Assembly (NCBI RefSeq): GCF_003667275.1
Contig: NZ_RCNV01000012.1
Span: 1-64,000, forward strand
Source of the DNA: Mesonia aquimarina
GTDB taxonomy: Bacteria; Bacteroidota; Bacteroidia; Flavobacteriales; Flavobacteriaceae
Direction: 5' to 3'
DNA: 64,000 nucleotides
Of the stretch, positions 1-64,000 are shown piece after piece. Made by a program: the position numbers and the translations under genes. Positions within the stretch are counted from its first letter, which is position 1; every line of letters begins with the position of its first letter. The notes beneath the pieces were generated by a model. That model worked only from the letters and a program-made list of their open reading frames with translations, was not told the origin of the DNA and ran no database searches.

Positions 1-2230
1 TGTAACAACTAGTATCTGCATTGTTTTCTATGCGCACATAGATGGTCATACAGCCTTCTGCTAAACCTGGCTGATAAACATCAGGTGCAGAAATAACATT
101 GGTACCTGCTTCTGCATCGGCTATAGTTTCGTAATAACTTACTGTAAAATCATTAGAATCTTGAGCGCCTAATACTAAGGATGTGTTCTGAGTTAAATCT
201 ACTTCTTCTAAACCATCTACATAACAGTAGTTAATTAAATCTGGCGTGTTGGCTACTTCAGGAGTTTCATAAAATGTAATTACTACATTATCAGAAGCTT
301 CACAAGAACCATTTATTTCTTGGGTTTCAACAGTGTAAATTCCACTTTCATTAACTGTAATTGAGGGGGCTGTTTCGCCAGAGATAATATCACCGTCTAA
401 AAACCACTGATAATTCAAATCTGATATTTGCAGATCATCTGAATTCAATTCAACATTAAGTGTTATTGAATCTACATTTTCATCACAAACTTCCTGATCT
501 TCTCCTAGGCTTACAGTATATGGCATTTCACGTTCTACTGATACATTCGTTTCTGCTACCACAACATCACCATTACAATTTGTATAGGTTGCACGAGCGG
601 TATAATTAACAGGATCTGTAGGACATACCTCAAAAGAATTTTCTGTAGTTACCTCATTACCATTTTGATCATACCAAGCAAATTCAACATTTGACTCTCC
701 ATTAGGAGTAAACCTCCAAGCTTCATTAGTCGCTTCCCAAGTACCGGTATTTCTCCCCGGAGGAGTAAAAGCTACTGTTCCTGCTTGATTTTGAATTCCT
801 ATAAGACCTGAACCGCTATTAAAACTGCATGAAGTACGATTTTTTACATAAACTTCGATAACGTTTGTAGTTTCATAAATTACCATTTGGCTTGTTTGTA
901 AACCTAAATCATCGCCGCATTGATAATGTGGCAGTTTATAAATATTAAAAACTAATGTTCTACAAGGGGATGAACCTATTAGTTCATAATTGATTGAATA
1001 ATCATCAGGCGAATCAGCACTTCCTGGATGCAAATCTTGCAATACTCCAAATATTGCATTTCTATATGGTGGACTTGTATCTGGAGCATCAAACGGAATA
1101 GTTTCATTATATGCATAGCCACTTCCTGAACTTGGCTCATATACTCCTCCAGGAACTATTCCTTCTATACTAAAAGTTAATGCGCCATTATCAGTAATTA
1201 AAACATCATTATAAGTTTCATCAAAAAAACAAAAATCAAAACCTAAATTTATAACTTCTGACCAATCATCATCTGAATTTATATCTTGAACATTACCTGT
1301 AGCTCCCGTGAAAGGGAAAGGTGGAGAATATGGAATGGACTCCACTGCATACGATGTAGTTGCTCCTGTATTTAAATATGAAGCTGTTAAAGTTGTACAT
1401 TCTTCATTACATGGAATAATAACTTCTCCTCCTTGACCGATTTCTACAGTAAGTCCTGGATCAACAGCAATATTAGGACAACCGGGTCCAGGGTCTTCTT
1501 CATTGATGATAATTTCTACTTGAACCACTACTGAATTAGAGCAACCAAATTCATCTGTTACAGTAAGTTCTACATCAAAAACTCCTAATTCTTGATATGA
1601 ATGAGTAGTAGTTTGCCCTACTCCTGTCTGAGAATCTCCAAAATCCCAAGTATAAGTGGCGTTATTACTGCTGTTAGAAAATAAAGCATCCCCATTAAAT
1701 GTTAATTCCTCTCCAAAATAAGCAGTGTACATACCGCCGTTTAAGTCTGCAGGGACAATTGAACTTACAGAAGGATTAATATCTTGACACGGCTCCACAC
1801 AAGTTATAATAGATTCCCAGCCTGCTAATGGAGAAAATTCACCATCAGCTATAAATTCAAATGTTAAACATCCCGTAGGATTATTATCTCCAGCAATAAT
1901 GACTCCGGGGCTATTACTCCCTGTATAAGTATCTATAAGTGGAGCTCCAGTAGAGTCTCCATCATAGATATACAAGAAATCACCGCCTCCTGAAATAATA
2001 AATTCAGTGAATTCAATTCTTACCCTCATATCCCCTTCAGGACATATAGTAATTGTCTCAGAACTTTCATTATTAATAGAGGAATAAGTGCCATCAGGAC
2101 CTCCAGAATCATAAAAGTTAGCATCGCAAGTATTAACAGAAGAAGCATCTCCTATATTTATCTCATCTTGAGCATACAAACTCGGCAGTTGAAAAACTAT
2201 TAAAAATAGATATATGTATAAATTCTTCAT
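1..2230 (-). CDS. large secreted CUB/PKD-domain protein, 3' part outside window
   Basis: An open frame runs from an ATG at 2230 to the left edge of the window (743 codons, no stop), so only the N-terminal part is present. Residues 1-21 form a signal peptide (hydrophobic run ending in YAQ). A Cys-containing CUB-like domain follows at about 25-130 (motifs FLYIYDG and TGCLTFEF). A PKD domain sits at about 160-240 (TYTWDFGD, then VELTVTD). After it come Ig-like or adhesin-type segments with paired cysteines. Proteins of this build in Flavobacteriaceae are usually exported by the type IX system and end in a gliding-motility-type sorting domain; that end is not visible, so the secretion route is inferred. 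The small exported protein at 2235-2684 lies 4 bases upstream, suggesting co-transcription. Domain calls come from motif reading only. Confidence 0.85.
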   Translation of the reverse strand, partial: MKNLYIYLFLIVFQLPSLYAQDEINIGDASSVNTCDANFYDSGGPDGTYSSINNESSETITICPEGDMRVRIEFTEFIISGGGDFLYIYDGDSTGAPLIDTYTGSNSPGVIIAGDNNPTGCLTFEFIADGEFSPLAGWESIITCVEPCQDINPSVSSIVPADLNGGMYTAYFGEELTFNGDALFSNSSNNATYTWDFGDSQTGVGQTTTHSYQELGVFDVELTVTDEFGCSNSVVVQVEIIINEEDPGPGCPNIAVDPGLTVEIGQGGEVIIPCNEECTTLTASYLNTGATTSYAVESIPYSPPFPFTGATGNVQDINSDDDWSEVINLGFDFCFFDETYNDVLITDNGALTFSIEGIVPGGVYEPSSGSGYAYNETIPFDAPDTSPPYRNAIFGVLQDLHPGSADSPDDYSINYELIGSSPCRTLVFNIYKLPHYQCGDDLGLQTSQMVIYETTNVIEVYVKNRTSCSFNSGSGLIGIQNQAGTVAFTPPGRNTGTWEATNEAWRFTPNGESNVEFAWYDQNGNEVTTENSFEVCPTDPVNYTARATYTNCNGDVVVAETNVSVEREMPYTVSLGEDQEVCDENVDSITLNVELNSDDLQISDLNYQWFLDGDIISGETAPSITVNESGIYTVETQEINGSCEASDNVVITFYETPEVANTPDLINYCYVDGLEEVDLTQNTSLVLGAQDSNDFTVSYYETIADAEAGTNVISAPDVYQPGLAEGCMTIYVRIENNADTSCY

Positions 2231-2234
2231 TATA

Positions 2235-2684
2235 TTATTTGTTTAAATTTTCTGCTTCAAATTTTTCAATAATCATATAAAATTGAGTTCCATCTATATG
2301 GATATATTGATTTTCTTTTTTATTGTAAAAATCAATTTTATATTTCAACGGGTTAAATGTCTCAATATTAAACTTGTTGCGTTGCAAATTTTTATTATAG
2401 GGTAACACTTCTATAGAGGATAGTTTTTTATAAGTACTTGGTATTTCAAAAGAGGTCTCTACTATTAAAACCCTATTTAGTAGAATATCCCTAATTGTCT
2501 TCAATCTAATAGGATGATCATATATTAATTCTTGTGCTTTATCACCATAAGCTTCTTCTACATAGTTGTCGATTTTAGTTGAATCAAGAGTATATTCTCT
2601 TGTTTTAATTACTTCAGATTCTTGTGCTTGAACTTGTACAAAACAAAATAAAAAAAGAATTATTATGGTACTTTTAATTTTCAT
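2235..2684 (-). CDS. small exported protein of unknown function
   Basis: The product is 149 residues. Residues 1-20 are a clear signal peptide (MKIK, a hydrophobic core, then VQAQ), so it is exported to the periplasm or outer membrane. The mature part is rich in Lys, Asn, Ile and Tyr, has no cysteines and shows no motif I recognise. It stops 4 bases before the start of the large CUB/PKD protein, so the two are probably one transcript and may act together at the cell surface. The 230-base gap upstream (2685-2914) is AT-rich and must hold its promoter and the valS 3' end, but I see no clear -7 box or strong terminator there. Confidence 0.8.
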   Translation of the reverse strand: MKIKSTIIILFLFCFVQVQAQESEVIKTREYTLDSTKIDNYVEEAYGDKAQELIYDHPIRLKTIRDILLNRVLIVETSFEIPSTYKKLSSIEVLPYNKNLQRNKFNIETFNPLKYKIDFYNKKENQYIHIDGTQFYMIIEKFEAENLNK

Positions 2685-2914
2685 AAATTTTAATTTTAAT
2701 TAATCTCTTCTACTCATATAACAACAAAGCAAAGATTTTTCCTACCATATCATAGATAAGTTTTTTGATAAAAATATTATTTTATTTTTTAGGTAAAATC
2801 TAAACCTTTATTATAAGTGAATTATTACAAAGTATAATATAGAATAGGTTACTTCAATAGTTTTATTAAACTTGTTGTCATTAACATTGAATTAACCAAA
2901 TAAATAAAGTTTAA

Positions 2915-5548
2915 TTATTTTAAATTTTGTATGCTTTCTTTTATCGCTTCAATTTTTGCTTGGGCGTCAGCTTTCTTTTGCTTTTCAATAGCGACTACTT
3001 TTTCTGGTGCGTTATTTACAAAGCGCTCATTAGAAAGTTTTTTATCAACTGATTTTAAGAAACCTTCATTGTATTTTAGTTCTTCAGTTAATTTTTCTAT
3101 TTCAGCTTCAACATCAATTGCTCCACCTATCGGAATAAAATATTCATTAGATTTTACACGATAAGATAATGCATTAGAAACTTGCTCGTTTACATAACTG
3201 ATTTCAGAAATATTCCCTAATTTGCTAATTACAGCATCGTAGTCTTTCTTTAAATTTTCATTGTTAATTACGCTTAATTCAATAGCATCTTTAAACGCGA
3301 TATTTTTGTCTTTTCTGATGGTTCTAATTCCCGAAATAACTTCCTTTACTAATTCAAAATCTTTTATGTACTCTTTGTTGAATTCAGTTTGAGCCGGCCA
3401 TTCTGAAATTATTAAAGCTTCTTTTTCTGTTCTTTCTGTTATGCTTTGCCAAATTTCTTCAGTTAAAAACGGCATAAACGGATGTAATATTTTTAAATTA
3501 TCTTCTAATAAATTTATTACTTCGTCTACTGTTCTCTTATCGATGGGTTTTCCGTAAGGGGGTTTTATCATCTCTAATAACCACGAGCAAAAATCGTCCC
3601 ATATCAATTTATAGGTTGCCATTAAGGCGTCAGAAATTCTATATTTAGAAAAATGATCTTCAATTTCTACCAAGGTTTTTTGGAAAGTGTTTTTGTACCA
3701 CTCTAATGCAATTTTTGCTGAATCGGGTTGAGCTATTTCTTCATTAACTTCCCAACCTTTAATTAAGCGGAATGCATTCCAGATTTTATTTCCGAATCCT
3801 TTTCCTTGTTGACAAAGTGCCTCATCAAACATTAAATCATTTCCTGCCGCATTACTTAATAATAAACCAACGCGTACACCGTCTGCACTGAAATCTTCAA
3901 TTAATTGAAGCGCATCTGGAGAATTCCCAAGAGATTTTGACATTTTACGTCGTTCTTTATCACGTACAAGCCCGGTTAAATAAACGTTGTTGAAGGGTTT
4001 TTTGTCGGTGTATTCATATCCCGCCATAATCATTCTAGCTACCCAGAAAAATAAAATGTCGGGTCCGGTAACTAAATCGTTTGTTGGATAATAATACTTG
4101 AATTCTTTATTTTCAGGATTTCTGATTCCGTCGAAAACGCTCATTGGCCATAACCAAGAAGAAAACCAAGTATCTAAAACATCCTCATCCTGCTTTAGAT
4201 TTTCTTTGGTTAAGGAATTATCGCCGGTTTTTTCAATAGCTAAGGCTAATGCTTCTTCTATATTTTCAGCAACTACAAAATCGTTTTTATCATTTCCATA
4301 GTAATATGCTGGAATTCGTTGTCCCCACCAAAGTTGACGTGAAATATTCCAATCGCGAATATTATTCATCCAGTGGCTGTACGTATTTTTAAATTTATCA
4401 GGGAAAAGCTGAATATCTTCTGTTTCTAAAACAGCCTCAATTGCCGGTTTTGCCAATTCTTTCATCTTTAAAAACCATTGGTCTGAAAGTTTTGGTTCAA
4501 TAACAGCTTTGGTTCTTTCTGAAGTCCCAATTTTATTAAGATGATTTTCAGTTTTTACTAAAAAACCTTTTTCCTCCAATTCATTTACAAAAGCTTTTCT
4601 AACTTCAAAGCGATCTTTGCCTTCATAATGTAGTCCATTTTCGTTTAAACTAGCATCATCGTTAAAAATGTCGATAACTTTTAAGTTATGCTTATCGCCC
4701 AGCACTTTATCATTCTCATCGTGAGCCGGTGTTACTTTTAAGCAGCCGGTACCAAATTCTAGGTCTACATACTCATCTTCAATAATAGGAATTGATCTTC
4801 CCACTATGGGAACAATAGCATTTTTTCCTTTTAAGTGACTAAAACGTTCGTCGTTAGGATTTATGCAAATTGCGGTATCTCCAAAAATCGTTTCAGGTCG
4901 GGTAGTGGCAATGGTTAAAAACTCATCACTATTTTCTATTTGATAATTAATGTAGTAAAGTTTTCCTTGTTGCTCGATATGGATTACTTCTTCATCAGAT
5001 AAAGTAGTTTTTGCTTCAGGATCCCAATTTACCATTCGGTAACCGCGGTAAATCAAACCTTTATTATAAAGATCGATAAAGGATTTGATAACCGACTCAT
5101 ACATATCATCATCTAGGGTGAATTTTGTTCGATCCCAATCGCATGAAGCTCCTAATTTTTTAAGCTGATTTAGAATTGCGCCACCATAATTATCGGTCCA
5201 TTCCCAGGCGTGTTTCAAAAATTCATCACGAGAAATTTTATTTTTATCAATTCCTTCAGCTTTTAACTTTGCTACAACTTTGGCTTCGGTGGCTATTGAA
5301 GCGTGATCTGTACCAGGAACCCAGCACGCATTAAGTCCCTTTAATCGGGCTCGTCTTATTAGAACATCTTGAATAGTATTGTTAAGCATATGCCCCATAT
5401 GTAGTACGCCGGTGACGTTTGGAGGGGGAATTACAATGGTGTACGGCTCCTTTTCGTTTACTTCAGAATGAAAATAATTGTTTTTCATCCAGTAATCGTA
5501 CCATTTATCTTCAATCTCTTTAGCACTATATTTTGCAGCAATCGCCAT
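2915..5548 (-). CDS. valS: valine--tRNA ligase
   Basis: This cytoplasmic class I synthetase charges tRNA-Val with valine. It has 877 residues, normal for bacterial ValRS. The HIGH-type motif is HMGH at 50-53, preceded by PPPNVTGVL. The KMSKS loop is at 535-539. The CP1 editing domain shows TTRPET at 215-220 and the GTG...VTPAHDEND segment at 266-280. The last ~65 residues are charged and helical, as expected for the C-terminal coiled-coil arm that grips the tRNA. The ATG at 5548 is preceded on the minus strand by a TAnnTTTG box at 5577-5584, supporting this start. It is divergent from the DUF1573 gene at 5680. Confidence 0.98.
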   Translation of the reverse strand: MAIAAKYSAKEIEDKWYDYWMKNNYFHSEVNEKEPYTIVIPPPNVTGVLHMGHMLNNTIQDVLIRRARLKGLNACWVPGTDHASIATEAKVVAKLKAEGIDKNKISRDEFLKHAWEWTDNYGGAILNQLKKLGASCDWDRTKFTLDDDMYESVIKSFIDLYNKGLIYRGYRMVNWDPEAKTTLSDEEVIHIEQQGKLYYINYQIENSDEFLTIATTRPETIFGDTAICINPNDERFSHLKGKNAIVPIVGRSIPIIEDEYVDLEFGTGCLKVTPAHDENDKVLGDKHNLKVIDIFNDDASLNENGLHYEGKDRFEVRKAFVNELEEKGFLVKTENHLNKIGTSERTKAVIEPKLSDQWFLKMKELAKPAIEAVLETEDIQLFPDKFKNTYSHWMNNIRDWNISRQLWWGQRIPAYYYGNDKNDFVVAENIEEALALAIEKTGDNSLTKENLKQDEDVLDTWFSSWLWPMSVFDGIRNPENKEFKYYYPTNDLVTGPDILFFWVARMIMAGYEYTDKKPFNNVYLTGLVRDKERRKMSKSLGNSPDALQLIEDFSADGVRVGLLLSNAAGNDLMFDEALCQQGKGFGNKIWNAFRLIKGWEVNEEIAQPDSAKIALEWYKNTFQKTLVEIEDHFSKYRISDALMATYKLIWDDFCSWLLEMIKPPYGKPIDKRTVDEVINLLEDNLKILHPFMPFLTEEIWQSITERTEKEALIISEWPAQTEFNKEYIKDFELVKEVISGIRTIRKDKNIAFKDAIELSVINNENLKKDYDAVISKLGNISEISYVNEQVSNALSYRVKSNEYFIPIGGAIDVEAEIEKLTEELKYNEGFLKSVDKKLSNERFVNNAPEKVVAIEKQKKADAQAKIEAIKESIQNLK

Positions 5549-5576
5549 TTTGGTCTAATTTTTGGTTTTATGTAGG

Positions 5577-5584
5577 CAAAAGTA
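5577..5584 (-). promoter_or_regulatory. putative -7 box of valS promoter
   Basis: Read on the minus strand this is TACTTTTG, an exact match to the Bacteroidota -7 consensus TAnnTTTG, 28 bases upstream of the valS ATG. No clear -33 TTG was found at the usual distance, so the call rests on the -7 box and its position. Confidence 0.5.
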
Positions 5585-5679
5585 CTTATATAAAGATTAT
5601 TTTAAAAGTGTTCATTTTATTAATATCATTTTTTGATAAATCAATTTTATTATTACTTTAGTATCTAAATTCAAAGATT

Positions 5680-6072
5680 ATGAAAAAATTATTAATGCTT
5701 AGTATTCTACTTTTTGTTGGAATTACGACCTATGCGCAAGCAGAAATCAAGTTTGATTCTGATGTAATTGATTACGGGAAAGTGGATTACGGTAGTGATG
5801 GCGTAAGAACATTTAGTTTTACAAACATCGGAGATCAACCTTTAATTATAAAAGACGTTAAATCTACTTGTGGTTGTACAGTGCCTAAAAAACCTGATGG
5901 AGAAATTGCACCGGGTAAGAAAGGCGAAATTCAAGTAAAGTATGATACTAAGCGTCCCGGCCCTATTAGAAAAACCGTAACTGTTTATTCTAATGCAGTT
6001 ACTAAAACAGTTCCTTTGAAAATAAAGGGTTTTGTAAACAAGAAAAAAACTGAAGGCGAAGAAAGTATGTAA
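5680..6072 (+). CDS. exported DUF1573 family protein
   Basis: The product has 130 residues. Residues 1-19 are a signal peptide ending in TYAQ. The mature part is one immunoglobulin-like beta domain of the DUF1573 type, with the family signature STCGCTVP at about 62-69 followed by IAPGKKGEIQVKYD and a final KIKGFV strand. The family is abundant in Bacteroidota; its biochemical role is not established, although related domains occur in periplasmic or ciliary ASH-like proteins. The tail is Lys/Glu-rich and short. It is monocistronic here, followed by a structured 120-base spacer and a terminator at 6193-6223. Confidence 0.88.
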   Translation: MKKLLMLSILLFVGITTYAQAEIKFDSDVIDYGKVDYGSDGVRTFSFTNIGDQPLIIKDVKSTCGCTVPKKPDGEIAPGKKGEIQVKYDTKRPGPIRKTVTVYSNAVTKTVPLKIKGFVNKKKTEGEESM

Positions 6073-6091
6073 TTTACTTTATTGGCACCGC

Positions 6092-6169
6092 CAAAGGGTT
6101 TAATACTTTGAGGTTTTCCTCGAAATTGAAAATTTGTTTCTAACAAATGCCTCGTGGGCTTGTCTCGAG
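6092..6169. repeat. cluster of small inverted repeats in intergenic spacer
   Basis: Four inverted repeats lie in tandem: CAAAG/CTTTG (6092-6096 with 6106-6110), GAGG-TTTT-CCTC (6110-6121), ATTTGTT-TCT-AACAAAT (6132-6148) and CTCG/CGAG (6151-6154 with 6166-6169). The stretch is visibly richer in GC than the surrounding spacer and contains no ORF. It could be a dispersed intergenic repeat, a remnant element or a structured RNA. Only one copy occurs in this window. Confidence 0.4.
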
Positions 6170-6192
6170 CTAGTTAACTAAATAATTATTTT

Positions 6193-6223
6193 AAAAGCTG
6201 TCTTTTTAGGGCAGCTTTTTTTT
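6193..6223 (+). terminator. intrinsic terminator after the DUF1573 gene
   Basis: A 10-bp stem (6193-6202 with 6210-6219, one G-U pair) has a 7-base loop and is followed by a T run to 6223. It would end transcription from the DUF1573 gene before the aminotransferase promoter. Confidence 0.8.
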
Positions 6224-6271
6224 ATGAAAATCAACGCTATCTTTTTCTGATTTTTAGGGGTTTTCTTCTAA

Positions 6272-6279
6272 TATTTTTG
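6272..6279 (+). promoter_or_regulatory. putative -7 box of the aminotransferase-murB promoter
   Basis: TATTTTTG matches TAnnTTTG and lies 25 bases before the ATG at 6305, giving a leader of roughly 20 bases. No clear -33 TTG is visible. Confidence 0.5.
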
Positions 6280-6304
6280 CAAATTTGCCAACAAAAATAA
6301 AGTT

Positions 6305-7498
6305 ATGCCTGCTATTTCTAACAAAGGTCTGGCAATGCCAGCATCGCCCATCAGAAAATTAGTTCCTTACGCTGAAGTTGCAGCTAAAAAGGGAAAAAAA
6401 ATATTTTATTTAAACATTGGTCAGCCCGATATTAAAACTCCAAAAGTAGCTTTAGATGCTGTGAAAAATAATTCCTTGGAGATTGTTTCTTACAGTCATT
6501 CTGCGGGATTTGAATCATATAGAAAGAAGTTAGCTAATTATTATCAACAACGAAATATTCCTGTTGAAGCAGATGATATTATTGTAACAACCGGTGGTTC
6601 TGAAGCCTTGTTATTTACAATGGGAAGTATTACAGATCCAGGTGATGAAGTTATTATTCCAGAACCTTTCTATGCAAATTATAATGGTTTTGCTACTTCA
6701 TCTGGAGTAAAAGTTGTACCGGTTAAAGCTTCAATTGATAATGGTTTTGCACTTCCTCCGGTAGCTGAATTTGAAAAATTAATTTCTTCCAAAACTAAAG
6801 CTATTGTTATTTGTAATCCTGGAAATCCAACTGGATACTTATACACAAAAGAAGAAATGGAAGAGCTTTCTGCTTTAGCAAAAAAGCACGATCTTTTTTT
6901 AGTAGCCGATGAAGTTTATCGAGAGTTTGCTTACGAAGGGGCTACGCATCATTCCGTAATGAGTCAAAAAGGACTAGAAGAACACGCTATTATGATTGAT
7001 TCCGTTTCTAAGCGTTATAGCATGTGCGGAGCTAGAATAGGATGTGTGGTTTCTAAAAATAAAGAATTTATAAATACAGCTTTAAAATTTGCTCAAGCAA
7101 GATTAAGTCCGCCAACATTTGCTCAAATTGCAAGTGAAGCTGCTTTAGAAACACCGCAGTCTTACTTTGATGATGTAATTAACGAATATGTAGATCGAAG
7201 AGATACACTAATTAATGCTTTAGAAAAAATTGAAGGGGTGCGCGTAGCAAAACCAAAAGGGGCATTTTACTGTATTGCAGAATTACCAATAGAAAATTCT
7301 GATGATTTTGCACAATGGATGCTAGAAAGTTTTGAACATGAAGGAGAAACTGTAATGATAGCTCCAGCAGCTGGGTTTTATTCTACACCAAATACAGGCT
7401 TAAATCAAGTAAGAATTGCGTATGTTCTTAAAAAAGAAAACCTTTTAAAATCGGTTACTATTTTAGAAAAAGGCTTACAAGCTTACTTGAAAAAGTAA
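6305..7498 (+). CDS. class I/II pyridoxal-phosphate aminotransferase (aspartate aminotransferase-like)
   Basis: This 397-residue PLP enzyme is predicted to transfer the amino group between an amino acid, probably aspartate, and a 2-oxo acid in the cytoplasm. The PLP-binding lysine is K236 in SVSKRYSMCGARIG. NPGNPTG (171-177) and DEVY (202-205) supply cofactor contacts. The length fits fold-type I aminotransferases. Exact substrate cannot be set from sequence; aspartate is the best guess from overall resemblance. Its TAA stop shares a base with the murB ATG (TAATG at 7496-7500), so the two are translationally coupled, with a promoter candidate at 6272. Confidence 0.92.
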   Translation: MPAISNKGLAMPASPIRKLVPYAEVAAKKGKKIFYLNIGQPDIKTPKVALDAVKNNSLEIVSYSHSAGFESYRKKLANYYQQRNIPVEADDIIVTTGGSEALLFTMGSITDPGDEVIIPEPFYANYNGFATSSGVKVVPVKASIDNGFALPPVAEFEKLISSKTKAIVICNPGNPTGYLYTKEEMEELSALAKKHDLFLVADEVYREFAYEGATHHSVMSQKGLEEHAIMIDSVSKRYSMCGARIGCVVSKNKEFINTALKFAQARLSPPTFAQIASEAALETPQSYFDDVINEYVDRRDTLINALEKIEGVRVAKPKGAFYCIAELPIENSDDFAQWMLESFEHEGETVMIAPAAGFYSTPNTGLNQVRIAYVLKKENLLKSVTILEKGLQAYLKK

Positions 7499-8514
7499 TG
7501 AATATAGAACGAGACTTTTCCCTTAAAAATTACAATACATTTGGTCTTGATGTCAAGGCCAAACAATTTGTTAGTGTAAAGACTGAAAAAGATTTAACAC
7601 AAAGTCTTCAGCAAGTTTATGCATCAGAAATTTTAGTTTTAGGTGGTGGAAGTAATATGTTGCTTACACAAGATATAGATAAAACTGTATTTCATATTGA
7701 CTTAAAAGGAAAAAAAGTTCTGAATGAAACAGATGAAAGTGTCTTGCTAAAAGTAGCTGCCGGTGAAAATTGGCATGACTTTGTAATGTGGTGTGTAGAA
7801 AGAAATTACGGTGGGATTGAAAATTTAGCCTTAATTCCCGGTAATGTAGGAACTTCTCCTATTCAGAATATAGGCGCTTATGGGGTGGAGTTAAAAGATG
7901 TATTTGTGGAGTGCGAAGCTATTCATATACAAAGTTTGGAGCAAAGAATTTTCACAAAAAAAGAGTGCGATTTTGGTTATCGAAACTCCATTTTTAAAAG
8001 TAAAGTAAAAGGGCAATACATCATTACAAGTGTTGTGTTTGAATTGAGTAAAAAAAATCACACCTTAAAAACGGATTACGGAGCGATCTTAAAGCAATTG
8101 GAAAAGCAAGATGTTAGTACTCCAACTATCAAATCAATTGCAGAAGCGGTTATAGCTATTCGGCAAGAAAAATTACCGAATCCTTCTGAAATAGGGAATA
8201 GCGGTAGCTTTTTTAAAAATCCGATTATTTCAACCAAATTTTTTAAAAAGCTTCAACAACAATATCCGGAAATTCCTTTTTATAAGTTAAGTAGCACAGA
8301 AATAAAGGTTCCTGCAGGTTGGTTAATAGAGCAAGCCGGATTTAAAGGAATTAAAAGAGGTGATGCGGGTGTCCATAAAAGACAAGCTTTAGTCTTGGTA
8401 AATTATGGAACTGCGACTGGAGAAGAAATTTTAGCTTTAGCAAAAGAAATTCAACAAACTATACAAGATAAGTTTAATATTTTACTCGAAATGGAGGTTA
8501 ATATTATTTCATAA
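7498..8514 (+). CDS. murB: UDP-N-acetylenolpyruvoylglucosamine reductase
   Basis: This FAD enzyme reduces UDP-GlcNAc-enolpyruvate to UDP-MurNAc with NADPH, the second committed step of peptidoglycan synthesis. It has 338 residues, matching the E. coli-type (type I) MurB. Visible features are the FAD-binding LGGGSNMLL (48-56), IPGNVGTSPIQNIGAYGVE (113-131), YRNSIFK (161-167, the type I Tyr/Arg pair), the catalytic serine S237 in GSFFKNP, and the C-terminal LEMEVNI (330-336) with the acid that protonates the substrate. It overlaps the aminotransferase stop by one base. A strong bidirectional terminator follows it at once. Confidence 0.97.
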   Translation: MNIERDFSLKNYNTFGLDVKAKQFVSVKTEKDLTQSLQQVYASEILVLGGGSNMLLTQDIDKTVFHIDLKGKKVLNETDESVLLKVAAGENWHDFVMWCVERNYGGIENLALIPGNVGTSPIQNIGAYGVELKDVFVECEAIHIQSLEQRIFTKKECDFGYRNSIFKSKVKGQYIITSVVFELSKKNHTLKTDYGAILKQLEKQDVSTPTIKSIAEAVIAIRQEKLPNPSEIGNSGSFFKNPIISTKFFKKLQQQYPEIPFYKLSSTEIKVPAGWLIEQAGFKGIKRGDAGVHKRQALVLVNYGTATGEEILALAKEIQQTIQDKFNILLEMEVNIIS

Positions 8515-8547
8515 ATTAAGCAGCACAAAATATGTACTGCTTAATTT
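8513..8547. terminator. bidirectional terminator between murB and the fasciclin gene
   Basis: A perfect 11-bp inverted repeat (8513-8523 with 8537-8547, AAATTAAGCAG and its complement) separates two convergent genes. The A/T ends give short T runs on both strands. The 5' arm includes the last bases of the murB stop codon region. Confidence 0.75.
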
Positions 8548-8565
8548 ACTTAACTTAAAAAGCTT

Positions 8566-9222
8566 TTATTTTCTCATCATTACTGCATCAATAGAGTGAA
8601 TTACTCCATTAGAACCATTCATATCTGCAGCAACTATATGGACTTCTTTCCCGGTACCATCTTTTAGAACAACATCACCATTATCATTCATCATTGCCAT
8701 AAGTTTTCCCTTGTTGGCAGTTTCTAGCTGGTATTTGTTATTGTTACTATTTTTAATCAGGTCTTTTATTTTAGCAGCATCCAAATTTCCGGGAACAATA
8801 TGGTAACTTAATACGCCTTCGAGTTTTTCTTTATTTTCAGGCATCATTAAATTTTCTACTGTTCCTTTTGGTAAATTATTAAACGCATTATTAGTTGGAG
8901 CGAAAATTGTATAAGGTCCATCAGTTTCTAATTTAACAACCATTCCGGAACTCTGTAATGCAGAAACTAACGTGCTGTGGTTTGGAGAAGCCATAGCAAT
9001 TTCAGCTAAATTCATATTGCCATCAATAGCTTTGTCAGAATTTTCATTATCCATATCAGAATCATCGTCCATGTCATCCATGTCTGTATCATCCATATCA
9101 GAGTCATTCATTTCCGTCATATTATCGGAATCTTTCATATCGTCTTTCTTTTTATCATCCTTACAGGATGTAAATGCAAATACAGATAAAAGAGCGATAA
9201 CAAATAAATTTTTAATTTTCAT
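8566..9222 (-). CDS. fasciclin-domain lipoprotein
   Basis: The product has 218 residues. Residues 1-19 are a lipoprotein signal peptide with lipobox FTSC and lipidated C20, so it is membrane anchored. Residues ~23-68 are an extreme Asp/Met/Ser-rich linker made of repeated D-M-D-D units. A single fasciclin (FAS1) domain fills ~72-218, with the H1-type segment YTIFAPTNNAFNNLP and the H2-type segment near the end (NGVIHSIDAVMM). FAS1 domains mediate adhesion or protein contacts. The acidic linker might bind divalent cations; that is inference. It is convergent with murB and divergent from the small Cys-rich gene at 9376. Confidence 0.92.
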   Translation of the reverse strand: MKIKNLFVIALLSVFAFTSCKDDKKKDDMKDSDNMTEMNDSDMDDTDMDDMDDDSDMDNENSDKAIDGNMNLAEIAMASPNHSTLVSALQSSGMVVKLETDGPYTIFAPTNNAFNNLPKGTVENLMMPENKEKLEGVLSYHIVPGNLDAAKIKDLIKNSNNNKYQLETANKGKLMAMMNDNGDVVLKDGTGKEVHIVAADMNGSNGVIHSIDAVMMRK

Positions 9223-9363
9223 AGTGTTAATTTTAGTTGATTTCTTCAGCTAATATAGGTTGATTAATTTGCCGTATAATAACTTATAAGCCTAAACTTT
9301 AGTTAAATAGTGTAAAGAAACTATTAATTACCGACAGAGTTTTTTAGTAACTTATAATAATTG

Positions 9364-9371
9364 TATTTTTG
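9364..9371 (+). promoter_or_regulatory. putative -7 box, leaderless start
   Basis: TATTTTTG matches TAnnTTTG and ends only 4 bases before the ATG at 9376, so transcription is expected to begin at or next to the start codon. Confidence 0.5.
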
Positions 9372-9375
9372 CATT

Positions 9376-9579
9376 ATGAAACTTTTTATTATATCTATCG
9401 TATTATTAGGATTAGCTTTCGCCGGAATCGCAATTAAAATTTGGGCTAAAAAAGGCGGTAAATTTGCAGGGACTTGTGCAAGTCAAAATCCTTATTTGAA
9501 TAAATCTGGAGAACCTTGTAGCTTTTGCGGTAAAATGCCCGATGAAACTAAAGATTGTAGCAATACTGAAAAAGCCTAA
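9376..9579 (+). CDS. small membrane-anchored Cys-rich protein
   Basis: The product has 67 residues from the ATG at 9376. A TTG 15 bases upstream is in frame but lies inside the -7 promoter box, so it is not the start. Residues 3-23 form one transmembrane helix or uncleaved signal. The rest carries four cysteines: C34 in GTCASQNP, C48 and C51 in PCSFCGKMP, and C61 in KDC. The spacing suggests a small metal site or disulfides. I believe similar small proteins are common in Flavobacteriia, without known function. The sigma-factor gene starts 25 bases downstream, making an operon likely and raising the possibility that this protein regulates the sigma factor. Confidence 0.8.
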   Translation: MKLFIISIVLLGLAFAGIAIKIWAKKGGKFAGTCASQNPYLNKSGEPCSFCGKMPDETKDCSNTEKA

Positions 9580-9604
9580 TCGGAATTATTGAATATTTGA
9601 TCCT

Positions 9605-10150
9605 ATGAATTCTGTAGCGTTGGACGCTCAAATAGAAGAAGCAAAAAAAGGAAGTCAACTCGCTTTCAAATTTTTGTTAGATAATTTTTGGGGTCAAGTA
9701 TATACCTTTCAGTTAAAACGCACTAAAGATGAATTTGAAGCCGAAGAGATAACGGTTCAGACTTTTGCAAAAGCTTTTGATAAGATAAAAACATATCAAC
9801 CGGAATTTCAGTTTAATACTTGGTTAATTGCTATTTCTAAAAATATTCACATTGACTTATTACGAAAAAAGAACTTAGAAACCACTAGAGTAGATAAAGT
9901 TGCAGAAAAAAGTATTGTTGATGAAACACCAACCGCAGAAGATAAGCTAATAATTGAACAAAACTTAGCTAAATTATTGACCTTAATAAAAGAGTTGAAA
10001 CCCCATTATCAAGAAGTAATTCATCTACGTTTTTTTCAAGAATTAAGTTATAAAGCAATTGCAATTAAATTAGATGAACCAATTAATAATGTAAAAGTTA
10101 AGTTGCTTCGAGCAAAAAAATTACTGGCAGAAATAATTAAGGAAAGCTAA
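9605..10150 (+). CDS. ECF-type RNA polymerase sigma factor
   Basis: The product has 181 residues. Region 2 (about 20-88) includes EFEAEEITVQTFAKAF and FNTWLIAISKNIHIDLLRKK, the core-binding and -10-recognition helices. Region 4 (about 120-178) includes LKPHYQEVIHLRFFQELSYKAIAIKL and a final recognition helix with VKVKLLRAKKLL. There is no sigma region 3 or N-terminal extension, as in the ECF group. No classical anti-sigma gene lies next to it; the upstream partner is the small Cys-rich membrane protein. Downstream is lipA under its own promoter candidate at 10229. Confidence 0.93.
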   Translation: MNSVALDAQIEEAKKGSQLAFKFLLDNFWGQVYTFQLKRTKDEFEAEEITVQTFAKAFDKIKTYQPEFQFNTWLIAISKNIHIDLLRKKNLETTRVDKVAEKSIVDETPTAEDKLIIEQNLAKLLTLIKELKPHYQEVIHLRFFQELSYKAIAIKLDEPINNVKVKLLRAKKLLAEIIKES

Positions 10151-10228
10151 TAGGTGTTCTTTATTGGTAAATCTTCTATTTCTATAGAATTCTGCCGTTT
10201 CAAAATCGTACAACCTTATCTATTTTTA

Positions 10229-10236
10229 TATCTTTG
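10229..10236 (+). promoter_or_regulatory. putative -7 box of lipA-gap promoter
   Basis: TATCTTTG matches TAnnTTTG and lies 19 bases upstream of the lipA ATG at 10256. No convincing -33 element was seen. Confidence 0.5.
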
Positions 10237-10255
10237 AAGATTACAAAACAATGCT

Positions 10256-11128
10256 ATGGCAGTAGAAACATTAACTCCCACAAAACCACAAAAAAAGCCA
10301 AAATGGCTTCGTGTTAAACTTCCTACCGGAAAAAAGTATACAAATTTAAGAAAGTTGGTAGATAAATACGATTTGCATACCATTTGTACTTCAGGTAGTT
10401 GTCCAAATATGGGCGAATGCTGGAGCGAAGGGACAGCTACATTTATGATTTTAGGAAATGTTTGTACGCGTTCTTGTGGATTTTGCGGTGTAAAAACAGG
10501 TCGACCGGATACTTTAGATTGGGATGAACCTGAAAAAGTAGCACGATCTATAAAATTAATGGATATAAAACACGCTGTAGTAACTAGTGTAGATCGTGAT
10601 GATTTAAAAGATATGGGTTCTATTATTTGGGCAGAAACAGTAAAAGCCATTAGAAGAATGAACCCGACAACTACGCTAGAAACTTTAATTCCTGATTTTC
10701 AAGGAGTAGAACGTAATATAGATCGAATTGTTGAAGTGAACCCAGAAGTGGTTTCGCATAATATGGAAACTGTTCGCAGACTTACTAGAGAAGTTCGTAT
10801 TCAAGCAAAATATGATAGAAGTTTAGCCGTCTTAGATTACCTAAAAAAGCAGGGGATCAATAGAACAAAATCTGGGATTATGTTGGGGCTTGGCGAAAAA
10901 GAGGAGGAAGTAATACAGACTTTAAAAGATTTACGCTCGGTAGATGTAGATGTAGTAACCATTGGTCAATATTTACAGCCAAGTAAAATACACCTTCCCG
11001 TACAACAATTTATTACACCAGATCAATTTAAAAAATACGAAGAAATAGGTTTAGATTTAGGGTTTAGACATGTAGAGAGTAGTGCCTTGGTAAGATCTTC
11101 TTACAAAGCACAAAAACATATTAACTAA
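10256..11128 (+). CDS. lipA: lipoyl synthase
   Basis: This radical-SAM enzyme inserts two sulfurs into protein-bound octanoyl chains to make lipoate for 2-oxoacid dehydrogenases and the glycine cleavage system. It has 290 residues. The auxiliary 4Fe-4S cluster motif is C44-x4-C49-x5-C55 ([12 protein letters not shown]). The SAM cluster motif is C70-x3-C74-x2-C77 (CTRSCGFC). The C-terminal RSSY (280-283) holds the serine that ligates the auxiliary cluster. An ATG at 10251 is in another frame. The gap gene starts 9 bases downstream, so they form an operon. Confidence 0.98.
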
Positions 11129-11137
11129 AACTACTAA

Positions 11138-12145
11138 ATGAAAAATAAAACAAGGCTGGCTATAAATGGTTTTGGTAGAATTGGCAGAAGTCTTTTTCGC
11201 TTATTACTTCAACACGACACTATAGAAGTAGTTTGCATAAATGACCTAGCTGATGCAAAAACACTTGCGCATCTTTTAAAATACGATAGTATTCACGGAG
11301 TTTTACCGAATAATGTTGATTTTAGTAATAATTCAATTATTATAGATCAAAAAGAATATCCACTCACCAATCAGCCTGTTATTGAAAAAATTTCCTGGAA
11401 AAATTTTGAAGTAGATGTTGTTGTAGAGTGTACAGGCAAATTCAAAACGAAAAATGCACTTGAATATCATATCAATGGAGGAGCAAAAAAAGTAATTTTA
11501 GGTGCTCCGCCGGCAGATGATGATATAAAAACAATTGTCTTAGGCATTAATGAAGCAATTTTAGATGGCTCTGAAACAATTATATCTAATGCTTCTTGTA
11601 CAACAAATAACGCAGCACCAATGTTAGATTTGGTTCATAAAGAATTTGGTGTAGAACAAGCGTATATTACAACGGTACACTCTTACACTTCAGACCAAAG
11701 TTTGCATGATAAACCGCATAAAGATTTACGAAGAGCTAGAGCAGCTGCACAATCCATAATACCTACAACTACCGGAGCAGCAAAAGCATTAACCAAAATT
11801 TTTCCTGATTTAAGTAATGTGATTGGTGGTTGCGGAATAAGAGTTCCTGTGCCGAATGGTTCACTCACAGATATGACTCTAAATGTGCGTAAAAAAACAT
11901 CCATTAAAGAAATAAATGCGCTTTTCAAAAATGCGGCTCAGCAGAATTTAAAAGGAATTATAGAGTACACGGAATCACCTATCGTATCAGTAGATATTTT
12001 AGGAAATTCGCATTCTTGCGTGTTCGATGCTGAGATGACTTCGGTTATAGATGGGCATTTAGTAAAACTTATCGGTTGGTACGATAATGAGCGTGGTTAT
12101 AGTCATAGAATAATCAATCTTATTTCTATGATTTATCCTAATTAA
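11138..12145 (+). CDS. gap: glyceraldehyde-3-phosphate dehydrogenase, type I
   Basis: The enzyme oxidises glyceraldehyde 3-phosphate to 1,3-bisphosphoglycerate with NAD(P) in central carbon metabolism. It has 335 residues. The Rossmann motif GFGRIGR is at 11-17, D36 (IND) favours NAD, the catalytic cysteine is C154 in NASCTTNN, and its partner histidine is H181 in TVHSYT. The active-site block departs from the classic SCTTNCLAP: here it is SCTTNNAAP, losing the second Cys and the Leu. Flavobacteria often carry more than one gap gene, so this may be a gluconeogenic or specialised copy. It follows lipA by 9 bases. Confidence 0.95.
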   Translation: MKNKTRLAINGFGRIGRSLFRLLLQHDTIEVVCINDLADAKTLAHLLKYDSIHGVLPNNVDFSNNSIIIDQKEYPLTNQPVIEKISWKNFEVDVVVECTGKFKTKNALEYHINGGAKKVILGAPPADDDIKTIVLGINEAILDGSETIISNASCTTNNAAPMLDLVHKEFGVEQAYITTVHSYTSDQSLHDKPHKDLRRARAAAQSIIPTTTGAAKALTKIFPDLSNVIGGCGIRVPVPNGSLTDMTLNVRKKTSIKEINALFKNAAQQNLKGIIEYTESPIVSVDILGNSHSCVFDAEMTSVIDGHLVKLIGWYDNERGYSHRIINLISMIYPN

Positions 12146-12185
12146 TTATTTATATTTACGACTTTTCGTTCGGGATTTTTCATTC

Positions 12186-14393
12186 ATGAGAAGTAATTTG
12201 TTAATTTTTTTGGTTTTCCTGTTTATGGGTGTTTCTGGGGTTTCTCAGAATGCATACATCGATAATTCTACTGAAGGAGGTGAAGCCTTGAATAAAATTA
12301 TAAGCAATTCTTTTCAAAAAAAAGGCTTTAAGAATTTCCCATTAAAATTAGAGGGACTTTACCAAGCCTTAAAAATTGCAGAAAAAACCGATAATAAACG
12401 TACAATAGGTGTTTTACATTATTATTTATCTATTGCCTATTATTCCGTTAAAAATTATTCCGATGCAAAAAAACACGCTACTGAAGCAATAGAAGCTTTT
12501 CAGCAAAAACCATCTAACAAATTTCTACTTTTTTCTCAGTATTTTTTAACGGAAATTGAATTTCAACAAGGGAATTTTAAAGCTGCTGAAGCAATTTATA
12601 ATCAAATTGAAAGTGATAAAATTACTAGCAAAGAAATAAAGGCTTTAGATTATTTTTATAAAGGAAATTTTTATTTAAATCAGGATAATTTTAGTGAAGC
12701 ACTGGTTTATTTTAATCAAGCAGAAATCACTTTTAAAGACTTTTCGAGTAATTACCAGTTGGCTTATTTATACCATAGAATGAGTTATGCTTTTTTTAAA
12801 ATGAAAGATTTTGAAAATGCCTTAACTTATGCCGAAAAAGCTTTGATTTTATCAAAAAAAGAACAACTAGATTTTTTAAATATAGATGCTCTAGAATTGT
12901 TTAGTAAAATATATAATGCTGCAGAAGATAATATTTTAGCCTTGGAATATGCCTCGCAAAGCAATAACTATAAAGATTCATTATTGACTTTTGGCAATGA
13001 GATGCTTAGTAACGAAATTACCAAACGAAAAAGCAATACTTCAGATAGAACAATTTCTGAATTGTATTTAACAAATACAGAACAAGAAAAATCACTGAAA
13101 TTTAATCAGTTAGCTATTGTTTTAAGTGTATTGTTAATTACTATTCTCTCATTATTAACGTTATCACTTTATAAAAATAACAATCTACGGGCAAAGGCTA
13201 ATAATTTATTACAGAATAAGAATAATGAACTTATAAAAGCTAAAGAGCGTGCAGAAGCTGCTACAAAAGCAAGAGAGCAATTTTTATCAACTATTACACA
13301 TGAATTGCGAACACCAATTTATGCCATTACAGGATTAACCTATTTATTAATTAAGGAAAACCCGACCGATGCACAAAAAGAACATTTAAATTCCTTAAAA
13401 TATTCAGGAGAGCATTTATTGTCTTTAATAAATAATATTCTGGATCTTAATAAGTTAGAGGCTAATAAAGTTAGAAAAGTTAATGCGGTTTTTCATTTGA
13501 AAGCACACATGAAAAACTTTTTAAATACTTTACGTAAGCCTGCAGATGAAAAAGATGTATTACTTCATTTAGAAGTAGATGATGATATTCCATCTAAGCT
13601 AAGCGGGGATATGCTAAAAGTTTCTCAAGTTTTAATTAACCTAGTCGGAAATTCTATAAAATTTGCTGAACATGGTGACGTTTGGATTCGGTTAAAGTTG
13701 ATGAAAACTTCAGAAAAAGAAGTAGTAGTTCGTTTTGAAATTGAAGATAATGGAGTTGGTATTCCAAAACGAAAGCAAAAATCTATTTTTCAGAAATTCG
13801 ATCAAGGTCCCGATGAAATTAATGTAAAGTACGGAGGTACGGGCTTAGGTTTGCCAATTGTAAAAAACCTGCTTTTATTTTTGGGTAGCGAAATTCATTT
13901 AATAAGTGAAGAGGGTGAAGGTTCACTTTTTTACTTTGATATGCCTTTTGAAAAAGTCATTGGTAATGCGAAAAAAGAAAATTTAATTCCAAAAATTTCA
14001 AAGGAAGAACAACGAGAGCTTTTTAAAGGAAAACGGGTATTGGTGGTAGAGGATAATAAATTGAATCAAAAAATTACCCGAAAAATTTTAGAACGCTGTG
14101 AAATGGAAATCGAGCTCGCTGAAAACGGAGAAATTGCAGTAAATAAAACAAGAGAAACTAACTACGATCTTATTTTAATGGATATTCATATGCCTGTTAT
14201 GGATGGCATACAAGCTACGGAAATTATCAGAAAAAATGATAGTGAAACGCCAATTATAGCTTTAACAGCAGTAAGTATAAGTGAGACAACAGACGAGTTT
14301 TTAAGTCACGGATTCACCGATATTATACCAAAACCATACAAGACAGAGCTCTTTTTTGAGAAAATTTATAAAGTGCTTAATATTCGTCGATAA
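12186..14393 (+). CDS. hybrid sensor histidine kinase with TPR sensor region and receiver domain
   Basis: The product has 735 residues. Order: signal peptide (1-21); a helical periplasmic region with TPR-like repeats (about 70-260); one transmembrane helix (307-330); a coiled coil (331-365); the HisKA dimerisation domain with phospho-acceptor H372 in THELRTP; a HATPase domain with N box (N485, N489), DNGVGIP (521-527) and GGTGLGL (550-556); and a receiver domain (about 617-732) with acidic pair E622/D623, phospho-acceptor D666 in LMDIHMP and K716. No DNA-binding output is fused, so a separate phosphotransfer partner or cytoplasmic target is expected. The signal is unknown. Its last 17 bases overlap the 3' end of lpxK on the other strand. 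Confidence 0.95.
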   Translation: MRSNLLIFLVFLFMGVSGVSQNAYIDNSTEGGEALNKIISNSFQKKGFKNFPLKLEGLYQALKIAEKTDNKRTIGVLHYYLSIAYYSVKNYSDAKKHATEAIEAFQQKPSNKFLLFSQYFLTEIEFQQGNFKAAEAIYNQIESDKITSKEIKALDYFYKGNFYLNQDNFSEALVYFNQAEITFKDFSSNYQLAYLYHRMSYAFFKMKDFENALTYAEKALILSKKEQLDFLNIDALELFSKIYNAAEDNILALEYASQSNNYKDSLLTFGNEMLSNEITKRKSNTSDRTISELYLTNTEQEKSLKFNQLAIVLSVLLITILSLLTLSLYKNNNLRAKANNLLQNKNNELIKAKERAEAATKAREQFLSTITHELRTPIYAITGLTYLLIKENPTDAQKEHLNSLKYSGEHLLSLINNILDLNKLEANKVRKVNAVFHLKAHMKNFLNTLRKPADEKDVLLHLEVDDDIPSKLSGDMLKVSQVLINLVGNSIKFAEHGDVWIRLKLMKTSEKEVVVRFEIEDNGVGIPKRKQKSIFQKFDQGPDEINVKYGGTGLGLPIVKNLLLFLGSEIHLISEEGEGSLFYFDMPFEKVIGNAKKENLIPKISKEEQRELFKGKRVLVVEDNKLNQKITRKILERCEMEIELAENGEIAVNKTRETNYDLILMDIHMPVMDGIQATEIIRKNDSETPIIALTAVSISETTDEFLSHGFTDIIPKPYKTELFFEKIYKVLNIRR

Positions 14394-15381
14394 ATTTTAA
14401 AAGTTCTTTTTTAAACTCATCTTCGTTATTCAATAAACATGTTTTTATAGGGATGTAAAAGAGTTTTTCTTTAGAAATTCTCCCTTTTAATCGTACAAAG
14501 TCTTTTTCAGTAGTTAAAATAAATTCTTCCTTATTGAGTTTTGCAATTTCTTGTTCATTAAAATTATGATGATCAGCAAAAGCAAGATGTTTAAAGCTTA
14601 AGTTGTTTTCTTCTAAATAATTAACCAAAGGCGTTGGATTAGCAATTCCGGTAACTAAGGTAAAATTGTTTAGACTTTCTAAACTTTTTACATCAGAAAT
14701 GCTATAGCAAGATTCATCATATAGAATACTCGAAAAATAAAGTTGTTGATGGTCTTGCAGGTTTAATTTTTTTCTGATTTTTTCTTGCTGTTTTTTATTT
14801 AAATCAATTGGGCATTTAGTAATAATAACAAGGTTTGCGCGCTTTATTCCTGTTTTGGGTTCTCTAAGATTTCCGGTAGGCAGCATAAAATCATCTACAT
14901 ATAAATCATGATAAGCACTTAAGACTATTGAAAAACCGGGCTTTACTTTTCTATGCTGAAAGGCATCATCTAGTAAAATAACTTCAGGCTGCGGATTTAA
15001 TCTTCGAAGTTGTTGAATGCCTGCCTGACGATTTTCATGAACTGCAACGTTAATCGATGGGAATTTTTGTTTAAATTGTAGTGGTTCATCTCCGGTGAGC
15101 GCTGCGCTTTCATTTCCCTTTAATAAGTAGAATCCGCTAGTAGTCCGTTTGTAACCCCTACTTAAAGTCGCTAAATTGTATGAATCTTGTAAAAGCCTTA
15201 TTAAATATTCTATCATTGGCGATTTTCCGGTGCCGCCAACATTTAAATTTCCCACGCAAATTACCGGAAAATCATAAACTTTTGAAGTTAAAATATTCCA
15301 ATCAAAAAATTTATTCCGAAGCCAAACAATGCTTCCGTATAAAATAGAAAAAGGAAATAGTAATTTTCTTATCAATTGCAT
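14377..15381 (-). CDS. lpxK: tetraacyldisaccharide 4'-kinase
   Basis: The enzyme phosphorylates the 4' position of the tetraacyldisaccharide intermediate to make lipid IVA in lipid A synthesis, at the inner face of the inner membrane. It has 334 residues. The hydrophobic N terminus (about 7-20) is the membrane-associating helix. The Walker A motif is in GNLNVGGTGKSP (44-55), and DDAFQH is at 138-143. A TAnnTTTG box lies 5 bases upstream of the ATG. The 3' end overlaps the hybrid kinase gene by 17 bases, tail to tail. Confidence 0.96.
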   Translation of the reverse strand: MQLIRKLLFPFSILYGSIVWLRNKFFDWNILTSKVYDFPVICVGNLNVGGTGKSPMIEYLIRLLQDSYNLATLSRGYKRTTSGFYLLKGNESAALTGDEPLQFKQKFPSINVAVHENRQAGIQQLRRLNPQPEVILLDDAFQHRKVKPGFSIVLSAYHDLYVDDFMLPTGNLREPKTGIKRANLVIITKCPIDLNKKQQEKIRKKLNLQDHQQLYFSSILYDESCYSISDVKSLESLNNFTLVTGIANPTPLVNYLEENNLSFKHLAFADHHNFNEQEIAKLNKEEFILTTEKDFVRLKGRISKEKLFYIPIKTCLLNNEDEFKKELLKFIDEY

Positions 15382-15386
15382 AGCAA

Positions 15387-15394
15387 CAAAAGTA
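15387..15394 (-). promoter_or_regulatory. putative -7 box of lpxK, leaderless
   Basis: On the minus strand this reads TACTTTTG, a TAnnTTTG match, and only 5 bases (15382-15386) separate it from the lpxK ATG. Transcription should begin at the start codon. Confidence 0.5.
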
Positions 15395-15420
15395 ATAGTT
15401 TCCTTTTAATTGACTTAACT

Positions 15421-15450
15421 TTTGTTTTCTTCACATAAAAATTATCTTTG
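15421..15450 (+). promoter_or_regulatory. promoter of the Nif3-like gene
   Basis: TTTG (15421-15424) is followed after 18 bases by TATCTTTG (15443-15450). Both elements and the spacing fit the Bacteroidota promoter consensus. The ATG is at 15503, giving a leader of about 45 bases. Confidence 0.65.
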
Positions 15451-15502
15451 AGCTTGTCTTGTAGAGTAATATCAAGATAAAAATAGATTTAAAAAGAAAA
15501 AA

Positions 15503-16597
15503 ATGCAGGTAAACGATGTAATTTCAGCTATAGAAAATTGGGCGCCATTGGCTTATGCCGAAGATTTTGATAATGTGGGCTTGCTTGTTGGCGACCGGAA
15601 AATGGAACTAAGCGGAGTTTTAATCAGTCTAGATACGTTAGAAGAAGTTGTAGATGAAGCTATTGAGCAAAACTGTAATATGATTGTCAGTTTTCACCCT
15701 ATAATTTTTGGAGGATTAAAAAAACTGACCGGAAATTCTTACGTAGAGCGAGTGGTAATAAAGGCAATTCAACATAATATTGCAATTTACGCAATGCATA
15801 CGGCATTAGATAATCATCATAAAGGAGTAAATTATAAAATTTGCGATCAGTTAAATTTAATTAACCGAAGCATTTTAGTGCCTCAAAAAAATACGATTAA
15901 TAAATTAGTTACCTATATTCCTAAAGCTGACGCCGAAAATGTTCGTGAAGCTTTATTTGAAGTAGGCGCAGGAAGTATTGGTAATTACGATAAATGTAGT
16001 TTTACTATAGAAGGTTCCGGAAGTTTTAATCCGAATGATGAAGCTAACCCGACTATCGGAGAAAAAGGCGAAACACATTTTGAAGAAGAAGTACAATTAA
16101 ATGTCACTTTTCCGAAGCATTTAACGTCAATTGTGCTGCAAAAACTTCAAGAATCACATCCTTACGAAGAAGTAGCCTATGAAATTACGAGTTTAGAGAA
16201 TAAAAATCAGCAAATAGGGATAGGAATGTTGGGCGAACTTGAAGAAAAAATAGAGCCGAAAAAATTTATTCAGCAGCTTAAAAAAACCTTTAATTGCGGA
16301 ATTGTTAGACATTCAGATTTATTAGATAAAGCCATCAAGAAAGTAGCTGTTTTAGGAGGGAGCGGAGCATTTGCCATTAATAATGCAAAGCAAAAAAAAG
16401 CTGATATTTACATTACAGCAGACTTAAAATATCACGACTTTTATAAAGCAGAAGGGAAACTAATTTTGGCAGATATAGGGCATTATGAAAGCGAACAATA
16501 CACAAAAGATTTAATACATTCTTATCTTACAAAAAAATTCCCTAATTTTGCAATCGTTTTATCACAAAAAAATACCAATCCAATTCAATATAGTTGA
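15503..16597 (+). CDS. Nif3-like dinuclear metal centre protein
   Basis: The product has 364 residues, the long form of the Nif3/YbgI family, which carries a PII/CutA-like domain inserted between the two halves (about 130-235, containing VTYIPKADAENVREALFEVGAG). Metal-binding blocks are visible as SFHPIIFGG and AMHTALDN in the N-terminal half and GHYESE near the C terminus. The family forms hexameric rings with two metal ions per subunit. Its role is unsettled; some call it a GTP cyclohydrolase I type 2 homologue. The stop precedes the ATG of the next gene by 2 bases, so they are co-translated. Confidence 0.92.
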   Translation: MQVNDVISAIENWAPLAYAEDFDNVGLLVGDRKMELSGVLISLDTLEEVVDEAIEQNCNMIVSFHPIIFGGLKKLTGNSYVERVVIKAIQHNIAIYAMHTALDNHHKGVNYKICDQLNLINRSILVPQKNTINKLVTYIPKADAENVREALFEVGAGSIGNYDKCSFTIEGSGSFNPNDEANPTIGEKGETHFEEEVQLNVTFPKHLTSIVLQKLQESHPYEEVAYEITSLENKNQQIGIGMLGELEEKIEPKKFIQQLKKTFNCGIVRHSDLLDKAIKKVAVLGGSGAFAINNAKQKKADIYITADLKYHDFYKAEGKLILADIGHYESEQYTKDLIHSYLTKKFPNFAIVLSQKNTNPIQYS

Positions 16598-16599
16598 TT

Positions 16600-17379
16600 A
16601 TGGCAAAGAAAAAAGAGGTTAGCGTAGAAGAGAAGCTAAGGGCATTATTTGATTTACAATTAATAGATGCTCGCATTGATGAAATAAGAAATGTGCGAGG
16701 AGAATTGCCTTTAGAGGTAGAAGATCTTGAAGATGAAGTGGCTGGATTGAATACGCGTTTAGAGAAATTAGATGCAGATTTAGAAGCTTTAGATCATAAA
16801 ATTAAGGAAAAGAAAAACTTAATTGAAGAGTCTCGTGCCTTGATGAAGAAATATGCTGAGCAGCAAAAAAATGTACGTAACAATCGTGAGTTTAATGCAC
16901 TTTCTAAAGAAGTAGAGTTTCAAGAATTAGAAATAGAACTTGCAGAAAAACACATCAACGAATTTTTAGCACAAATAGAGCAGAAAAAAGCCGTAATTGA
17001 GCAAACGCAAGATCGTAAAAAGGAGCGTGAAAATCATTTAGAGCACAAACGAAATGAGCTAAATGAAATTTTAAGCGAAACTGAAAAAGAGGAGCAAAGC
17101 TTAATTAAAAAATCTGATGATTACAAAGATCAAATCGAAGATCGCCTGGTAAAAGCTTACCAAAGAATTCGTGATAATGTGAAAAACGGATTGGCTATTG
17201 TTCCTATTGAACGTGGAGCTTCAGGAGGTTCTTTCTTTACAATTCCGCCGCAAATCCAAATGGAAATCGCCGGAAGAAAAAAGATTATTACCGATGAACA
17301 CAGTGGTAGAATTTTAGTGGATCAGGAACTTGCGCAAGAAGAAAGAGAAAAGATGCAAGCTTTATTTGCAAAAATGTAA
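16600..17379 (+). CDS. coiled-coil protein with degenerate C4 zinc-ribbon
   Basis: The product has 259 residues from the ATG at 16600; an in-frame TTG two codons earlier overlaps the upstream stop and is less likely. Residues ~35-185 are a long charged coiled coil. The C-terminal module matches the C4-type zinc-ribbon family found beside Nif3-like genes, but the two expected CxxC pairs are replaced: SGGS at 208-211 and DEHS at 232-235. It should therefore not bind zinc in the usual way. Association with the Nif3-like protein is a recurrent gene pair, suggesting a joint function. A strong terminator follows. Confidence 0.88.
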   Translation: MAKKKEVSVEEKLRALFDLQLIDARIDEIRNVRGELPLEVEDLEDEVAGLNTRLEKLDADLEALDHKIKEKKNLIEESRALMKKYAEQQKNVRNNREFNALSKEVEFQELEIELAEKHINEFLAQIEQKKAVIEQTQDRKKERENHLEHKRNELNEILSETEKEEQSLIKKSDDYKDQIEDRLVKAYQRIRDNVKNGLAIVPIERGASGGSFFTIPPQIQMEIAGRKKIITDEHSGRILVDQELAQEEREKMQALFAKM

Positions 17380-17400
17380 GCAACAAATTTTAAGTAAAAA

Positions 17401-17430
17401 AAAGCTCTTCTAAATTTTTAGAAGAGCTTT
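17401..17430. terminator. bidirectional terminator
   Basis: AAAGCTCTTCTAAA (17401-17414) pairs with TTTAGAAGAGCTTT (17417-17430); allowing for a minimal loop, about 12 pairs form. It lies between the convergent zinc-ribbon-like gene and the DUF4190-like gene, with A and T tracts on both sides. Confidence 0.85.
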
Positions 17431-17449
17431 TCTTTACTGTGTTTTTTAA

Positions 17450-17791
17450 TTAATTGACCTGTTGTTGTTCATATTGACGGCTGTACTCTTCCATCATTTG
17501 CTGAAATTCTTCAACGCTTCCAGCATAAATAAGTATACCGATAAATAGTAAAACAACTAAAATTGACAATATTAAACCGATTATTGCTATTACACGTGCC
17601 GTTTTTACTTGTGAATAATTTCCATAAATTTCTGGGTTTTCTGCAAATGTTCTTCGGTCTTTATTTGCTAAATAAAGCGCGATACCTGAAAGAAGAACTC
17701 CTCCAAACCCAGAAGTAAAGCAACAAGCAATAAAAGAAACAATTCCCAAAATTAAAGAAATTGTAGCATTAGGTAATTTTTGATTTTCCAT
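17450..17791 (-). CDS. DUF4190/CCC-motif-like small membrane protein
   Basis: The product has 113 residues with two or three membrane helices: about 10-25 and 28-44 close together, then 66-92. A Cys pair (C23-C24 in FIACCF) lies in the first hydrophobic segment. The layout of a short polar N terminus, glycine-rich paired helices, a basic loop (NKDRRTF) and a third helix resembles the DUF4190/CCC-motif membrane proteins of Bacteroidota. The C-terminal tail is Glu/Gln-rich. Function is unknown. It lies 49 bases from the DUF2752 gene in the same direction, with its own -7 box at 17819. Confidence 0.8.
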   Translation of the reverse strand: MENQKLPNATISLILGIVSFIACCFTSGFGGVLLSGIALYLANKDRRTFAENPEIYGNYSQVKTARVIAIIGLILSILVVLLFIGILIYAGSVEEFQQMMEEYSRQYEQQQVN

Positions 17792-17818
17792 ATAAAAAGG
17801 TTAGTTTAAAAATTCAAT

Positions 17819-17826
17819 CAAATATA
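17819..17826 (-). promoter_or_regulatory. putative -7 box
   Basis: On the minus strand this reads TATATTTG (TAnnTTTG), 27 bases before the ATG at 17791. It lies in the gap downstream of the DUF2752 gene. Confidence 0.4.
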
Positions 17827-17840
17827 AAAAATTTAAGTAA

Positions 17841-18113
17841 TTAAATAAACTTAAAAATATAGCTTAAAATAATTACGCTCACACTAATTGCGGCAAAAAC
17901 AGAAGTTAATTTAGCATAATATTTTACCGGATATAGCAAATTTAAGCCGATTATTAATCCTAAAATAACTAATGGATAAATGGCAGGGTAAATTAAAAAA
18001 GCTTCTTTAAATTCTCCTTTAAGTAGAAAAACCAACGCACGCTGACCGCCACATCCGGGACATTCGAATCCAAAAAACTTTTTGTTCAAACACGGCAACA
18101 TAAACTCTTCCAT
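17841..18113 (-). CDS. DUF2752 membrane protein
   Basis: The product has 90 residues. The family signature is CPGCGGQRA at 18-26 (C18, C21), preceded by C8. Two membrane helices follow at about 40-58 and 68-88. DUF2752 proteins are small inner-membrane proteins of unknown function, often beside other small membrane proteins, as here. Another in-frame Met (M5) is possible as the start. A divergent promoter at 18146-18162 serves this gene and the next. Confidence 0.88.
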   Translation of the reverse strand: MEEFMLPCLNKKFFGFECPGCGGQRALVFLLKGEFKEAFLIYPAIYPLVILGLIIGLNLLYPVKYYAKLTSVFAAISVSVIILSYIFKFI

Positions 18114-18145
18114 CGTTTTTCTTTATTAATTGTAATATTACTGAT

Positions 18146-18162
18146 CAAAAATAATATTTTTG
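18146..18162. promoter_or_regulatory. back-to-back divergent -7 boxes forming a palindrome
   Basis: CAAAAATA (18146-18153, read on the minus strand as TATTTTTG) and TATTTTTG (18155-18162) are separated by one base and form a perfect 17-base palindrome. They point at the DUF2752 gene (ATG 18113) and the small membrane gene (start 18206). A TTG at 18130-18132 could be the plus-strand -33 element. Confidence 0.55.
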
Positions 18163-18205
18163 TAGCGAATAATTGCTTTTTTATAGCAGCTTAAATTTAC
18201 AGGTT

Positions 18206-18394
18206 TTGAATAAACAAGTTCTAAATACCATCGCAATTTTATGTGGAGCAGCAATTTTGTTATATGCGATGATGGTTGATACAGAAAATATTTATCTAAA
18301 AATAGCAGGCTTGGTTATTTTAATGTTTGGCCTCTTTACAGCCACTCAGAAATGGGTTGGTGATAATAAAACTGATGACGATGAAACTGAATAA
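18206..18394 (+). CDS. small two-helix membrane protein
   Basis: The product has 62 residues if translation begins at the TTG at 18206 (giving MNKQVLNTIAI). There is no ATG before the first helix; a more upstream TTG at 18173 is only 11 bases from the -7 box and adds a segment unlike a membrane-protein start. Two hydrophobic helices (about 7-22 and 29-46) are joined by a short loop, followed by an acidic tail. The function is unknown. Its last codons overlap the start of the Smr-domain gene by 14 bases, so they are translationally coupled. Confidence 0.7.
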   Translation: MNKQVLNTIAILCGAAILLYAMMVDTENIYLKIAGLVILMFGLFTATQKWVGDNKTDDDETE

Positions 18395-18923
18395 AGGAGA
18401 TTTTGTAGAGGTGTTGGATGAACCTTTATCAGGAACAATTGTAAGTCTTGAAAATGATGACGTAGAACTAGAAACAGAGGATGGTTTTTTATTACGATTT
18501 AAAATAAATGAGGTAGTAAAAGTTTCCTACGATGAGATTAAGGTAGATGAAACACAGATGTTAGAAGCTTTAAAAGAAAAGCAAATTAAAAGAAAAAATA
18601 CCGCACCAAGAGTAAAATCAAAAGAGCGTACTGCTCCGGCTTTAGAAGTAGACCTACATATTCATAAGTTAACAAACCGTGATAAAAACCTTTCTAATTT
18701 CGAAATATTAAATATTCAATTAGATGCTGCCAGAGGTCAATTAGAATTTGCCATAAGAAAAAGAATTCAAAAAGTAGTTTTTATTCACGGAGTAGGTCAA
18801 GGTGTACTTCGTGCAGAACTAGAAACTTTGTTAAGCCGGTACGACAATCTAAAATTTTACGATGCAGATTTTCAGAAATACGGTGTTGGAGCAACGGAAG
18901 TCTATATTTTTCAGAATGCTTAA
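18381..18923 (+). CDS. Smr-domain protein with N-terminal SH3-like domain
   Basis: The product has 180 residues from the ATG at 18381 (MKLNKGDFVEV); an ATG two codons upstream is also possible. Residues 1-60 form a small beta domain (KGDFVEVLDEPLSGTIVSL) of the type found in Bacteroidota DUF2027 proteins. Residues ~95-180 are an Smr domain with DLHIH and HGVGQG motifs. Smr domains cut or bind nucleic acids, and in MutS2 relatives act on branched DNA or on collided ribosomes; which applies here is unknown. It converges on rarA with a single base between the stop codons. Confidence 0.88.
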   Translation: MKLNKGDFVEVLDEPLSGTIVSLENDDVELETEDGFLLRFKINEVVKVSYDEIKVDETQMLEALKEKQIKRKNTAPRVKSKERTAPALEVDLHIHKLTNRDKNLSNFEILNIQLDAARGQLEFAIRKRIQKVVFIHGVGQGVLRAELETLLSRYDNLKFYDADFQKYGVGATEVYIFQNA

Positions 18924-18924
18924 A

Positions 18925-20202
18925 TTAGTAATCATATTTACTTTTCCATTTGTTTTTTAAAAACTCTTTAATTGTTTGTTCTCGTTTGTTATTGCCTGGT
19001 TCAAAAATTTTTGTGGCTTTTATTTCTTCTGGTAAAAACTCAACTTCAGCAAAGCTATCTTTATAGTTATGAGCATATTTATAGTCTTTCCCATAATCTA
19101 ACTCTTTCATCAATTTTGTAGGTGCATTTCTTATTGCTAGCGGAACCGAAAGATCTCCAGTTTGCTTAACAAGTTGTTGCGCCTTATTTATTGCCATATA
19201 GCTGGCGTTACTTTTAGGCGACGTTGCTAGATAAATAGCACATTGACTTAATATAATTCGAGCCTCCGGAAAACCAATAGTAGTTACAGCTTGAAAAGTG
19301 TTGTTAGCCATAATTATAGCAGTAGGGTTTGCATTTCCAATATCTTCACTAGCTGAAATTAATAATCTTCTAGCAATAAATTTTACATCTTCACCGCCTT
19401 CAATCATTCTAGCTAACCAATAAATAGCGGCGTTGGGGTCACTTCCTCTAATCGATTTTATAAATGCCGAAATAATATCGTAATGCTGTTCTCCTGTCTT
19501 GTCATAGCGAACTGTATTTTGTTGTACTTTTTTTTCAACTAAATCATTTGTAATTGTAATAGAATCGCTATTATCTGAAATTACCAATAGTTCAAATATA
19601 TTGAGTAATTTGCGAGCATCACCACCGCTGATTCGCAATAACGAATCTGTTTCTTTTAAGACGATTTTTTTAACCGATAAAATTTCATCCTTTGTCATTG
19701 CTTTGTCTAACAATGCCAATAAGTCTTGTTTTGAAAATTCATTTAAAACATAAACTTGACAACGCGATAAAAGTGCCGGGATAACTTCAAAACTAGGGTT
19801 TTCGGTTGTAGCGCCAATCAACGTAATCCAACCTTTTTCTACAGCACCTAAAAGAGAGTCTTGTTGAGATTTACTGAATCTATGTATTTCATCAATAAAT
19901 AGAATCGGATTTTTGGTTGTGAATAATCCGTCCTGTTTTTTTGCTCTCTCAATGACTTCTCTCACATCTTTAACCCCGCTATTGATAGCACTTAAAGTAA
20001 AAAATGGACGCTTAGATTCTTCTGCAATAATGTTTGCCAGCGTTGTTTTGCCTACACCTGGAGGTCCCCAAAAAATTATTGATGGAATAATACCGCTTTT
20101 TATCTGGGTATATAAAGACCCGTCTTTTCCAACTAAATGTTGTTGACTTAAATATTCTTCTAATGAATTTGGACGTAAACGTTCTGCTAATGGTTTATTC
20201 AT
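18925..20202 (-). CDS. rarA: replication-associated recombination protein A (MgsA/WRNIP1 family AAA ATPase)
   Basis: This clamp-loader-like AAA+ ATPase acts at stalled replication forks. It has 425 residues. Walker A is GPPGVGKT at 46-53, Walker B is LFIDE at 101-105, sensor 1 is GATTENPSF, and the arginine-finger motif is in LLSRCQVY. The C-terminal half is the helical tetramerisation domain. The start is set by the ATG at 20202 with TATTTTTG only 4 bases upstream. It converges with the Smr-domain gene. Confidence 0.96.
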
Positions 20203-20206
20203 ATCG

Positions 20207-20214
20207 CAAAAATA
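20207..20214 (-). promoter_or_regulatory. putative -7 box of rarA, leaderless
   Basis: On the minus strand this is TATTTTTG (TAnnTTTG), followed by CGAT and then the rarA ATG. The transcript should have no 5' untranslated region. Confidence 0.5.
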
Positions 20215-20288
20215 CAGTTTGTAAGTGACAATTTTACATTATAAGAAATTTTGGACAAGAATTTGAAAAGAGACTTATACATTTTATT

Positions 20289-21038
20289 ATGGAAAAACTA
20301 GAATTCAAATCGTCAACAATCGCTTATCCGTTATTATTTGTACTAATAATTTGGATTGTCTTTTGGGCAGAAGTAAGGTTTGATTTAAATTTCAATTTTT
20401 TGGGTGTAAAGCCTCGTGAGCTTTTTGGACTTAGAGGAATTATCTTTAGTCCATTTATTCATGCCAATATAGAGCATTTATATAGTAATACTATTCCGCT
20501 ATTACTTCTATCCACAGCATTGTTTTATTTTTATAAAAAAATCTCTTGGAAAGTTTTACTTTACGGAACTTTATTAACCGGAATTTTAACTTGGTTTTTA
20601 GGTAGAGGAGGAGCAGTGCATTTTGGTGCCAGCGGTGTGGTTTATTTATTAACTAGTTTTTTATTTTTTAAAGGAATTTGGTCTAAGAATTTTCGCTTAA
20701 TTGCTTTAGCTTTAGTTATTGTTTTTATTTACGGAAGTTTGGTTTGGGGAATGTTTCCTATAGACCAAACAATGTCTTGGGAAGGTCACCTCTCTGGTTT
20801 TATAAGCGGAATTATTTTAGCATTCTATTTTAAAAATTTTCAACTCCCAAAACCTGCTTATCCTTGGCAAAAGCAAGATTATAGCGAGGAGGAGGATGAG
20901 TTTATGAAGCATTTTGATGAAGAGGGGAATTTTATCCCTACATCAGAATTAAATAAATTTGATGAAGAATCTTCAGAACAAGCTTTTGAAATAAATTATA
21001 CTATTAAGCCTTCTAAAAAAGATCAATCAAAAAACTAA
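20289..21038 (+). CDS. rhomboid family intramembrane serine protease
   Basis: The product has 249 residues with about six membrane helices over residues 12-180. The catalytic serine is S115 in HFGASG and the catalytic histidine is H167 in WEGHLSG; H58 and H63 lie in the conserved HANIEHLYSN segment. This is a complete rhomboid active site in the inner membrane. The hydrophilic tail after residue 190 is acidic (YSEEEDEF) and probably cytoplasmic. Substrate is unknown. Its stop overlaps the rlmB stop by 4 bases on the other strand. Confidence 0.94.
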   Translation: MEKLEFKSSTIAYPLLFVLIIWIVFWAEVRFDLNFNFLGVKPRELFGLRGIIFSPFIHANIEHLYSNTIPLLLLSTALFYFYKKISWKVLLYGTLLTGILTWFLGRGGAVHFGASGVVYLLTSFLFFKGIWSKNFRLIALALVIVFIYGSLVWGMFPIDQTMSWEGHLSGFISGIILAFYFKNFQLPKPAYPWQKQDYSEEEDEFMKHFDEEGNFIPTSELNKFDEESSEQAFEINYTIKPSKKDQSKN

Positions 21039-21766
21039 AAAAGACGTTGTCTTGTAACTTCAAATAAGACCGCTCCGCAAGCAACAGATACATTTAAAGA
21101 GCTAATTTCTCCTAATAAAGGTAGTTTAGCTTTAAAGTTAGCCATTTTTAAAATTGAAGGAGTAATCCCTTTTCCTTCATTTCCCATGATAATTGCTATA
21201 GGCTCTTTAAGGTCTAAATCATAAATTAACTGATCGGTTTTTTCTGTTGCAGCTACAGTTTTTACATTATAAGATGCTAAAAAAAACAGCGCGTCTTTAA
21301 TATGGTCTGCTTTGGAAATAGGGATATTGAATATAGCACCTGTAGACGTTTTAACTGTTTGGTCATTTAAAGCAGCTCCACCTTGTTTAGAGAGAATAAT
21401 CCCATCAACTCCGGTACATTCAGCTGTTCTAATAATTGCACCAAGATTTCGGACGTCAGAAACTTGGTCTAATATTAAAAATAATGGGTTTTCTTTTTTA
21501 CTGAAAGCATTCTCAACCACTTCTTCAAGACTTTTTAATTTTATGGGTGAAATTTTTGCAACTACCCCTTGATGATTTTCTTGGGTGAGTTTATTCAACT
21601 TTTCAATAGGAACGTAGGATACCTGTATTCCAATTTTTTTGGCAGTTCTAATAAGTTCTTTTGCATTAGGTCCGGATAAATTCTTCTGTACAAATAATTT
21701 ATCAATTGATTCTTCTTGCTTTATCGCTTCTGAAATACTGTGTATTCCGTAAATAAGATCACTCAT
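21035..21766 (-). CDS. rlmB: 23S rRNA 2'-O-methyltransferase, TrmH/RlmB family
   Basis: This SPOUT-fold enzyme methylates a ribose 2'-OH, in RlmB at G2251 of 23S rRNA, using SAM. It has 243 residues: an N-terminal L30e-like RNA-binding domain (1-85) and the knotted methyltransferase domain with motif 1 VRNLGAIIRTAE (105-116), motif 2 NEGKG (196-200) and motif 3 SLNVSVACG (223-231). These match RlmB rather than TrmH, although the exact nucleotide cannot be proved from sequence. Confidence 0.93.
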   Translation of the reverse strand: MSDLIYGIHSISEAIKQEESIDKLFVQKNLSGPNAKELIRTAKKIGIQVSYVPIEKLNKLTQENHQGVVAKISPIKLKSLEEVVENAFSKKENPLFLILDQVSDVRNLGAIIRTAECTGVDGIILSKQGGAALNDQTVKTSTGAIFNIPISKADHIKDALFFLASYNVKTVAATEKTDQLIYDLDLKEPIAIIMGNEGKGITPSILKMANFKAKLPLLGEISSLNVSVACGAVLFEVTRQRLF

Positions 21767-21783
21767 TTTTATAAGTATTAAAA

Positions 21784-21809
21784 AAGGGCAACCAAAAATG
21801 ATTGCCCTT
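21784..21809 (-). terminator. terminator of the subtilase gene
   Basis: AAGGGCAA (21784-21791) pairs with TTGCCCTT (21802-21809), a 10-base loop between. On the minus strand the hairpin is followed by a T run (complement of the A run at 21780-21785), ending the subtilase transcript before rlmB. Confidence 0.8.
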
Positions 21810-21834
21810 AATGAATTGTAAAAGTACTAAAAAA

Positions 21835-23766
21835 TTACTTTTTAATAATTCTTTTTTGAATATTTAATCCATTTCCATCAGTTAAGTTGGCAATATAAAC
21901 TCCAGTCTGTACTCCTGATAAATCAGCAGAAAAAGTTTTGTTGCTCGTGATGTTATCGTATGATTTAACTATACGTCCGTTTAGGTCATAAATTTTAATT
22001 TCTGCGTCAGAAAAACCATTAGGGCTTGTAAAGTTAACAGAATTTTGTACCGGGTTTGGCCAAACAGTGATTTTATTTATTGTCGAATCATCTACAGAAA
22101 GTCCTCCTTCAATACCAGTTATTATTAACGAGTAGTCTTGAGATCCACTATTCAAATTATCTTTATGTGTAACAGTAATTGTATAAGATCCATTAGCGTT
22201 TTCCGTATCTACTCGCTCAATGTTATCAACTGTATTATCTCCTTTTTCAGCATTACCTGTAGGATTAAAAAAGTTTAATCTCCATGGTTCATATGTATCA
22301 GAATCATTAGATATTCTAATGTCTAAATCATTAACAAGTACAGGGGTAGAAGAATTCATTTGATTATTGGCTATGTTTCCAGCAGGATCTGTCCATGAAA
22401 TTGAAGCTTTTAAAGTAGATACTCCAGTAACATTAACGTTAATAGCATACGTTTCTCCTTGCGATAAAGTTAACTCTTTAATGATAGCTGTTTTATCATC
22501 ATCAGACTCTTCATTATTTTCTACAATTGTTTCTGCAGCTTTTTTCGCATTTAATAGTCCCCAACCAAAAACTTCATCCGGACCAGGCTTCCCTGCATCA
22601 TCAGCTGTATGTAAAGCAAGACCTTTAAGAGTGGCTGATCTCATATAGGTGTCATTTAATTCATTGTATAATTCTTGTAATAAAATCAAAGTTCCCGCAA
22701 CATTAGGAGATGACATAGAAGTACCTGTACTTTGTCCATAACCTTGATTATTATCGTCAGAAGCTGAAATTAATCCTGTACCATTTCCAGTAATATCTGG
22801 TTTTATTCTTCTATCATCTGTAGGGCCTTGACTACTAGACGGGTTGATTTCAACATTTATTAGTTCGCCTTGATTGTTAATCTGAGCATCTTGAGCATTA
22901 GCAATTACTAAGTTATTTTTACTATTTTTCTCATTGGTAAGTTTGTCGCGATTTGTTCCAAGACTACCAGAATAACTGTTACTTCCTTCATTACCAGCAG
23001 AGCACACCATTAAGTACATTGGTGCTTGATACGAAAGTTGGTCAAAAGATTGAGCCCTTCCAGTATATTTTCCTGGAACTGACGTATCTAAAATTATATT
23101 CCCATTATCATTAAATATAGGAGTTCCGTATGAGTGATTCGAGATTAACAAACCTTCCTCAACTTCTGATACAATTTCAGAAAAGTCACCAGCAAAATCA
23201 TAGGCAATTACATTAGCTTTAGGAGCCATTCCTTTTGCTTCTGGAGCAGCGCCTCGAGCTATTAATGTACCAGCAACATGAGTAGCATGAAAGTCTTCAC
23301 TTGAAGTTTCGCCATTTTCAATTCTAGATATATTACTTATAGGCCCTTCAGTAAACTCTACATGGGAATTAAGAGGAAGACCTCCGTCCCATAAACCAAT
23401 TAACATCCCTTCTCCGTCTAAATCATATTCAAAGCTACCTCCTGAATTCAAAAAGTTTGTTCTTGTGGAAATTGATGCATTTGCATTTTGTATTGACGTA
23501 TATATTGGCATTCCGTCATCAGTGATATCAAAAGCTTGCTTTATGAGATTTCCATTTTCATAAACTTTAATAGGCCAATCATTCGCAATAGATGCTGATA
23601 AAACTTTTTGACTTTGAACTCGTTCAAATTTTATAGCATTATTATAAAGTTCAGTTAAGGCAATTTGATTATAATTTTGAGAAATTTCTTTACGTTCCTC
23701 TATTGTTTGAGCATTAAGACCAATAGTTGATAAAAGAGCTAATGATAGTAGTGATTTATACTTCAT
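21835..23766 (-). CDS. secreted subtilisin-like (S8) serine protease with T9SS sorting domain
   Basis: The product has 643 residues from the ATG at 23766, which opens directly onto a signal peptide (1-20, ending LNAQ); an upstream in-frame ATG at 23814 adds 16 residues and is unlikely. The catalytic triad is D127 (GLWDGG), H163 (HATHVAG) and S350 (GTSMSSP), with N259 (AGNE) as oxyanion residue. A beta-rich domain follows (about 440-565, SISWTDPAG). The last ~75 residues (VWPNP, IKIYDLNGRIV, VYIANL, KRIIKK) are a type A T9SS sorting signal, so it is exported across the outer membrane. It lies downstream of the SusC/SusD operon in the same direction, but after a terminator. Confidence 0.95.
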   Translation of the reverse strand: MKYKSLLSLALLSTIGLNAQTIEERKEISQNYNQIALTELYNNAIKFERVQSQKVLSASIANDWPIKVYENGNLIKQAFDITDDGMPIYTSIQNANASISTRTNFLNSGGSFEYDLDGEGMLIGLWDGGLPLNSHVEFTEGPISNISRIENGETSSEDFHATHVAGTLIARGAAPEAKGMAPKANVIAYDFAGDFSEIVSEVEEGLLISNHSYGTPIFNDNGNIILDTSVPGKYTGRAQSFDQLSYQAPMYLMVCSAGNEGSNSYSGSLGTNRDKLTNEKNSKNNLVIANAQDAQINNQGELINVEINPSSSQGPTDDRRIKPDITGNGTGLISASDDNNQGYGQSTGTSMSSPNVAGTLILLQELYNELNDTYMRSATLKGLALHTADDAGKPGPDEVFGWGLLNAKKAAETIVENNEESDDDKTAIIKELTLSQGETYAINVNVTGVSTLKASISWTDPAGNIANNQMNSSTPVLVNDLDIRISNDSDTYEPWRLNFFNPTGNAEKGDNTVDNIERVDTENANGSYTITVTHKDNLNSGSQDYSLIITGIEGGLSVDDSTINKITVWPNPVQNSVNFTSPNGFSDAEIKIYDLNGRIVKSYDNITSNKTFSADLSGVQTGVYIANLTDGNGLNIQKRIIKK

Positions 23767-23800
23767 ATTAATTTTTTTGTAAATATAGTTAATAAAAATA

Positions 23801-23833
23801 AAAAAGCCGTCCATTTAACGGACAGCTTTTTTT
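23801..23833 (-). terminator. terminator after the SusC/D operon
   Basis: AAAAAGCCGTCC (23801-23812) pairs with GGACAGCTTTTT (23820-23831), with one mismatch. On the minus strand a T run follows. It closes the transcript of the lipoprotein gene at 23855. Confidence 0.8.
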
Positions 23834-23854
23834 AAAACAATAATTATACCAATT

Positions 23855-24673
23855 TTAGTTTGCAGGGCTTAATATCACATCAAATGTGACACTCGTATCA
23901 GATAAGTATGCCTGAGTTAAGGTGTAAGATATTGTTCCGTCACAAGCATTAAAGAAGCCTTCGCCTCCTGTAGCATATGCTTGATTACCTTCTATAGTTA
24001 CGCTACCATCATTGTTGATGGTAAGCGTCCCGTCATAAGGAAGGTCATCTAAATCTGGATTTAAGCTGGGTAGAAAGCCCATTCCCCATGCAGTATTAAT
24101 TTCAAATGAATTAACTTCACCTTCAATAGGAGTCAAGGTAGGGGTAAATTGATATGCAGGAGAACCTTGAAAAAAAGTAACACCCGTATAGTTTAAAGAA
24201 GGCTCTAATTGACCAACACTAATAAAATGTTCAGTTGGATAGTTGGTGCCATCTTCATCTTGATTAGCTAAGCCTATTTCGATATTGCTATTATTTGTAT
24301 CTAACAAAGTTATTTTAACTTGATAACAAGGATTGTTAGCAACATCTGCAATATTAATTTCAAGATTACCATCTAATTTGCCAGCTGGGATAGCATTTTC
24401 TTGAGTATACGTACCGGTAATTGCATCGGGAGCATCTCCATCTTCAGCTTCAATGATATAGGTTACATCTAAGCCTTCAGAGTTTACCGAGGAAGTCAAT
24501 GATAATGGTATAGTGACATTTTGATTATCCGGTGTAGCCGATGATGTGGTAGCGAAATTTAAAAATCCGCTGTCAGGGACATCGTTAAATTTACCGTCAT
24601 TTGGATTATTATGATTACAAGAACTTAATAATCCTGTAGCTGCTATTAATGTGTATAAGAATATTTTTTTCAT
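23855..24673 (-). CDS. SusD-linked outer-membrane lipoprotein, function unknown
   Basis: The product has 272 residues. The lipoprotein signal peptide ends in lipobox LSSC with C19 lipidated. The mature part is all-beta in appearance and acidic, with segments such as VTIPLSLTSSV and a C-terminal TVTFDVILSPAN. I recognise no catalytic motif. In SusCD operons such extra lipoproteins usually sit on the cell surface and help bind the substrate, which is the best guess here. Its ATG shares one base with the stop of the preceding lipoprotein gene (TAATG), so it is translationally coupled. Confidence 0.82.
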   Translation of the reverse strand: MKKIFLYTLIAATGLLSSCNHNNPNDGKFNDVPDSGFLNFATTSSATPDNQNVTIPLSLTSSVNSEGLDVTYIIEAEDGDAPDAITGTYTQENAIPAGKLDGNLEINIADVANNPCYQVKITLLDTNNSNIEIGLANQDEDGTNYPTEHFISVGQLEPSLNYTGVTFFQGSPAYQFTPTLTPIEGEVNSFEINTAWGMGFLPSLNPDLDDLPYDGTLTINNDGSVTIEGNQAYATGGEGFFNACDGTISYTLTQAYLSDTSVTFDVILSPAN

Positions 24674-25548
24674 TATTCTGTAATTTTAGTTAACGTAAAT
24701 GAACTTTGAAATGGACCACCACAAGATCCTTCAGGGTCTTCAGTGTATATAACTGTAAATTGATCATCGGAATTTAAATCATAGGTGCTATTTATAAACC
24801 CTCCAACACTTGCTCCCGCATATAAATAAGGTGGATCTGGATTCTCACCGCAGAAAATACCGGGATCAACCTCCTGAAGCACAAATTCACCACAAATTAA
24901 ACTTAAGTTAACATCAACACTTGCTCCAACAATTCCTGGTAATACGGTAACTGTAAATGTTCTTGTTGTTCCAGTTTCTCCAGGTTGTATATTTACAACA
25001 GAATTAGCAAAATTTTCACTACCATTACCAGGACCAATAGTGGCTTGTGCATCTTGAATCATATATTCACCAACTAAATAATCAGAAGGAATAGGACATA
25101 CTTGATAAACACTTATTACAGCGGTAGTAAAAGTAGTAGAAGCATCTTCTTCGATGCCTTCTAAACGAATGGTTAATAATTCGGGTGTAGTTTCCACATC
25201 ATTATCAAACCCTTGAATAGTTAAAGTTCCGGTATATTCTCCTGCAGGAATTGTTACAGTTTCGGGAACATCATAAGTAGATGGATCTGCCGTAGTGTTT
25301 GTCTCACCTTCTACTATTACAACATCATATGTTCTATCTGTATTTCTAACAGCACTTGAATTAACAGGAATATTTAAGGTGCCTTCATCGTCAATTTCGA
25401 TTTCTAAATTGTAAGTTTCTCGACTAAAACTTATCAATGCCTGGTCAGATTCTTGGCCAGCATATATTATTTCTTCTCTGTCTTCACAGGCAGTGAATGC
25501 AAAAAGCAAACCTGCAAGTAAAAACATAAATAAATTAATTCTTTTCAT
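24673..25548 (-). CDS. SusD-linked lipoprotein with Calx-beta-like domain
   Basis: The product has 291 residues from the ATG at 25548, which gives a clean lipoprotein signal peptide (lipobox FTAC, C21). A longer frame to 25605 would put 19 charged residues before it and overlap susD, so it was rejected. Residues ~35-135 resemble a Calx-beta/DUF4843-type immunoglobulin domain (ISFSRETYNLEI, IPAGEYTGTLTIQG, ELLTIRLEG). The C-terminal half is beta-rich with paired cysteines. It probably binds substrate on the cell surface with the SusC/SusD pair. It starts 19 bases after the SusD stop. Confidence 0.82.
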   Translation of the reverse strand: MKRINLFMFLLAGLLFAFTACEDREEIIYAGQESDQALISFSRETYNLEIEIDDEGTLNIPVNSSAVRNTDRTYDVVIVEGETNTTADPSTYDVPETVTIPAGEYTGTLTIQGFDNDVETTPELLTIRLEGIEEDASTTFTTAVISVYQVCPIPSDYLVGEYMIQDAQATIGPGNGSENFANSVVNIQPGETGTTRTFTVTVLPGIVGASVDVNLSLICGEFVLQEVDPGIFCGENPDPPYLYAGASVGGFINSTYDLNSDDQFTVIYTEDPEGSCGGPFQSSFTLTKITE

Positions 25549-25567
25549 CTTTCTTATTTTTTTGATA

Positions 25568-27004
25568 TTAATAACCATTATTTTGGTTGATTGCTCCGTT
25601 AGCATTTAATTCGACTTGAGGAATAGGTAAAGTGAATTTAAAGCTAGATCTAGGTAATCCGCAAGGGGCACTAAAGCTTGCACAATCAGTTTCATTTCTT
25701 GTAATACCGGCATTGATGTCTTTGCCAATTCTTTTGATATCTAAGTAACGTTGACCTTCAAAGGCAAACTCTAACCTTCTTTCTTCAAGAATGTCCTGAA
25801 GAGCTGCATTTAAATTTGAATATGAAGGAGCTGTTGTGTTGGAATCAAAACGAGCATCTCTTAATTCTTTTATAGCTGTTGCAGCCCCAGCTAAATCATT
25901 AGATCTAGCTTTTGCTTCAGCTACTATAAGTTGCATCTCAGAAGATCTAATCCATTTAATGTCATTAATCCTAACTCCGGCATCTGATCCTGGATATTTG
26001 TCAATTAAAATGATATTTTGATCTGAGTTTTCTCCAACTATAACAGATTCAGAACCAATGATTACATCTTTTCGAACATCTCCATCTTGTAGTTCGTTAA
26101 ATAAACCATTTGATACTTCTAAATATGGATCACCATCTAAACTAGGTTCATTAAAATAAAACAATCCAACAACTTCCGAATCATCTAAACCTCGACCAAC
26201 TGTAAAAATAGATTCTCCTGGTACTAGATCTTGATACATTTCTTCATATTCCGTTTGACCAGAAAGTGGATATGTACCTACTAACTCTTCTCCTAAGGAT
26301 ATTGCTGTTGGATAATCTCCTTCAATTAGTGCTATTCTTGCTTGAATAGCTTTAATTGTATTACCATTTATAAAAAAGCTTCCCTCTTCAGGGTTGCCGA
26401 TTAATTGAGCCGCTTCATTTAAGTCGTTTTTAATAAACTCAAGCGTTTCAGAAACAGTATTCCTTGTTGGTTGAATTGTGATTTCTGGAACGAAGTCCAT
26501 AATTGGAACAGCTAGACCGTTTGGGTCTGAATAATCTTCTGTGTAATACATGAACAAATCCAAATGAGATAAAGCTCTTAAAGCTAGTAATTCTGCTTTA
26601 ATTTCATCTTCTTCTTCTTGATCTGAAGAGTTGTCATATTCTAAATCTTCAACACCTTCTAATACGCGATTTACTCTATTGATAGCAGAGTATCTTCCAG
26701 TCCAAATACCTGTTGCTTCTGTTGTTCCGGGTATTAAATTAAAATTATAAAGACCTTGACCTTGCCCATTATTAGAGGCTCCTCTTTTAATGTTATCGGT
26801 AAAAATCGCATTGAAATTGATGGCTCCTTCTGGATTGTATGCTCCGTAAGCTCCGTTTAAGCCCAATTGCAAATCTTCAACACTTTCCCAGACATTTTCC
26901 TCGGAAATTATTCCGTCTTGTTCGATGTCTCGAGCATCATTACAAGAAATAAAACTTGCAACGCACGCTACTGCTAATATTTTTATTTTATTAATTCTCA
27001 TCAT
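25568..27004 (-). CDS. RagB/SusD family nutrient-binding lipoprotein
   Basis: The product has 478 residues. The signal peptide ends in lipobox FISC with C21 lipidated. It has the helical TPR-like scaffold of SusD, with the family's characteristic C-terminal block RRLEFAFEGQRYLDIKRIG. SusD proteins cap the SusC channel and bind the ligand at the cell surface. It starts 7 bases after the SusC stop. The ligand class cannot be read from the sequence, but no glycoside hydrolase is nearby while a secreted subtilase is. Confidence 0.95.
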   Translation of the reverse strand: MMRINKIKILAVACVASFISCNDARDIEQDGIISEENVWESVEDLQLGLNGAYGAYNPEGAINFNAIFTDNIKRGASNNGQGQGLYNFNLIPGTTEATGIWTGRYSAINRVNRVLEGVEDLEYDNSSDQEEEDEIKAELLALRALSHLDLFMYYTEDYSDPNGLAVPIMDFVPEITIQPTRNTVSETLEFIKNDLNEAAQLIGNPEEGSFFINGNTIKAIQARIALIEGDYPTAISLGEELVGTYPLSGQTEYEEMYQDLVPGESIFTVGRGLDDSEVVGLFYFNEPSLDGDPYLEVSNGLFNELQDGDVRKDVIIGSESVIVGENSDQNIILIDKYPGSDAGVRINDIKWIRSSEMQLIVAEAKARSNDLAGAATAIKELRDARFDSNTTAPSYSNLNAALQDILEERRLEFAFEGQRYLDIKRIGKDINAGITRNETDCASFSAPCGLPRSSFKFTLPIPQVELNANGAINQNNGY

Positions 27005-27011
27005 TTTTTTT

Positions 27012-30000
27012 TTAAAAGTTTAAATTAACTCCAAATGTGTAAATTTTTGGTGTTGGGTAGTTTGATACAGCAGTTGCTGTAAAACCTCCTTCAGCATCCC
27101 ATCCTCTCCACTTACTAAATGTAATTAAGTTTTCACCCTGTACATAAAGTTTTAGGTTTGTAAATGGTAATTTTTCTAACATTTTAGGGCTAAATGTATA
27201 ACCAAAAGTCAAATTTCTTAATCTTAGATAAGATGCATCTTCTAAATATCTATCAGAAATATTGATGAAATCTACACCCGAAAATTGTCCATTCATTCTT
27301 GGTATTTCAGTAATATCTCCTGGTTGTTTCCAAGCATTTAAAACTGAAGCCGCACTATTTCGATCTGTAATATTTGCATTTCCTTCCAAGTCGGCTAAAT
27401 CAAGATTGTTTCTGTAAATATCAGCAAACCATACCCACTGATTAGAAAGAGAGAATCCTTTATAGGATACATCAAACCCAAAACCTCCTTGCCAAACTGG
27501 ATATTGCTGCTTGTCAGTGAAAACACGATCAGCATCAACTAATTGTTCGGTTAAATTCCCATCTGCATCTAAAAATAGTGCTTTTCCATTTGAAGGATTA
27601 ACACCTTGGTATCTTACAGTGTAGAAAGAACCTATCGGTTGTCCTTCGGCTAGAGCTGTAGATCCTCCGTTAAATACAATTCCATCCTCAGCTCCTGCTA
27701 ATTCTTGAATTTCATTTTTATTGTAAGATCCGTTCGCTGAAACATTTATTCTCCAGTCTGCTTGATCCAATAATGTATAATTAAAGTAGACTTCAACTCC
27801 TTTATTTGTCATTGAACCAATATTAGAGTTAATTGCTGTTGTAGCATTAACTGCTGAAATTGGTCTAGACTGGAATAAGTCAGTGGTTTCTTTTCTGTAA
27901 ACATCTAAGTTACCTCTTAATTTGTTATTCCAAATACCAAAATCTATACCAATATTGGCTTGTGCTGTTTGTTCCCATTGTAAACTTCTATTAGCAATAT
28001 TGCTCGCTGCATAACCTCCATTGTTGTTGTATCCGCCAGGTGTAAAGGTATAGGTATTTCTTACAAGATTAAGTCCTCCATAACGTGTGCCTGTAATTCT
28101 TTGATTACCCGCAGTACCGTAGGATGCACGTAATTTTAATAGATTAAAAGAAGAGTTTTCCATAAAGGCTTCTTCACTAAGATTCCAACGTCCACTTACA
28201 GACCAAAAAGTTCCCCATTGATTTTCATCTACAAAGCGAGATGAAGCATCACGCCTTAAAGAAGCGAATACTCCAAAGCGGCCATCATAATCATAATCGA
28301 TTGTTCCAAAATAGGAGAATAAACCAGTTTCTAAGCTAGTTTTAGTTTTTTCAGCATCTGCAATAATATAAGGCCTAAGCTCATTACCGCCAATAACCTC
28401 TACTGTAGTTCCACTAACAAAAGCAGCATCAGTTCCTACTGTCTTAGGGTCTAATCCACGTTGAGTAAATCCGAAGCCCCATAGATGAGATTTAATATAT
28501 TCTGTATATAAGTTTGCATCAATTGTATGAACGTCATTAAATGTGTTAGAGTAACCTATATTAAAATTAGTATTAAAATTAGCATCTCTTTGATAACTAT
28601 TCCTGTCTAAACCACCAAATTCAGCACCAATTTCAGCTTGGAATGGCCCCAGTATGCTTGAAGGGTGTAGGATCTCATTATTTGTGATTGATGTAAAATC
28701 TACACCGAAAGTACCTCCGACATGAAAGTTTTTAGCAAATTTGTAATCCGCTTGAATATTTCCAACTATTTTAATTTCTTCATCTTTATTTGTGTTGTAA
28801 TACGCAGAATTTAACAATACATAAGGAGCTAAATCTGGAGTTAACCCAGAAACACTACCAAAAGGAATGCCGCCATCTCTTGTAACAGAGCCGTCTGGGT
28901 CAAATGGACTCAGGAAAGGTAAACCTTGCATTGCCGCAGAATAGGGGTTGAAATAGATGCTTCTTGAACCATCTCCATCGTCAAAATTGGACTCAGAAAA
29001 GTTAGCGTTGATATTCGTAGTGTAAGTGAATTTTTCATCATCACTCTTTCCTGATATCTTATTTCTGAAGCTAAATCTCTGTAGGTCAGAGGCTATGTAG
29101 GTACCTTCCTGCTTGAAATAGCCTAAAGACGTGAAAGTTGTTGTATTTTTTGAACCAGATGTAATAGATAGGTTTTGACTATTTGTTTCTCCTTTTCTAA
29201 AGAAATAATCTGCCCAGTAAGTATTATTTCTTTTAGCTAAAGATTCAATTTCAGCGTCTGTTAGACCTGCTCCTCTACCCTGTCCTAAAGATTTTTGAAA
29301 GTTTAATTTTTCTCTGGAATTCATTAATTCAATGTTCAAATTTTGAAGTTCTGAAAAACCATATTGCCCAGAATAACTAAATTTTAATTTTTGATTGAAT
29401 TTTCCAGCTTTAGTTGTCATTACGATAACCCCGTTAGCACCCCTGTTACCATAGATAGAAGTTGCTGCAGCATCTTTTAATACTGTTACGCTTTCGACAT
29501 CATTAGGATTTATACTTCTAAAGTTGTCTTCATCAACCGGCACACCATCAATAATAAATAGTGGTTCGATATTACCGTTAATAGATCCAACACCACGTAA
29601 AATTATTTGACTATTTGCGCCCGGCTGCCCACTGTTAGATGCAATATTTAAACCAGCAACTTGACCTTGAATACTTTGAACTACAGAACCATTAGGTCGG
29701 TTTTCAATATTCTCACTTGTGATAGTTGTAGCTGCTTGAGTACTTTTTCTCTTGGTTGTAGTTCCGTACGAGGTTATTACAACTTCATCCAATTCATTGT
29801 CACCCGCCTTCATTGTAATATTATAAGAATTCGAGGTTCCAACTTGAATTTTTTGCTCAGCAAAACCTACATAGCTAAACACTAAAGTTTCACCTTCTGC
29901 AACTTCAATACTGTAGTTACCATCAAAATCACTTTGTGTACCGGTGTTTGAGTTTTCGATAATAATGTTTACACCGGGTAAGGGTAGCCCTGTGTCATCG

Positions 30001-30095
30001 GTAACTGTACCGGTAACTGTTTTTTCTTGTGCAAAGGATATTTGCACGACAAACGCCAGCAATAGCGTTAAAATTCCACTAAACTTTGTTCTCAT
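27012..30095 (-). CDS. SusC/RagA family TonB-linked outer-membrane transporter
   Basis: The product has 1027 residues. Residues 1-22 are a signal peptide. Residues ~24-105 are the carboxypeptidase D regulatory-like domain typical of SusC (VTGTVTDDTGLPLPGVNI). The plug follows (about 110-235) with DAAATSIYGNRGANGVIVMTTK, then a 22-strand barrel ending in the outer-membrane signal NLNF. It imports a ligand captured by SusD, driven by TonB. It is the first gene of a four-gene operon. The 121-base gap upstream must carry its promoter, but no clean TAnnTTTG box is visible there. Confidence 0.97.
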   Translation of the reverse strand: MRTKFSGILTLLLAFVVQISFAQEKTVTGTVTDDTGLPLPGVNIIIENSNTGTQSDFDGNYSIEVAEGETLVFSYVGFAEQKIQVGTSNSYNITMKAGDNELDEVVITSYGTTTKRKSTQAATTITSENIENRPNGSVVQSIQGQVAGLNIASNSGQPGANSQIILRGVGSINGNIEPLFIIDGVPVDEDNFRSINPNDVESVTVLKDAAATSIYGNRGANGVIVMTTKAGKFNQKLKFSYSGQYGFSELQNLNIELMNSREKLNFQKSLGQGRGAGLTDAEIESLAKRNNTYWADYFFRKGETNSQNLSITSGSKNTTTFTSLGYFKQEGTYIASDLQRFSFRNKISGKSDDEKFTYTTNINANFSESNFDDGDGSRSIYFNPYSAAMQGLPFLSPFDPDGSVTRDGGIPFGSVSGLTPDLAPYVLLNSAYYNTNKDEEIKIVGNIQADYKFAKNFHVGGTFGVDFTSITNNEILHPSSILGPFQAEIGAEFGGLDRNSYQRDANFNTNFNIGYSNTFNDVHTIDANLYTEYIKSHLWGFGFTQRGLDPKTVGTDAAFVSGTTVEVIGGNELRPYIIADAEKTKTSLETGLFSYFGTIDYDYDGRFGVFASLRRDASSRFVDENQWGTFWSVSGRWNLSEEAFMENSSFNLLKLRASYGTAGNQRITGTRYGGLNLVRNTYTFTPGGYNNNGGYAASNIANRSLQWEQTAQANIGIDFGIWNNKLRGNLDVYRKETTDLFQSRPISAVNATTAINSNIGSMTNKGVEVYFNYTLLDQADWRINVSANGSYNKNEIQELAGAEDGIVFNGGSTALAEGQPIGSFYTVRYQGVNPSNGKALFLDADGNLTEQLVDADRVFTDKQQYPVWQGGFGFDVSYKGFSLSNQWVWFADIYRNNLDLADLEGNANITDRNSAASVLNAWKQPGDITEIPRMNGQFSGVDFINISDRYLEDASYLRLRNLTFGYTFSPKMLEKLPFTNLKLYVQGENLITFSKWRGWDAEGGFTATAVSNYPTPKIYTFGVNLNF

Positions 30096-30216
30096 TTTTA
30101 TAATTTATTTGAATTAGCCAAAGCCAAAAATCCTAATTAAAAGTTAATTACACAACTATTTTCAACTAAAATTTACTTTTTTTTTTGCGAAATATGTACT
30201 TATGATGCGTTAATTT

Positions 30217-31923
30217 TTAGAAAATGGCAGTAAGACTTAGGTGGATTTTCGTGTTTTTGAATTCAAAATTTTGCGCTCTAGTTTTTCCATTTGCAAAATT
30301 AAGCTTTAAAATTCCAGCTTGTGTTTTAAGAGCTAAACCGAAGCCTATTCCGAATAAAGAATTACTGGAATTGTCTATTACTTGATTCTCTAATTTCGCA
30401 AAATCTGCTATAGTATGAATGTATAGGTTTGATGAAAGAAGATAGCGGTATTCCGTTTGAAAGGCGCTATAGAAAGAAGCGAAAAGACTATTTTCTTCGA
30501 AACCTCGCATAGTTTGTATGCCTCCAAATCTGTATAATTCATTAGTGAGATAGTCGTCAGATTGTAAATATGCTGTAGAATTCCCTAAAAATATTATGTT
30601 TCGGTTGTTTAAATGAAAATTGTAAAAAGCATTTAACTCAATTCCTAATTGGTCGCTTTCAGAATTCTCTCTTTGTCTTTTTCCTATGAGAGATTCAAGG
30701 TTTGCCTCGGCTTTTATTGGAATTAATTGTTGGTAACCGTTTAATTCTTGAAAATTCACACCAGCTAAAAAGAATGTAGCATTGTAATCCTCTGTTACGG
30801 TTCCTGCTACAGGAGGTGTGTCTAGTAAATAATTGGATGAATTTCCTTGGTAGCCTGCTTTTAGGGATATTTGAGAATTTAACTGGTATGTTAATTTTGC
30901 ACTTTGTGCGTTTGTTGTGAAAGTTGAGTCTTTTCTAAAAAGGTCTAATTCTAATTCTGTGCCGAAAGCTGTGTTGAATAAATAGGGTAGTTTTAAATTA
31001 GCGTTGAATCGTTGTTGTTCGTTTCCGTCGCTTTTGTAAGTTATGGCTAATGATTCTCCGAAATTTAAATTGTTTACTAATTGTAGGTTAATATATCCGT
31101 TTAATTCTAAATCGCTGGTTTCTTCATTTGTAGAAAATCCTAAGAACCCATCAAATAAATTACTGTCTTTTTTCTCTAAGTAAAAATATAATATTGTTGA
31201 ATCTTTTGTGAAAAGTACTTCGGGGTTTCTTAATGAATTTGCAAAACGTAAATTATTTAATCGCTCAATTTTTTTATCGATTTCACTCTTGTTGAAAATT
31301 TGACCTTTTTTTATTCTTACAAAATTTTTGATATAAGATTTTGGAAATTTTTCATATCCCTTAATTACGATTGAATCAATAGTCCGAATTTGTGTCGTAT
31401 TAGATTTTATTGTAGCTGAAATTTTTTCTTTGTTCTCTTTTTTGATATTTAAAAGTTGTAAGCTGTTAAAAGGTTTTCCTTGGTCAGATAATTCCCTGTT
31501 TAAAAATTTTAGTGTTTGTTCTGTTTTGTAAAAAGGAATAATAAAAAAAGTGTCAGTATATTCTTCGCTTATTTTTTTTAGTAACTCTTCAGGTATTTGA
31601 TTCGGTTTAAAGAAAATTTTAATAGACTTTATTTTCTTTTTTAAGGTAAATGCAGTAAAAAAAGTTGAATCGTTTCTCTTTTGTGTTTTTTTTCTGCTTG
31701 CATTTATATATCCTTTTCTCTGAAAACTTTTAAAAATTGAATCAATTTCTTTTTGAATGCCGTTAAAATTAGTATGCTTTGTTTTATAATTCGAATTATT
31801 AATGATGCTATCTTCTGAAGGATTGTTTCCGTCAATTTCTAAATATAGTGTTTGACCTATATTTTTATTATAAAAAAATAGGGTGAACAAAATTGTAAAA
31901 AGAAATGATGTGTTTATTTTCAA
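30217..31923 (-). CDS. BamA/TamA-like outer-membrane protein with TTG start
   Basis: The product has 568 residues. A signal peptide covers 1-23 (hydrophobic run ending NIGQ). A POTRA-like region is at about 160-255 (IDSIVIKGYEKFPKSYI, then RLNNLRFANSLRNPEV), followed by a C-terminal beta barrel with FGIGFGLALKTQAGILKLNFA and a final Phe (LSLTAIF). This is the layout of the Omp85 superfamily; it is shorter than BamA and may be a TamA-like or specialised transporter. The only start that keeps the signal peptide is a TTG at 31923, with an in-frame stop two codons upstream. It is divergent from the rpsL operon. Confidence 0.86.
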   Translation of the reverse strand: MKINTSFLFTILFTLFFYNKNIGQTLYLEIDGNNPSEDSIINNSNYKTKHTNFNGIQKEIDSIFKSFQRKGYINASRKKTQKRNDSTFFTAFTLKKKIKSIKIFFKPNQIPEELLKKISEEYTDTFFIIPFYKTEQTLKFLNRELSDQGKPFNSLQLLNIKKENKEKISATIKSNTTQIRTIDSIVIKGYEKFPKSYIKNFVRIKKGQIFNKSEIDKKIERLNNLRFANSLRNPEVLFTKDSTILYFYLEKKDSNLFDGFLGFSTNEETSDLELNGYINLQLVNNLNFGESLAITYKSDGNEQQRFNANLKLPYLFNTAFGTELELDLFRKDSTFTTNAQSAKLTYQLNSQISLKAGYQGNSSNYLLDTPPVAGTVTEDYNATFFLAGVNFQELNGYQQLIPIKAEANLESLIGKRQRENSESDQLGIELNAFYNFHLNNRNIIFLGNSTAYLQSDDYLTNELYRFGGIQTMRGFEENSLFASFYSAFQTEYRYLLSSNLYIHTIADFAKLENQVIDNSSNSLFGIGFGLALKTQAGILKLNFANGKTRAQNFEFKNTKIHLSLTAIF

Positions 31924-32020
31924 AATCTATATTTATAGCGTTAGAAAACGTCTTTAATTTTTATTTCTTGCCAAAAGAAACAAATAATTTTCAAGATTGC
32001 TGAAAATTAATCAATTATAA

Positions 32021-32051
32021 TTTGAATACTTTAAATAAATTTCTACATTTG
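32021..32051 (+). promoter_or_regulatory. promoter of the ribosomal-protein cluster (rpsL)
   Basis: TTTG (32021-32024), 19 bases, then TACATTTG (32044-32051): an excellent match to the Bacteroidota -33/-7 consensus. The rpsL ATG is at 32108, so the leader is about 50 bases. Confidence 0.75.
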
Positions 32052-32054
32052 CAA

Positions 32055-32070
32055 ACCCTAAAAATAGGGT
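32055..32070 (+). promoter_or_regulatory. hairpin at the 5' end of the rpsL transcript
   Basis: ACCCTA (32055-32060), loop AAAA, TAGGGT (32065-32070): a perfect 6-bp stem that begins about where transcription should start. It may stabilise the mRNA or serve as a regulatory site. Confidence 0.5.
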
Positions 32071-32107
32071 ATTTATTATTTAACGTAATTATAGTGTAAA
32101 AGAAATT

Positions 32108-32482
32108 ATGCCAACAATTTCACAATTAGTACGAAAAGGAAGAGCCAAGATGACCAAGAAGAGTAAATCGGCTGCTTTAGATTCGTGTCCTCAAAGACGC
32201 GGCGTATGTACACGTGTTTACACCACTACACCTAAAAAACCAAACTCAGCAATGCGTAAAGTAGCAAGGGTAAGGTTGACTAACGGTAAAGAGGTGAATG
32301 CTTACATCCCGGGAGAAGGACACAATTTACAAGAGCACTCGATAGTATTGGTAAGAGGCGGAAGGGTAAAAGATTTACCAGGTGTTAGATATCACATTGT
32401 TCGTGGAGCCTTAGATACCGCAGGTGTAGAAGGAAGAACGCAACGTAGATCTAAATATGGTGCAAAACGCCCTAAGAAGTAA
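32108..32482 (+). CDS. rpsL: 30S ribosomal protein S12
   Basis: S12 sits at the decoding centre of the 30S subunit. It has 124 residues. The decoding loop TPKKPNSA (41-48) has lysine at K43, and VKDLPGVRY has lysine K88; both are the unmutated residues at the sites where streptomycin-resistance changes occur. It is the first gene of the cluster, with a strong promoter at 32021-32051, and is followed by rpsG after 23 bases. Confidence 0.99.
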
Positions 32483-32505
32483 TTAACAACTTTTAAAGAG
32501 AAGAC

Positions 32506-32982
32506 ATGAGAAAAAGACAGGCAAAAAAGAGACCTCTTTTACCGGATCCAAAGTTTAATGATCAGTTAGTGACGCGTTTTGTTAACATGATGATGTGGGA
32601 CGGTAAAAAATCAGTTGCTTTTAAAATCTTTTACGATGCTATTGATATCGTAGAGGAGAAAAAAGATGACGATGAAAAAACCGGTTTAGAAGTTTGGAAA
32701 GATGCTTTATCTAACGTTATGCCTCACGTAGAAGTGAGAAGTAGACGTGTGGGTGGGGCGACATTTCAGATTCCAATGCAAATCAGACCAGATAGAAAAG
32801 TATCTACAGCGATGAAGTGGCTTATCTCTTACGCAAGAAAGCGTAATGAAAAAGCAATGGCTGCTAAATTAGCTGCTGAAGTGTTAGCTGCAGCTAAAGA
32901 AGAAGGTGCGGCTGTTAAGAAGCGTGTAGATACGCATAAAATGGCTGAAGCAAATAAAGCATTCTCACACTTTAGATTCTAA
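32506..32982 (+). CDS. rpsG: 30S ribosomal protein S7
   Basis: S7 nucleates assembly of the 30S head by binding the 3' domain of 16S rRNA. It has 158 residues, normal for the family. Conserved blocks are [17 protein letters not shown] and the C-terminal KAFSHFRF. In E. coli S7 is the autoregulator of the str operon; the 23-base rpsL-rpsG gap here is short and shows no obvious structure. fusA begins 5 bases downstream. Confidence 0.99.
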
Positions 32983-32987
32983 ATAAC

Positions 32988-35096
32988 ATGGCACAAAGAG
33001 ATTTAAAATTTACAAGAAATATAGGAATTGCAGCGCATATTGATGCTGGTAAAACAACTACTACTGAGCGTATCCTTTATTATACTGGTATCAGTCATAA
33101 GATAGGTGAGGTTCATGATGGAGCTGCAACAATGGACTGGATGGAGCAAGAGCAGGAGAGAGGTATTACAATTACTTCTGCTGCAACGCACTGTACTTGG
33201 CCGTATAGAGATCAAGAGTATACAGTTAATATTATTGATACTCCTGGTCACGTTGATTTTACAGTAGAAGTAGAGCGTTCATTGCGTGTTTTAGATGGGG
33301 TGGTTGCTTTGTTTTCAGCAGTAGATGGTGTTGAGCCTCAATCTGAAACGGTTTGGAGACAAGCTGATAAGTATAGAGTACCTCGTTTAGGATTCGTTAA
33401 TAAAATGGACCGTCAAGGAGCTGACTTTTTTAACGTTTGTAAGCAGGTTAAAGAAATGCTAGGTGGTAACCCGGTGCCTTTACAAGTGCCAATCGGTGAT
33501 GAGATTGACTTTAAAGGTGTGGTTGATTTGATTTCTAAAAAAGCAATTATTTGGAATGATGAAGATCACGGGATGACTTATGAGGAGATTGATATTCCTG
33601 CTGAATTAGAAGAAGATGTGAATAAGTACCGTGCAGAATTAGTTGAAGCTGTAGCGGAATATGATGAAGAGTTAATGGAGAAATTCTTCGAAGATGAAGA
33701 CTCTATTACTGAGGATGAGATTATTGCGGCCTTAAGAGCAGCAACAATTGATATGTCTATTATTCCAATGATGTGCGGTTCTGCGTTTAAAAACAAGGGT
33801 GTTCAGGCAATGTTAGATGCTGTTATGCGTTATTTGCCTTCTCCTGTAGATGTAGATGCAATTGTAGGAACAAATCCAGATACAGGTGAAGAGGAGTCTC
33901 GTAAGCCTAATGTGGATTCTCCGTTTTCAGCTCTAGCATTTAAGATTGCTACAGATCCTTTTGTGGGTCGTTTGGCTTTCTTTAGAACTTATTCTGGTTC
34001 ACTAGAAGCAGGTTCTTATGTGTTAAATAATCGTTCAGGGAAAAAAGAACGTATTTCAAGAATGTATCAGATGCACTCAAATAAACAAGAGCCAATCGAA
34101 AAGATTGAAGCTGGAGATATTGGGGCGGCTGTTGGTTTTAAAGATATTAAAACAGGAGATACGTTAACAGATATGAATAATCCGATTGTTTTAGAATCTA
34201 TGACTTTTCCGGAGCCAGTAATTGGTATTGCGGTAGAGCCAAAGACTAAGGCAGATGTCGATAAAATGGGGATGGCATTAGCTAAATTAGCTGAAGAGGA
34301 CCCAACATTCCAGGTGAAGACAGATGAGGCTTCAGGTCAAACTGTAATTTCAGGAATGGGAGAGCTTCATATTGAAATTCTTGTAGACCGTTTAAAGCGA
34401 GAATTTAAGGTAGAAGTTAACGAAGGTGAACCGCAGGTAGAGTATAAAGAGGCAGTTACTAAAAATGCTGAGCACAGAGAAGTTTATAAAAAACAATCTG
34501 GTGGTCGTGGTAAATTTGCTGATATTGTATTCGAAATGGGGCCTGTAGATGAGGATTTTGAAGGGAAAGGACTTCAGTTTGTAGATGAAATTAAAGGTGG
34601 TCGTATTCCTAAAGAATTTATTCCTTCGGTGCAAAAAGGATTTGAAGAGGCAATGAAAAACGGTCCTTTAGCAGGATTCTATATGGATACATTAAAGGTT
34701 ACGTTAAAAGACGGGTCTTTTCACCCAGTAGATTCAGATCAATTATCATTTGAGTTGGCTGCAAAATTAGGATTTAAAGCGGCTGCTAAAAAAGCAGGTG
34801 CGGTAATCTTAGAGCCAATTATGAAAAATGAGGTGGTAACTCCTGAAGAAAACATGGGAGATATTGTAGGTGACCTTAACAGAAGAAGAGGTCAAGTAAA
34901 TAGTATGTCAGACAGATCTGGTGCAAAAGTTATTAAAGCAGATGTACCATTAGCGGAAATGTTTGGATATGTAACTACCTTAAGAACACTTTCTTCGGGT
35001 CGTGCAACTTCTACAATGGAATTTTCTCACTATGCTGAAACTCCTTCTAATATTTCAGAGGAAGTAATTAAGGCAGCTAAAGGAGCTAACGATTAA
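32988..35096 (+). CDS. fusA: elongation factor G
   Basis: EF-G is the GTPase that drives translocation of tRNA and mRNA. It has 702 residues. The GTP-binding motifs are AHIDAGKT (16-23), DTPGHVD (84-90) and NKMD (about 138-141); the switch I RGITI follows at 58-62. Domains II to V are complete, including the domain IV tip region near [11 protein letters not shown]. The tuf gene that follows fusA in many bacteria is absent here, and rpsJ follows after 11 bases. Confidence 0.99.
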
Positions 35097-35107
35097 TAAC
35101 AAGGAAC

Positions 35108-35413
35108 ATGAGTCAGAAAATCAGAATAAAACTAAAATCTTACGATTATAATTTGGTAGATAAATCTGCCGAAAAAATTGTAAAAACTGTAAAAACAACT
35201 GGAGCGGTAGTAACAGGTCCAATTCCTTTACCAACTCACAAAAAGATTTTTACAGTACTTCGTTCTCCACACGTAAATAAAAAAGCAAGAGAGCAATTTC
35301 AATTAAGCTCATATAAAAGATTGCTAGATATTTATAGTTCTTCTTCTAAAACGATTGATGCGTTGATGAAGTTAGAATTACCTAGTGGAGTTGAAGTTGA
35401 GATAAAAGTATAA
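35108..35413 (+). CDS. rpsJ: 30S ribosomal protein S10
   Basis: S10 is part of the 30S head and, with NusB, of antitermination complexes. It has 101 residues, typical. The family signature is around [28 protein letters not shown]. It is the last gene before a 129-base spacer holding alternative RNA pairings and a terminator, so in this genome S10 is transcriptionally grouped with the str genes and is set apart from rplC. Confidence 0.99.
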
Positions 35414-35415
35414 GG

Positions 35416-35461
35416 CCTGAATAATTATTTCAGGAACATGTCCTGAGCTGCGTGCGAGGGA
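35416..35461 (+). promoter_or_regulatory. alternative RNA pairings upstream of the rplC terminator
   Basis: Segment 1 CCTGAA (35416-35421) can pair with segment 2 TTCAGG (35429-35434). Segment 2 as TCAGGA (35430-35435) can instead pair with segment 3 TCCTGA (35441-35446). Segment 3 can in turn pair with AGGGA (35457-35461). These pairings exclude one another and sit just before a strong terminator, as in an attenuator or a ribosomal-protein leader. Confidence 0.5.
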
Positions 35462-35480
35462 AAAACGGAATGAAAAATAC

Positions 35481-35513
35481 ATAGGACTAGTATTTTTCTA
35501 GTCCTATTTTTTT
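35481..35513 (+). terminator. terminator or attenuator between rpsJ and rplC
   Basis: ATAGGACTAG (35481-35490) pairs perfectly with CTAGTCCTAT (35498-35507), a 7-base loop, followed by TTTTTT (35508-35513). It is a strong intrinsic terminator only 29 bases before the rplC ATG, leaving little room for a new promoter, so read-through control is likely. Confidence 0.85.
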
Positions 35514-35542
35514 AATAATAGTTTAATTAATAATTAATAAAT

Positions 35543-36157
35543 ATGTCTGGGTTAATAGGAAAAAAAATCGGTATGACCAGCATTTTTGACGAGAATGGAA
35601 AAAATATTCCATGTACCGTTATACAAGCTGGGCCATGCGTAGTTACCCAAGTCAGAACCAATGAGGTTGACGGGTATGAAGCACTTCAACTTGGTTTCGA
35701 TGACAGAACAGACAAAAGTACTGTTAAAGCTGCTCAAGGGCACTTTAAAAAAGCTGGTACTGTTGCCAAACGTAAAGTTGTCGAGTTTCAAGGTTTCGAA
35801 GGGGATCACAATTTAGGTGATGAAATTACTGTAGAACATTTTACTGAAGGAGAATTTGTTGATGTATCAGGTACTTCTAAAGGTAAAGGTTTTCAGGGTG
35901 TTGTTAAAAGACATGGGTTTAGAGGGTCATCTAAAACTCACGGTCAACAAAGTATGCTAAGAGCTCCAGGTTCTGTTGGGGCAGCTTCTTATCCTGCACG
36001 TATCTTTAAAGGTATGCGTATGGCTGGCCAAATGGGAGGAGATAAAGTGAAAGTACAAAACCTTAAAGTGTTGAAGGTGGTTTCTGATAAGAATCTACTG
36101 GTTGTGAAGGGCTGTGTTCCAGGTCACAAAAACGCTTATGTAACTATACAGAAGTAA
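35543..36157 (+). CDS. rplC: 50S ribosomal protein L3
   Basis: L3 is an early 50S assembly protein whose long loop reaches toward the peptidyl-transferase centre. It has 204 residues. The loop sequence [12 protein letters not shown] and the following SSKTHGQ are conserved, as is the N-terminal [10 protein letters not shown]. Its TAA stop overlaps the rplD start (TAATG), so L3 and L4 are translationally coupled. Confidence 0.99.
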
Positions 36158-36786
36158 TGAAAGTAGCAGTATTAGATATTAAAGGAAAAGAAACAGGAAG
36201 AAAGGCAGACCTTTCTGATGCTGTTTTTGGAATTGAACCTAATGATCACGCTGTTTATTTAGATGTGAAACAGTATTTGGCTAATCAACGCCAAGGTACT
36301 CACAAAGCAAAAGAGCGTGCTGAAATTAAAGGAAGTACAAGAAAGATTAAAAAGCAAAAAGGAACCGGTACTGCAAGAGCAGGTAGTATAAAATCTCCAA
36401 TTTTCAAAGGTGGAGGTAGAGTTTTTGGTCCTAGACCAAAAGACTACGGTTTTAAATTGAATAAAAACCTTAAGCGTTTAGCTAGAAAATCTGCATTAAG
36501 TCAGAAAGCAAAGGATAACGCTATTGTTGTAGTTGAGGATTTTGATTTCGATACGCCTAAAACAAAAAACTTTATTGAAGTTTTAAATAGCTTAGGCTTA
36601 AACGGTAAAAAATCTTTAATCGTGTTGGGTGGGTCAAATAAAAATGTATATTTGTCATCACGCAATTTAAAGAGCTCTGAAGTTATAACTAACTCAGAAT
36701 TAAGTACTTACAAAATACTTAATGCTAAAAATGTTGTGCTTTTAGAGGGTTCTTTAGAAGGAATAGAGTCGAATTTGAGTAAATAA
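36157..36786 (+). CDS. rplD: 50S ribosomal protein L4
   Basis: L4 lines the peptide exit tunnel with its extended loop. It has 209 residues. The tunnel loop is [23 protein letters not shown] and neighbours (about 66-90). In E. coli L4 is the autoregulator of the S10 operon; here the candidate regulatory structure is upstream of rplC instead of rpsJ. It shares a base with the rplC stop. Confidence 0.99.
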
Positions 36787-36791
36787 GCATT

Positions 36792-37082
36792 ATGAGTATC
36801 TTAAAAAAACCTATTATTACAGAAAAGGCAACAAACGATAGTGAGTTGAATAACCGCTTCGCTTTTGTTGTGGATAATAAGGCGAACAAGATTGAAATTA
36901 AAGACGCAGTAGAGTCTGCTTATGGTGTTTCAGTTGAAAAAGTTCGTACTATGAATGTCCGTCCAAATCGCAAGAGTCGTTATACGAAAACTGGGATTGT
37001 TACTGGTAAAACAAATGCTTATAAAAAAGCAATTGTACAGGTGGCGGAAGGAGAAACTATAGATTTATATGCTAATCTTTAA
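36792..37082 (+). CDS. rplW: 50S ribosomal protein L23
   Basis: L23 lies at the tunnel exit and is the docking site for trigger factor and SRP. It has 96 residues. Conserved blocks are [10 protein letters not shown] at the start and [18 protein letters not shown] in the middle. It sits between rplD and rplB with gaps of 5 and 11 bases, the standard S10 operon order. Confidence 0.99.
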
Positions 37083-37093
37083 GAGAATTAGAA

Positions 37094-37921
37094 ATGTCGG
37101 TTAGAAAATTAAAACCAATTACTCCTGGTCAGCGATTTAGAGTTGTTAATGGGTATGACGCCATTACAACTGACAAGCCGGAGAAAAGCTTGCTTGCTCC
37201 GAAAAAAAGATCTGGAGGTAGAAACAGTCAAGGAAAAATGACTATGCGCTATTTAGGTGGTGGTCATAAGAAACGTTATCGTGTTATTGATTTTAAACGT
37301 GATAAGCAAGGTGTTCCTGGAACGGTAGCTTCGATAGAGTATGATCCTAATAGGACTGCTTTTATTGCGTTGTTGAATTATCAAGACGGAGAGAAGCGTT
37401 ACGTGATAGCTCAAAATGGGCTTCAGGTAGGGCAAAATCTTGTGTCTGGTACGTCTGGAATTGCTACAGAGATAGGGAATGCGATGCCATTATCTCAGAT
37501 ACCATTAGGTACAGTAGTTTCTTGTGTTGAGCTGCGTCCTGGACAGGGTGCTGTCATGGCGAGAAGTGCTGGAGCTTTTGCTCAGCTAATGGCTAGAGAA
37601 GGAAAGTACGCTACAATTAAATTACCTTCGGGTGAAACTAGAATGGTTTTAGCTGAATGTTTAGCAACTATTGGTGCTGTGTCTAACAGTGATCATCAGT
37701 TGATGGTTTCAGGTAAAGCGGGTAGAAAACGTTGGTTAGGTAGAAGACCAAGAACAAGACCAGTGGTGATGAATCCTGTAGATCACCCAATGGGTGGTGG
37801 AGAAGGTCGTGCTTCTGGAGGTCATCCAAGATCAAGAAAAGGTCTTCCTGCAAAAGGTTTCAGAACTCGTTCTAAAACCAAATCGAGTAATAAGTATATT
37901 GTAGAACGTAGAAAGAAATAA
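37094..37921 (+). CDS. rplB: 50S ribosomal protein L2
   Basis: L2 is needed for subunit joining and supports the peptidyl-transferase centre. It has 275 residues. The C-terminal block [12 protein letters not shown] carries the universally conserved histidine important for peptidyl transfer. The N-terminal RNA-binding OB fold contains [15 protein letters not shown]. Length and order are normal. Confidence 0.99.
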
Positions 37922-37928
37922 TTAAGAT

Positions 37929-38207
37929 ATGGCACGTTCATTAAAAAAAGGACCTTACGTTCACTATAAGTTAGAGAAAAAAGTTGCTCAAAATGTTGAG
38001 TCTGGTAAGAAAACCGTGATCAAAACTTGGTCTCGCGCTTCGATGATTACACCAGATTTTGTAGGGCAAACTATCGGAGTTCATAATGGGAAACAATTTG
38101 TTCCTGTTTATGTTACAGAGAATATGGTAGGTCATAAATTAGGAGAATTTTCACCAACTAGATCTTTTAGAGGTCACGCTGGTGCAAAAAATAAAGGTAA
38201 AAAATAA
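37929..38207 (+). CDS. rpsS: 30S ribosomal protein S19
   Basis: S19 is a head protein near the A-site finger contact with the 50S. It has 92 residues. The family core is [22 protein letters not shown], followed by [18 protein letters not shown]. It lies 7 bases after rplB and 8 before rplV. Confidence 0.99.
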
Positions 38208-38215
38208 TTGAAGCT

Positions 38216-38623
38216 ATGGGAGTTCGTAAAAGAGAGAGAGCAGAGCAAATAAAAGAGGCTAAAAAGCAAGTAGCTTTTGCAAAGCTAAATAACTGCCCTA
38301 CTTCACCAAGAAAAATGCGATTAGTTGCAGATTTGGTAAGAGGTGAAGGTGTAGAGAAAGCGCTTCAAATTTTAAAATTCAGCTCTAAAGAAGCGTCAGG
38401 TAGAGTAGAAAAGCTTTTGCTTTCAGCTATTGCAAACTGGCAAATGAAGAATGAAGATGCTAGTTTAGAAGATGCGGAGTTGTTTATTAAAGAGATTCGT
38501 GTGGATGGAGGAAGTATGTTGAAAAGACTTCGTCCTGCCCCACAAGGAAGAGCACATAGAATTAGAAAAAGATCTAACCATGTTACACTTGTGTTAGGAT
38601 CTAATAACAATACACAAAGCTAA
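38216..38623 (+). CDS. rplV: 50S ribosomal protein L22
   Basis: L22 lines the exit tunnel through a long beta hairpin whose tip is the site of macrolide-resistance changes. It has 135 residues. The C-terminal block [19 protein letters not shown] is the conserved hairpin region. The N terminus has about 20 extra charged residues ([15 protein letters not shown]) before the usual start of homology. Confidence 0.98.
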
Positions 38624-38632
38624 GTAAGGAGT

Positions 38633-39352
38633 ATGGGACAAAAAACAAATCCAATCGGAAACAGACTTGGTATCATTAAAGGATGGGAATCTAACTGGTA
38701 CGGAGGAGATGATTACGGTAATAAACTTGCCGAAGATGATAAGATTAGAAAGTATATCCATGCACGTCTTTCAAAAGCTAGTGTATCTAGAGTGATTATC
38801 GAGCGTACACTTAAACTTGTAACCGTTACTATCACCACCGCTCGTCCAGGTATTATAATTGGAAAAGGCGGTCAGGAGGTAGACAAGTTGAAAGAAGAGC
38901 TTAAGAAAATCACAGGCAAGGAGGTTCAGGTTAATATTTTTGAAATTAAAAGACCTGAATTAGATGCTCATCTAGTAGCAGCGAGTGTTGCAAGACAAAT
39001 AGAAAATCGTATTTCTTATCGTCGTGCAATTAAAATGGCTATTGCTGCTGCAATGCGTATGAATGCAGAAGGAATTAAAATCCAGATTTCAGGTCGTTTA
39101 AACGGTGCTGAGATGGCGCGTTCAGAAGCTTATAAAGATGGTAGAATTCCATTGTCAACCTTTAGAGCCGACATTGATTATGCTTTAGTTGAAGCGCATA
39201 CTACTTATGGTAGATTGGGCATTAAAGTATGGATTATGAAAGGCGAGGTATACGGAAAAAGAGAACTTTCTCCGCTTGTAGGTTTATCTAAAAAGCAAGG
39301 AGGGAAATCTGGATCTGGACGAGGTGGTAACAAATCACGTCGTAGAAAGTAA
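38633..39352 (+). CDS. rpsC: 30S ribosomal protein S3
   Basis: S3 forms part of the mRNA entry site and helicase. It has 239 residues. The KH domain has the GxxG loop in [13 protein letters not shown] (about 75-87). The C-terminal domain includes [15 protein letters not shown]-type sequence and ends in a basic Gly/Ser/Lys tail. An AAGGAG sits before the ATG with only one base of spacing, too close to act as a Shine-Dalgarno site. Confidence 0.99.
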
Positions 39353-39370
39353 TTTTTTAAAGAAAAAGAA

Positions 39371-39790
39371 ATGTTACAGCCTAAAAGAACAAAATACCGT
39401 AAGCAGCAAAAAGGTCGTATGAAAGGAAATGCACAGAGAGGGCATAGACTTTCAAATGGGACTTTCGGAATCAAATCATTAGATTCTAGTTTTGTTACTG
39501 CAAGACAAATAGAGGCAGCTCGTATTGCTGCTACTCGTTATATGAAAAGGGAAGGATCTTTATGGATTAAAATTTTCCCAGACAAGCCTATTACCAAAAA
39601 ACCATTAGAAGTACGTATGGGTAAAGGTAAAGGTAACGTAGAGTATTGGGCCGCTGTAGTGAAGCCAGGAAGAATCCTTTTTGAATTAGGAGGAGTTTCG
39701 ATGGCAACTGCTAAAGAGGCGTTACGTCTTGCAGCGCAAAAATTACCCGTGAGAACTAAATTTATTGTAGCTAGGGATTATCAAGAATAA
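39371..39790 (+). CDS. rplP: 50S ribosomal protein L16
   Basis: L16 organises the A- and P-site tRNA region of the 50S. It has 139 residues. It opens with the family's [18 protein letters not shown] and carries [19 protein letters not shown], which holds the conserved tRNA-contacting arginine and lysines. It precedes rpmC by 11 bases. Confidence 0.99.
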
Positions 39791-39801
39791 TTTTTGAAAT
39801 T

Positions 39802-39993
39802 ATGAAACAATCAGAAGTAGAAAAATTATCGGTAGCTGAATTGCAAGAAGAAATTGCTAAAGCAAAGCAATCTTACACAGATTTAAAAATGGCTCATGCA
39901 ATTACGCCGTTAGATAATCCGGCGCAGTTAAGAACTGTTAGAAGGACTAATGCGCGATTAGCAACAGAACTGACAAAAAGAGAATTACAATAA
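39802..39993 (+). CDS. rpmC: 50S ribosomal protein L29
   Basis: L29 is a two-helix protein at the tunnel exit that contacts L23 and helps dock trigger factor. It has 63 residues, normal. The helices are about 5-30 and 38-60; the family motif is LRTVRRTNARLATEL. It is in the standard place between rplP and rpsQ. Confidence 0.98.
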   Translation: MKQSEVEKLSVAELQEEIAKAKQSYTDLKMAHAITPLDNPAQLRTVRRTNARLATELTKRELQ

Positions 39994-40008
39994 TTCTGCT
40001 GAAGTAAG

Positions 40009-40266
40009 ATGGAAAAAAGAAACTTAAGAAAAGAACGTATAGGTGTTGTTACTAGTAACAGAATGGAGAAATCTATTGTTGTTTCTGAAGTAAAGAAAAT
40101 GAAACACCCTATGTATGGAAAATTCGTTTTAAAGACGAAGAAATACGTAGCGCACGACGAGACAAATGACTGCAACGAAGGGGATACTGTAAAGATCATG
40201 GAAACACGACCTTTAAGTAAAACTAAAAGTTGGAGATTAGTAGAAATAATTGAAAGAGCGAAGTAA
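40009..40266 (+). CDS. rpsQ: 30S ribosomal protein S17
   Basis: S17 is an OB-fold primary binder of the 16S 5' domain. It has 85 residues. Conserved blocks are [19 protein letters not shown] and the C-terminal [18 protein letters not shown]. It lies 2 bases upstream of rplN. Confidence 0.99.
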
Positions 40267-40268
40267 TT

Positions 40269-40637
40269 ATGGTACAACAAGAGTCTAGATTAAGAGTGGC
40301 AGATAATACCGGAGCTAAAGAAGTATTAGCAATTCGTGTATTAGGAGGTACAAAAAAGAGATACGCTTCTGTTGGAGACAAAATCGTTGTCAGCGTAAAA
40401 GAAGCTACACCTAATGGAAACATTAAAAAAGGTGCAGTTTCTACAGCAGTTGTTGTTCGTACCAAAAAAGAAGTACGCAGACCAGACGGATCTTATATCC
40501 GTTTTGATGATAATGCGTGTGTTCTTCTAAACCCAACTGGGGAGATGAGAGGAACACGTGTTTTTGGGCCTGTGGCGAGAGAACTTCGTGATAAACAATT
40601 TATGAAGATTGTATCATTAGCACCAGAGGTGCTTTAA
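40269..40637 (+). CDS. rplN: 50S ribosomal protein L14
   Basis: L14 forms an intersubunit bridge and contacts L19. It has 122 residues. The signature is [21 protein letters not shown], with [11 protein letters not shown] and [13 protein letters not shown] farther on. In many bacteria it is the first gene of the spc operon; here the run is continuous from rpsQ. Confidence 0.99.
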
Positions 40638-40647
40638 TACAGAAAAG

Positions 40648-40959
40648 ATGGCAAAGCTTAAAATAAAATCAGGAGATACCGTGAAGGTGATTGCTGGAGA
40701 TCATAAAGGTCAAGAAGGTAAAGTACAAGTGGTATTAATTGAAAAGAATAAAGCAATTGTAGAAGGTGTTAACATGATTTCTAAACATGAGAAACCAAGT
40801 GCATCTAACCCACAAGGTGGAATTGCAAAAAAAGAAGCTCCAATCCATATCTCAAACCTTGCTTTAGTAGATAAAGACGGTAACACAACTCGTGTTGGAT
40901 ATAGAATGGAAGGTGATAATAAAGTGAGATTTTCTAAAAAATCTAATGAAGTAATTTAG
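40648..40959 (+). CDS. rplX: 50S ribosomal protein L24
   Basis: L24 initiates 50S assembly by binding the 5' end of 23S rRNA. It has 103 residues. The KOW motif is at the N terminus ([19 protein letters not shown]), with [11 protein letters not shown] and the [15 protein letters not shown] block behind it. It precedes rplE by 2 bases. Confidence 0.99.
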
Positions 40960-40961
40960 TT

Positions 40962-41513
40962 ATGAGTTACGTACCAAGACTTAAACAAGAGTATAAAGAC
41001 AAGGTCATTTCAGCTCTTACAGAGGAGTTCAGTTATGAGAATAAAATGCAAGTTCCAAAGCTAACTAAGATCGTTCTTAGTAGAGGTGTAGGTGCTGCAG
41101 TAGCTGACAAAAAACTTATTGACCACGCTGTTGAGGAATTAACCACAATAACGGGTCAAAAAGCGGTATCAACTATTTCTAAAAAAGATGTTGCTACATT
41201 TAAATTACGTAAAGGGATGCCAATTGGTGCAAAAGTTACCTTAAGAGGTGAACGTATGTACGAATTTTTAGACCGTTTAATAACTGCTGCACTTCCGCGA
41301 GTTCGTGATTTTAATGGGATTAGTGCTACAGGATTTGATGGAAGAGGGAATTATAACCTTGGTGTAACTGAGCAAATAATTTTTCCTGAGATCAATATTG
41401 ATAGTGTAAACAGAATTAACGGTATGGATATTACATTTGTAACTACCGCAAATACTGATAAGGAAGCAAAATCATTGTTAACTGAACTAGGATTACCTTT
41501 TAAAAAGAATTAA
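40962..41513 (+). CDS. rplE: 50S ribosomal protein L5
   Basis: L5 binds 5S rRNA in the central protuberance. It has 183 residues. Conserved blocks are [16 protein letters not shown], then [16 protein letters not shown] and the [11 protein letters not shown]-like [12 protein letters not shown] near the C terminus. It is 2 bases before rpsN. Confidence 0.99.
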
Positions 41514-41515
41514 TT

Positions 41516-41785
41516 ATGGCTAAAGAATCAATGAAAGCCCGTGAGGTGAAAAGACAGAAATTGGTAGATAAGTATGCTGATAAACGTAAAGCTTTAAAAG
41601 AAGCTGGAGATTATGAAGCATTGCAGAAATTGCCAAAAAATTCTTCACCGGTACGTTTGCATAATCGTTGTAAACTTACAGGTAGACCGAAAGGGTATAT
41701 GAGACAATTTGGCGTTTCTCGTGTTATGTTTAGAGAAATGGCTAATAAAGGATTAATTCCTGGAGTAAAAAAAGCCAGTTGGTAA
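41516..41785 (+). CDS. rpsN: 30S ribosomal protein S14, zinc-free form
   Basis: S14 is a late-assembling 30S head protein. It has 89 residues, the long form. The zinc-ribbon cysteines of the short form are not present: the core reads [20 protein letters not shown] with only one Cys. This is the C-minus type, which needs no zinc. A 56-base structured spacer separates it from rpsH. Confidence 0.98.
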
Positions 41786-41833
41786 ATTTATAAATGGGTT
41801 GAAGGTTCATTATTGAAAACCACAACCATAAAT
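41786..41833 (+). promoter_or_regulatory. structured spacer upstream of rpsH
   Basis: ATTTA (41786-41790) can pair with TAAAT (41829-41833), and TGGGTTG (41795-41801) with CAACCA (41823-41828) with one bulged G. The spacer is the longest in this part of the cluster and may be an S8-type autoregulatory site; the pairing is moderate. Confidence 0.35.
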
Positions 41834-41841
41834 TAGAATAG

Positions 41842-42240
41842 ATGAATACAGATCCTATTGCAGATTATTTAACAAGAATTAGAAATGCTGTTGCGGCAAA
41901 CCATAGAGTGGTTGAAATTCCAGCATCTAATTTAAAGAAACAGATCACAAAGATATTATTCGATCAAGGATATGTTCTTAGTTACAAATTTGAAGATGAG
42001 ACCGCTCAAGGAACCATCAAAATAGCTCTTAAGTATGATAAGGATACTAAAGAATCGGTAATTAAGGAGATTCAACGAATAAGTAAACCTGGTTTACGTA
42101 AATATGCAGGTGCTGAAGAATTGCCAAGAATTCTTAATGGCTTAGGTGTTGCTATTGTTTCTACTTCACACGGAGTAATGACAGACAAACAGGCTAGAAA
42201 AGAAAAAGTTGGTGGAGAAGTACTTTGCTACGTTTACTAA
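41842..42240 (+). CDS. rpsH: 30S ribosomal protein S8
   Basis: S8 binds helix 21 of 16S rRNA and, in E. coli, represses the spc operon by binding a similar mRNA structure. It has 132 residues. It opens with [14 protein letters not shown] and ends with the family block [26 protein letters not shown] candidate leader structure lies just upstream. Confidence 0.99.
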
Positions 42241-42259
42241 TACTTAAAAGACGAAAACA

Positions 42260-42802
42260 ATGTCAAGAATAGGTAAAAGTCCCGTAACCATTCCAGAAGG
42301 CGTTAATGTAGACGTTAAGAACGGAATAGTAACGGTTAAAGGAAAATTAGGAGAGCTAACGCAAGAGTTCAGCGATATAGATATTAAAATAGAAGACGAT
42401 AAAATCGTTTTAGAAAGACCTTCAGAAAAAAAGGTTTTCAAATCTAAACACGGTTTGTACAGAGCTTTGATTAACAACATGATTCAGGGTGTATCTAAAG
42501 GATATACAAAAGAACTTGAATTAGTTGGTGTAGGGTACAGAGCAACCAATCAAGGGCAGAAGTTAGATTTAGCTATTGGTTATTCTCATAACATTGTAGT
42601 AGATTTAGCTCCTGAAGTTAAGGTTGAAACCGTGAGTGAGAAAGGTAAAAACCCAATTGTTAAATTAACATCTCACGATAAGCAATTAGTAGGACAAGTT
42701 GCTGCAAAAATTCGAGGCTTCCGTAAACCTGAACCTTACAAAGGAAAAGGGATTAAATTTGTAGGAGAGCAATTACGAAGAAAAGCAGGTAAATCAGCTT
42801 AA
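42260..42802 (+). CDS. rplF: 50S ribosomal protein L6
   Basis: L6 lies near the sarcin-ricin loop and factor-binding site. It has 180 residues. It opens with SRIGKSPVTIPEGV, and the C-terminal signature is RKPEPYKGKGIKF. It follows rpsH by 19 bases and precedes rplR by 12. Confidence 0.99.
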   Translation: MSRIGKSPVTIPEGVNVDVKNGIVTVKGKLGELTQEFSDIDIKIEDDKIVLERPSEKKVFKSKHGLYRALINNMIQGVSKGYTKELELVGVGYRATNQGQKLDLAIGYSHNIVVDLAPEVKVETVSEKGKNPIVKLTSHDKQLVGQVAAKIRGFRKPEPYKGKGIKFVGEQLRRKAGKSA

Positions 42803-42814
42803 TAAAGTGTAGTT

Positions 42815-43168
42815 ATGGCATTTTCAAAAGTAAAAAGAAGAAATAAAATTAGAAAAAGGATTCGTAAGAATCTGGTTGGTACAGCTGAAACACCAAGATT
42901 ATCAGTTTTTAGAAGTAATAAAGAAATTTATGCTCAAATAATTGATGATGTTGAGGGGAAGACTTTAGTATCAGCCTCTTCTAGAGATAAAGGTGTAAGC
43001 ACAGAAGGTTCAAAATCTGATGTAGCTACAGCTGTTGGGAAATTAATTGCTGAAAAAGCAACACAAAATGGAATAAATACCATTACTTTTGACAGAAGTG
43101 GTTATTTATACCATGGTAGAGTTAAATCATTAGCAGAAGGTGCTCGCGAAGGAGGACTTAAATTCTAA
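42815..43168 (+). CDS. rplR: 50S ribosomal protein L18
   Basis: L18 binds 5S rRNA with L5 and L25 in the central protuberance. It has 117 residues. The basic N terminus and the block [19 protein letters not shown] are typical, as is the C-terminal [19 protein letters not shown]. Confidence 0.99.
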
Positions 43169-43174
43169 AAAGAT

Positions 43175-43699
43175 ATGTATCAAGATTATAAAAACGTAGA
43201 ACGTGTAAAGCCAAGCGGCTTAGACTTAAAAGATCGTTTAGTTGGAGTACAACGGGTAACTAAAGTTACTAAAGGTGGTAGAGCTTTTGGATTTTCTGCT
43301 ATCGTTGTTGTAGGAGATGAAAATGGTGTTGTTGGTCAAGGTTTAGGTAAATCTAAAGAAGTTGCAGAAGCTATTGCTAAGGCAGTAGAAGATGCAAAGA
43401 AGAATTTGGTTCGTATTCCCTTACATAAAGGAACTTTGCCTCACGAGCAAAAAGGTAAATATGGAGGAGCTAGAGTATTGTTAATTCCAGCTTCAACAGG
43501 TACCGGTGTAATTGCTGGTGGTGCAATCCGTTCAGTATTAGAATCAGTAGGTGTGCATGATGTACTATCTAAAAACCAAGGTTCTTCTAACCCGCATAAT
43601 GTTGTAAAGGCAACTTTTGATGCGTTACTTAAATTACGTAGTGCAGATACTGTTGCGAAACAACGTGGTATTTCTTTAGATAAGGTTTTTAACGGATAA
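43175..43699 (+). CDS. rpsE: 30S ribosomal protein S5
   Basis: S5 contributes to decoding fidelity and mRNA unwinding at the entry site. It has 174 residues. The double-stranded RNA-binding domain contains [18 protein letters not shown] and [17 protein letters not shown]; the C-terminal domain shows [18 protein letters not shown]. It follows rplR by 6 bases. Confidence 0.99.
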
Positions 43700-43713
43700 T
43701 AATTCAAGGAAAC

Positions 43714-43896
43714 ATGGGAAAGATAAAAGTAACTAAAGTAAGAAGTGCGATTAACCGTACTAAAAACCAAAAGCTTACTCTAGAAGCATTAGGATTGAAA
43801 AAAATTGGGCAAAGCGTTGAGCATAATGATTCGCCTAACATCCTTGGAATGGTAAATAAAGTGAAACATTTAGTTTCTGTAGAAGAAACAAAATAA
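43714..43896 (+). CDS. rpmD: 50S ribosomal protein L30
   Basis: L30 is a small 23S-binding protein. It has 60 residues. The family core is KVRSAINRTKNQKLTLEALGLKKIGQSVEHND. It lies in the usual place between rpsE and rplO. Confidence 0.98.
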   Translation: MGKIKVTKVRSAINRTKNQKLTLEALGLKKIGQSVEHNDSPNILGMVNKVKHLVSVEETK

Positions 43897-43904
43897 GATA
43901 AGCA

Positions 43905-44357
43905 ATGGAATTAAATAACTTAAAACCTGCAAAGGGTTCAGTGCGTAGTAATAATAAGCGTGTAGGGCGTGGAGAAGGATCAGGTAAAGGAGGTACTTCA
44001 ACTCGTGGGCACAAAGGTGCTAAATCTCGTTCAGGTTATTCTAAGAAAATCGGTTTTGAAGGTGGTCAGATGCCACTTCAAAGACGAGTTCCTAAATTCG
44101 GTTTTAACAATATTAATCGTAAAGAATACCAAGGTGTTAATTTAGATACGCTTCAACAATTAGTTGATGATGGTAAAATTAAAGATACGGTTGATTTTGA
44201 AACTTTAATCGAAAATCGTTTAGCTAGAAAGAATGAACTGGTTAAGATTTTAGGAAGAGGTGAACTTAAAGCAAAATTAAAGGTTTCTGCTCATAAATTT
44301 ACTGCCTCTGCTAAAGAAGCTATTGAGGCTGCAGGAGGAGAAGCGGTAACCTTATAA
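43905..44357 (+). CDS. rplO: 50S ribosomal protein L15
   Basis: L15 is a late 50S assembly protein. It has 150 residues. The N-terminal tail RVGRGEGSGKGGTSTRGHKG and the block FEGGQMPLQRRVPKFGF are diagnostic. It ends 13 bases before secY. Confidence 0.99.
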   Translation: MELNNLKPAKGSVRSNNKRVGRGEGSGKGGTSTRGHKGAKSRSGYSKKIGFEGGQMPLQRRVPKFGFNNINRKEYQGVNLDTLQQLVDDGKIKDTVDFETLIENRLARKNELVKILGRGELKAKLKVSAHKFTASAKEAIEAAGGEAVTL

Positions 44358-44370
44358 TTAAGACATTAGC

Positions 44371-45708
44371 ATGAAATTTATTGAAACAATAAAAAACATT
44401 TGGAAAATAGAAGAGCTCAAAAATCGTATTTTAGTTACGCTTGGGCTCTTATTAGTGTATAGATTTGGAACACAAATTGTACTTCCCGGAATTGACGCTG
44501 CTCAATTAGCAGATTTATCAACTCAAGCAGATGGAGGTTTACTTGGTTTACTGAACGCATTTACTGGGGGGGCATTTGCAAATGCTTCTATTTTTGCATT
44601 AGGTATTATGCCTTACATCTCTGCATCTATTGTGGTGCAGTTAATGGGTATTGCTGTTCCTTACCTTCAAAAACTCCAAAAAGAAGGAGAGAGTGGTAGA
44701 AAGAAAATTAACCAAATAACACGCTGGTTGACGATTGCTATAACTTTGGTTCAAGGACCAGGTTATATTTATAATCTTTTCTCTACACTACCAGAAAGCG
44801 CTTTTTTAATGGGTGATTCTCTTTCGTTTATTGTTTCTTCTGTAATCATTCTGACAACAGGAACTATTTTTGCAATGTGGTTAGGAGAACGTATTACAGA
44901 TAAAGGTATTGGTAACGGTATTTCTTTGCTTATTATGGTAGGGATTATAGCCACTTTGCCGCAATCATTTTTACAAGAATGGGTTTCAAGAGTTTCTGAA
45001 TCTAACGGAGGTATGGTTATGATTCTTATTGAATTGGTCATCTGGTTTGCTATCATTTTTGCATCAGTAATGCTTGTGATGGCCGTTCGTCAGATTCCTG
45101 TTCAATATGCGAGAAGAAATGCTTCAGGAGGCTATGAAAAAAATATTTTTGGAGGAGCTAGACAGTTTATTCCATTAAAATTAAATGCTTCAGGGGTAAT
45201 GCCAATTATATTTGCACAAGCAATTATGTTTATTCCTGCAGCATTAGCCGGTCTTTCGGATTCAGAAACAGCACAGGGTATAGCAGGAGCTTTTAATAAT
45301 ATATTTGGTTTTTGGTATAACTTAGTGTTCGCACTATTGATTATCATATTTACGTATTTCTATACTGCCATTACAGTACCAACTAATAAAATGGCGGATG
45401 ATTTAAAGCGTAGTGGTGGATTTATTCCTGGAATTAAACCCGGGACAGATACAGCAGAATATTTAGATAGAATAATGTCTCAAATCACACTTCCAGGTTC
45501 TGTATTTTTAGCATTAATTGCGATATTTCCTGCAATTATTGTTTCTATAGGAGTACAGCAAGGATGGGCTCTATTTTTTGGAGGTACATCTTTACTGATT
45601 ATGGTTGGGGTTGCTATAGATACGATGCAACAAGTTAATTCGTATTTGTTGAATAGACATTATGATGGACTAATGAAATCAGGTAGAAATCGAAAAGCAG
45701 TAGCTTAA
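44371..45708 (+). CDS. secY: protein translocase subunit SecY
   Basis: SecY is the ten-helix channel of the general Sec translocon in the inner membrane. It has 445 residues. The first helix (about 20-40), the plug helix region near GIDAAQLADL, and the conserved loop GRKKINQITRWLTI are visible; the C-terminal cytosolic tail ends SYLLNRHYDGLMKSG. The large second periplasmic and C5-type cytosolic loops are complete. adk and map, which often follow secY, are missing; infA starts 3 bases later. Confidence 0.99.
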   Translation: MKFIETIKNIWKIEELKNRILVTLGLLLVYRFGTQIVLPGIDAAQLADLSTQADGGLLGLLNAFTGGAFANASIFALGIMPYISASIVVQLMGIAVPYLQKLQKEGESGRKKINQITRWLTIAITLVQGPGYIYNLFSTLPESAFLMGDSLSFIVSSVIILTTGTIFAMWLGERITDKGIGNGISLLIMVGIIATLPQSFLQEWVSRVSESNGGMVMILIELVIWFAIIFASVMLVMAVRQIPVQYARRNASGGYEKNIFGGARQFIPLKLNASGVMPIIFAQAIMFIPAALAGLSDSETAQGIAGAFNNIFGFWYNLVFALLIIIFTYFYTAITVPTNKMADDLKRSGGFIPGIKPGTDTAEYLDRIMSQITLPGSVFLALIAIFPAIIVSIGVQQGWALFFGGTSLLIMVGVAIDTMQQVNSYLLNRHYDGLMKSGRNRKAVA

Positions 45709-45711
45709 ATT

Positions 45712-45927
45712 ATGGCAAAACAACCCGCGATAGAACAAGACGGAACTATTATTGAAGCATTATCTAATGCAATGTTTAGAGTAGAACTGGAAAATGGTCA
45801 TGTAGTAACTGCGCACATTTCAGGTAAAATGCGTATGCACTATATAAAATTATTACCAGGAGATAAAGTGAAATTAGAAATGAGTCCTTACGATTTAACA
45901 AAGGCTCGAATTACATATAGATACTAA
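45712..45927 (+). CDS. infA: translation initiation factor IF-1
   Basis: IF-1 occupies the A site during initiation. It has 71 residues forming a single OB fold. The family block is [30 protein letters not shown], of which the RMH and LPGD parts are most conserved. It is the last gene before the 116-base spacer that carries a promoter and a hairpin. Confidence 0.99.
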
Positions 45928-45964
45928 TAATTGATTAAAAGATAGGAGTTTAGAAATTTTTCAT

Positions 45965-45972
45965 TACTTTTG
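45965..45972 (+). promoter_or_regulatory. putative -7 box of an internal alpha-operon promoter
   Basis: TACTTTTG matches TAnnTTTG, 71 bases upstream of the rpmJ ATG. The 116-base spacer is far longer than most gaps in the cluster, which supports an internal promoter. A -33 TTG at the right distance is not evident. Confidence 0.5.
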
Positions 45973-46001
45973 CAATCCGAAAAATTTTTAAATAACTGTA
46001 A

Positions 46002-46018
46002 AACGTTACTATAACGTT
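46002..46018 (+). promoter_or_regulatory. hairpin in the rpmJ leader
   Basis: AACGTTA (46002-46008), loop CTA, TAACGTT (46012-46018): a perfect 7-bp stem with a 3-base loop. Viewed otherwise it is a direct repeat of AACGTTACT (46002 and 46013). It could be an RNA element or a protein-binding DNA site. Confidence 0.45.
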
Positions 46019-46043
46019 ACTTTTATTAGAAAAAACAAAAGAG

Positions 46044-46160
46044 ATGAAAGTAAGAGCATCAGTAAAAAAACGAAGCGCCGACTGCAAAATTGTACGCAGA
46101 AAAGGTAGGCTTTACGTTATTAACAAAAAGAATCCTAGATTTAAACAAAGACAAGGGTAA
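46044..46160 (+). CDS. rpmJ: 50S ribosomal protein L36, zinc-free form
   Basis: L36 is the smallest 50S protein. It has 38 residues, from [11 protein letters not shown] to NPRFKQRQG. The usual CCCH zinc ligands are C11, C14, C27 and H33; here they are S11, C14, N27 and F33, so only one remains and it cannot bind zinc as in the C-plus form. It lies 2 bases upstream of rpsM. Confidence 0.96.
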
Positions 46161-46162
46161 TT

Positions 46163-46537
46163 ATGGCAAGAATTGCAGGTGTTGACATACCAAAACAAAA
46201 GCGAGGAGTTATAGCATTGACCTATATCTTCGGAATTGGCAAAAGTAGGGCTCAAGAAATCCTTAAAAATGCCAAAGTAGATGAAAGTACAAAGGTTTCT
46301 GATTGGACAGACGAAGAGATTGGTAGAATTCGTGAAACCATTGGTAATTACACAATAGAAGGAGAGCTTCGTTCTGAGGTTCAGTTAAGTATTAAGCGCT
46401 TAATGGATATTGGTTGTTACAGAGGAATTCGTCATAGAACCGGACTTCCTTTAAGAGGTCAGCGAACTAAAAATAACTCTAGAACGCGTAAGGGAAGAAG
46501 AAAAACAGTTGCTAACAAGAAAAAAGCAACTAAATAA
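46163..46537 (+). CDS. rpsM: 30S ribosomal protein S13
   Basis: S13 forms intersubunit bridges B1a and B1b and contacts P-site tRNA. It has 124 residues. It opens [15 protein letters not shown], and the C-terminal signature [16 protein letters not shown] is followed by the basic tail that contacts tRNA. It heads the rpsM-rpsK pair. Confidence 0.99.
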
Positions 46538-46546
46538 TAAGTAATT

Positions 46547-46930
46547 ATGGCAAAATCGACAACAAAAAAGCGTAAAGTAAACGTTGATTCTTTTGGAGAA
46601 GCGCATATTACTGCTTCTTTTAATAATATCATTGTTTGTTTGACAAATAAAAATGGAGACGTTATTTCTTGGTCATCAGCAGGAAAAATGGGTTTCAGAG
46701 GTAGTAAGAAAAATACTCCTTACGCTGCTCAATTAGCTGCTGAAGATGCTTCTAAAGTAGCTAGTGAAGCTGGTTTGAAGAAAGTGAAAGTTTATGTGAA
46801 AGGACCTGGAAACGGTAGAGAGTCTGCAATAAGATCTATCCATAATGGAGGAATCGAAGTTACAGAAATTATCGATATCACTCCAATTCCACACAATGGG
46901 TGTCGTCCTCCTAAAAGACGAAGAGTATAA
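46547..46930 (+). CDS. rpsK: 30S ribosomal protein S11
   Basis: S11 forms the platform near the mRNA exit. It has 127 residues. The C-terminal block [18 protein letters not shown] is diagnostic, with [22 protein letters not shown] in the N-terminal half. An 88-base structured spacer separates it from rpsD. Confidence 0.99.
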
Positions 46931-46944
46931 GTAATTTAAAAACT

Positions 46945-47004
46945 AAAAGGTATTACGATTATCGAAGGATTAATAACTTAGACCTTAATTCATAATCACC
47001 TTTT
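46945..47004 (+). promoter_or_regulatory. candidate S4-type autoregulatory leader before rpsD
   Basis: A closing stem is formed by AAAAGGTATTA (46945-46955) and TAATCACCTTTT (46993-47004), 11 pairs with one bulged base. Inside it are CGA-TTA-TCG (46956-46964) and AAGG (46965-46968) with CCTT (46983-46986). This is a three-way-junction layout right before rpsD. S4 is a known autoregulator in several bacteria. Confidence 0.5.
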
Positions 47005-47018
47005 AAAAAAATAAATAA

Positions 47019-47624
47019 ATGGCAAGATATACTGGTCCAAAAACTAAAATAGCTCGAAAATTTGGTGAGGCTATATTCGGAGATGATAAATCTTTCGAAA
47101 AAAGAAATTATCCTCCTGGTCAACACGGGAATAATAGAAGAAGAGGTAAAAAGTCTGAATACGCAATTCAGTTAGCTGAAAAGCAAAAAGCTAAATATAC
47201 CTATGGTATTTTAGAGCGTCAATTCAGAAATATGTTTAAAAAAGCAACTCGTGCTCAGGGAATTACCGGTGAGGTTTTATTACAATTGTGTGAATCTCGT
47301 TTGGATAATGTTGTTTATAGAATGGGGGTTTCTCCATCTAGAAGAGGAGCGAGACAATTAGTTTCTCACAGACACATAACTGTGAATGGAGAGATTGTTA
47401 ATATTCCATCTTACCACTTGAAAGAAGGAGATGTTGTAGGGGTAAGAGAGAAGTCTAAATCATTAACGGCTATCCAGAGTTCTTTAGAGAATTCAAGTAG
47501 TGTATACGAATGGATTACTTGGAATAGTGAAAAGAAAGAAGGAACTTTTGTAACTACTCCTTCTAGAATTCAGATTCCAGAAAACATAAACGAACAATTT
47601 ATCGTCGAATTATATTCTAAATAA
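47019..47624 (+). CDS. rpsD: 30S ribosomal protein S4, zinc-free form
   Basis: S4 starts 30S assembly at the 16S five-way junction and often represses its own operon. It has 201 residues. The N terminus reads [15 protein letters not shown], without the CxxC-type zinc ligands found in the C-plus form. The S4 RNA-binding domain is at about 91-150 ([31 protein letters not shown]). A structured leader candidate lies just upstream. Confidence 0.99.
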
Positions 47625-47647
47625 TTTTTAACAGACAGACTCACAAT

Positions 47648-48640
47648 ATGGCAATACTTAATTTTCAAAAGCCCGATAAAGTTATCATGATCGATTCAAC
47701 TGAGTTTGAAGGGAAGTTTGAATTCCGCCCTTTAGAACCTGGTTACGGATTGACTGTTGGTAACGCTTTAAGACGAGTACTGTTGTCTTCTTTAGAAGGA
47801 TTTGCGATTACATCTCTTCGTATAGAAGGTGTAGATCACGAATTTTCTACCATCGCTGGCGTTGTAGAAGATGTAACAGAAATTATTTTGAACCTTAAGC
47901 AAGTTCGCTTCAAAAGACAAATAGAAGAAGTAGATAATGAAACAATTACTGCATCTTTGTCTGGTAAAGAACAAATAACAGCGGGTGATTTACAAAAATT
48001 CATCTCAGGTTTTCAAGTATTAAATCCAGATTTAGTACTTTGTAACTTAGAGAAAAGTGTAAATCTTAATATGGAACTTACTATCGATAAAGGTAGAGGT
48101 TATGTTCCTGCTGAAGAAAATAAAAAATCTAATGCTGCATTAGGTACGATTTTTACAGATTCTATTTACACTCCCATTAAGAATGTAAAATATAGCATCG
48201 AGAATTTTCGTGTAGAGCAAAAAACCGATTATGAAAAATTAGTTTTTGAAATCAGTACAGATGGTTCTATTCATCCAAAAGATGCTTTAACGGAAGCTGC
48301 AAAAATCTTAATTCACCACTTCATGTTATTCTCTGATGAGCGTATAACATTAGAAGCTGATGAAATTGCACAAACAGAAACATACGACGAAGAATCGTTG
48401 CATATGCGTCAATTATTGAAAACTAAATTAGTAGATTTAGATCTTTCGGTAAGAGCATTGAACTGTTTAAAAGCAGCTGAAGTAGATACTTTAGGAGACT
48501 TAGTATCTTATAATAAAAACGATTTGATGAAGTTCCGTAATTTCGGAAAGAAATCTTTAACAGAATTAGAAGAACTAGTGAATGTTAAAGGATTAAATTT
48601 CGGAATGGATCTTTCAAAATATAAATTAGATAAAGATTAA
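47648..48640 (+). CDS. rpoA: DNA-directed RNA polymerase alpha subunit
   Basis: The alpha dimer is the platform for RNA polymerase assembly and contacts upstream DNA and activators. It has 330 residues. The N-terminal domain (1-230) has [22 protein letters not shown]; the C-terminal domain (about 250-330) has [22 protein letters not shown] with the DNA-contacting Arg and the helix-hairpin-helix [14 protein letters not shown]. Position between rpsD and rplQ is standard. Confidence 0.99.
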
Positions 48641-48642
48641 TT

Positions 48643-48685
48643 CATCATATTTTGCTCCCCGCGAGGGTTTAGTAGCAAGATGATG
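48643..48685 (+). promoter_or_regulatory. structured spacer between rpoA and rplQ
   Basis: Nested pairings are CATCAT (48643-48648) with ATGATG (48680-48685), TTGCT (48652-48656) with AGCAA (48674-48678), and CCC (48657-48660) with GGG (48665-48667). Together they form one long interrupted hairpin that ends 14 bases before the rplQ ATG. It may control L17 output relative to RNA polymerase alpha. Confidence 0.45.
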
Positions 48686-48699
48686 TTAAATAAAAAGTC

Positions 48700-49200
48700 A
48701 TGAGACACGGAAAGAAATTCAATCATTTAAGTAGAAAGACGGCGCATAGAAAAGCAATGTTAGCAAATATGTCGGCTTCTCTAATTGAACATAAACGTAT
48801 AAACACTACACTTGCTAAAGCAAAAGCTTTAAAACAATTTGTAGAACCGTTAGTAACAAAGTCAAAAACCGATACTACACATAACAGGAGATTAGTATTT
48901 TCTAAGCTTCGTGATAAGTACGCTGTGAGTGAACTTTTTAGAGAGGTAGCTCCAAAGGTTGGTGATAGACCGGGAGGTTATACACGTATCATCAAGTTAG
49001 GAAACAGACTTGGGGATAACGCTGAAATGGCACTTATAGAATTAGTAGACTTTAATGAAGTTTATAATGTTGATGCTACTAAGAAGAAATCAACTCGTCG
49101 TAGTAGAAGAGGAGGAGGAAGCAAAAGTAAGTCTGAAACTACTACAGCTGAAACTTCTACTGAATCTAAAGAAGAAAAATCATCTAAAGACGATGAGTAA
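48700..49200 (+). CDS. rplQ: 50S ribosomal protein L17
   Basis: L17 lies at the exit-tunnel side of the 50S. It has 166 residues. Residues 1-118 match the family ([25 protein letters not shown]-like [17 protein letters not shown]). The last ~45 residues are a low-complexity tail of Lys/Arg then Ser/Thr/Glu, longer than the E. coli protein and typical of Bacteroidota. It is the last ribosomal gene and ends at a terminator. Confidence 0.99.
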
Positions 49201-49234
49201 AATGAATATTCTTATTGAATAATTTTTTGAAAAG

Positions 49235-49268
49235 AAGGATAAGCTTTTAGAGTTTATCCTTTTTTTTT
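49235..49268 (+). terminator. terminator of the ribosomal cluster
   Basis: AAGGATAA (49235-49242) pairs with TTATCCTT (49254-49261), followed by a long T run to 49268. It separates rplQ from carA. Confidence 0.85.
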
Positions 49269-49291
49269 AATTTTTCTTATAAATAAAAACA

Positions 49292-50404
49292 ATGAAATAT
49301 CACGTTCGTAAAAAAGCAATCTTACTCTTAGAAGACGGAACCATTTTTCATGGTAAATTAATTGGAGATCAAGAAGGAACATCATTTGGTGAAGTTGCCT
49401 TCAATACTGGTATGACAGGATATCAGGAGATTTTTACAGATCCATCTTATTATGGGCAACTTATGGTTACAACTAATGCTCATATTGGTAATTATGGAAC
49501 TTTTAGTGAAGAAATTGAATCAGAAAGTATTAAAATTGCCGGTTTAATTTGTAAAAATTTTAGTTATAATTATTCTCGAGTAAAATCAGATTTATCTTTA
49601 GAAGAATTTCTCAAAAAATTTAATCTTGTAGCAATTTCAGATGTAGATACAAGAGCTTTGGTTTCTTATATTAGAGAAAATGGAGCTATGAATGCTGTTA
49701 TTTCTACTCGCGTTGATGAAATTAATACATTAAAAAAGGAGTTAAGTGAAATTCCTGATATGGCTGGTTTAGAATTAGCGTCAAAGGTATCAACTAAAGA
49801 ACCATATTTTGTAGGTGACGAAAATGCAACCTATAAAATCGCTGCCCTAGATATAGGTATCAAAAAAAATATACTTCGTAATCTTGCCAAAAGAGATTGC
49901 TATATAAAAGTTTTTCCCTATAACACAACTTACCAAGAAATGAGTTCTTGGAATCCTGATGGTTACTTCTTGTCAAATGGTCCTGGAGATCCAGAACCCT
50001 TGACTGATGCTATTAACTTGGCTAAAGAGATAATAGAGAATGATCATCCGTTATTTGGAATTTGTTTAGGACATCAGATTATTGCGCTAGCCAATGGTGT
50101 TTCTACATTTAAAATGCACCACGGACATCGAGGGATTAATCACCCGGTAAAAAACTTAATAACTGGTAAAGGAGAAATCACTTCTCAGAACCACGGATTT
50201 GCTGTGAGTAGAGAAAGTCTAGAAAGTAATGGTGAAGTAGAAATTACACACACTCATCTTAATGATAATACTGTTGCTGGTTTAAAAATGAAAAATAAAA
50301 ATTGTTTTTCAGTACAGTATCATCCAGAGGCTAGTCCTGGTCCTCACGATGCAAGTTATTTATTTGATGATTTTATAGAAAATATAAAAAAAAGTAAGGC
50401 CTAA
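49292..50404 (+). CDS. carA: carbamoyl-phosphate synthase small subunit
   Basis: CarA hydrolyses glutamine and passes ammonia to CarB to make carbamoyl phosphate for pyrimidines and arginine. It has 370 residues. The C-terminal class I glutaminase domain has the nucleophile C258 in PLFGICLGHQ and the partners H344 and E346 in QYHPEASPGPHD. The N-terminal domain has GEVAFNTGMTGYQE. carB is not in the window. It starts 24 bases after the rplQ terminator, where no clear promoter box is seen, and is 12 bases from eno. Confidence 0.98.
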   Translation: MKYHVRKKAILLLEDGTIFHGKLIGDQEGTSFGEVAFNTGMTGYQEIFTDPSYYGQLMVTTNAHIGNYGTFSEEIESESIKIAGLICKNFSYNYSRVKSDLSLEEFLKKFNLVAISDVDTRALVSYIRENGAMNAVISTRVDEINTLKKELSEIPDMAGLELASKVSTKEPYFVGDENATYKIAALDIGIKKNILRNLAKRDCYIKVFPYNTTYQEMSSWNPDGYFLSNGPGDPEPLTDAINLAKEIIENDHPLFGICLGHQIIALANGVSTFKMHHGHRGINHPVKNLITGKGEITSQNHGFAVSRESLESNGEVEITHTHLNDNTVAGLKMKNKNCFSVQYHPEASPGPHDASYLFDDFIENIKKSKA

Positions 50405-51703
<1,299 letters not shown>

Positions 51704-51725
51704 TTTTTGATAGCAATAATTTTCA

Positions 51726-51755
51726 AAAGCGTAACTTTTTGTTACGCTTTTTTTA
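51726..51755 (+). terminator. terminator after eno
   Basis: AAAAGCGTAAC (51726-51736) pairs perfectly with GTTACGCTTTT (51742-51752), a 5-base T loop, then further T to 51755. It ends the carA-eno transcript before gltA. Confidence 0.92.
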
Positions 51756-51902
51756 TGTTGAATAATTTTTGATGATTTATTCAATTAAAATTAATATAAA
51801 TTGACCGTCTTGCTTTAAATTTCAGGGCTTTCTTAACGTGTGTTTAACAGTAAATTTTGTAAATTAGCATCACTTAAAAAAATTAAAATTCAATATATAC
51901 AC

Positions 51903-53189
51903 ATGTCAAGAAACGCTACTATAGAAATTGACGGGAAAAAATATGAATTTCCTGTCGTAGAAGGTACAGAAAAGGAATTAGCAATAGATATAAAAAAGTT
52001 AAGAGCTGAAACAGGTGGTTTAATTACCATTGACCCAGGATATAAAAATACGGGTTCTTGCGAAAGTGCAATTACTTTTTTGAACGGTGAGGAAGGAATT
52101 TTACGTTACCGTGGATATTCTATTGAAGATTTAGCTGAAGAGGCAAGTTTTTTAGAAGTAGCATATTTATTGATTTTTGGAGAACTTCCAACGCAAGAAC
52201 AGTTAGATAAGCTTTATGCAGATATTAAAAAAGAATCTCATGTAGATGAAGAGATGAAGAAAATCTTAGATGGTTTTCCTAAATCTGCTCACCCTATGGG
52301 AGTTTTATCTTCACTAACAAGCGCATTAATTGCTTTTAATCCAAGCGCTGTAAATGTAGATTCTGAAGAAGATATGTATAATGCCATTATTAAATTATTG
52401 GCAAAATTTCCGGTTCTTCTCGCTTGGACTTTAAGAAAGCGCAACGGTCAGCCATTAGATTATGGCGATAGTTCGTTAACTTATGTAGATAACATCTTAA
52501 AAATGATGTTTAAAAAGCCTTCAGAAAATTATGAGGTAGATCCTGTAGTTTCTGCTGCTTTAAATAAATTGCTAATTCTTCACGCAGATCACGAACAAAA
52601 CTGTTCAACATCAACAGTAAGAATAGTTGGTTCTTCTCACGCGGGATTATTTGCTTCAATTTCTGCTGGTATTTCTGCACTTTGGGGACCACTTCACGGT
52701 GGAGCAAATCAAGCAGTTATTGAAATGCTAGAAGGAATTAAAGAAGATGGTGGAGATACTAAAAAGTATATGGGAAAAGCTAAAGATAAGGAAGACCCTT
52801 TCCGTTTAATGGGCTTTGGTCACCGTGTTTACAAAAACTTTGATCCACGTGCTAAAATCATAAAAAAATCTGCAGACGAAGTACTTAATAACCTTGGTGT
52901 TGAAGATCCAGTATTAGATATCGCTAAAGGATTAGAAAAAGAAGCTTTAGAGGATGATTACTTTGTAAAAAGAAAATTATATCCAAACGTAGATTTCTAT
53001 TCTGGAATTATTTATAGAGCGCTAGGAATTCCTACTGAAATGTTTACGGTAATGTTTGCATTGGGTAGACTTCCGGGTTGGATTGCACAATGGAGAGAAA
53101 TGCGTTTGCGTAAAGAACCTATTGGTCGTCCACGTCAAGTTTATATTGGAGAAAACCAAAGAGATTTTAAAGATATTACTAATAGATAA
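51903..53189 (+). CDS. gltA: citrate synthase
   Basis: The enzyme condenses acetyl-CoA with oxaloacetate, the entry step of the TCA cycle. It has 428 residues from the ATG at 51903; an in-frame GTG at 51840 would add a Lys-rich 21-residue leader with no counterpart in the family. Active-site residues are H230 (HADHEQN), H265 (PLHGGAN), H307 (GFGHRVY) and D364 (NVDFYSG). The N-terminal beta domain typical of the hexameric, NADH-sensitive type is present (NATIEIDGKKYEFPV). It has its own transcription unit, bounded by two terminators. Confidence 0.98.
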   Translation: MSRNATIEIDGKKYEFPVVEGTEKELAIDIKKLRAETGGLITIDPGYKNTGSCESAITFLNGEEGILRYRGYSIEDLAEEASFLEVAYLLIFGELPTQEQLDKLYADIKKESHVDEEMKKILDGFPKSAHPMGVLSSLTSALIAFNPSAVNVDSEEDMYNAIIKLLAKFPVLLAWTLRKRNGQPLDYGDSSLTYVDNILKMMFKKPSENYEVDPVVSAALNKLLILHADHEQNCSTSTVRIVGSSHAGLFASISAGISALWGPLHGGANQAVIEMLEGIKEDGGDTKKYMGKAKDKEDPFRLMGFGHRVYKNFDPRAKIIKKSADEVLNNLGVEDPVLDIAKGLEKEALEDDYFVKRKLYPNVDFYSGIIYRALGIPTEMFTVMFALGRLPGWIAQWREMRLRKEPIGRPRQVYIGENQRDFKDITNR

Positions 53190-53208
53190 TTTTATTATTA
53201 TCGTTTTT

Positions 53209-53240
53209 AAAAAAGCTTCATAGAGATATGAAGCTTTTTT
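53209..53240 (+). terminator. terminator after gltA
   Basis: AAAAAAGCTTCAT (53209-53221) pairs perfectly with ATGAAGCTTTTTT (53228-53240), a 6-base loop. The 3' arm contains an ATG in frame with the next gene, but it is part of the hairpin. Confidence 0.92.
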
Positions 53241-53248
53241 TATATTTG
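53241..53248 (+). promoter_or_regulatory. putative -7 box of the DDAH-like gene
   Basis: TATATTTG matches TAnnTTTG and follows the gltA terminator directly. It lies 15 bases before the ATG at 53264, which supports that start. Confidence 0.5.
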
Positions 53249-53263
53249 TTTAAAAATAAACTT

Positions 53264-54178
53264 ATGTTACCACTTCATATAGAAAATGAAACTTCTCGGC
53301 TTAAGGCCGTTATTTTAGGGATTGCCAGAGAAATTGGAGACCAACCGGCTTTAGCAGATGCTTACGATCCAAAATCTAAAGAACACATAAAAGCAGGAAC
53401 TTATCCTGAAGAGCAGGATATGGTTAAAGAAATGAAGGCTGTAGAAGAGGTTTTAAAAAAATATGAAGTCGAAATTCATCGTCCAAAAGTAATAGAAGAA
53501 TACAATCAAATTTTTGCTAGAGATATTGGCTTTGTAATTGAAGATAAATTTATCAAAGCAAATATTCTTCCAGATCGGGAACGTGAAATTGAAGCAATTC
53601 AGCATATTATAGATCAAGTAAAACCTGAAAACGTAATTAAATTTGCAGATGAAATTCACGTAGAAGGTGGCGATGTTATGCCTCATAACGACTATATTTT
53701 TGTTGGTACTTACCGCGGAGAGGATTATGCCGATTATATTACAGCGAGAACAAATATAAAGGCAGTAAGAGCTTTACAAGAATTATTTCCGCATAAAAAA
53801 GTAAAGTCTTTCAATTTGAGAAAAGATAATAAAGACGCCAAGAATAATGCATTGCATTTAGATTGCTGCTTTCAGCCTGTCGGAAAAAATAAAGCCATTA
53901 TTCATAAAAATGGTTTTTTAGATGAAAGTGAATATGAATGGTTGGTTAATTATTTCGGTAAAGAAAATGTTTTTGAAATTACAAAAGAAGAAATGTATAA
54001 TATGAACAGCAATATTTTTTCAATTGCTGAAGATGTGGTTATTTCAGAAAAAACTTTTACTCGTCTAAATAGTTGGTTACGTAAAAATGGCATTACTGTA
54101 GAAGAAGTTCCTTATGCAGAAATCGCAAAACAAGAAGGTTTGTTGCGTTGTTCTACCTTGCCTTTAATTAGGGAGTAG
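53264..54178 (+). CDS. amidinotransferase-fold hydrolase (arginine deiminase / DDAH-like)
   Basis: The product has 304 residues from the ATG at 53264; the ATG at 53228 lies in the gltA terminator and upstream of the promoter box. Catalytic residues of the pentein superfamily are visible: EGGD (134-137), H198 in LHLDCCF and nucleophile C296 in LLRCSTLPL. Such enzymes attack guanidine groups of arginine or methylarginines, usually releasing citrulline. Whether the substrate is free arginine, dimethylarginine or another guanidine is not readable here. It lies upstream of an exported barrel-like protein and the CtlX-like gene. Confidence 0.88.
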   Translation: MLPLHIENETSRLKAVILGIAREIGDQPALADAYDPKSKEHIKAGTYPEEQDMVKEMKAVEEVLKKYEVEIHRPKVIEEYNQIFARDIGFVIEDKFIKANILPDREREIEAIQHIIDQVKPENVIKFADEIHVEGGDVMPHNDYIFVGTYRGEDYADYITARTNIKAVRALQELFPHKKVKSFNLRKDNKDAKNNALHLDCCFQPVGKNKAIIHKNGFLDESEYEWLVNYFGKENVFEITKEEMYNMNSNIFSIAEDVVISEKTFTRLNSWLRKNGITVEEVPYAEIAKQEGLLRCSTLPLIRE

Positions 54179-54204
54179 CGTAATTAATAATATTTTTTTT
54201 CGAC

Positions 54205-54232
54205 TAAAGATCAATAACCAACTTGATCTTTA
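54205..54232 (+). promoter_or_regulatory. hairpin covering the start region of the exported barrel gene
   Basis: TAAAGATCAA (54205-54214) pairs perfectly with TTGATCTTTA (54223-54232), an 8-base loop. The 3' arm ends in the first base of the ATG at 54232, so the stem would partly hide the initiation site. No T run follows, so it is not a typical terminator. Confidence 0.5.
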
Positions 54233-55047
54233 TGAAAAACCTGTTGTTAATTTTAACTCTACTATTAAGCACATTCATGAGTTTTTCTCAAGGAAGAATA
54301 GATGGTTTTTATAAAGAAAAAGGAGATGTAAGTTTTGTATTAGGCGGTGGTTTTGAAGATAGCAAAGATTATTTTGCAGGAACGGATAAAAAAGAGCTTA
54401 GTCGAGATATTTATTATACTAACTTGTATTTTGCTTACGGAATTTTAAACGATTTTGATGTGAGTGTTTCACTTCCATTTATTGTCAGTAAAAACGAGCG
54501 TAGCTTTCAAGATATTTCTATTTTTTTAAAGTATCGCTTGTATAAAAAACAATTTGCAAATAGTAAACTTCAGTTTAGTATTGGTGGAGGTTTTTCTACC
54601 AACGTAAGCGATTATAACTTAGGGACTTTGTATGATATTGGTCAACAAGCTAGTATTTTTGAGTCTCGAGCTCTAGTTCATTACAAACATAATAGCGGTT
54701 GGTTTTCAACCTTTCAAAGTGGCTTTTCTTATAAACTAGAAGAAGTTCCTAATTCATTTCCCTTAGTTTTTAAAGTAGGAAGAGCTCTACCTAACTGGTA
54801 TTATGAAGCTTTTTATGATTATCAATATTCTTTTGGTGGCATTGATTATCTAGGAACACCGCCGCCTCAAAATTTTAAAGAATTTGGAGTAAATTATCAT
54901 AAAGTCGGCGCTACACTTTATAGAACATTTACCAAAAACATAGGTGTTTATATTACCTATTCTTATATTTTGAAAGGAAGAAATGTATTTCAAGGACCAA
55001 CTTATGGTTTAGGGCTTGTTTATAATCTTAAAACTAACAATAACTAA
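54232..55047 (+). CDS. exported beta-barrel-like protein of unknown function
   Basis: The product has 271 residues from the ATG at 54232. Residues 1-19 are a signal peptide ending in SFSQ. The mature part has many alternating Tyr/Phe-rich strands (VSFVLGGGF, NLYFAYGIL, ISIFLKYRLY, VGATLYRTF, VYITYSYIL, YGLGLVYNLK), as in an outer-membrane barrel. No cysteine pair or catalytic motif is seen. It resembles the outer-membrane "transporter/phenol-degradation-like" group in style only. Its neighbours on both sides are guanidine hydrolases, so a role in taking up their substrate is possible but unproved. Confidence 0.75.
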   Translation: MKNLLLILTLLLSTFMSFSQGRIDGFYKEKGDVSFVLGGGFEDSKDYFAGTDKKELSRDIYYTNLYFAYGILNDFDVSVSLPFIVSKNERSFQDISIFLKYRLYKKQFANSKLQFSIGGGFSTNVSDYNLGTLYDIGQQASIFESRALVHYKHNSGWFSTFQSGFSYKLEEVPNSFPLVFKVGRALPNWYYEAFYDYQYSFGGIDYLGTPPPQNFKEFGVNYHKVGATLYRTFTKNIGVYITYSYILKGRNVFQGPTYGLGLVYNLKTNNN

Positions 55048-55091
55048 TTCAAATTAATAAAATAAAGGATTAGTTAGCGTCTTAGATTTCT

Positions 55092-55099
55092 TATTTTTG
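55092..55099 (+). promoter_or_regulatory. putative -7 box of the ctlX-like gene
   Basis: TATTTTTG matches TAnnTTTG, 32 bases before the ATG at 55132. A -33 element is not clear. Confidence 0.5.
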
Positions 55100-55131
55100 C
55101 ATAGAATTTAATCTCTTATTAACTCGTAGTT

Positions 55132-56067
55132 ATGCAACAAATTACCAATACTATATTAATGATTAGACCGGTAGCCTTTAGGATGAATGAAGAAACTGCT
55201 GTCAATAATTATTTTCAGAAATCAATAGCGGAAGAAAATGAAGCGATTACCAAAAAAGCACAAGAAGAATTTGATGCTTTTGTTAGCAAATTGCGTAAAG
55301 TTGGAGTAGAGGTAATTGTAGTTGATGACATTAAAGAAAATAATACACCGGACTCTATTTTCCCTAATAATTGGGTTTCTTTTCACGAAAATGGAAATGT
55401 AGCTTTGTATCCAATGTTTGCTAAAAATAGACGTCCTGAGCGTCGTGAAGATATTTTAGCAACTTTAGAAGAAAAAGGTTTTCAGATAAAAAATATAGTA
55501 GATTATACTACTGCGGAAGAAGAAGAAGTTTATTTAGAGGGAACCGGAAGTCTATTGTTAGATCGCGCCAATGAAAAAGCATATTGCGCATTATCTGATC
55601 GAGCAGATGAAGCTTTAGTGATAGAGTTTTGTGAAGAGTTTGAATACATGCCAATTATTTTTACGGCTAATCAAACGGTAAATGGAGAACGAAAAGCAAT
55701 TTATCATACCAATGTGATGATGTGTTTAGCAGAAGATTTTGTAGTAATTTGTCTGGATACAATTGACGATAAAAAAGAGCGTAAAACAATTGTAAAAATC
55801 TTAAAGGAAGACGGTAAAGAAATTATAACTATTTCTGAAGACCAAATGCACGAGTTTGCCGGGAATATGTTACAAGTAGAAGGTGCTTTTCAGAAAAAAT
55901 ACTTGGTAATGAGTGAACGTGCACATCAAAGTTTAACGGCAGATCAAGTTGCTAAAATAGAAAAGCACTGTGAGATTTTAAGCAGTAATTTGCATACTAT
56001 AGAAACCCTTGGTGGCGGAAGTGCCCGTTGTATGATGGCCGAAGTGTTTTTGCCAAAAGAGGATTAA
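55132..56067 (+). CDS. ctlX: citrulline-utilisation hydrolase, CtlX-like
   Basis: The product has 311 residues and belongs to the pentein (amidinotransferase) superfamily. Motifs are PDSIFPNNW (73-81), EGTGSLLLDR (136-145), YHTNVMMC (191-198, with catalytic H192) and GGGSARCMMAE (294-304, with nucleophile C300). CtlX-type enzymes are thought to act on citrulline or arginine-like guanidino/ureido compounds in Bacteroidota. It differs from the DDAH-like gene 2 kb upstream in all motif contexts, so it is not a recent duplicate. The last codons form half of a shared terminator with the convergent SDR gene. Confidence 0.88.
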   Translation: MQQITNTILMIRPVAFRMNEETAVNNYFQKSIAEENEAITKKAQEEFDAFVSKLRKVGVEVIVVDDIKENNTPDSIFPNNWVSFHENGNVALYPMFAKNRRPERREDILATLEEKGFQIKNIVDYTTAEEEEVYLEGTGSLLLDRANEKAYCALSDRADEALVIEFCEEFEYMPIIFTANQTVNGERKAIYHTNVMMCLAEDFVVICLDTIDDKKERKTIVKILKEDGKEIITISEDQMHEFAGNMLQVEGAFQKKYLVMSERAHQSLTADQVAKIEKHCEILSSNLHTIETLGGGSARCMMAEVFLPKED

Positions 56068-56085
56068 ATAAATTAATCTTCTTTT
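56055..56085. terminator. hairpin made from the ends of two convergent genes
   Basis: AAAAGAGGATTAA (56055-56067) pairs with TTAATCTTCTTTT (56073-56085), 13 pairs with one G-U and a 5-base loop. The arms contain the last codons and the stop codons of both genes. Confidence 0.65.
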
Positions 56086-57500
56086 GCAATTTCATTTAGC
56101 ATTCCTTTAAAAATAAAATAATGAAACGGGAGCATACTATACCAGTATGCTCTTCCGGCTAAACCTCTAGGTCTAAAAGTTGCTGTTTGATGAATGATAT
56201 TTTCTTCATCTATACAAAACTCTAACCAAGCTTCTCCGGGAACGCGCATTTCGGCAAATAAAAGAAGACGTTTTTTTTCTTTATCAGCTAAGAGAACACG
56301 CCAAAAGTCTAACGAATCTCCTGTATTAATTTTATTGGCATGTGTTCTTCCTCTTCGTAAACCAACGCCTCCAAATAATTTGTCAAGAAAACCTCTGAAT
56401 CTCCATAACGAATTTCCATAGTACCATCCATTTTCACCACCTATACTCCAAATTTTTTCAAGTGATTTTTCGGGATTTTCAGCCTTTTGCTGTTGATTAT
56501 CTTTTATGCAACCATGGGAAGGTACTTTTACGTATTTATTGAGATCTTTTCTAAAACGTCCGCTTACTTTAGAATCTTTCCAGCTGGAAATAACCTGATT
56601 TTGTTCAATTTTATCAAAAGCTAGTTTAATGGCTTCTGTATATGAAATAGGCTGAATGTTCAGCATTTTTTGAAGTCGATTATCTTTAGAAACTACTTCT
56701 ACCTTCATACTGTCAACCAAATTTGAAGCTAATTTATAAGAAGTAGAGGTTACAAAATATAGCCAATACGAAGATAATTTTGGGGATAAAAAAGGAACTC
56801 CTACAATGTGCAATTGTAAACCACGAATGTTAGAATACGAAAGCATCATTTTTTTGTAAGTTAAAATTTCGGGGCCGGCAATATCAAAATTTTCATCGTA
56901 ACATTTTTCGTTGTCTAGAACTCCCATTAAAAACTGAAGTACATCTCTAATAGCAATGGGTTGTGTTTTGGTGTTTACCCAGCGAGGTGTAATCATAAAG
57001 GGAAGTTTTTCACAGAGATCCCGAATAATTTCAAAAGAAGAACTCCCTGAACCAACTATAATTCCGGCTTGTAAACAAGTAAGATGAAAGCTTCCTTTAG
57101 AAAGAATTTGACCAACTTTTTCTCGTGAACTTAGATGTTTAGAGCTTACTTTATCATTTGTCATTCCAGTTAAAAAGATGACTTGTTTTATTGATGTTTC
57201 AGCAACATATGTATTAAAATTTTTAGCTGCCTGTGCTTCTTTTTCATCAAAATCTGATGTAGATGAGGTCATAGAATGGATGAGGTAGTAGGCAGCATCA
57301 ATATCTTTAGGTAAAATATCTTGCTCAACTTTTTTTAAAAAGTCAATTTCTACAATTTCTATCTTTTCTAAGGTTTCTTTATCAACAGAAAGTCTGTCGG
57401 CGCTTCTTACTGCGCAAACTACTTGATGATTCATCTCTAAAAGAAGAGGAAGTAAACGCATACCGATATAACCGTTTGCTCCCGTCAATAAAATTTTCAT
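56073..57500 (-). CDS. SDR-family NAD(P)-binding protein with C-terminal DUF2867
   Basis: The product has 475 residues. The N-terminal half is an atypical short-chain dehydrogenase/epimerase domain with the dinucleotide motif GANGYIG at 7-13 and AYYLIHSM at about 76-83. The C-terminal part (about 320-470) matches the DUF2867 SRPBCC-like domain, with WRFRGFLDKLFGGVGLRRGR and FHYFIFKGM. E. coli YbjT is a known relative of this two-part type. The substrate is unknown. It is convergent with ctlX and shares the terminator hairpin at 56055-56085. Confidence 0.88.
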   Translation of the reverse strand: MKILLTGANGYIGMRLLPLLLEMNHQVVCAVRSADRLSVDKETLEKIEIVEIDFLKKVEQDILPKDIDAAYYLIHSMTSSTSDFDEKEAQAAKNFNTYVAETSIKQVIFLTGMTNDKVSSKHLSSREKVGQILSKGSFHLTCLQAGIIVGSGSSSFEIIRDLCEKLPFMITPRWVNTKTQPIAIRDVLQFLMGVLDNEKCYDENFDIAGPEILTYKKMMLSYSNIRGLQLHIVGVPFLSPKLSSYWLYFVTSTSYKLASNLVDSMKVEVVSKDNRLQKMLNIQPISYTEAIKLAFDKIEQNQVISSWKDSKVSGRFRKDLNKYVKVPSHGCIKDNQQQKAENPEKSLEKIWSIGGENGWYYGNSLWRFRGFLDKLFGGVGLRRGRTHANKINTGDSLDFWRVLLADKEKKRLLLFAEMRVPGEAWLEFCIDEENIIHQTATFRPRGLAGRAYWYSMLPFHYFIFKGMLNEIAKED

Positions 57501-57572
57501 AGCATTATTTTACTTGAATTTACAGTAAAATATTTATATTTCCATAGAATAAAATTTATTGTTGCTTAGAAA

Positions 57573-57776
57573 ATGAAAAACACATTAAAAGTTGTTTTGT
57601 TACTGGTGGGGAGCGGACTTATTTTGTATGGTTTGTACACGCTTTTTTTTCCACATATTTCTTTACAAAACGGAACCGATAAAGTTGCTGCAGATCAAGA
57701 TAATATGCAATCTTTTGCTATGATTTGCCTTGGCGTTTTATCATTTATTGGTGGTGTTGCTTTTAAGAAAAGGTAA
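57573..57776 (+). CDS. small two-helix membrane protein
   Basis: The product has 67 residues. Two hydrophobic helices (about 5-24 and 46-62) flank a polar loop, and the last residues are basic (FKKR), placing both termini probably in the cytoplasm. No conserved motif is recognised. It is divergent from the SDR gene and its stop is 1 base from the end of the convergent marC-family gene. Confidence 0.75.
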   Translation: MKNTLKVVLLLVGSGLILYGLYTLFFPHISLQNGTDKVAADQDNMQSFAMICLGVLSFIGGVAFKKR

Positions 57777-57777
57777 T

Positions 57778-58410
57778 TTAAGCAAACGCAATTCCTAAAA
57801 CCGTCATTATAGAAGAGCTGATATATTCTATCCCGATAGCGATAACAATAAAACCGATTATTCTAGATATGGCGTTAATCCCCGAGGCTCCCAAATATTT
57901 TACAATAAAATGAGCACTTTTTAGCATCAAAAAAGTAGCGGTACAAGTAAGTGCAATTGCTAATACAATAACAAGTCGGTCTAAAATTAAATGATGGTCT
58001 TCTTGTAAACCTATTAATAATGAAATTGCTCCCGGACCGGCAAGCATAGGGATGGCAAGAGGAGTGAGCGAAACACCGTCGCGTTCTTTTACATCGTTCT
58101 TTACTTTTTCACGATCCATTCCTTTGTGTTTATTGAACGATCCTGTTAATAAAGCAAATCCGGATGAAACAATAATTAATCCACCGGCAATTCGTAGAGA
58201 TTCAATACTAATTCCGAAGAAATTTAAGATGTACTTTCCGGTAAAAAAAGCGATTGATAAAATTACAAAGGTATTAATTGCTGCTAATAATGAGGTTTTA
58301 GAACGTTCTGCTGAAGAGTCTTCTTTTGTTAATCCTACAAATACAGGAACCGTTCCTAAAGGGTTAATTACCGAGAATAAAGCGGCAAAAACATAAATAA
58401 ATAAATCCAT
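57778..58410 (-). CDS. MarC family inner-membrane protein
   Basis: The product has 210 residues from the ATG at 58410 (MDLFIYVFAALF). A TTG 15 bases upstream is in frame but lies inside the -7 box, so it was rejected. Six membrane helices are visible. The family motif FSVINPLGTVPVFVGLT is in helix 1 (about 11-27) and its repeat-related segment LAIPMLAGPGAISLLIGL is at about 116-133. The MarC (UPF0056) family has no agreed function; the old link to multiple antibiotic resistance was not upheld. Confidence 0.93.
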   Translation of the reverse strand: MDLFIYVFAALFSVINPLGTVPVFVGLTKEDSSAERSKTSLLAAINTFVILSIAFFTGKYILNFFGISIESLRIAGGLIIVSSGFALLTGSFNKHKGMDREKVKNDVKERDGVSLTPLAIPMLAGPGAISLLIGLQEDHHLILDRLVIVLAIALTCTATFLMLKSAHFIVKYLGASGINAISRIIGFIVIAIGIEYISSSIMTVLGIAFA

Positions 58411-58422
58411 TAGTTTTTGCGG

Positions 58423-58430
58423 CAAATATG
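58423..58430 (-). promoter_or_regulatory. weak -7 box of the marC-family gene
   Basis: On the minus strand this is CATATTTG, one base off TAnnTTTG, 12 bases before the ATG at 58410. The short distance fits the very short leaders seen elsewhere in the window. Confidence 0.35.
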
Positions 58431-58516
58431 ATCTGAAATCTATAGCTAAACGTAAGTTTTAATTTAAATGAATGTTACTCAATTATTAAAAAGAAACTAT
58501 AAAAAAGCCCGAATGT

Positions 58517-58942
58517 TTATAAATTGTTTTTGGAAGATGTCCAATGATCTGCTTTGTAGTTGGTAAGCTTTTTCATAAAATTATGTATGCGTTTAGAATC
58601 GGCTTTAATTTTAATAAAATAATGGTCACGATAAATAGAATATTCTTCTGCTTTTCCTTTATAGAGTTTTAATTTATAAAAAGGAATTACAAGAGCATAC
58701 GTTTCTAAAAGCGATCTAAACGTAACAATAATGCCGTCGGGGCGCATTTCTATTCCGCAAGTATTAATGTATTTGTCAAGAATAAGTAAGTTGTGAATTT
58801 CTATACTTGTAGTAGTAATAAATAATTTGCCACTACCAATTCCGCCTAATTTTATACGTTCCATTAGAGTAAAAGGCTTACCGACTTCAGCATTTATTTT
58901 TTCTTTTATTTCAGGCTTATTATAAGAAACGTTGAGTAGCAT
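58517..58942 (-). CDS. hypothetical protein, possibly PH-like fold
   Basis: The product has 141 residues, no signal peptide and no membrane helix. It contains alternating strands (LFITTTSIEIHNL, IIVTFRSLLETYALVIPFY, LKLYKGKAEEYSIYRDHYFIKI) and a final amphipathic helix (SKRIHNFMKKLTNYK), a pattern like a PH-type domain, but this is only a visual impression. It starts 12 bases after the stop of the exported thioredoxin-fold gene, so they are probably co-transcribed. Confidence 0.72.
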   Translation of the reverse strand: MLLNVSYNKPEIKEKINAEVGKPFTLMERIKLGGIGSGKLFITTTSIEIHNLLILDKYINTCGIEMRPDGIIVTFRSLLETYALVIPFYKLKLYKGKAEEYSIYRDHYFIKIKADSKRIHNFMKKLTNYKADHWTSSKNNL

Positions 58943-58954
58943 CGTAAATTTAAA

Positions 58955-59395
58955 TTATTCTTGGGTAAAAATTTTACCTAAGTTAATAAACTCAATTGGA
59001 CTTTTGAACCCAGAAATGCGGTTTAATATTCTCCCATTTCCACCATCCAAATAAAGTAAAGTTGGATAACTTTGGAGACCAATACTTTTTGCAATCTCAG
59101 CGCCTTCACCTTTTTCTCCATTAAGAGCTAAACTGATATATTCTTTATTATAGAAGTTGCCAACATTTTCGTTACGCAAGGTTTTTTTCTTTAATGATTT
59201 ACAGACGCCACACCAATTGGCGTACAGGTAAATAAATACCAGTTTTTTCTCTTTTTTGGCTTTTTCTAAAGCTTCTTGATAAGTGCCATTATAAAAATCA
59301 ATTCCTCTTTTTGTAGTTGAAGCGGAATTAGTAAAGCTGTAAAAAGTAAGCGATAAAACTAAGGTTGAAATAATTGTTTTTAGCGATAAATTCAT
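58955..59395 (-). CDS. exported thioredoxin-fold protein
   Basis: The product has 146 residues. Residues 1-25 are a signal peptide. The redox motif is WCGVC at 61-65 (followed by KSLKKKTL), and the cis-proline is in YPT at 110-112. The build, with NGTYQEALEKAKKEKKLVFIYLYA before the motif, matches the thioredoxin_7/DUF255-like group of periplasmic thioredoxins. It likely reduces or isomerises disulfides of exported proteins. It is followed closely by the 141-residue hypothetical gene. The 238-base gap upstream to argS shows only the argS promoter box. Confidence 0.92.
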   Translation of the reverse strand: MNLSLKTIISTLVLSLTFYSFTNSASTTKRGIDFYNGTYQEALEKAKKEKKLVFIYLYANWCGVCKSLKKKTLRNENVGNFYNKEYISLALNGEKGEGAEIAKSIGLQSYPTLLYLDGGNGRILNRISGFKSPIEFINLGKIFTQE

Positions 59396-59606
59396 TGTTC
59401 TATATTAGAAACTTTTTCAGTAATATATTGCATCAAAAAGCTAACCAAAAAAAGGTATATAAATTTACAAGTTAATTGGCTGATTAACAATTAAACAGTA
59501 TTCTGTTAGGAATCAATTTTTTAAAGTTGATTTTTCCCTGATAAAAGATGGTAGTTTTTTAAAAAGGAAAGCCAAGCTAGAAGCTAGTCAACTCTAATTT
59601 TTAAAT

Positions 59607-59614
59607 TATCTTTG
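59607..59614 (+). promoter_or_regulatory. putative -7 box of argS promoter
   Basis: TATCTTTG matches TAnnTTTG, 19 bases before the argS ATG at 59634. No good -33 TTG was found. Confidence 0.5.
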
Positions 59615-59633
59615 TGCTTCAAATTTTTCATCC

Positions 59634-61760
59634 ATGAATATTCAGGAAACACTTACACAGAAAGTAAACGAAGCAGTAGAGAAACTTCATTCAGCAAGTA
59701 TAGACCACGTAGAGTTTCAAGCCACGCGCAAAGAATTTGCGGGCGATATTACGGTGGTTATTTTCCCGATGTTACGGCAAGTAAAAACGAATCCTGTAGT
59801 TTTAGGTGAAGCCATCGGAAACTATTTGAAAGAAAATGTAACGGAGGTTGCTGATTTTAATGTCGTAAAAGGTTTTCTAAATATTGTTTTAAGTGATAAT
59901 TATTTTCTGAAAAGTTTTAACAACATTAAAGACGATACAAATTACGGAAGCATAAAAACCGATGAAAATTCACCAAAAATCATGGTAGAATATTCATCGC
60001 CAAATACTAATAAGCCGCTTCATTTAGGCCATATCAGAAATAATTTATTAGGCTATTCTGTAGCTGAAATTTTAAAAGCTGCCGGTAATACCGTTTACAA
60101 AACCCAAATTATTAATGACCGTGGAATACATATTTGCAAAAGTATGGTCGCATGGAGAGATTTATCTCCAAGAGATAAAAATGGAGAAAGAGAAACACCA
60201 CAGTCTAGAAATATAAAAGGGGATAAATTTGTAGGTGAATATTATGTGAAATTTGATAAAGAATTTAAATATCAACTGAATGAAATTATTGGGGATGTAG
60301 TAAATAAAATTAATTCAGCTTTGAATAAAAGTATAGAGAATCAGGAATTTAATATTTATAAAGCAATTAAAAATTCTGAAATATCTGAAGAGTATTTTGA
60401 TGCTATTGGTAAGTCTGTCAAAGAGTTTTATGGATTTGATAATTTAATCTCTGAAAAAGAAATAGAATCGTTGCCGTATTCAAATTTAGATTATATTTTC
60501 ATTGAACAAGGTGAAAAAATTGAAAAGATAAAATCTTCAAGAGATAAATTTGTGGAAATATTTGGTGATTTATATCTAAATAAATCTGCAAAAGAAAAGT
60601 TTTCAGAAAAAGATATCAGAAAAGTAAAAGCCCTATTAGATAAAAACTTCACTAATGTTGTTCCAATTCTTTTAGAAGCCCAAAAAATGTTACAACTGTG
60701 GGAAGCCGGCGATGAAGACGTAGTGGCACTTTGGAAAAAAATGAACCAGTGGGTTTATGATGGTTTTAAAGAAACCTATCGAGAATTGGGCGTAGATTTC
60801 GATAAAAATTATTACGAAAGCGATACTTATTTATTAGGAAAAGAAGTGGTTAACGATGGACTTGAAAAAGGAGTTTTTTACCGAAAAGAAGATGGCAGCG
60901 TTTGGATAGATTTAACTGATGAAGGCTTAGATGAAAAAATTGTATTACGAGCCGACGGAACCGCGGTTTATATGACGCAAGATATCGGAACCGCAATTCA
61001 GCGGGTTAAAGATTTCGATATTAACGGAATGGTCTACACTGTTGGTAATGAACAAGATTATCATTTTAAAGTTTTATTCTTGATTCTGAAAAAATTAGGT
61101 TTTGAATGGGCAAATCATTTGTATCATTTAAGTTACGGAATGGTAGATTTACCAAGCGGAAAAATGAAGAGTAGAGAAGGAACTGTTGTAGATGCAGATG
61201 ATTTGATAAAAGAAATGACTAAAACCGCTCAAGAAATTTCTGAAGAATTAGGAAAACTAGATGGTTATACCGAAGAAGAAAAAGAAAAGTTGTATAAAAC
61301 CATCGGTCTCGGAGCATTAAAATATTATATTTTAAAAGTCGATCCCAAAAAACGAATTTTATTTAACCCGGAAGAGTCGGTAGATTTTCAAGGAAATACA
61401 GGTCCGTTTATTCAGTATACGTATGCTAGAATTCAATCCATTTTAAGAAAAGCAACTTTCAATTATCAAGAAGACATTCAATCATATAATTTACACGAGA
61501 AAGAGCGAGAATTAATTAAACAATTACAACTTTTTCCAGAACAAGTTCAGCAAGCTGCGGCACAACACAGTCCGGCTTTAATTGCAAATTACACCTATGA
61601 TTTGGTAAAAGAATTTAATTCCTTCTATCAAAATGTAAGTATTCTGGGTGTAGATAATCAAGAAGAAAAAATTTTTAGAGTTCAATTAGCAAAAACTGTA
61701 GCTAATACCATAAAAAGTGCTTTTGAATTATTAGGAATAGATGTACCTGAACAGATGTAA
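59634..61760 (+). CDS. argS: arginine--tRNA ligase with large internal insertion
   Basis: This class I synthetase charges tRNA-Arg. It has 708 residues, about 115 more than the usual ~590. All core parts are present: the N-terminal Add-1 domain (1-105), the HIGH motif HLGH at 130-133, the MKSREG form of the KMSKS loop at 511-516, and the all-helical anticodon-binding domain (about 590-708). The extra residues lie at about 212-338, between FDKEFKYQL and LEAQKMLQLWE, where relatives have about 30 residues. The inserted part is Lys/Glu/Asn/Ile-rich, probably helical, and AT-richer than the flanks. Core motifs are intact, so it is presumably active. Confidence 0.96.
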   Translation: MNIQETLTQKVNEAVEKLHSASIDHVEFQATRKEFAGDITVVIFPMLRQVKTNPVVLGEAIGNYLKENVTEVADFNVVKGFLNIVLSDNYFLKSFNNIKDDTNYGSIKTDENSPKIMVEYSSPNTNKPLHLGHIRNNLLGYSVAEILKAAGNTVYKTQIINDRGIHICKSMVAWRDLSPRDKNGERETPQSRNIKGDKFVGEYYVKFDKEFKYQLNEIIGDVVNKINSALNKSIENQEFNIYKAIKNSEISEEYFDAIGKSVKEFYGFDNLISEKEIESLPYSNLDYIFIEQGEKIEKIKSSRDKFVEIFGDLYLNKSAKEKFSEKDIRKVKALLDKNFTNVVPILLEAQKMLQLWEAGDEDVVALWKKMNQWVYDGFKETYRELGVDFDKNYYESDTYLLGKEVVNDGLEKGVFYRKEDGSVWIDLTDEGLDEKIVLRADGTAVYMTQDIGTAIQRVKDFDINGMVYTVGNEQDYHFKVLFLILKKLGFEWANHLYHLSYGMVDLPSGKMKSREGTVVDADDLIKEMTKTAQEISEELGKLDGYTEEEKEKLYKTIGLGALKYYILKVDPKKRILFNPEESVDFQGNTGPFIQYTYARIQSILRKATFNYQEDIQSYNLHEKERELIKQLQLFPEQVQQAAAQHSPALIANYTYDLVKEFNSFYQNVSILGVDNQEEKIFRVQLAKTVANTIKSAFELLGIDVPEQM

Positions 61761-61770
61761 GATAAAAGGT

Positions 61771-62739
61771 TTAATGTAAAGGGCGGCGTTTAATCATTCC
61801 GCCTTTTGTATCTTTTACCGGTGTCATTACCACAAACGCATTAGAATCTATTTTTAAGATTTCAGTATTTAATCGGTTAAGTTCTAGGCGAGTGATAACG
61901 GTATAAATAATATCTAATCGGTCGTCGCCTTGTGCGTGTTTTACACCGCGTTCACCTTTATAAACTGTTACGCCACGACGCATTTTATTGATGATCATTT
62001 CTCGAATTTCATCACTATGGACTGAAACTATATTTACAGCTATGTATTCTTCAATTCCTTCAACAACAAAATCGAGTGTTTTAGAGGCAGCGAAATAAGT
62101 AATCATAGAATATAAAGCGGCTTCAATAGAAAGTAACCACGCTGCAGTAGAGAAAATTATAACGTTTATAGCAATAATAATATCACCAATGGTAACGCCA
62201 AATTTTCTACTCAAATAAATTGCTAAAACCTCTGTACCATCAATTACAGCACCGCCTCTTACTGAAAAACCAATTCCTGCGCCTAAAAAAAATCCGCCAA
62301 AAACAGCTACCAATAATTTATCATCGGTAACTTCAGGAAAATGAACATTTGCAATAACTAAGGCCAATATACCAATAGCAATAGCGGTTTTTACGGCAAA
62401 TTGTTTTCCTACAATATTAAAACCAAGTAAAACAAAAGGAATGTTGACAATTAAAATTAGCCAGTATAAAGGTAAATCTGTTAGTCCGGAAGAAAGTAAA
62501 GCAATTCCTGTAGCACCACCATCAATAAAATTATTGGGTAATAAAAAACTTTCTAAGCCAAAGGCAGCAGAAAAAATTCCGCAAAGAATAAATAAAATCT
62601 CTTTTACTAATTGTAATATAGATATTTTGAATTTTCTAAACGCTTTCGCAAACCTAAACTCAGAAACTGTTGCGCCAGGTTTAATATCATCTTCGGTTAA
62701 AATAAACCGATTTACAATTTTTCGCCAAAAGTTATTCAT
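61771..62739 (-). CDS. YitT family membrane protein with DUF2179 domain
   Basis: The product has 322 residues. A basic N-terminal segment (1-40) precedes five or six membrane helices (about 42-230) that include GGATGIALL and AGIGFSVRGGAVIDGTEVLAIYLSRKFG, the YitT family signatures. The C-terminal DUF2179 domain (about 240-310) includes RRGVTVYKGERG and is probably cytoplasmic and regulatory. Function is unknown. It converges with argS. Confidence 0.93.
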   Translation of the reverse strand: MNNFWRKIVNRFILTEDDIKPGATVSEFRFAKAFRKFKISILQLVKEILFILCGIFSAAFGLESFLLPNNFIDGGATGIALLSSGLTDLPLYWLILIVNIPFVLLGFNIVGKQFAVKTAIAIGILALVIANVHFPEVTDDKLLVAVFGGFFLGAGIGFSVRGGAVIDGTEVLAIYLSRKFGVTIGDIIIAINVIIFSTAAWLLSIEAALYSMITYFAASKTLDFVVEGIEEYIAVNIVSVHSDEIREMIINKMRRGVTVYKGERGVKHAQGDDRLDIIYTVITRLELNRLNTEILKIDSNAFVVMTPVKDTKGGMIKRRPLH

Positions 62740-62813
62740 TACAGAGAAAATATTTCTTGCACCGAAGATAGATATTTAAAATGAAAGATAACACTTACAA
62801 AACTATTGTAAAC

Positions 62814-64000
62814 TTAGAATTTTAATCGGAACACAAAATTTGGTGTTAAGCCTAATGCTTCTTGCTCTATAAGTTCAATGTCATTGTTATTTGGGCGCTC
62901 ATAATAGGCATTTATAATATTTTTTCTGTCTAATAAATTCCAAATAGAAATACCTACGTAAGCATCCAGATTTTTGTTGAGGTTAAACTCTTTACTTGCA
63001 GAAACATCTACTCGTAAATAGTTTTTTAGGTTGCTACTGTTAGCTTCTTCATATTGAAAAATATTATTTTCAAGTCCATCTGCTGTTAGTGGTGTAAAGG
63101 GTTTTCCGGAACGCCAATTTATTCCTCCTGAAAATTTAAACTGATCTAAATTATAAGACGCTGCAACAGATAAGGAATTGATAATTTCTACATTATTCGG
63201 AAAACTAGTGTTTCCTAAATTATCGAAAATATAGTTATTGTTGGTAAGCGAATAGCTAATCCAGGCGCTCAGATTTTCAAAGCGTTTGTTAACTAAAAAA
63301 TCAATTCCGTTAATCGTATAATCACCAATAATTTGTGCATACTGATACTGATTTTGAAATCCTTGACTTTGCGAGCTGATATTGTCTACTTTTTTGGTGT
63401 ATGCTTCAGCGCTAAAAAGCCATTGATTTCTATAATATCGAAGTCCTAAAGAAAGCTGCTTACTCTTTAATATGGGAATGTCTTGTTGATTAGCTAATTG
63501 CCATCTTCTTTTTTCAATTCCTAAAAAATCAGTTTCAAAATCTATTATTTGTGTGGTGGTTTGGCTTTTTAACTCTCCTAAAACTTCTAGGGTGAAAAAA
63601 TCTAAAAAACGCTGATTAAAAGTAATACGAGGTTCTGCTAATAATAAATTAAACTTGTTGAAGTAATTAAACCTTCCGCCAATTTCAGCTCGTGTTTGCT
63701 TATTGTCAGATCTGTATTTTATGGATGAAAATAGCGCGTGAGTGGTTAATGATTCTTCATCTTCTTGCATAAAAGAAGGGTTGCTAATTTTTTCGGTATC
63801 ACGAATATTCGTTCCTATAAATTCATATCCATTTTGAAATTGGAAATACTTATTGAAATTTAGAAGCGTATTAATTTTTAGCCCAAATTCATTTACATTA
63901 TTTTCTTGGTAAACCCGTTGATCTTCAAAAACGTCGGCATTAGTTCCGTTAACATTGTAATTTGAATAATAAAATTGAGTAGAGCTTTCAAAATTATTGC
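62814..64000 (-). CDS. TonB-dependent outer-membrane receptor, C-terminal part
   Basis: The frame is open from the stop at 62814 to the right edge of the window (394 codons seen), so the N-terminal part, including signal, regulatory domain and plug, lies outside. An internal ATG at 63770 is not the start, because the barrel continues upstream of it (FNKYFQFQNGYEFIGTNIRD). The visible part is barrel strands with Tyr/Asn/Phe pattern, ending in VFRLKF with a terminal Phe. It includes NINWRSGKPFTPL-like GGINWRSGKPFTPLT and VGISIWNLLDRKN, the usual last strands of TonB-dependent receptors. The ligand is unknown. Confidence 0.92.
   Translation of the reverse strand, partial: NNFESSTQFYYSNYNVNGTNADVFEDQRVYQENNVNEFGLKINTLLNFNKYFQFQNGYEFIGTNIRDTEKISNPSFMQEDEESLTTHALFSSIKYRSDNKQTRAEIGGRFNYFNKFNLLLAEPRITFNQRFLDFFTLEVLGELKSQTTTQIIDFETDFLGIEKRRWQLANQQDIPILKSKQLSLGLRYYRNQWLFSAEAYTKKVDNISSQSQGFQNQYQYAQIIGDYTINGIDFLVNKRFENLSAWISYSLTNNNYIFDNLGNTSFPNNVEIINSLSVAASYNLDQFKFSGGINWRSGKPFTPLTADGLENNIFQYEEANSSNLKNYLRVDVSASKEFNLNKNLDAYVGISIWNLLDRKNIINAYYERPNNNDIELIEQEALGLTPNFVFRLKF

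Follow-up and report, generated by a model that had tools for sequence, protein, structure and literature searches.

A conserved leader RNA between rpsJ and rplC of Flavobacteriaceae, a candidate ribosomal-protein attenuator

What does a strong terminator do in the middle of a ribosomal-protein gene cluster? The question is raised by a 64,000-nt stretch of the genome of Mesonia aquimarina (contig NZ_RCNV01000012.1, positions 1 to 64,000; hereafter the window), in which open reading frames and NCBIfam names give the gene order rpsL-rpsG-fusA-rpsJ, a 129-nt spacer (35414-35542), and then rplC-rplD-rplW-rplB, on to secY and infA. In E. coli, rpsJ is the first gene of the S10 operon. A reading of the window made from its letters alone had described the rpsJ-rplC spacer as attenuator-like, with a perfect 10-bp terminator and a T run 29 nt before the rplC ATG. 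Both the coordinates and the stem were confirmed. The description also holds. The terminator is conserved, is mutually exclusive with a second conserved hairpin, and is the strongest plus-strand terminator-like site among those listed for 30.0-47.5 kb.

The predicted fold of the spacer beats all 200 dinucleotide shuffles (z -3.77). From 5′ to 3′, the leader consists of a hairpin P0, the motif ACAUGU, a hairpin P1, the motif AAAACGG, four interleaved arms A-B-A′-B′ and a U run (Table 1). Two of its parts had been overlooked in the sequence-only reading, namely the 33-nt core, which is the most conserved part of the leader, and the hairpin A:A′.

Table 1. Features of the rpsJ-rplC leader and its surroundings, in window coordinates.
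Feature	Position	Strand	Basis
Promoter-like -7 box TAcaTTTG before rpsL	32044..32051	+	Pattern scan; motif only
rpsJ (S10), last gene 5′ of the element	35108..35413	+	NCBIfam NF001861, E 3.9e-45
P0 hairpin, sequence-variable, adjoining the core	35416..35434	+	Arm-swap test (155 loci), hairpin score
Core ACAUGU-P1-(G)GAAAAACGG, proposed protein-binding domain	35436..35468	+	Flanks nearly invariant in 99 + 57 loci
P1 hairpin (35441-35444/35458-35461 and 35447-35448/35454-35455, G.A/A.G mismatches between)	35441..35461	+	Covariation count
Antiterminator-type hairpin A:A′, exclusive with the terminator	35472..35498	+	Swap tests, covariation, nascent folds
Intrinsic terminator stem-loop B:B′, 10 bp	35481..35507	+	Terminator scan; 96.1% of cells paired, double-sided changes in 7/7 pairs
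U run of the terminator	35507..35513	+	Sequence
rplC (L3), first gene 3′ of the element	35543..36157	+	NCBIfam TIGR03625, E 1.7e-80
rplD to infA, a further 21 downstream genes without intergenic TAnnTTTG	36157..45927	+	Open reading frames, NCBIfam names, motif scan

The pairings were compared across relatives by swap tests, in which arms are exchanged among loci; such tests keep composition but do not correct for relatedness. For the terminator stem B:B′, which has a 7-nt loop and runs into seven T, own arms gave -15.29 kcal/mol against -9.69 for swapped arms in 98 loci, and -17.02 against -10.70 kcal/mol in 57 loci found later, with 0/2000 permutations as good in either set. On a tree of rpsJ, the sides of two terminator pairs agree in 102/104 and 103/104 rows, and those of a third in 83/97.

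Hairpin A:A′ (GAAAAAUAC:GUAUUUUUC, 35472-35480 with 35490-35498 in the window) gave -6.28 kcal/mol for own and -4.25 for swapped arms in the 98 loci and -5.90 against -4.90 kcal/mol in the 57 later ones, where again none of 2000 permutations was as good in either set, and two A:A′ traits show agreement in 135/153 and 137/153 rows of the rpsJ tree. The arms A, B, A′ and B′ are interleaved without a linker between A′ and B′, bases 35490 and 35498 being common to both hairpins. Because B′ starts directly after A′, A:A′ and B:B′ cannot coexist, and A:A′ is a conserved competitor of the terminator. When the folds of growing transcripts were predicted, A:A′ turned up at one or more lengths in 152 of the 155 loci, and 151 of the 155 had reached the terminator by the final length; for the transcript of the window, the best predicted fold is still A:A′ at 35503 and is the terminator at 35505. 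On its own, A:A′ mostly reaches -3 to -9 kcal/mol, whereas the terminator mostly lies between -9 and -24 kcal/mol; being the weaker of the two, A:A′ would act only kinetically or if stabilised.

P0, whose arms in the window are 35416-35421 and 35429-35434, is the first of three mutually exclusive pairings (1:2, 2:3 and 3:4) that the spacer had been proposed to form. It is conserved as a hairpin, with -7.16 kcal/mol for own arms against -3.46 for swapped ones in 155 loci (0/2000 permutations as good), and 83% of 156 loci have a hairpin score of at least 10, against 26% of mononucleotide shuffles. The other two pairings can be drawn in the window but are not kept by relatives, own and swapped arms giving -3.18 and -3.13 for 2:3 and -5.18 and -5.19 for 3:4. 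The covariance check across relatives that had been suggested for the spacer had the same mixed outcome: there are compensatory changes in the terminator and 1:2 is kept, whereas 2:3 is not.

The flanks of the core vary in a few loci at positions 2, 3, 29 and 31, and are otherwise nearly invariant (99 + 57 loci). P1 has the form CCUGAGC..GCGAGGG, with G.A/A.G mismatches, in many loci, for which reason its fifth and sixth pairs are mostly non-standard and tabulated as unpaired. Elsewhere P1 is fully paired (CCUUAAC..GUUAAGG, CCUAAAC..GUUUAGG or UCUUUAAC..GUUAAAGA), and the G.A/A.G step is swapped for Watson-Crick pairs in some other genera.

An alignment of 106 of the 156 loci (A3; every second one of the first set was taken) was used to count pairs that changed on both sides. 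This was the case for 19 of the 24 pairs in P1, the terminator, the outer and inner parts of A:A′ and a step at the hairpin top: 6/8 in P1 (79.8% of cells paired), 2/4 in outer A:A′, 3/3 in inner A:A′ (MAFFT columns 47-49 with 75-77), 1/2 at the hairpin-top step, and the remainder in the terminator. Only 25.9% of cells are paired in inner A:A′, which probably reflects misregister in the MAFFT alignment. Cells with double-sided changes numbered 232 against 80.3 in shuffles, a value reached by 0/500. Among 42 hand-picked cores (alignment A4, with the CCCACCG class left out), 5/8 P1 pairs changed on both sides, a count reached by 65/500 shuffles, and the P1 covariation score was reached by none of 500. 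The sides of P1 pair 7 agree in 136/138 rows of the rpsJ tree, with 19 and 21 changes, and those of pair 4 in only 55/88; this tree is weakly supported, with only 2-4 independent pairs on supported branches, too few for pair statistics. L078, which contains an N, was left out of the fold and swap tests, and L051 and L281 were left out of the tree. The four hairpins P0, P1, A:A′ and B:B′ are kept across genera by compensatory changes.

How widely is the leader distributed? The region was matched in 15 of the 16 genomes of the genus, the window's own genome counted (the exception being G013). Across the family, labelled f1 in our genome counts and taken as Flavobacteriaceae, the strict core pattern, derived from the genus and allowed at most two mismatches, occurs in 86 of 199 genomes, an undercount, and the backwards control pattern in 0. 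In each of the 99 loci gathered through DNA or core matches, rplC begins 102-306 nt downstream of the first base of the core; this count leaves out L001 (a duplicate of L002) and L017 and L018 (chance DNA matches). A scan of named species genomes found at least 118 stretches. Loci were available for 80 of these; rplC follows within 500 nt in 76, and the remaining four are cut by the locus end. The named-species carriers are Flavobacteriaceae with four exceptions: L149 and L203 bear no label finer than Bacteroidetes, and the metagenome bins L164 (labelled Rhodobacteraceae) and L181 (Chlorobiota) are probably mis-binned.

The sequence upstream of rplC was sampled in 80 genomes, comprising 68 of the 113 strict negatives, four more members of the large genus g127 and eight genomes of other families; rplC was present in 79 of them. 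When the 330 nt 5′ of rplC were searched with a looser expression, 57 of the 71 family members and 0/8 others proved to have a diverged element, these 57 loci preceding rplC by construction. A covariance model built from both locus sets, the first and the diverged (R2), matched 313 of 397 family genomes and 194 of 237 genera at E <=1e-4, with a single match per listed row and positions not inspected singly; the weakest match listed (G197, E 9.9e-5) may be due to chance. Elsewhere in the window, R2 has one further match (13939-14001, E 0.94), which was attributed to chance.

Beyond the family, R2 gave 24 matches in 296 genomes of the order, all in f1, and ten in 395 genomes of the class, one of them outside f1 (G934). 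The latter (L326, E 7.6e-6) is an ordinary terminator that does not lie 5′ of rplC. With an earlier model, R1, there were 18 matching genomes among 196 of the order and 11 among 198 of the phylum; its weak matches L117-L122 are ordinary terminators or chance, away from rplC, and their removal leaves 13 and 10, all f1. No match outside the family was accepted with R1 or R2 in these order, class and phylum genome sets. The leader is common to most Flavobacteriaceae.

The Rfam scan suggested for the spacer yielded no family: none of Rfam 15 matches it at gathering scores in the window scan, a scan of 511 bases at relaxed E-value gave four matches, all far below gathering scores, and none was found in nine hand-picked relatives. 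The sole Rfam match in the window is the S4-Flavobacteria leader RF03141 (46957-46997, 48.2 bits), just before rpsD. It is likewise a ribosomal leader of this lineage and lies in the same window, but is a single short hairpin before rpsD, and the spacer is not matched by RF03141. No such leader is listed for Flavobacteriaceae in Table 1 of the 2020 survey by Eckert and Weinberg (PMC7247131), and none between rpsJ and rplC was found for them in the literature searched (PMC7247131, PMC9723704, PMC2965389 and PMC10931766). The family itself appears to be absent from Rfam 15 and from the 2020 survey table; the mechanism class to which its sequence would assign it, a terminator/antiterminator ribosomal leader, is known.

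Leaders of comparable position or design have been described elsewhere. The spacer had been tentatively linked to a flavobacterial leader family named for L2, a link that found no support, as the L2 leader in Table 1 of PMC7247131 is that of Alphaproteobacteria, before rplB, and the spacer has no Rfam match. Both this leader and the L4 leader of Archaeoglobi, which precedes rplC, are predicted (PMC7247131) and lie in the same gene block as the flavobacterial element. They belong to another phylum and another domain, the flavobacterial element sits neither before rplB nor in Alphaproteobacteria, and the Rfam scans gave no above-chance match in the spacer. As described in PMC10931766, the E. coli S10-operon leader (L4/uL4) is, like the element here, a structured leader with an intrinsic terminator controlling S10-operon transcription, where the proposed role of L4, aided by NusA, is to stabilise a paused complex. 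It precedes the whole operon, whereas the flavobacterial element lies between rpsJ and rplC, downstream and not upstream of rpsJ; the latter is also without an Rfam match and without any resemblance to the L4 site that we could find. The L10(L12)4 leader of B. subtilis and the L20 leader act by protein-dependent transcription attenuation, and the L10 leader has a mutually exclusive antiterminator and terminator (PMC10931766). Unlike the interleaved A-B-A′-B′ arrangement here, its model uses a separate anti-antiterminator, and it concerns other genes and proteins (PMC10931766).

Likeness of the core to rRNA was also sought. Degenerate core words matched the 23S genes of E. coli and of three flavobacteria no better than chance, and a covariance model of the core (R3) found nothing above chance in rRNA (best E 1.1); a purely three-dimensional likeness would escape both comparisons. 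There was no rRNA match in the window's own assembly. A structural scan of E. coli 16S and 23S, run without a control, returned many loose look-alikes, none convincing. Near base 990 of flavobacterial 23S, CCATGTCCGAG matches at 8 of 9 letters, and shuffles reach 8 or 9. These comparisons turned up no mimicry of rRNA by the core, and with it no pointer to the ligand.

Where would a transcript that reaches the leader start? The -7 box of flavobacterial sigma-A is TAnnTTTG (PMC9723704). Exact copies between 30.9 and 48.5 kb are intergenic only at 32044, before rpsL, and at 45965, after infA, the rest being intragenic. The 22 genes from rplC to infA should therefore depend on read-through from rpsL, and judging by this motif the rpsL box is the probable start of the transcript reaching the attenuator. 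The promoter-motif scan thus backs the earlier proposal that expression beyond the mid-cluster terminator depends on read-through. A sigma-70-type match (TTGAGA, 17 nt, AATAAT; 10 of 12) spans the rpsJ end and P0 at 35397-35425; the 57 sites of the corresponding scan hardly exceed the shuffle expectation of 53.6, and the -7 box of this lineage is a different one. A promoter at 35397-35425 would undercut the read-through view, and the scan leaves room for one. Directly 3′ of the rpsL box, where the str transcript probably begins, lies a short hairpin (ACCCTAAAAATAGGGT, 32055-32070), possibly a leader of its own or a 5′ stabiliser. The copy TAcTTTTG at 45965-45972, after infA and before the next ribosomal genes, is a probable transcript boundary.

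The distance from the rpsJ stop to the core ranges from 8 to 473 nt, with a median of 32 (155 loci). TAnnTTTGC occurs in this gap in 10 of the 155 loci, a figure without a chance control. In six loci (L037, L038, L042, L050, L277 and L281; likewise without a chance control) the motif lies 21-33 nt 5′ of the core and is directly followed by P0, so placed that the leader there may be the self-contained 5′ end of an mRNA. In L037, L038 and L042 the rpsJ stop codon forms the first letters of the motif, which may there be fortuitous.

Of the 14 family members that lack the element, six have a TAnnTTTGC-type motif before rplC and eight have none. L253, L255, L266 and L306 carry a bare hairpin/terminator between rpsJ and rplC, with neither core nor TAnnTTTGC. 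The element is absent from all five members of g127 examined; in four of them (L305, L308, L309 and L313) TAnnTTTGCAC stands 5′ of rplC, followed up to the start codon by a short stretch that is alike between species pairs. Three species of one genus in family f5 (L320-L322) have TAAATTTGCACACTC and then a nearly identical stretch (TTAGGGGCGTAGTATGCCTACATC...) 5′ of rplC, which could be a different leader.

Taken as a whole, we consider it probable that the element acts in cis as a ribosomal-protein leader RNA and controls transcription by attenuation, an excess of ribosomal protein binding the core and favouring termination. The structure is backed by covariation, ribosomal-protein genes lie directly downstream (99/99; 76/80 loci), and a conserved terminator is accompanied by a conserved hairpin exclusive with it. 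A polymerase from the rpsL promoter would make P0 and the core with P1, and then A, B and A′. A:A′ would pair first, as suggested by predicted folds of growing transcripts, and would be displaced before B′ pairs with B, upon which transcription would stop at the U run. An excess of a ribosomal protein encoded downstream, most likely L4 or L3 and less so L23 or L2, would bind the P0/core/P1 domain, and because only 0 to about 4 nt separate this domain from A, the bound protein could disfavour A:A′. The terminator would then form, reducing rplC to infA (22 genes) while rpsL-rpsG-fusA-rpsJ would still be made. We infer termination and a ribosomal-protein ligand, the latter from the position of the element and from the rule for this class that ligands are encoded downstream. 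L4 would be favoured by the 'prior ligand' rule (PMC7247131) and the E. coli precedent (PMC10931766), and L3 because rplC is the first downstream gene. That an excess of protein would lead to termination is assumed by analogy with known attenuating leaders.

Other readings of the same anatomy have to be weighed. The core may instead bind another factor, such as a Nus/antitermination complex, a small signal or S10/NusE, the product of the preceding gene; the leader would then be a positive read-through switch. Such a factor would suit a short core without rRNA resemblance and with nearly invariant, apparently unpaired flanks, and rpsJ (S10) does lie directly upstream, outside the control. We nevertheless regard it as unlikely, as nothing was found pointing to such a factor and the checked copies precede a ribosomal-protein operon, the defining trait of candidate ribosomal leaders in PMC7247131. 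We place no more weight on the view that the element ends the str transcript and lets a constant share of polymerases read through, by which the str:S10-spc ratio would be fixed and nothing sensed, the core serving for processing or stability and A:A′ for pausing. The predicted stability of the terminator, far above that of A:A′, and the members with a hairpin/terminator and no core (L253, L255, L266) would fit this, but a constant leak would require no conserved 33-nt core and no covarying hairpin that excludes the terminator, and with a promoter-like motif directly before P0 in six loci, the element there may serve as a 5′ leader rather than as the end of str.

Coupling to translation, whether by ribosomes finishing rpsJ or by a short frame at the core AUG, is very improbable. 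The core does contain an AUG, and AUG UCC is followed by UGA or UAA in many loci; other loci have CGA, CAA or GGA there, so that no frame is kept, the spacing from the rpsJ stop to the core is not fixed, and P1 varies by matching pairs. Still less credible is a chance combination of a strong terminator with AT-rich self-complementarity. A-rich and U-rich stretches readily pair, but a functionless element is refuted by conservation: the composition-keeping swap tests gave 0/2000, the spacer fold stands at z -3.77, and 313/397 family genomes have a match.

A bolder version of leader control seems possible, if doubtful: a master valve on the 22 translation genes from rplC to infA that would sense L3, or a factor from outside the block (S10/NusE, or an antitermination complex reading ACAUGU and AAAACGG), and not L4, the established regulator of the S10 operon. 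We know of no L3-sensing leader. The covariation model, the defined 33-nt core and a ligand question open to binding tests are outcomes that can be put to use. With rpsJ placed in the str block, the arrangement suggests that the control site has moved to between rpsJ and rplC. If the ribosomal-protein attenuator reading is true, the leader would be a control point for the S10 and spc block in most Flavobacteriaceae, separate from the str genes.
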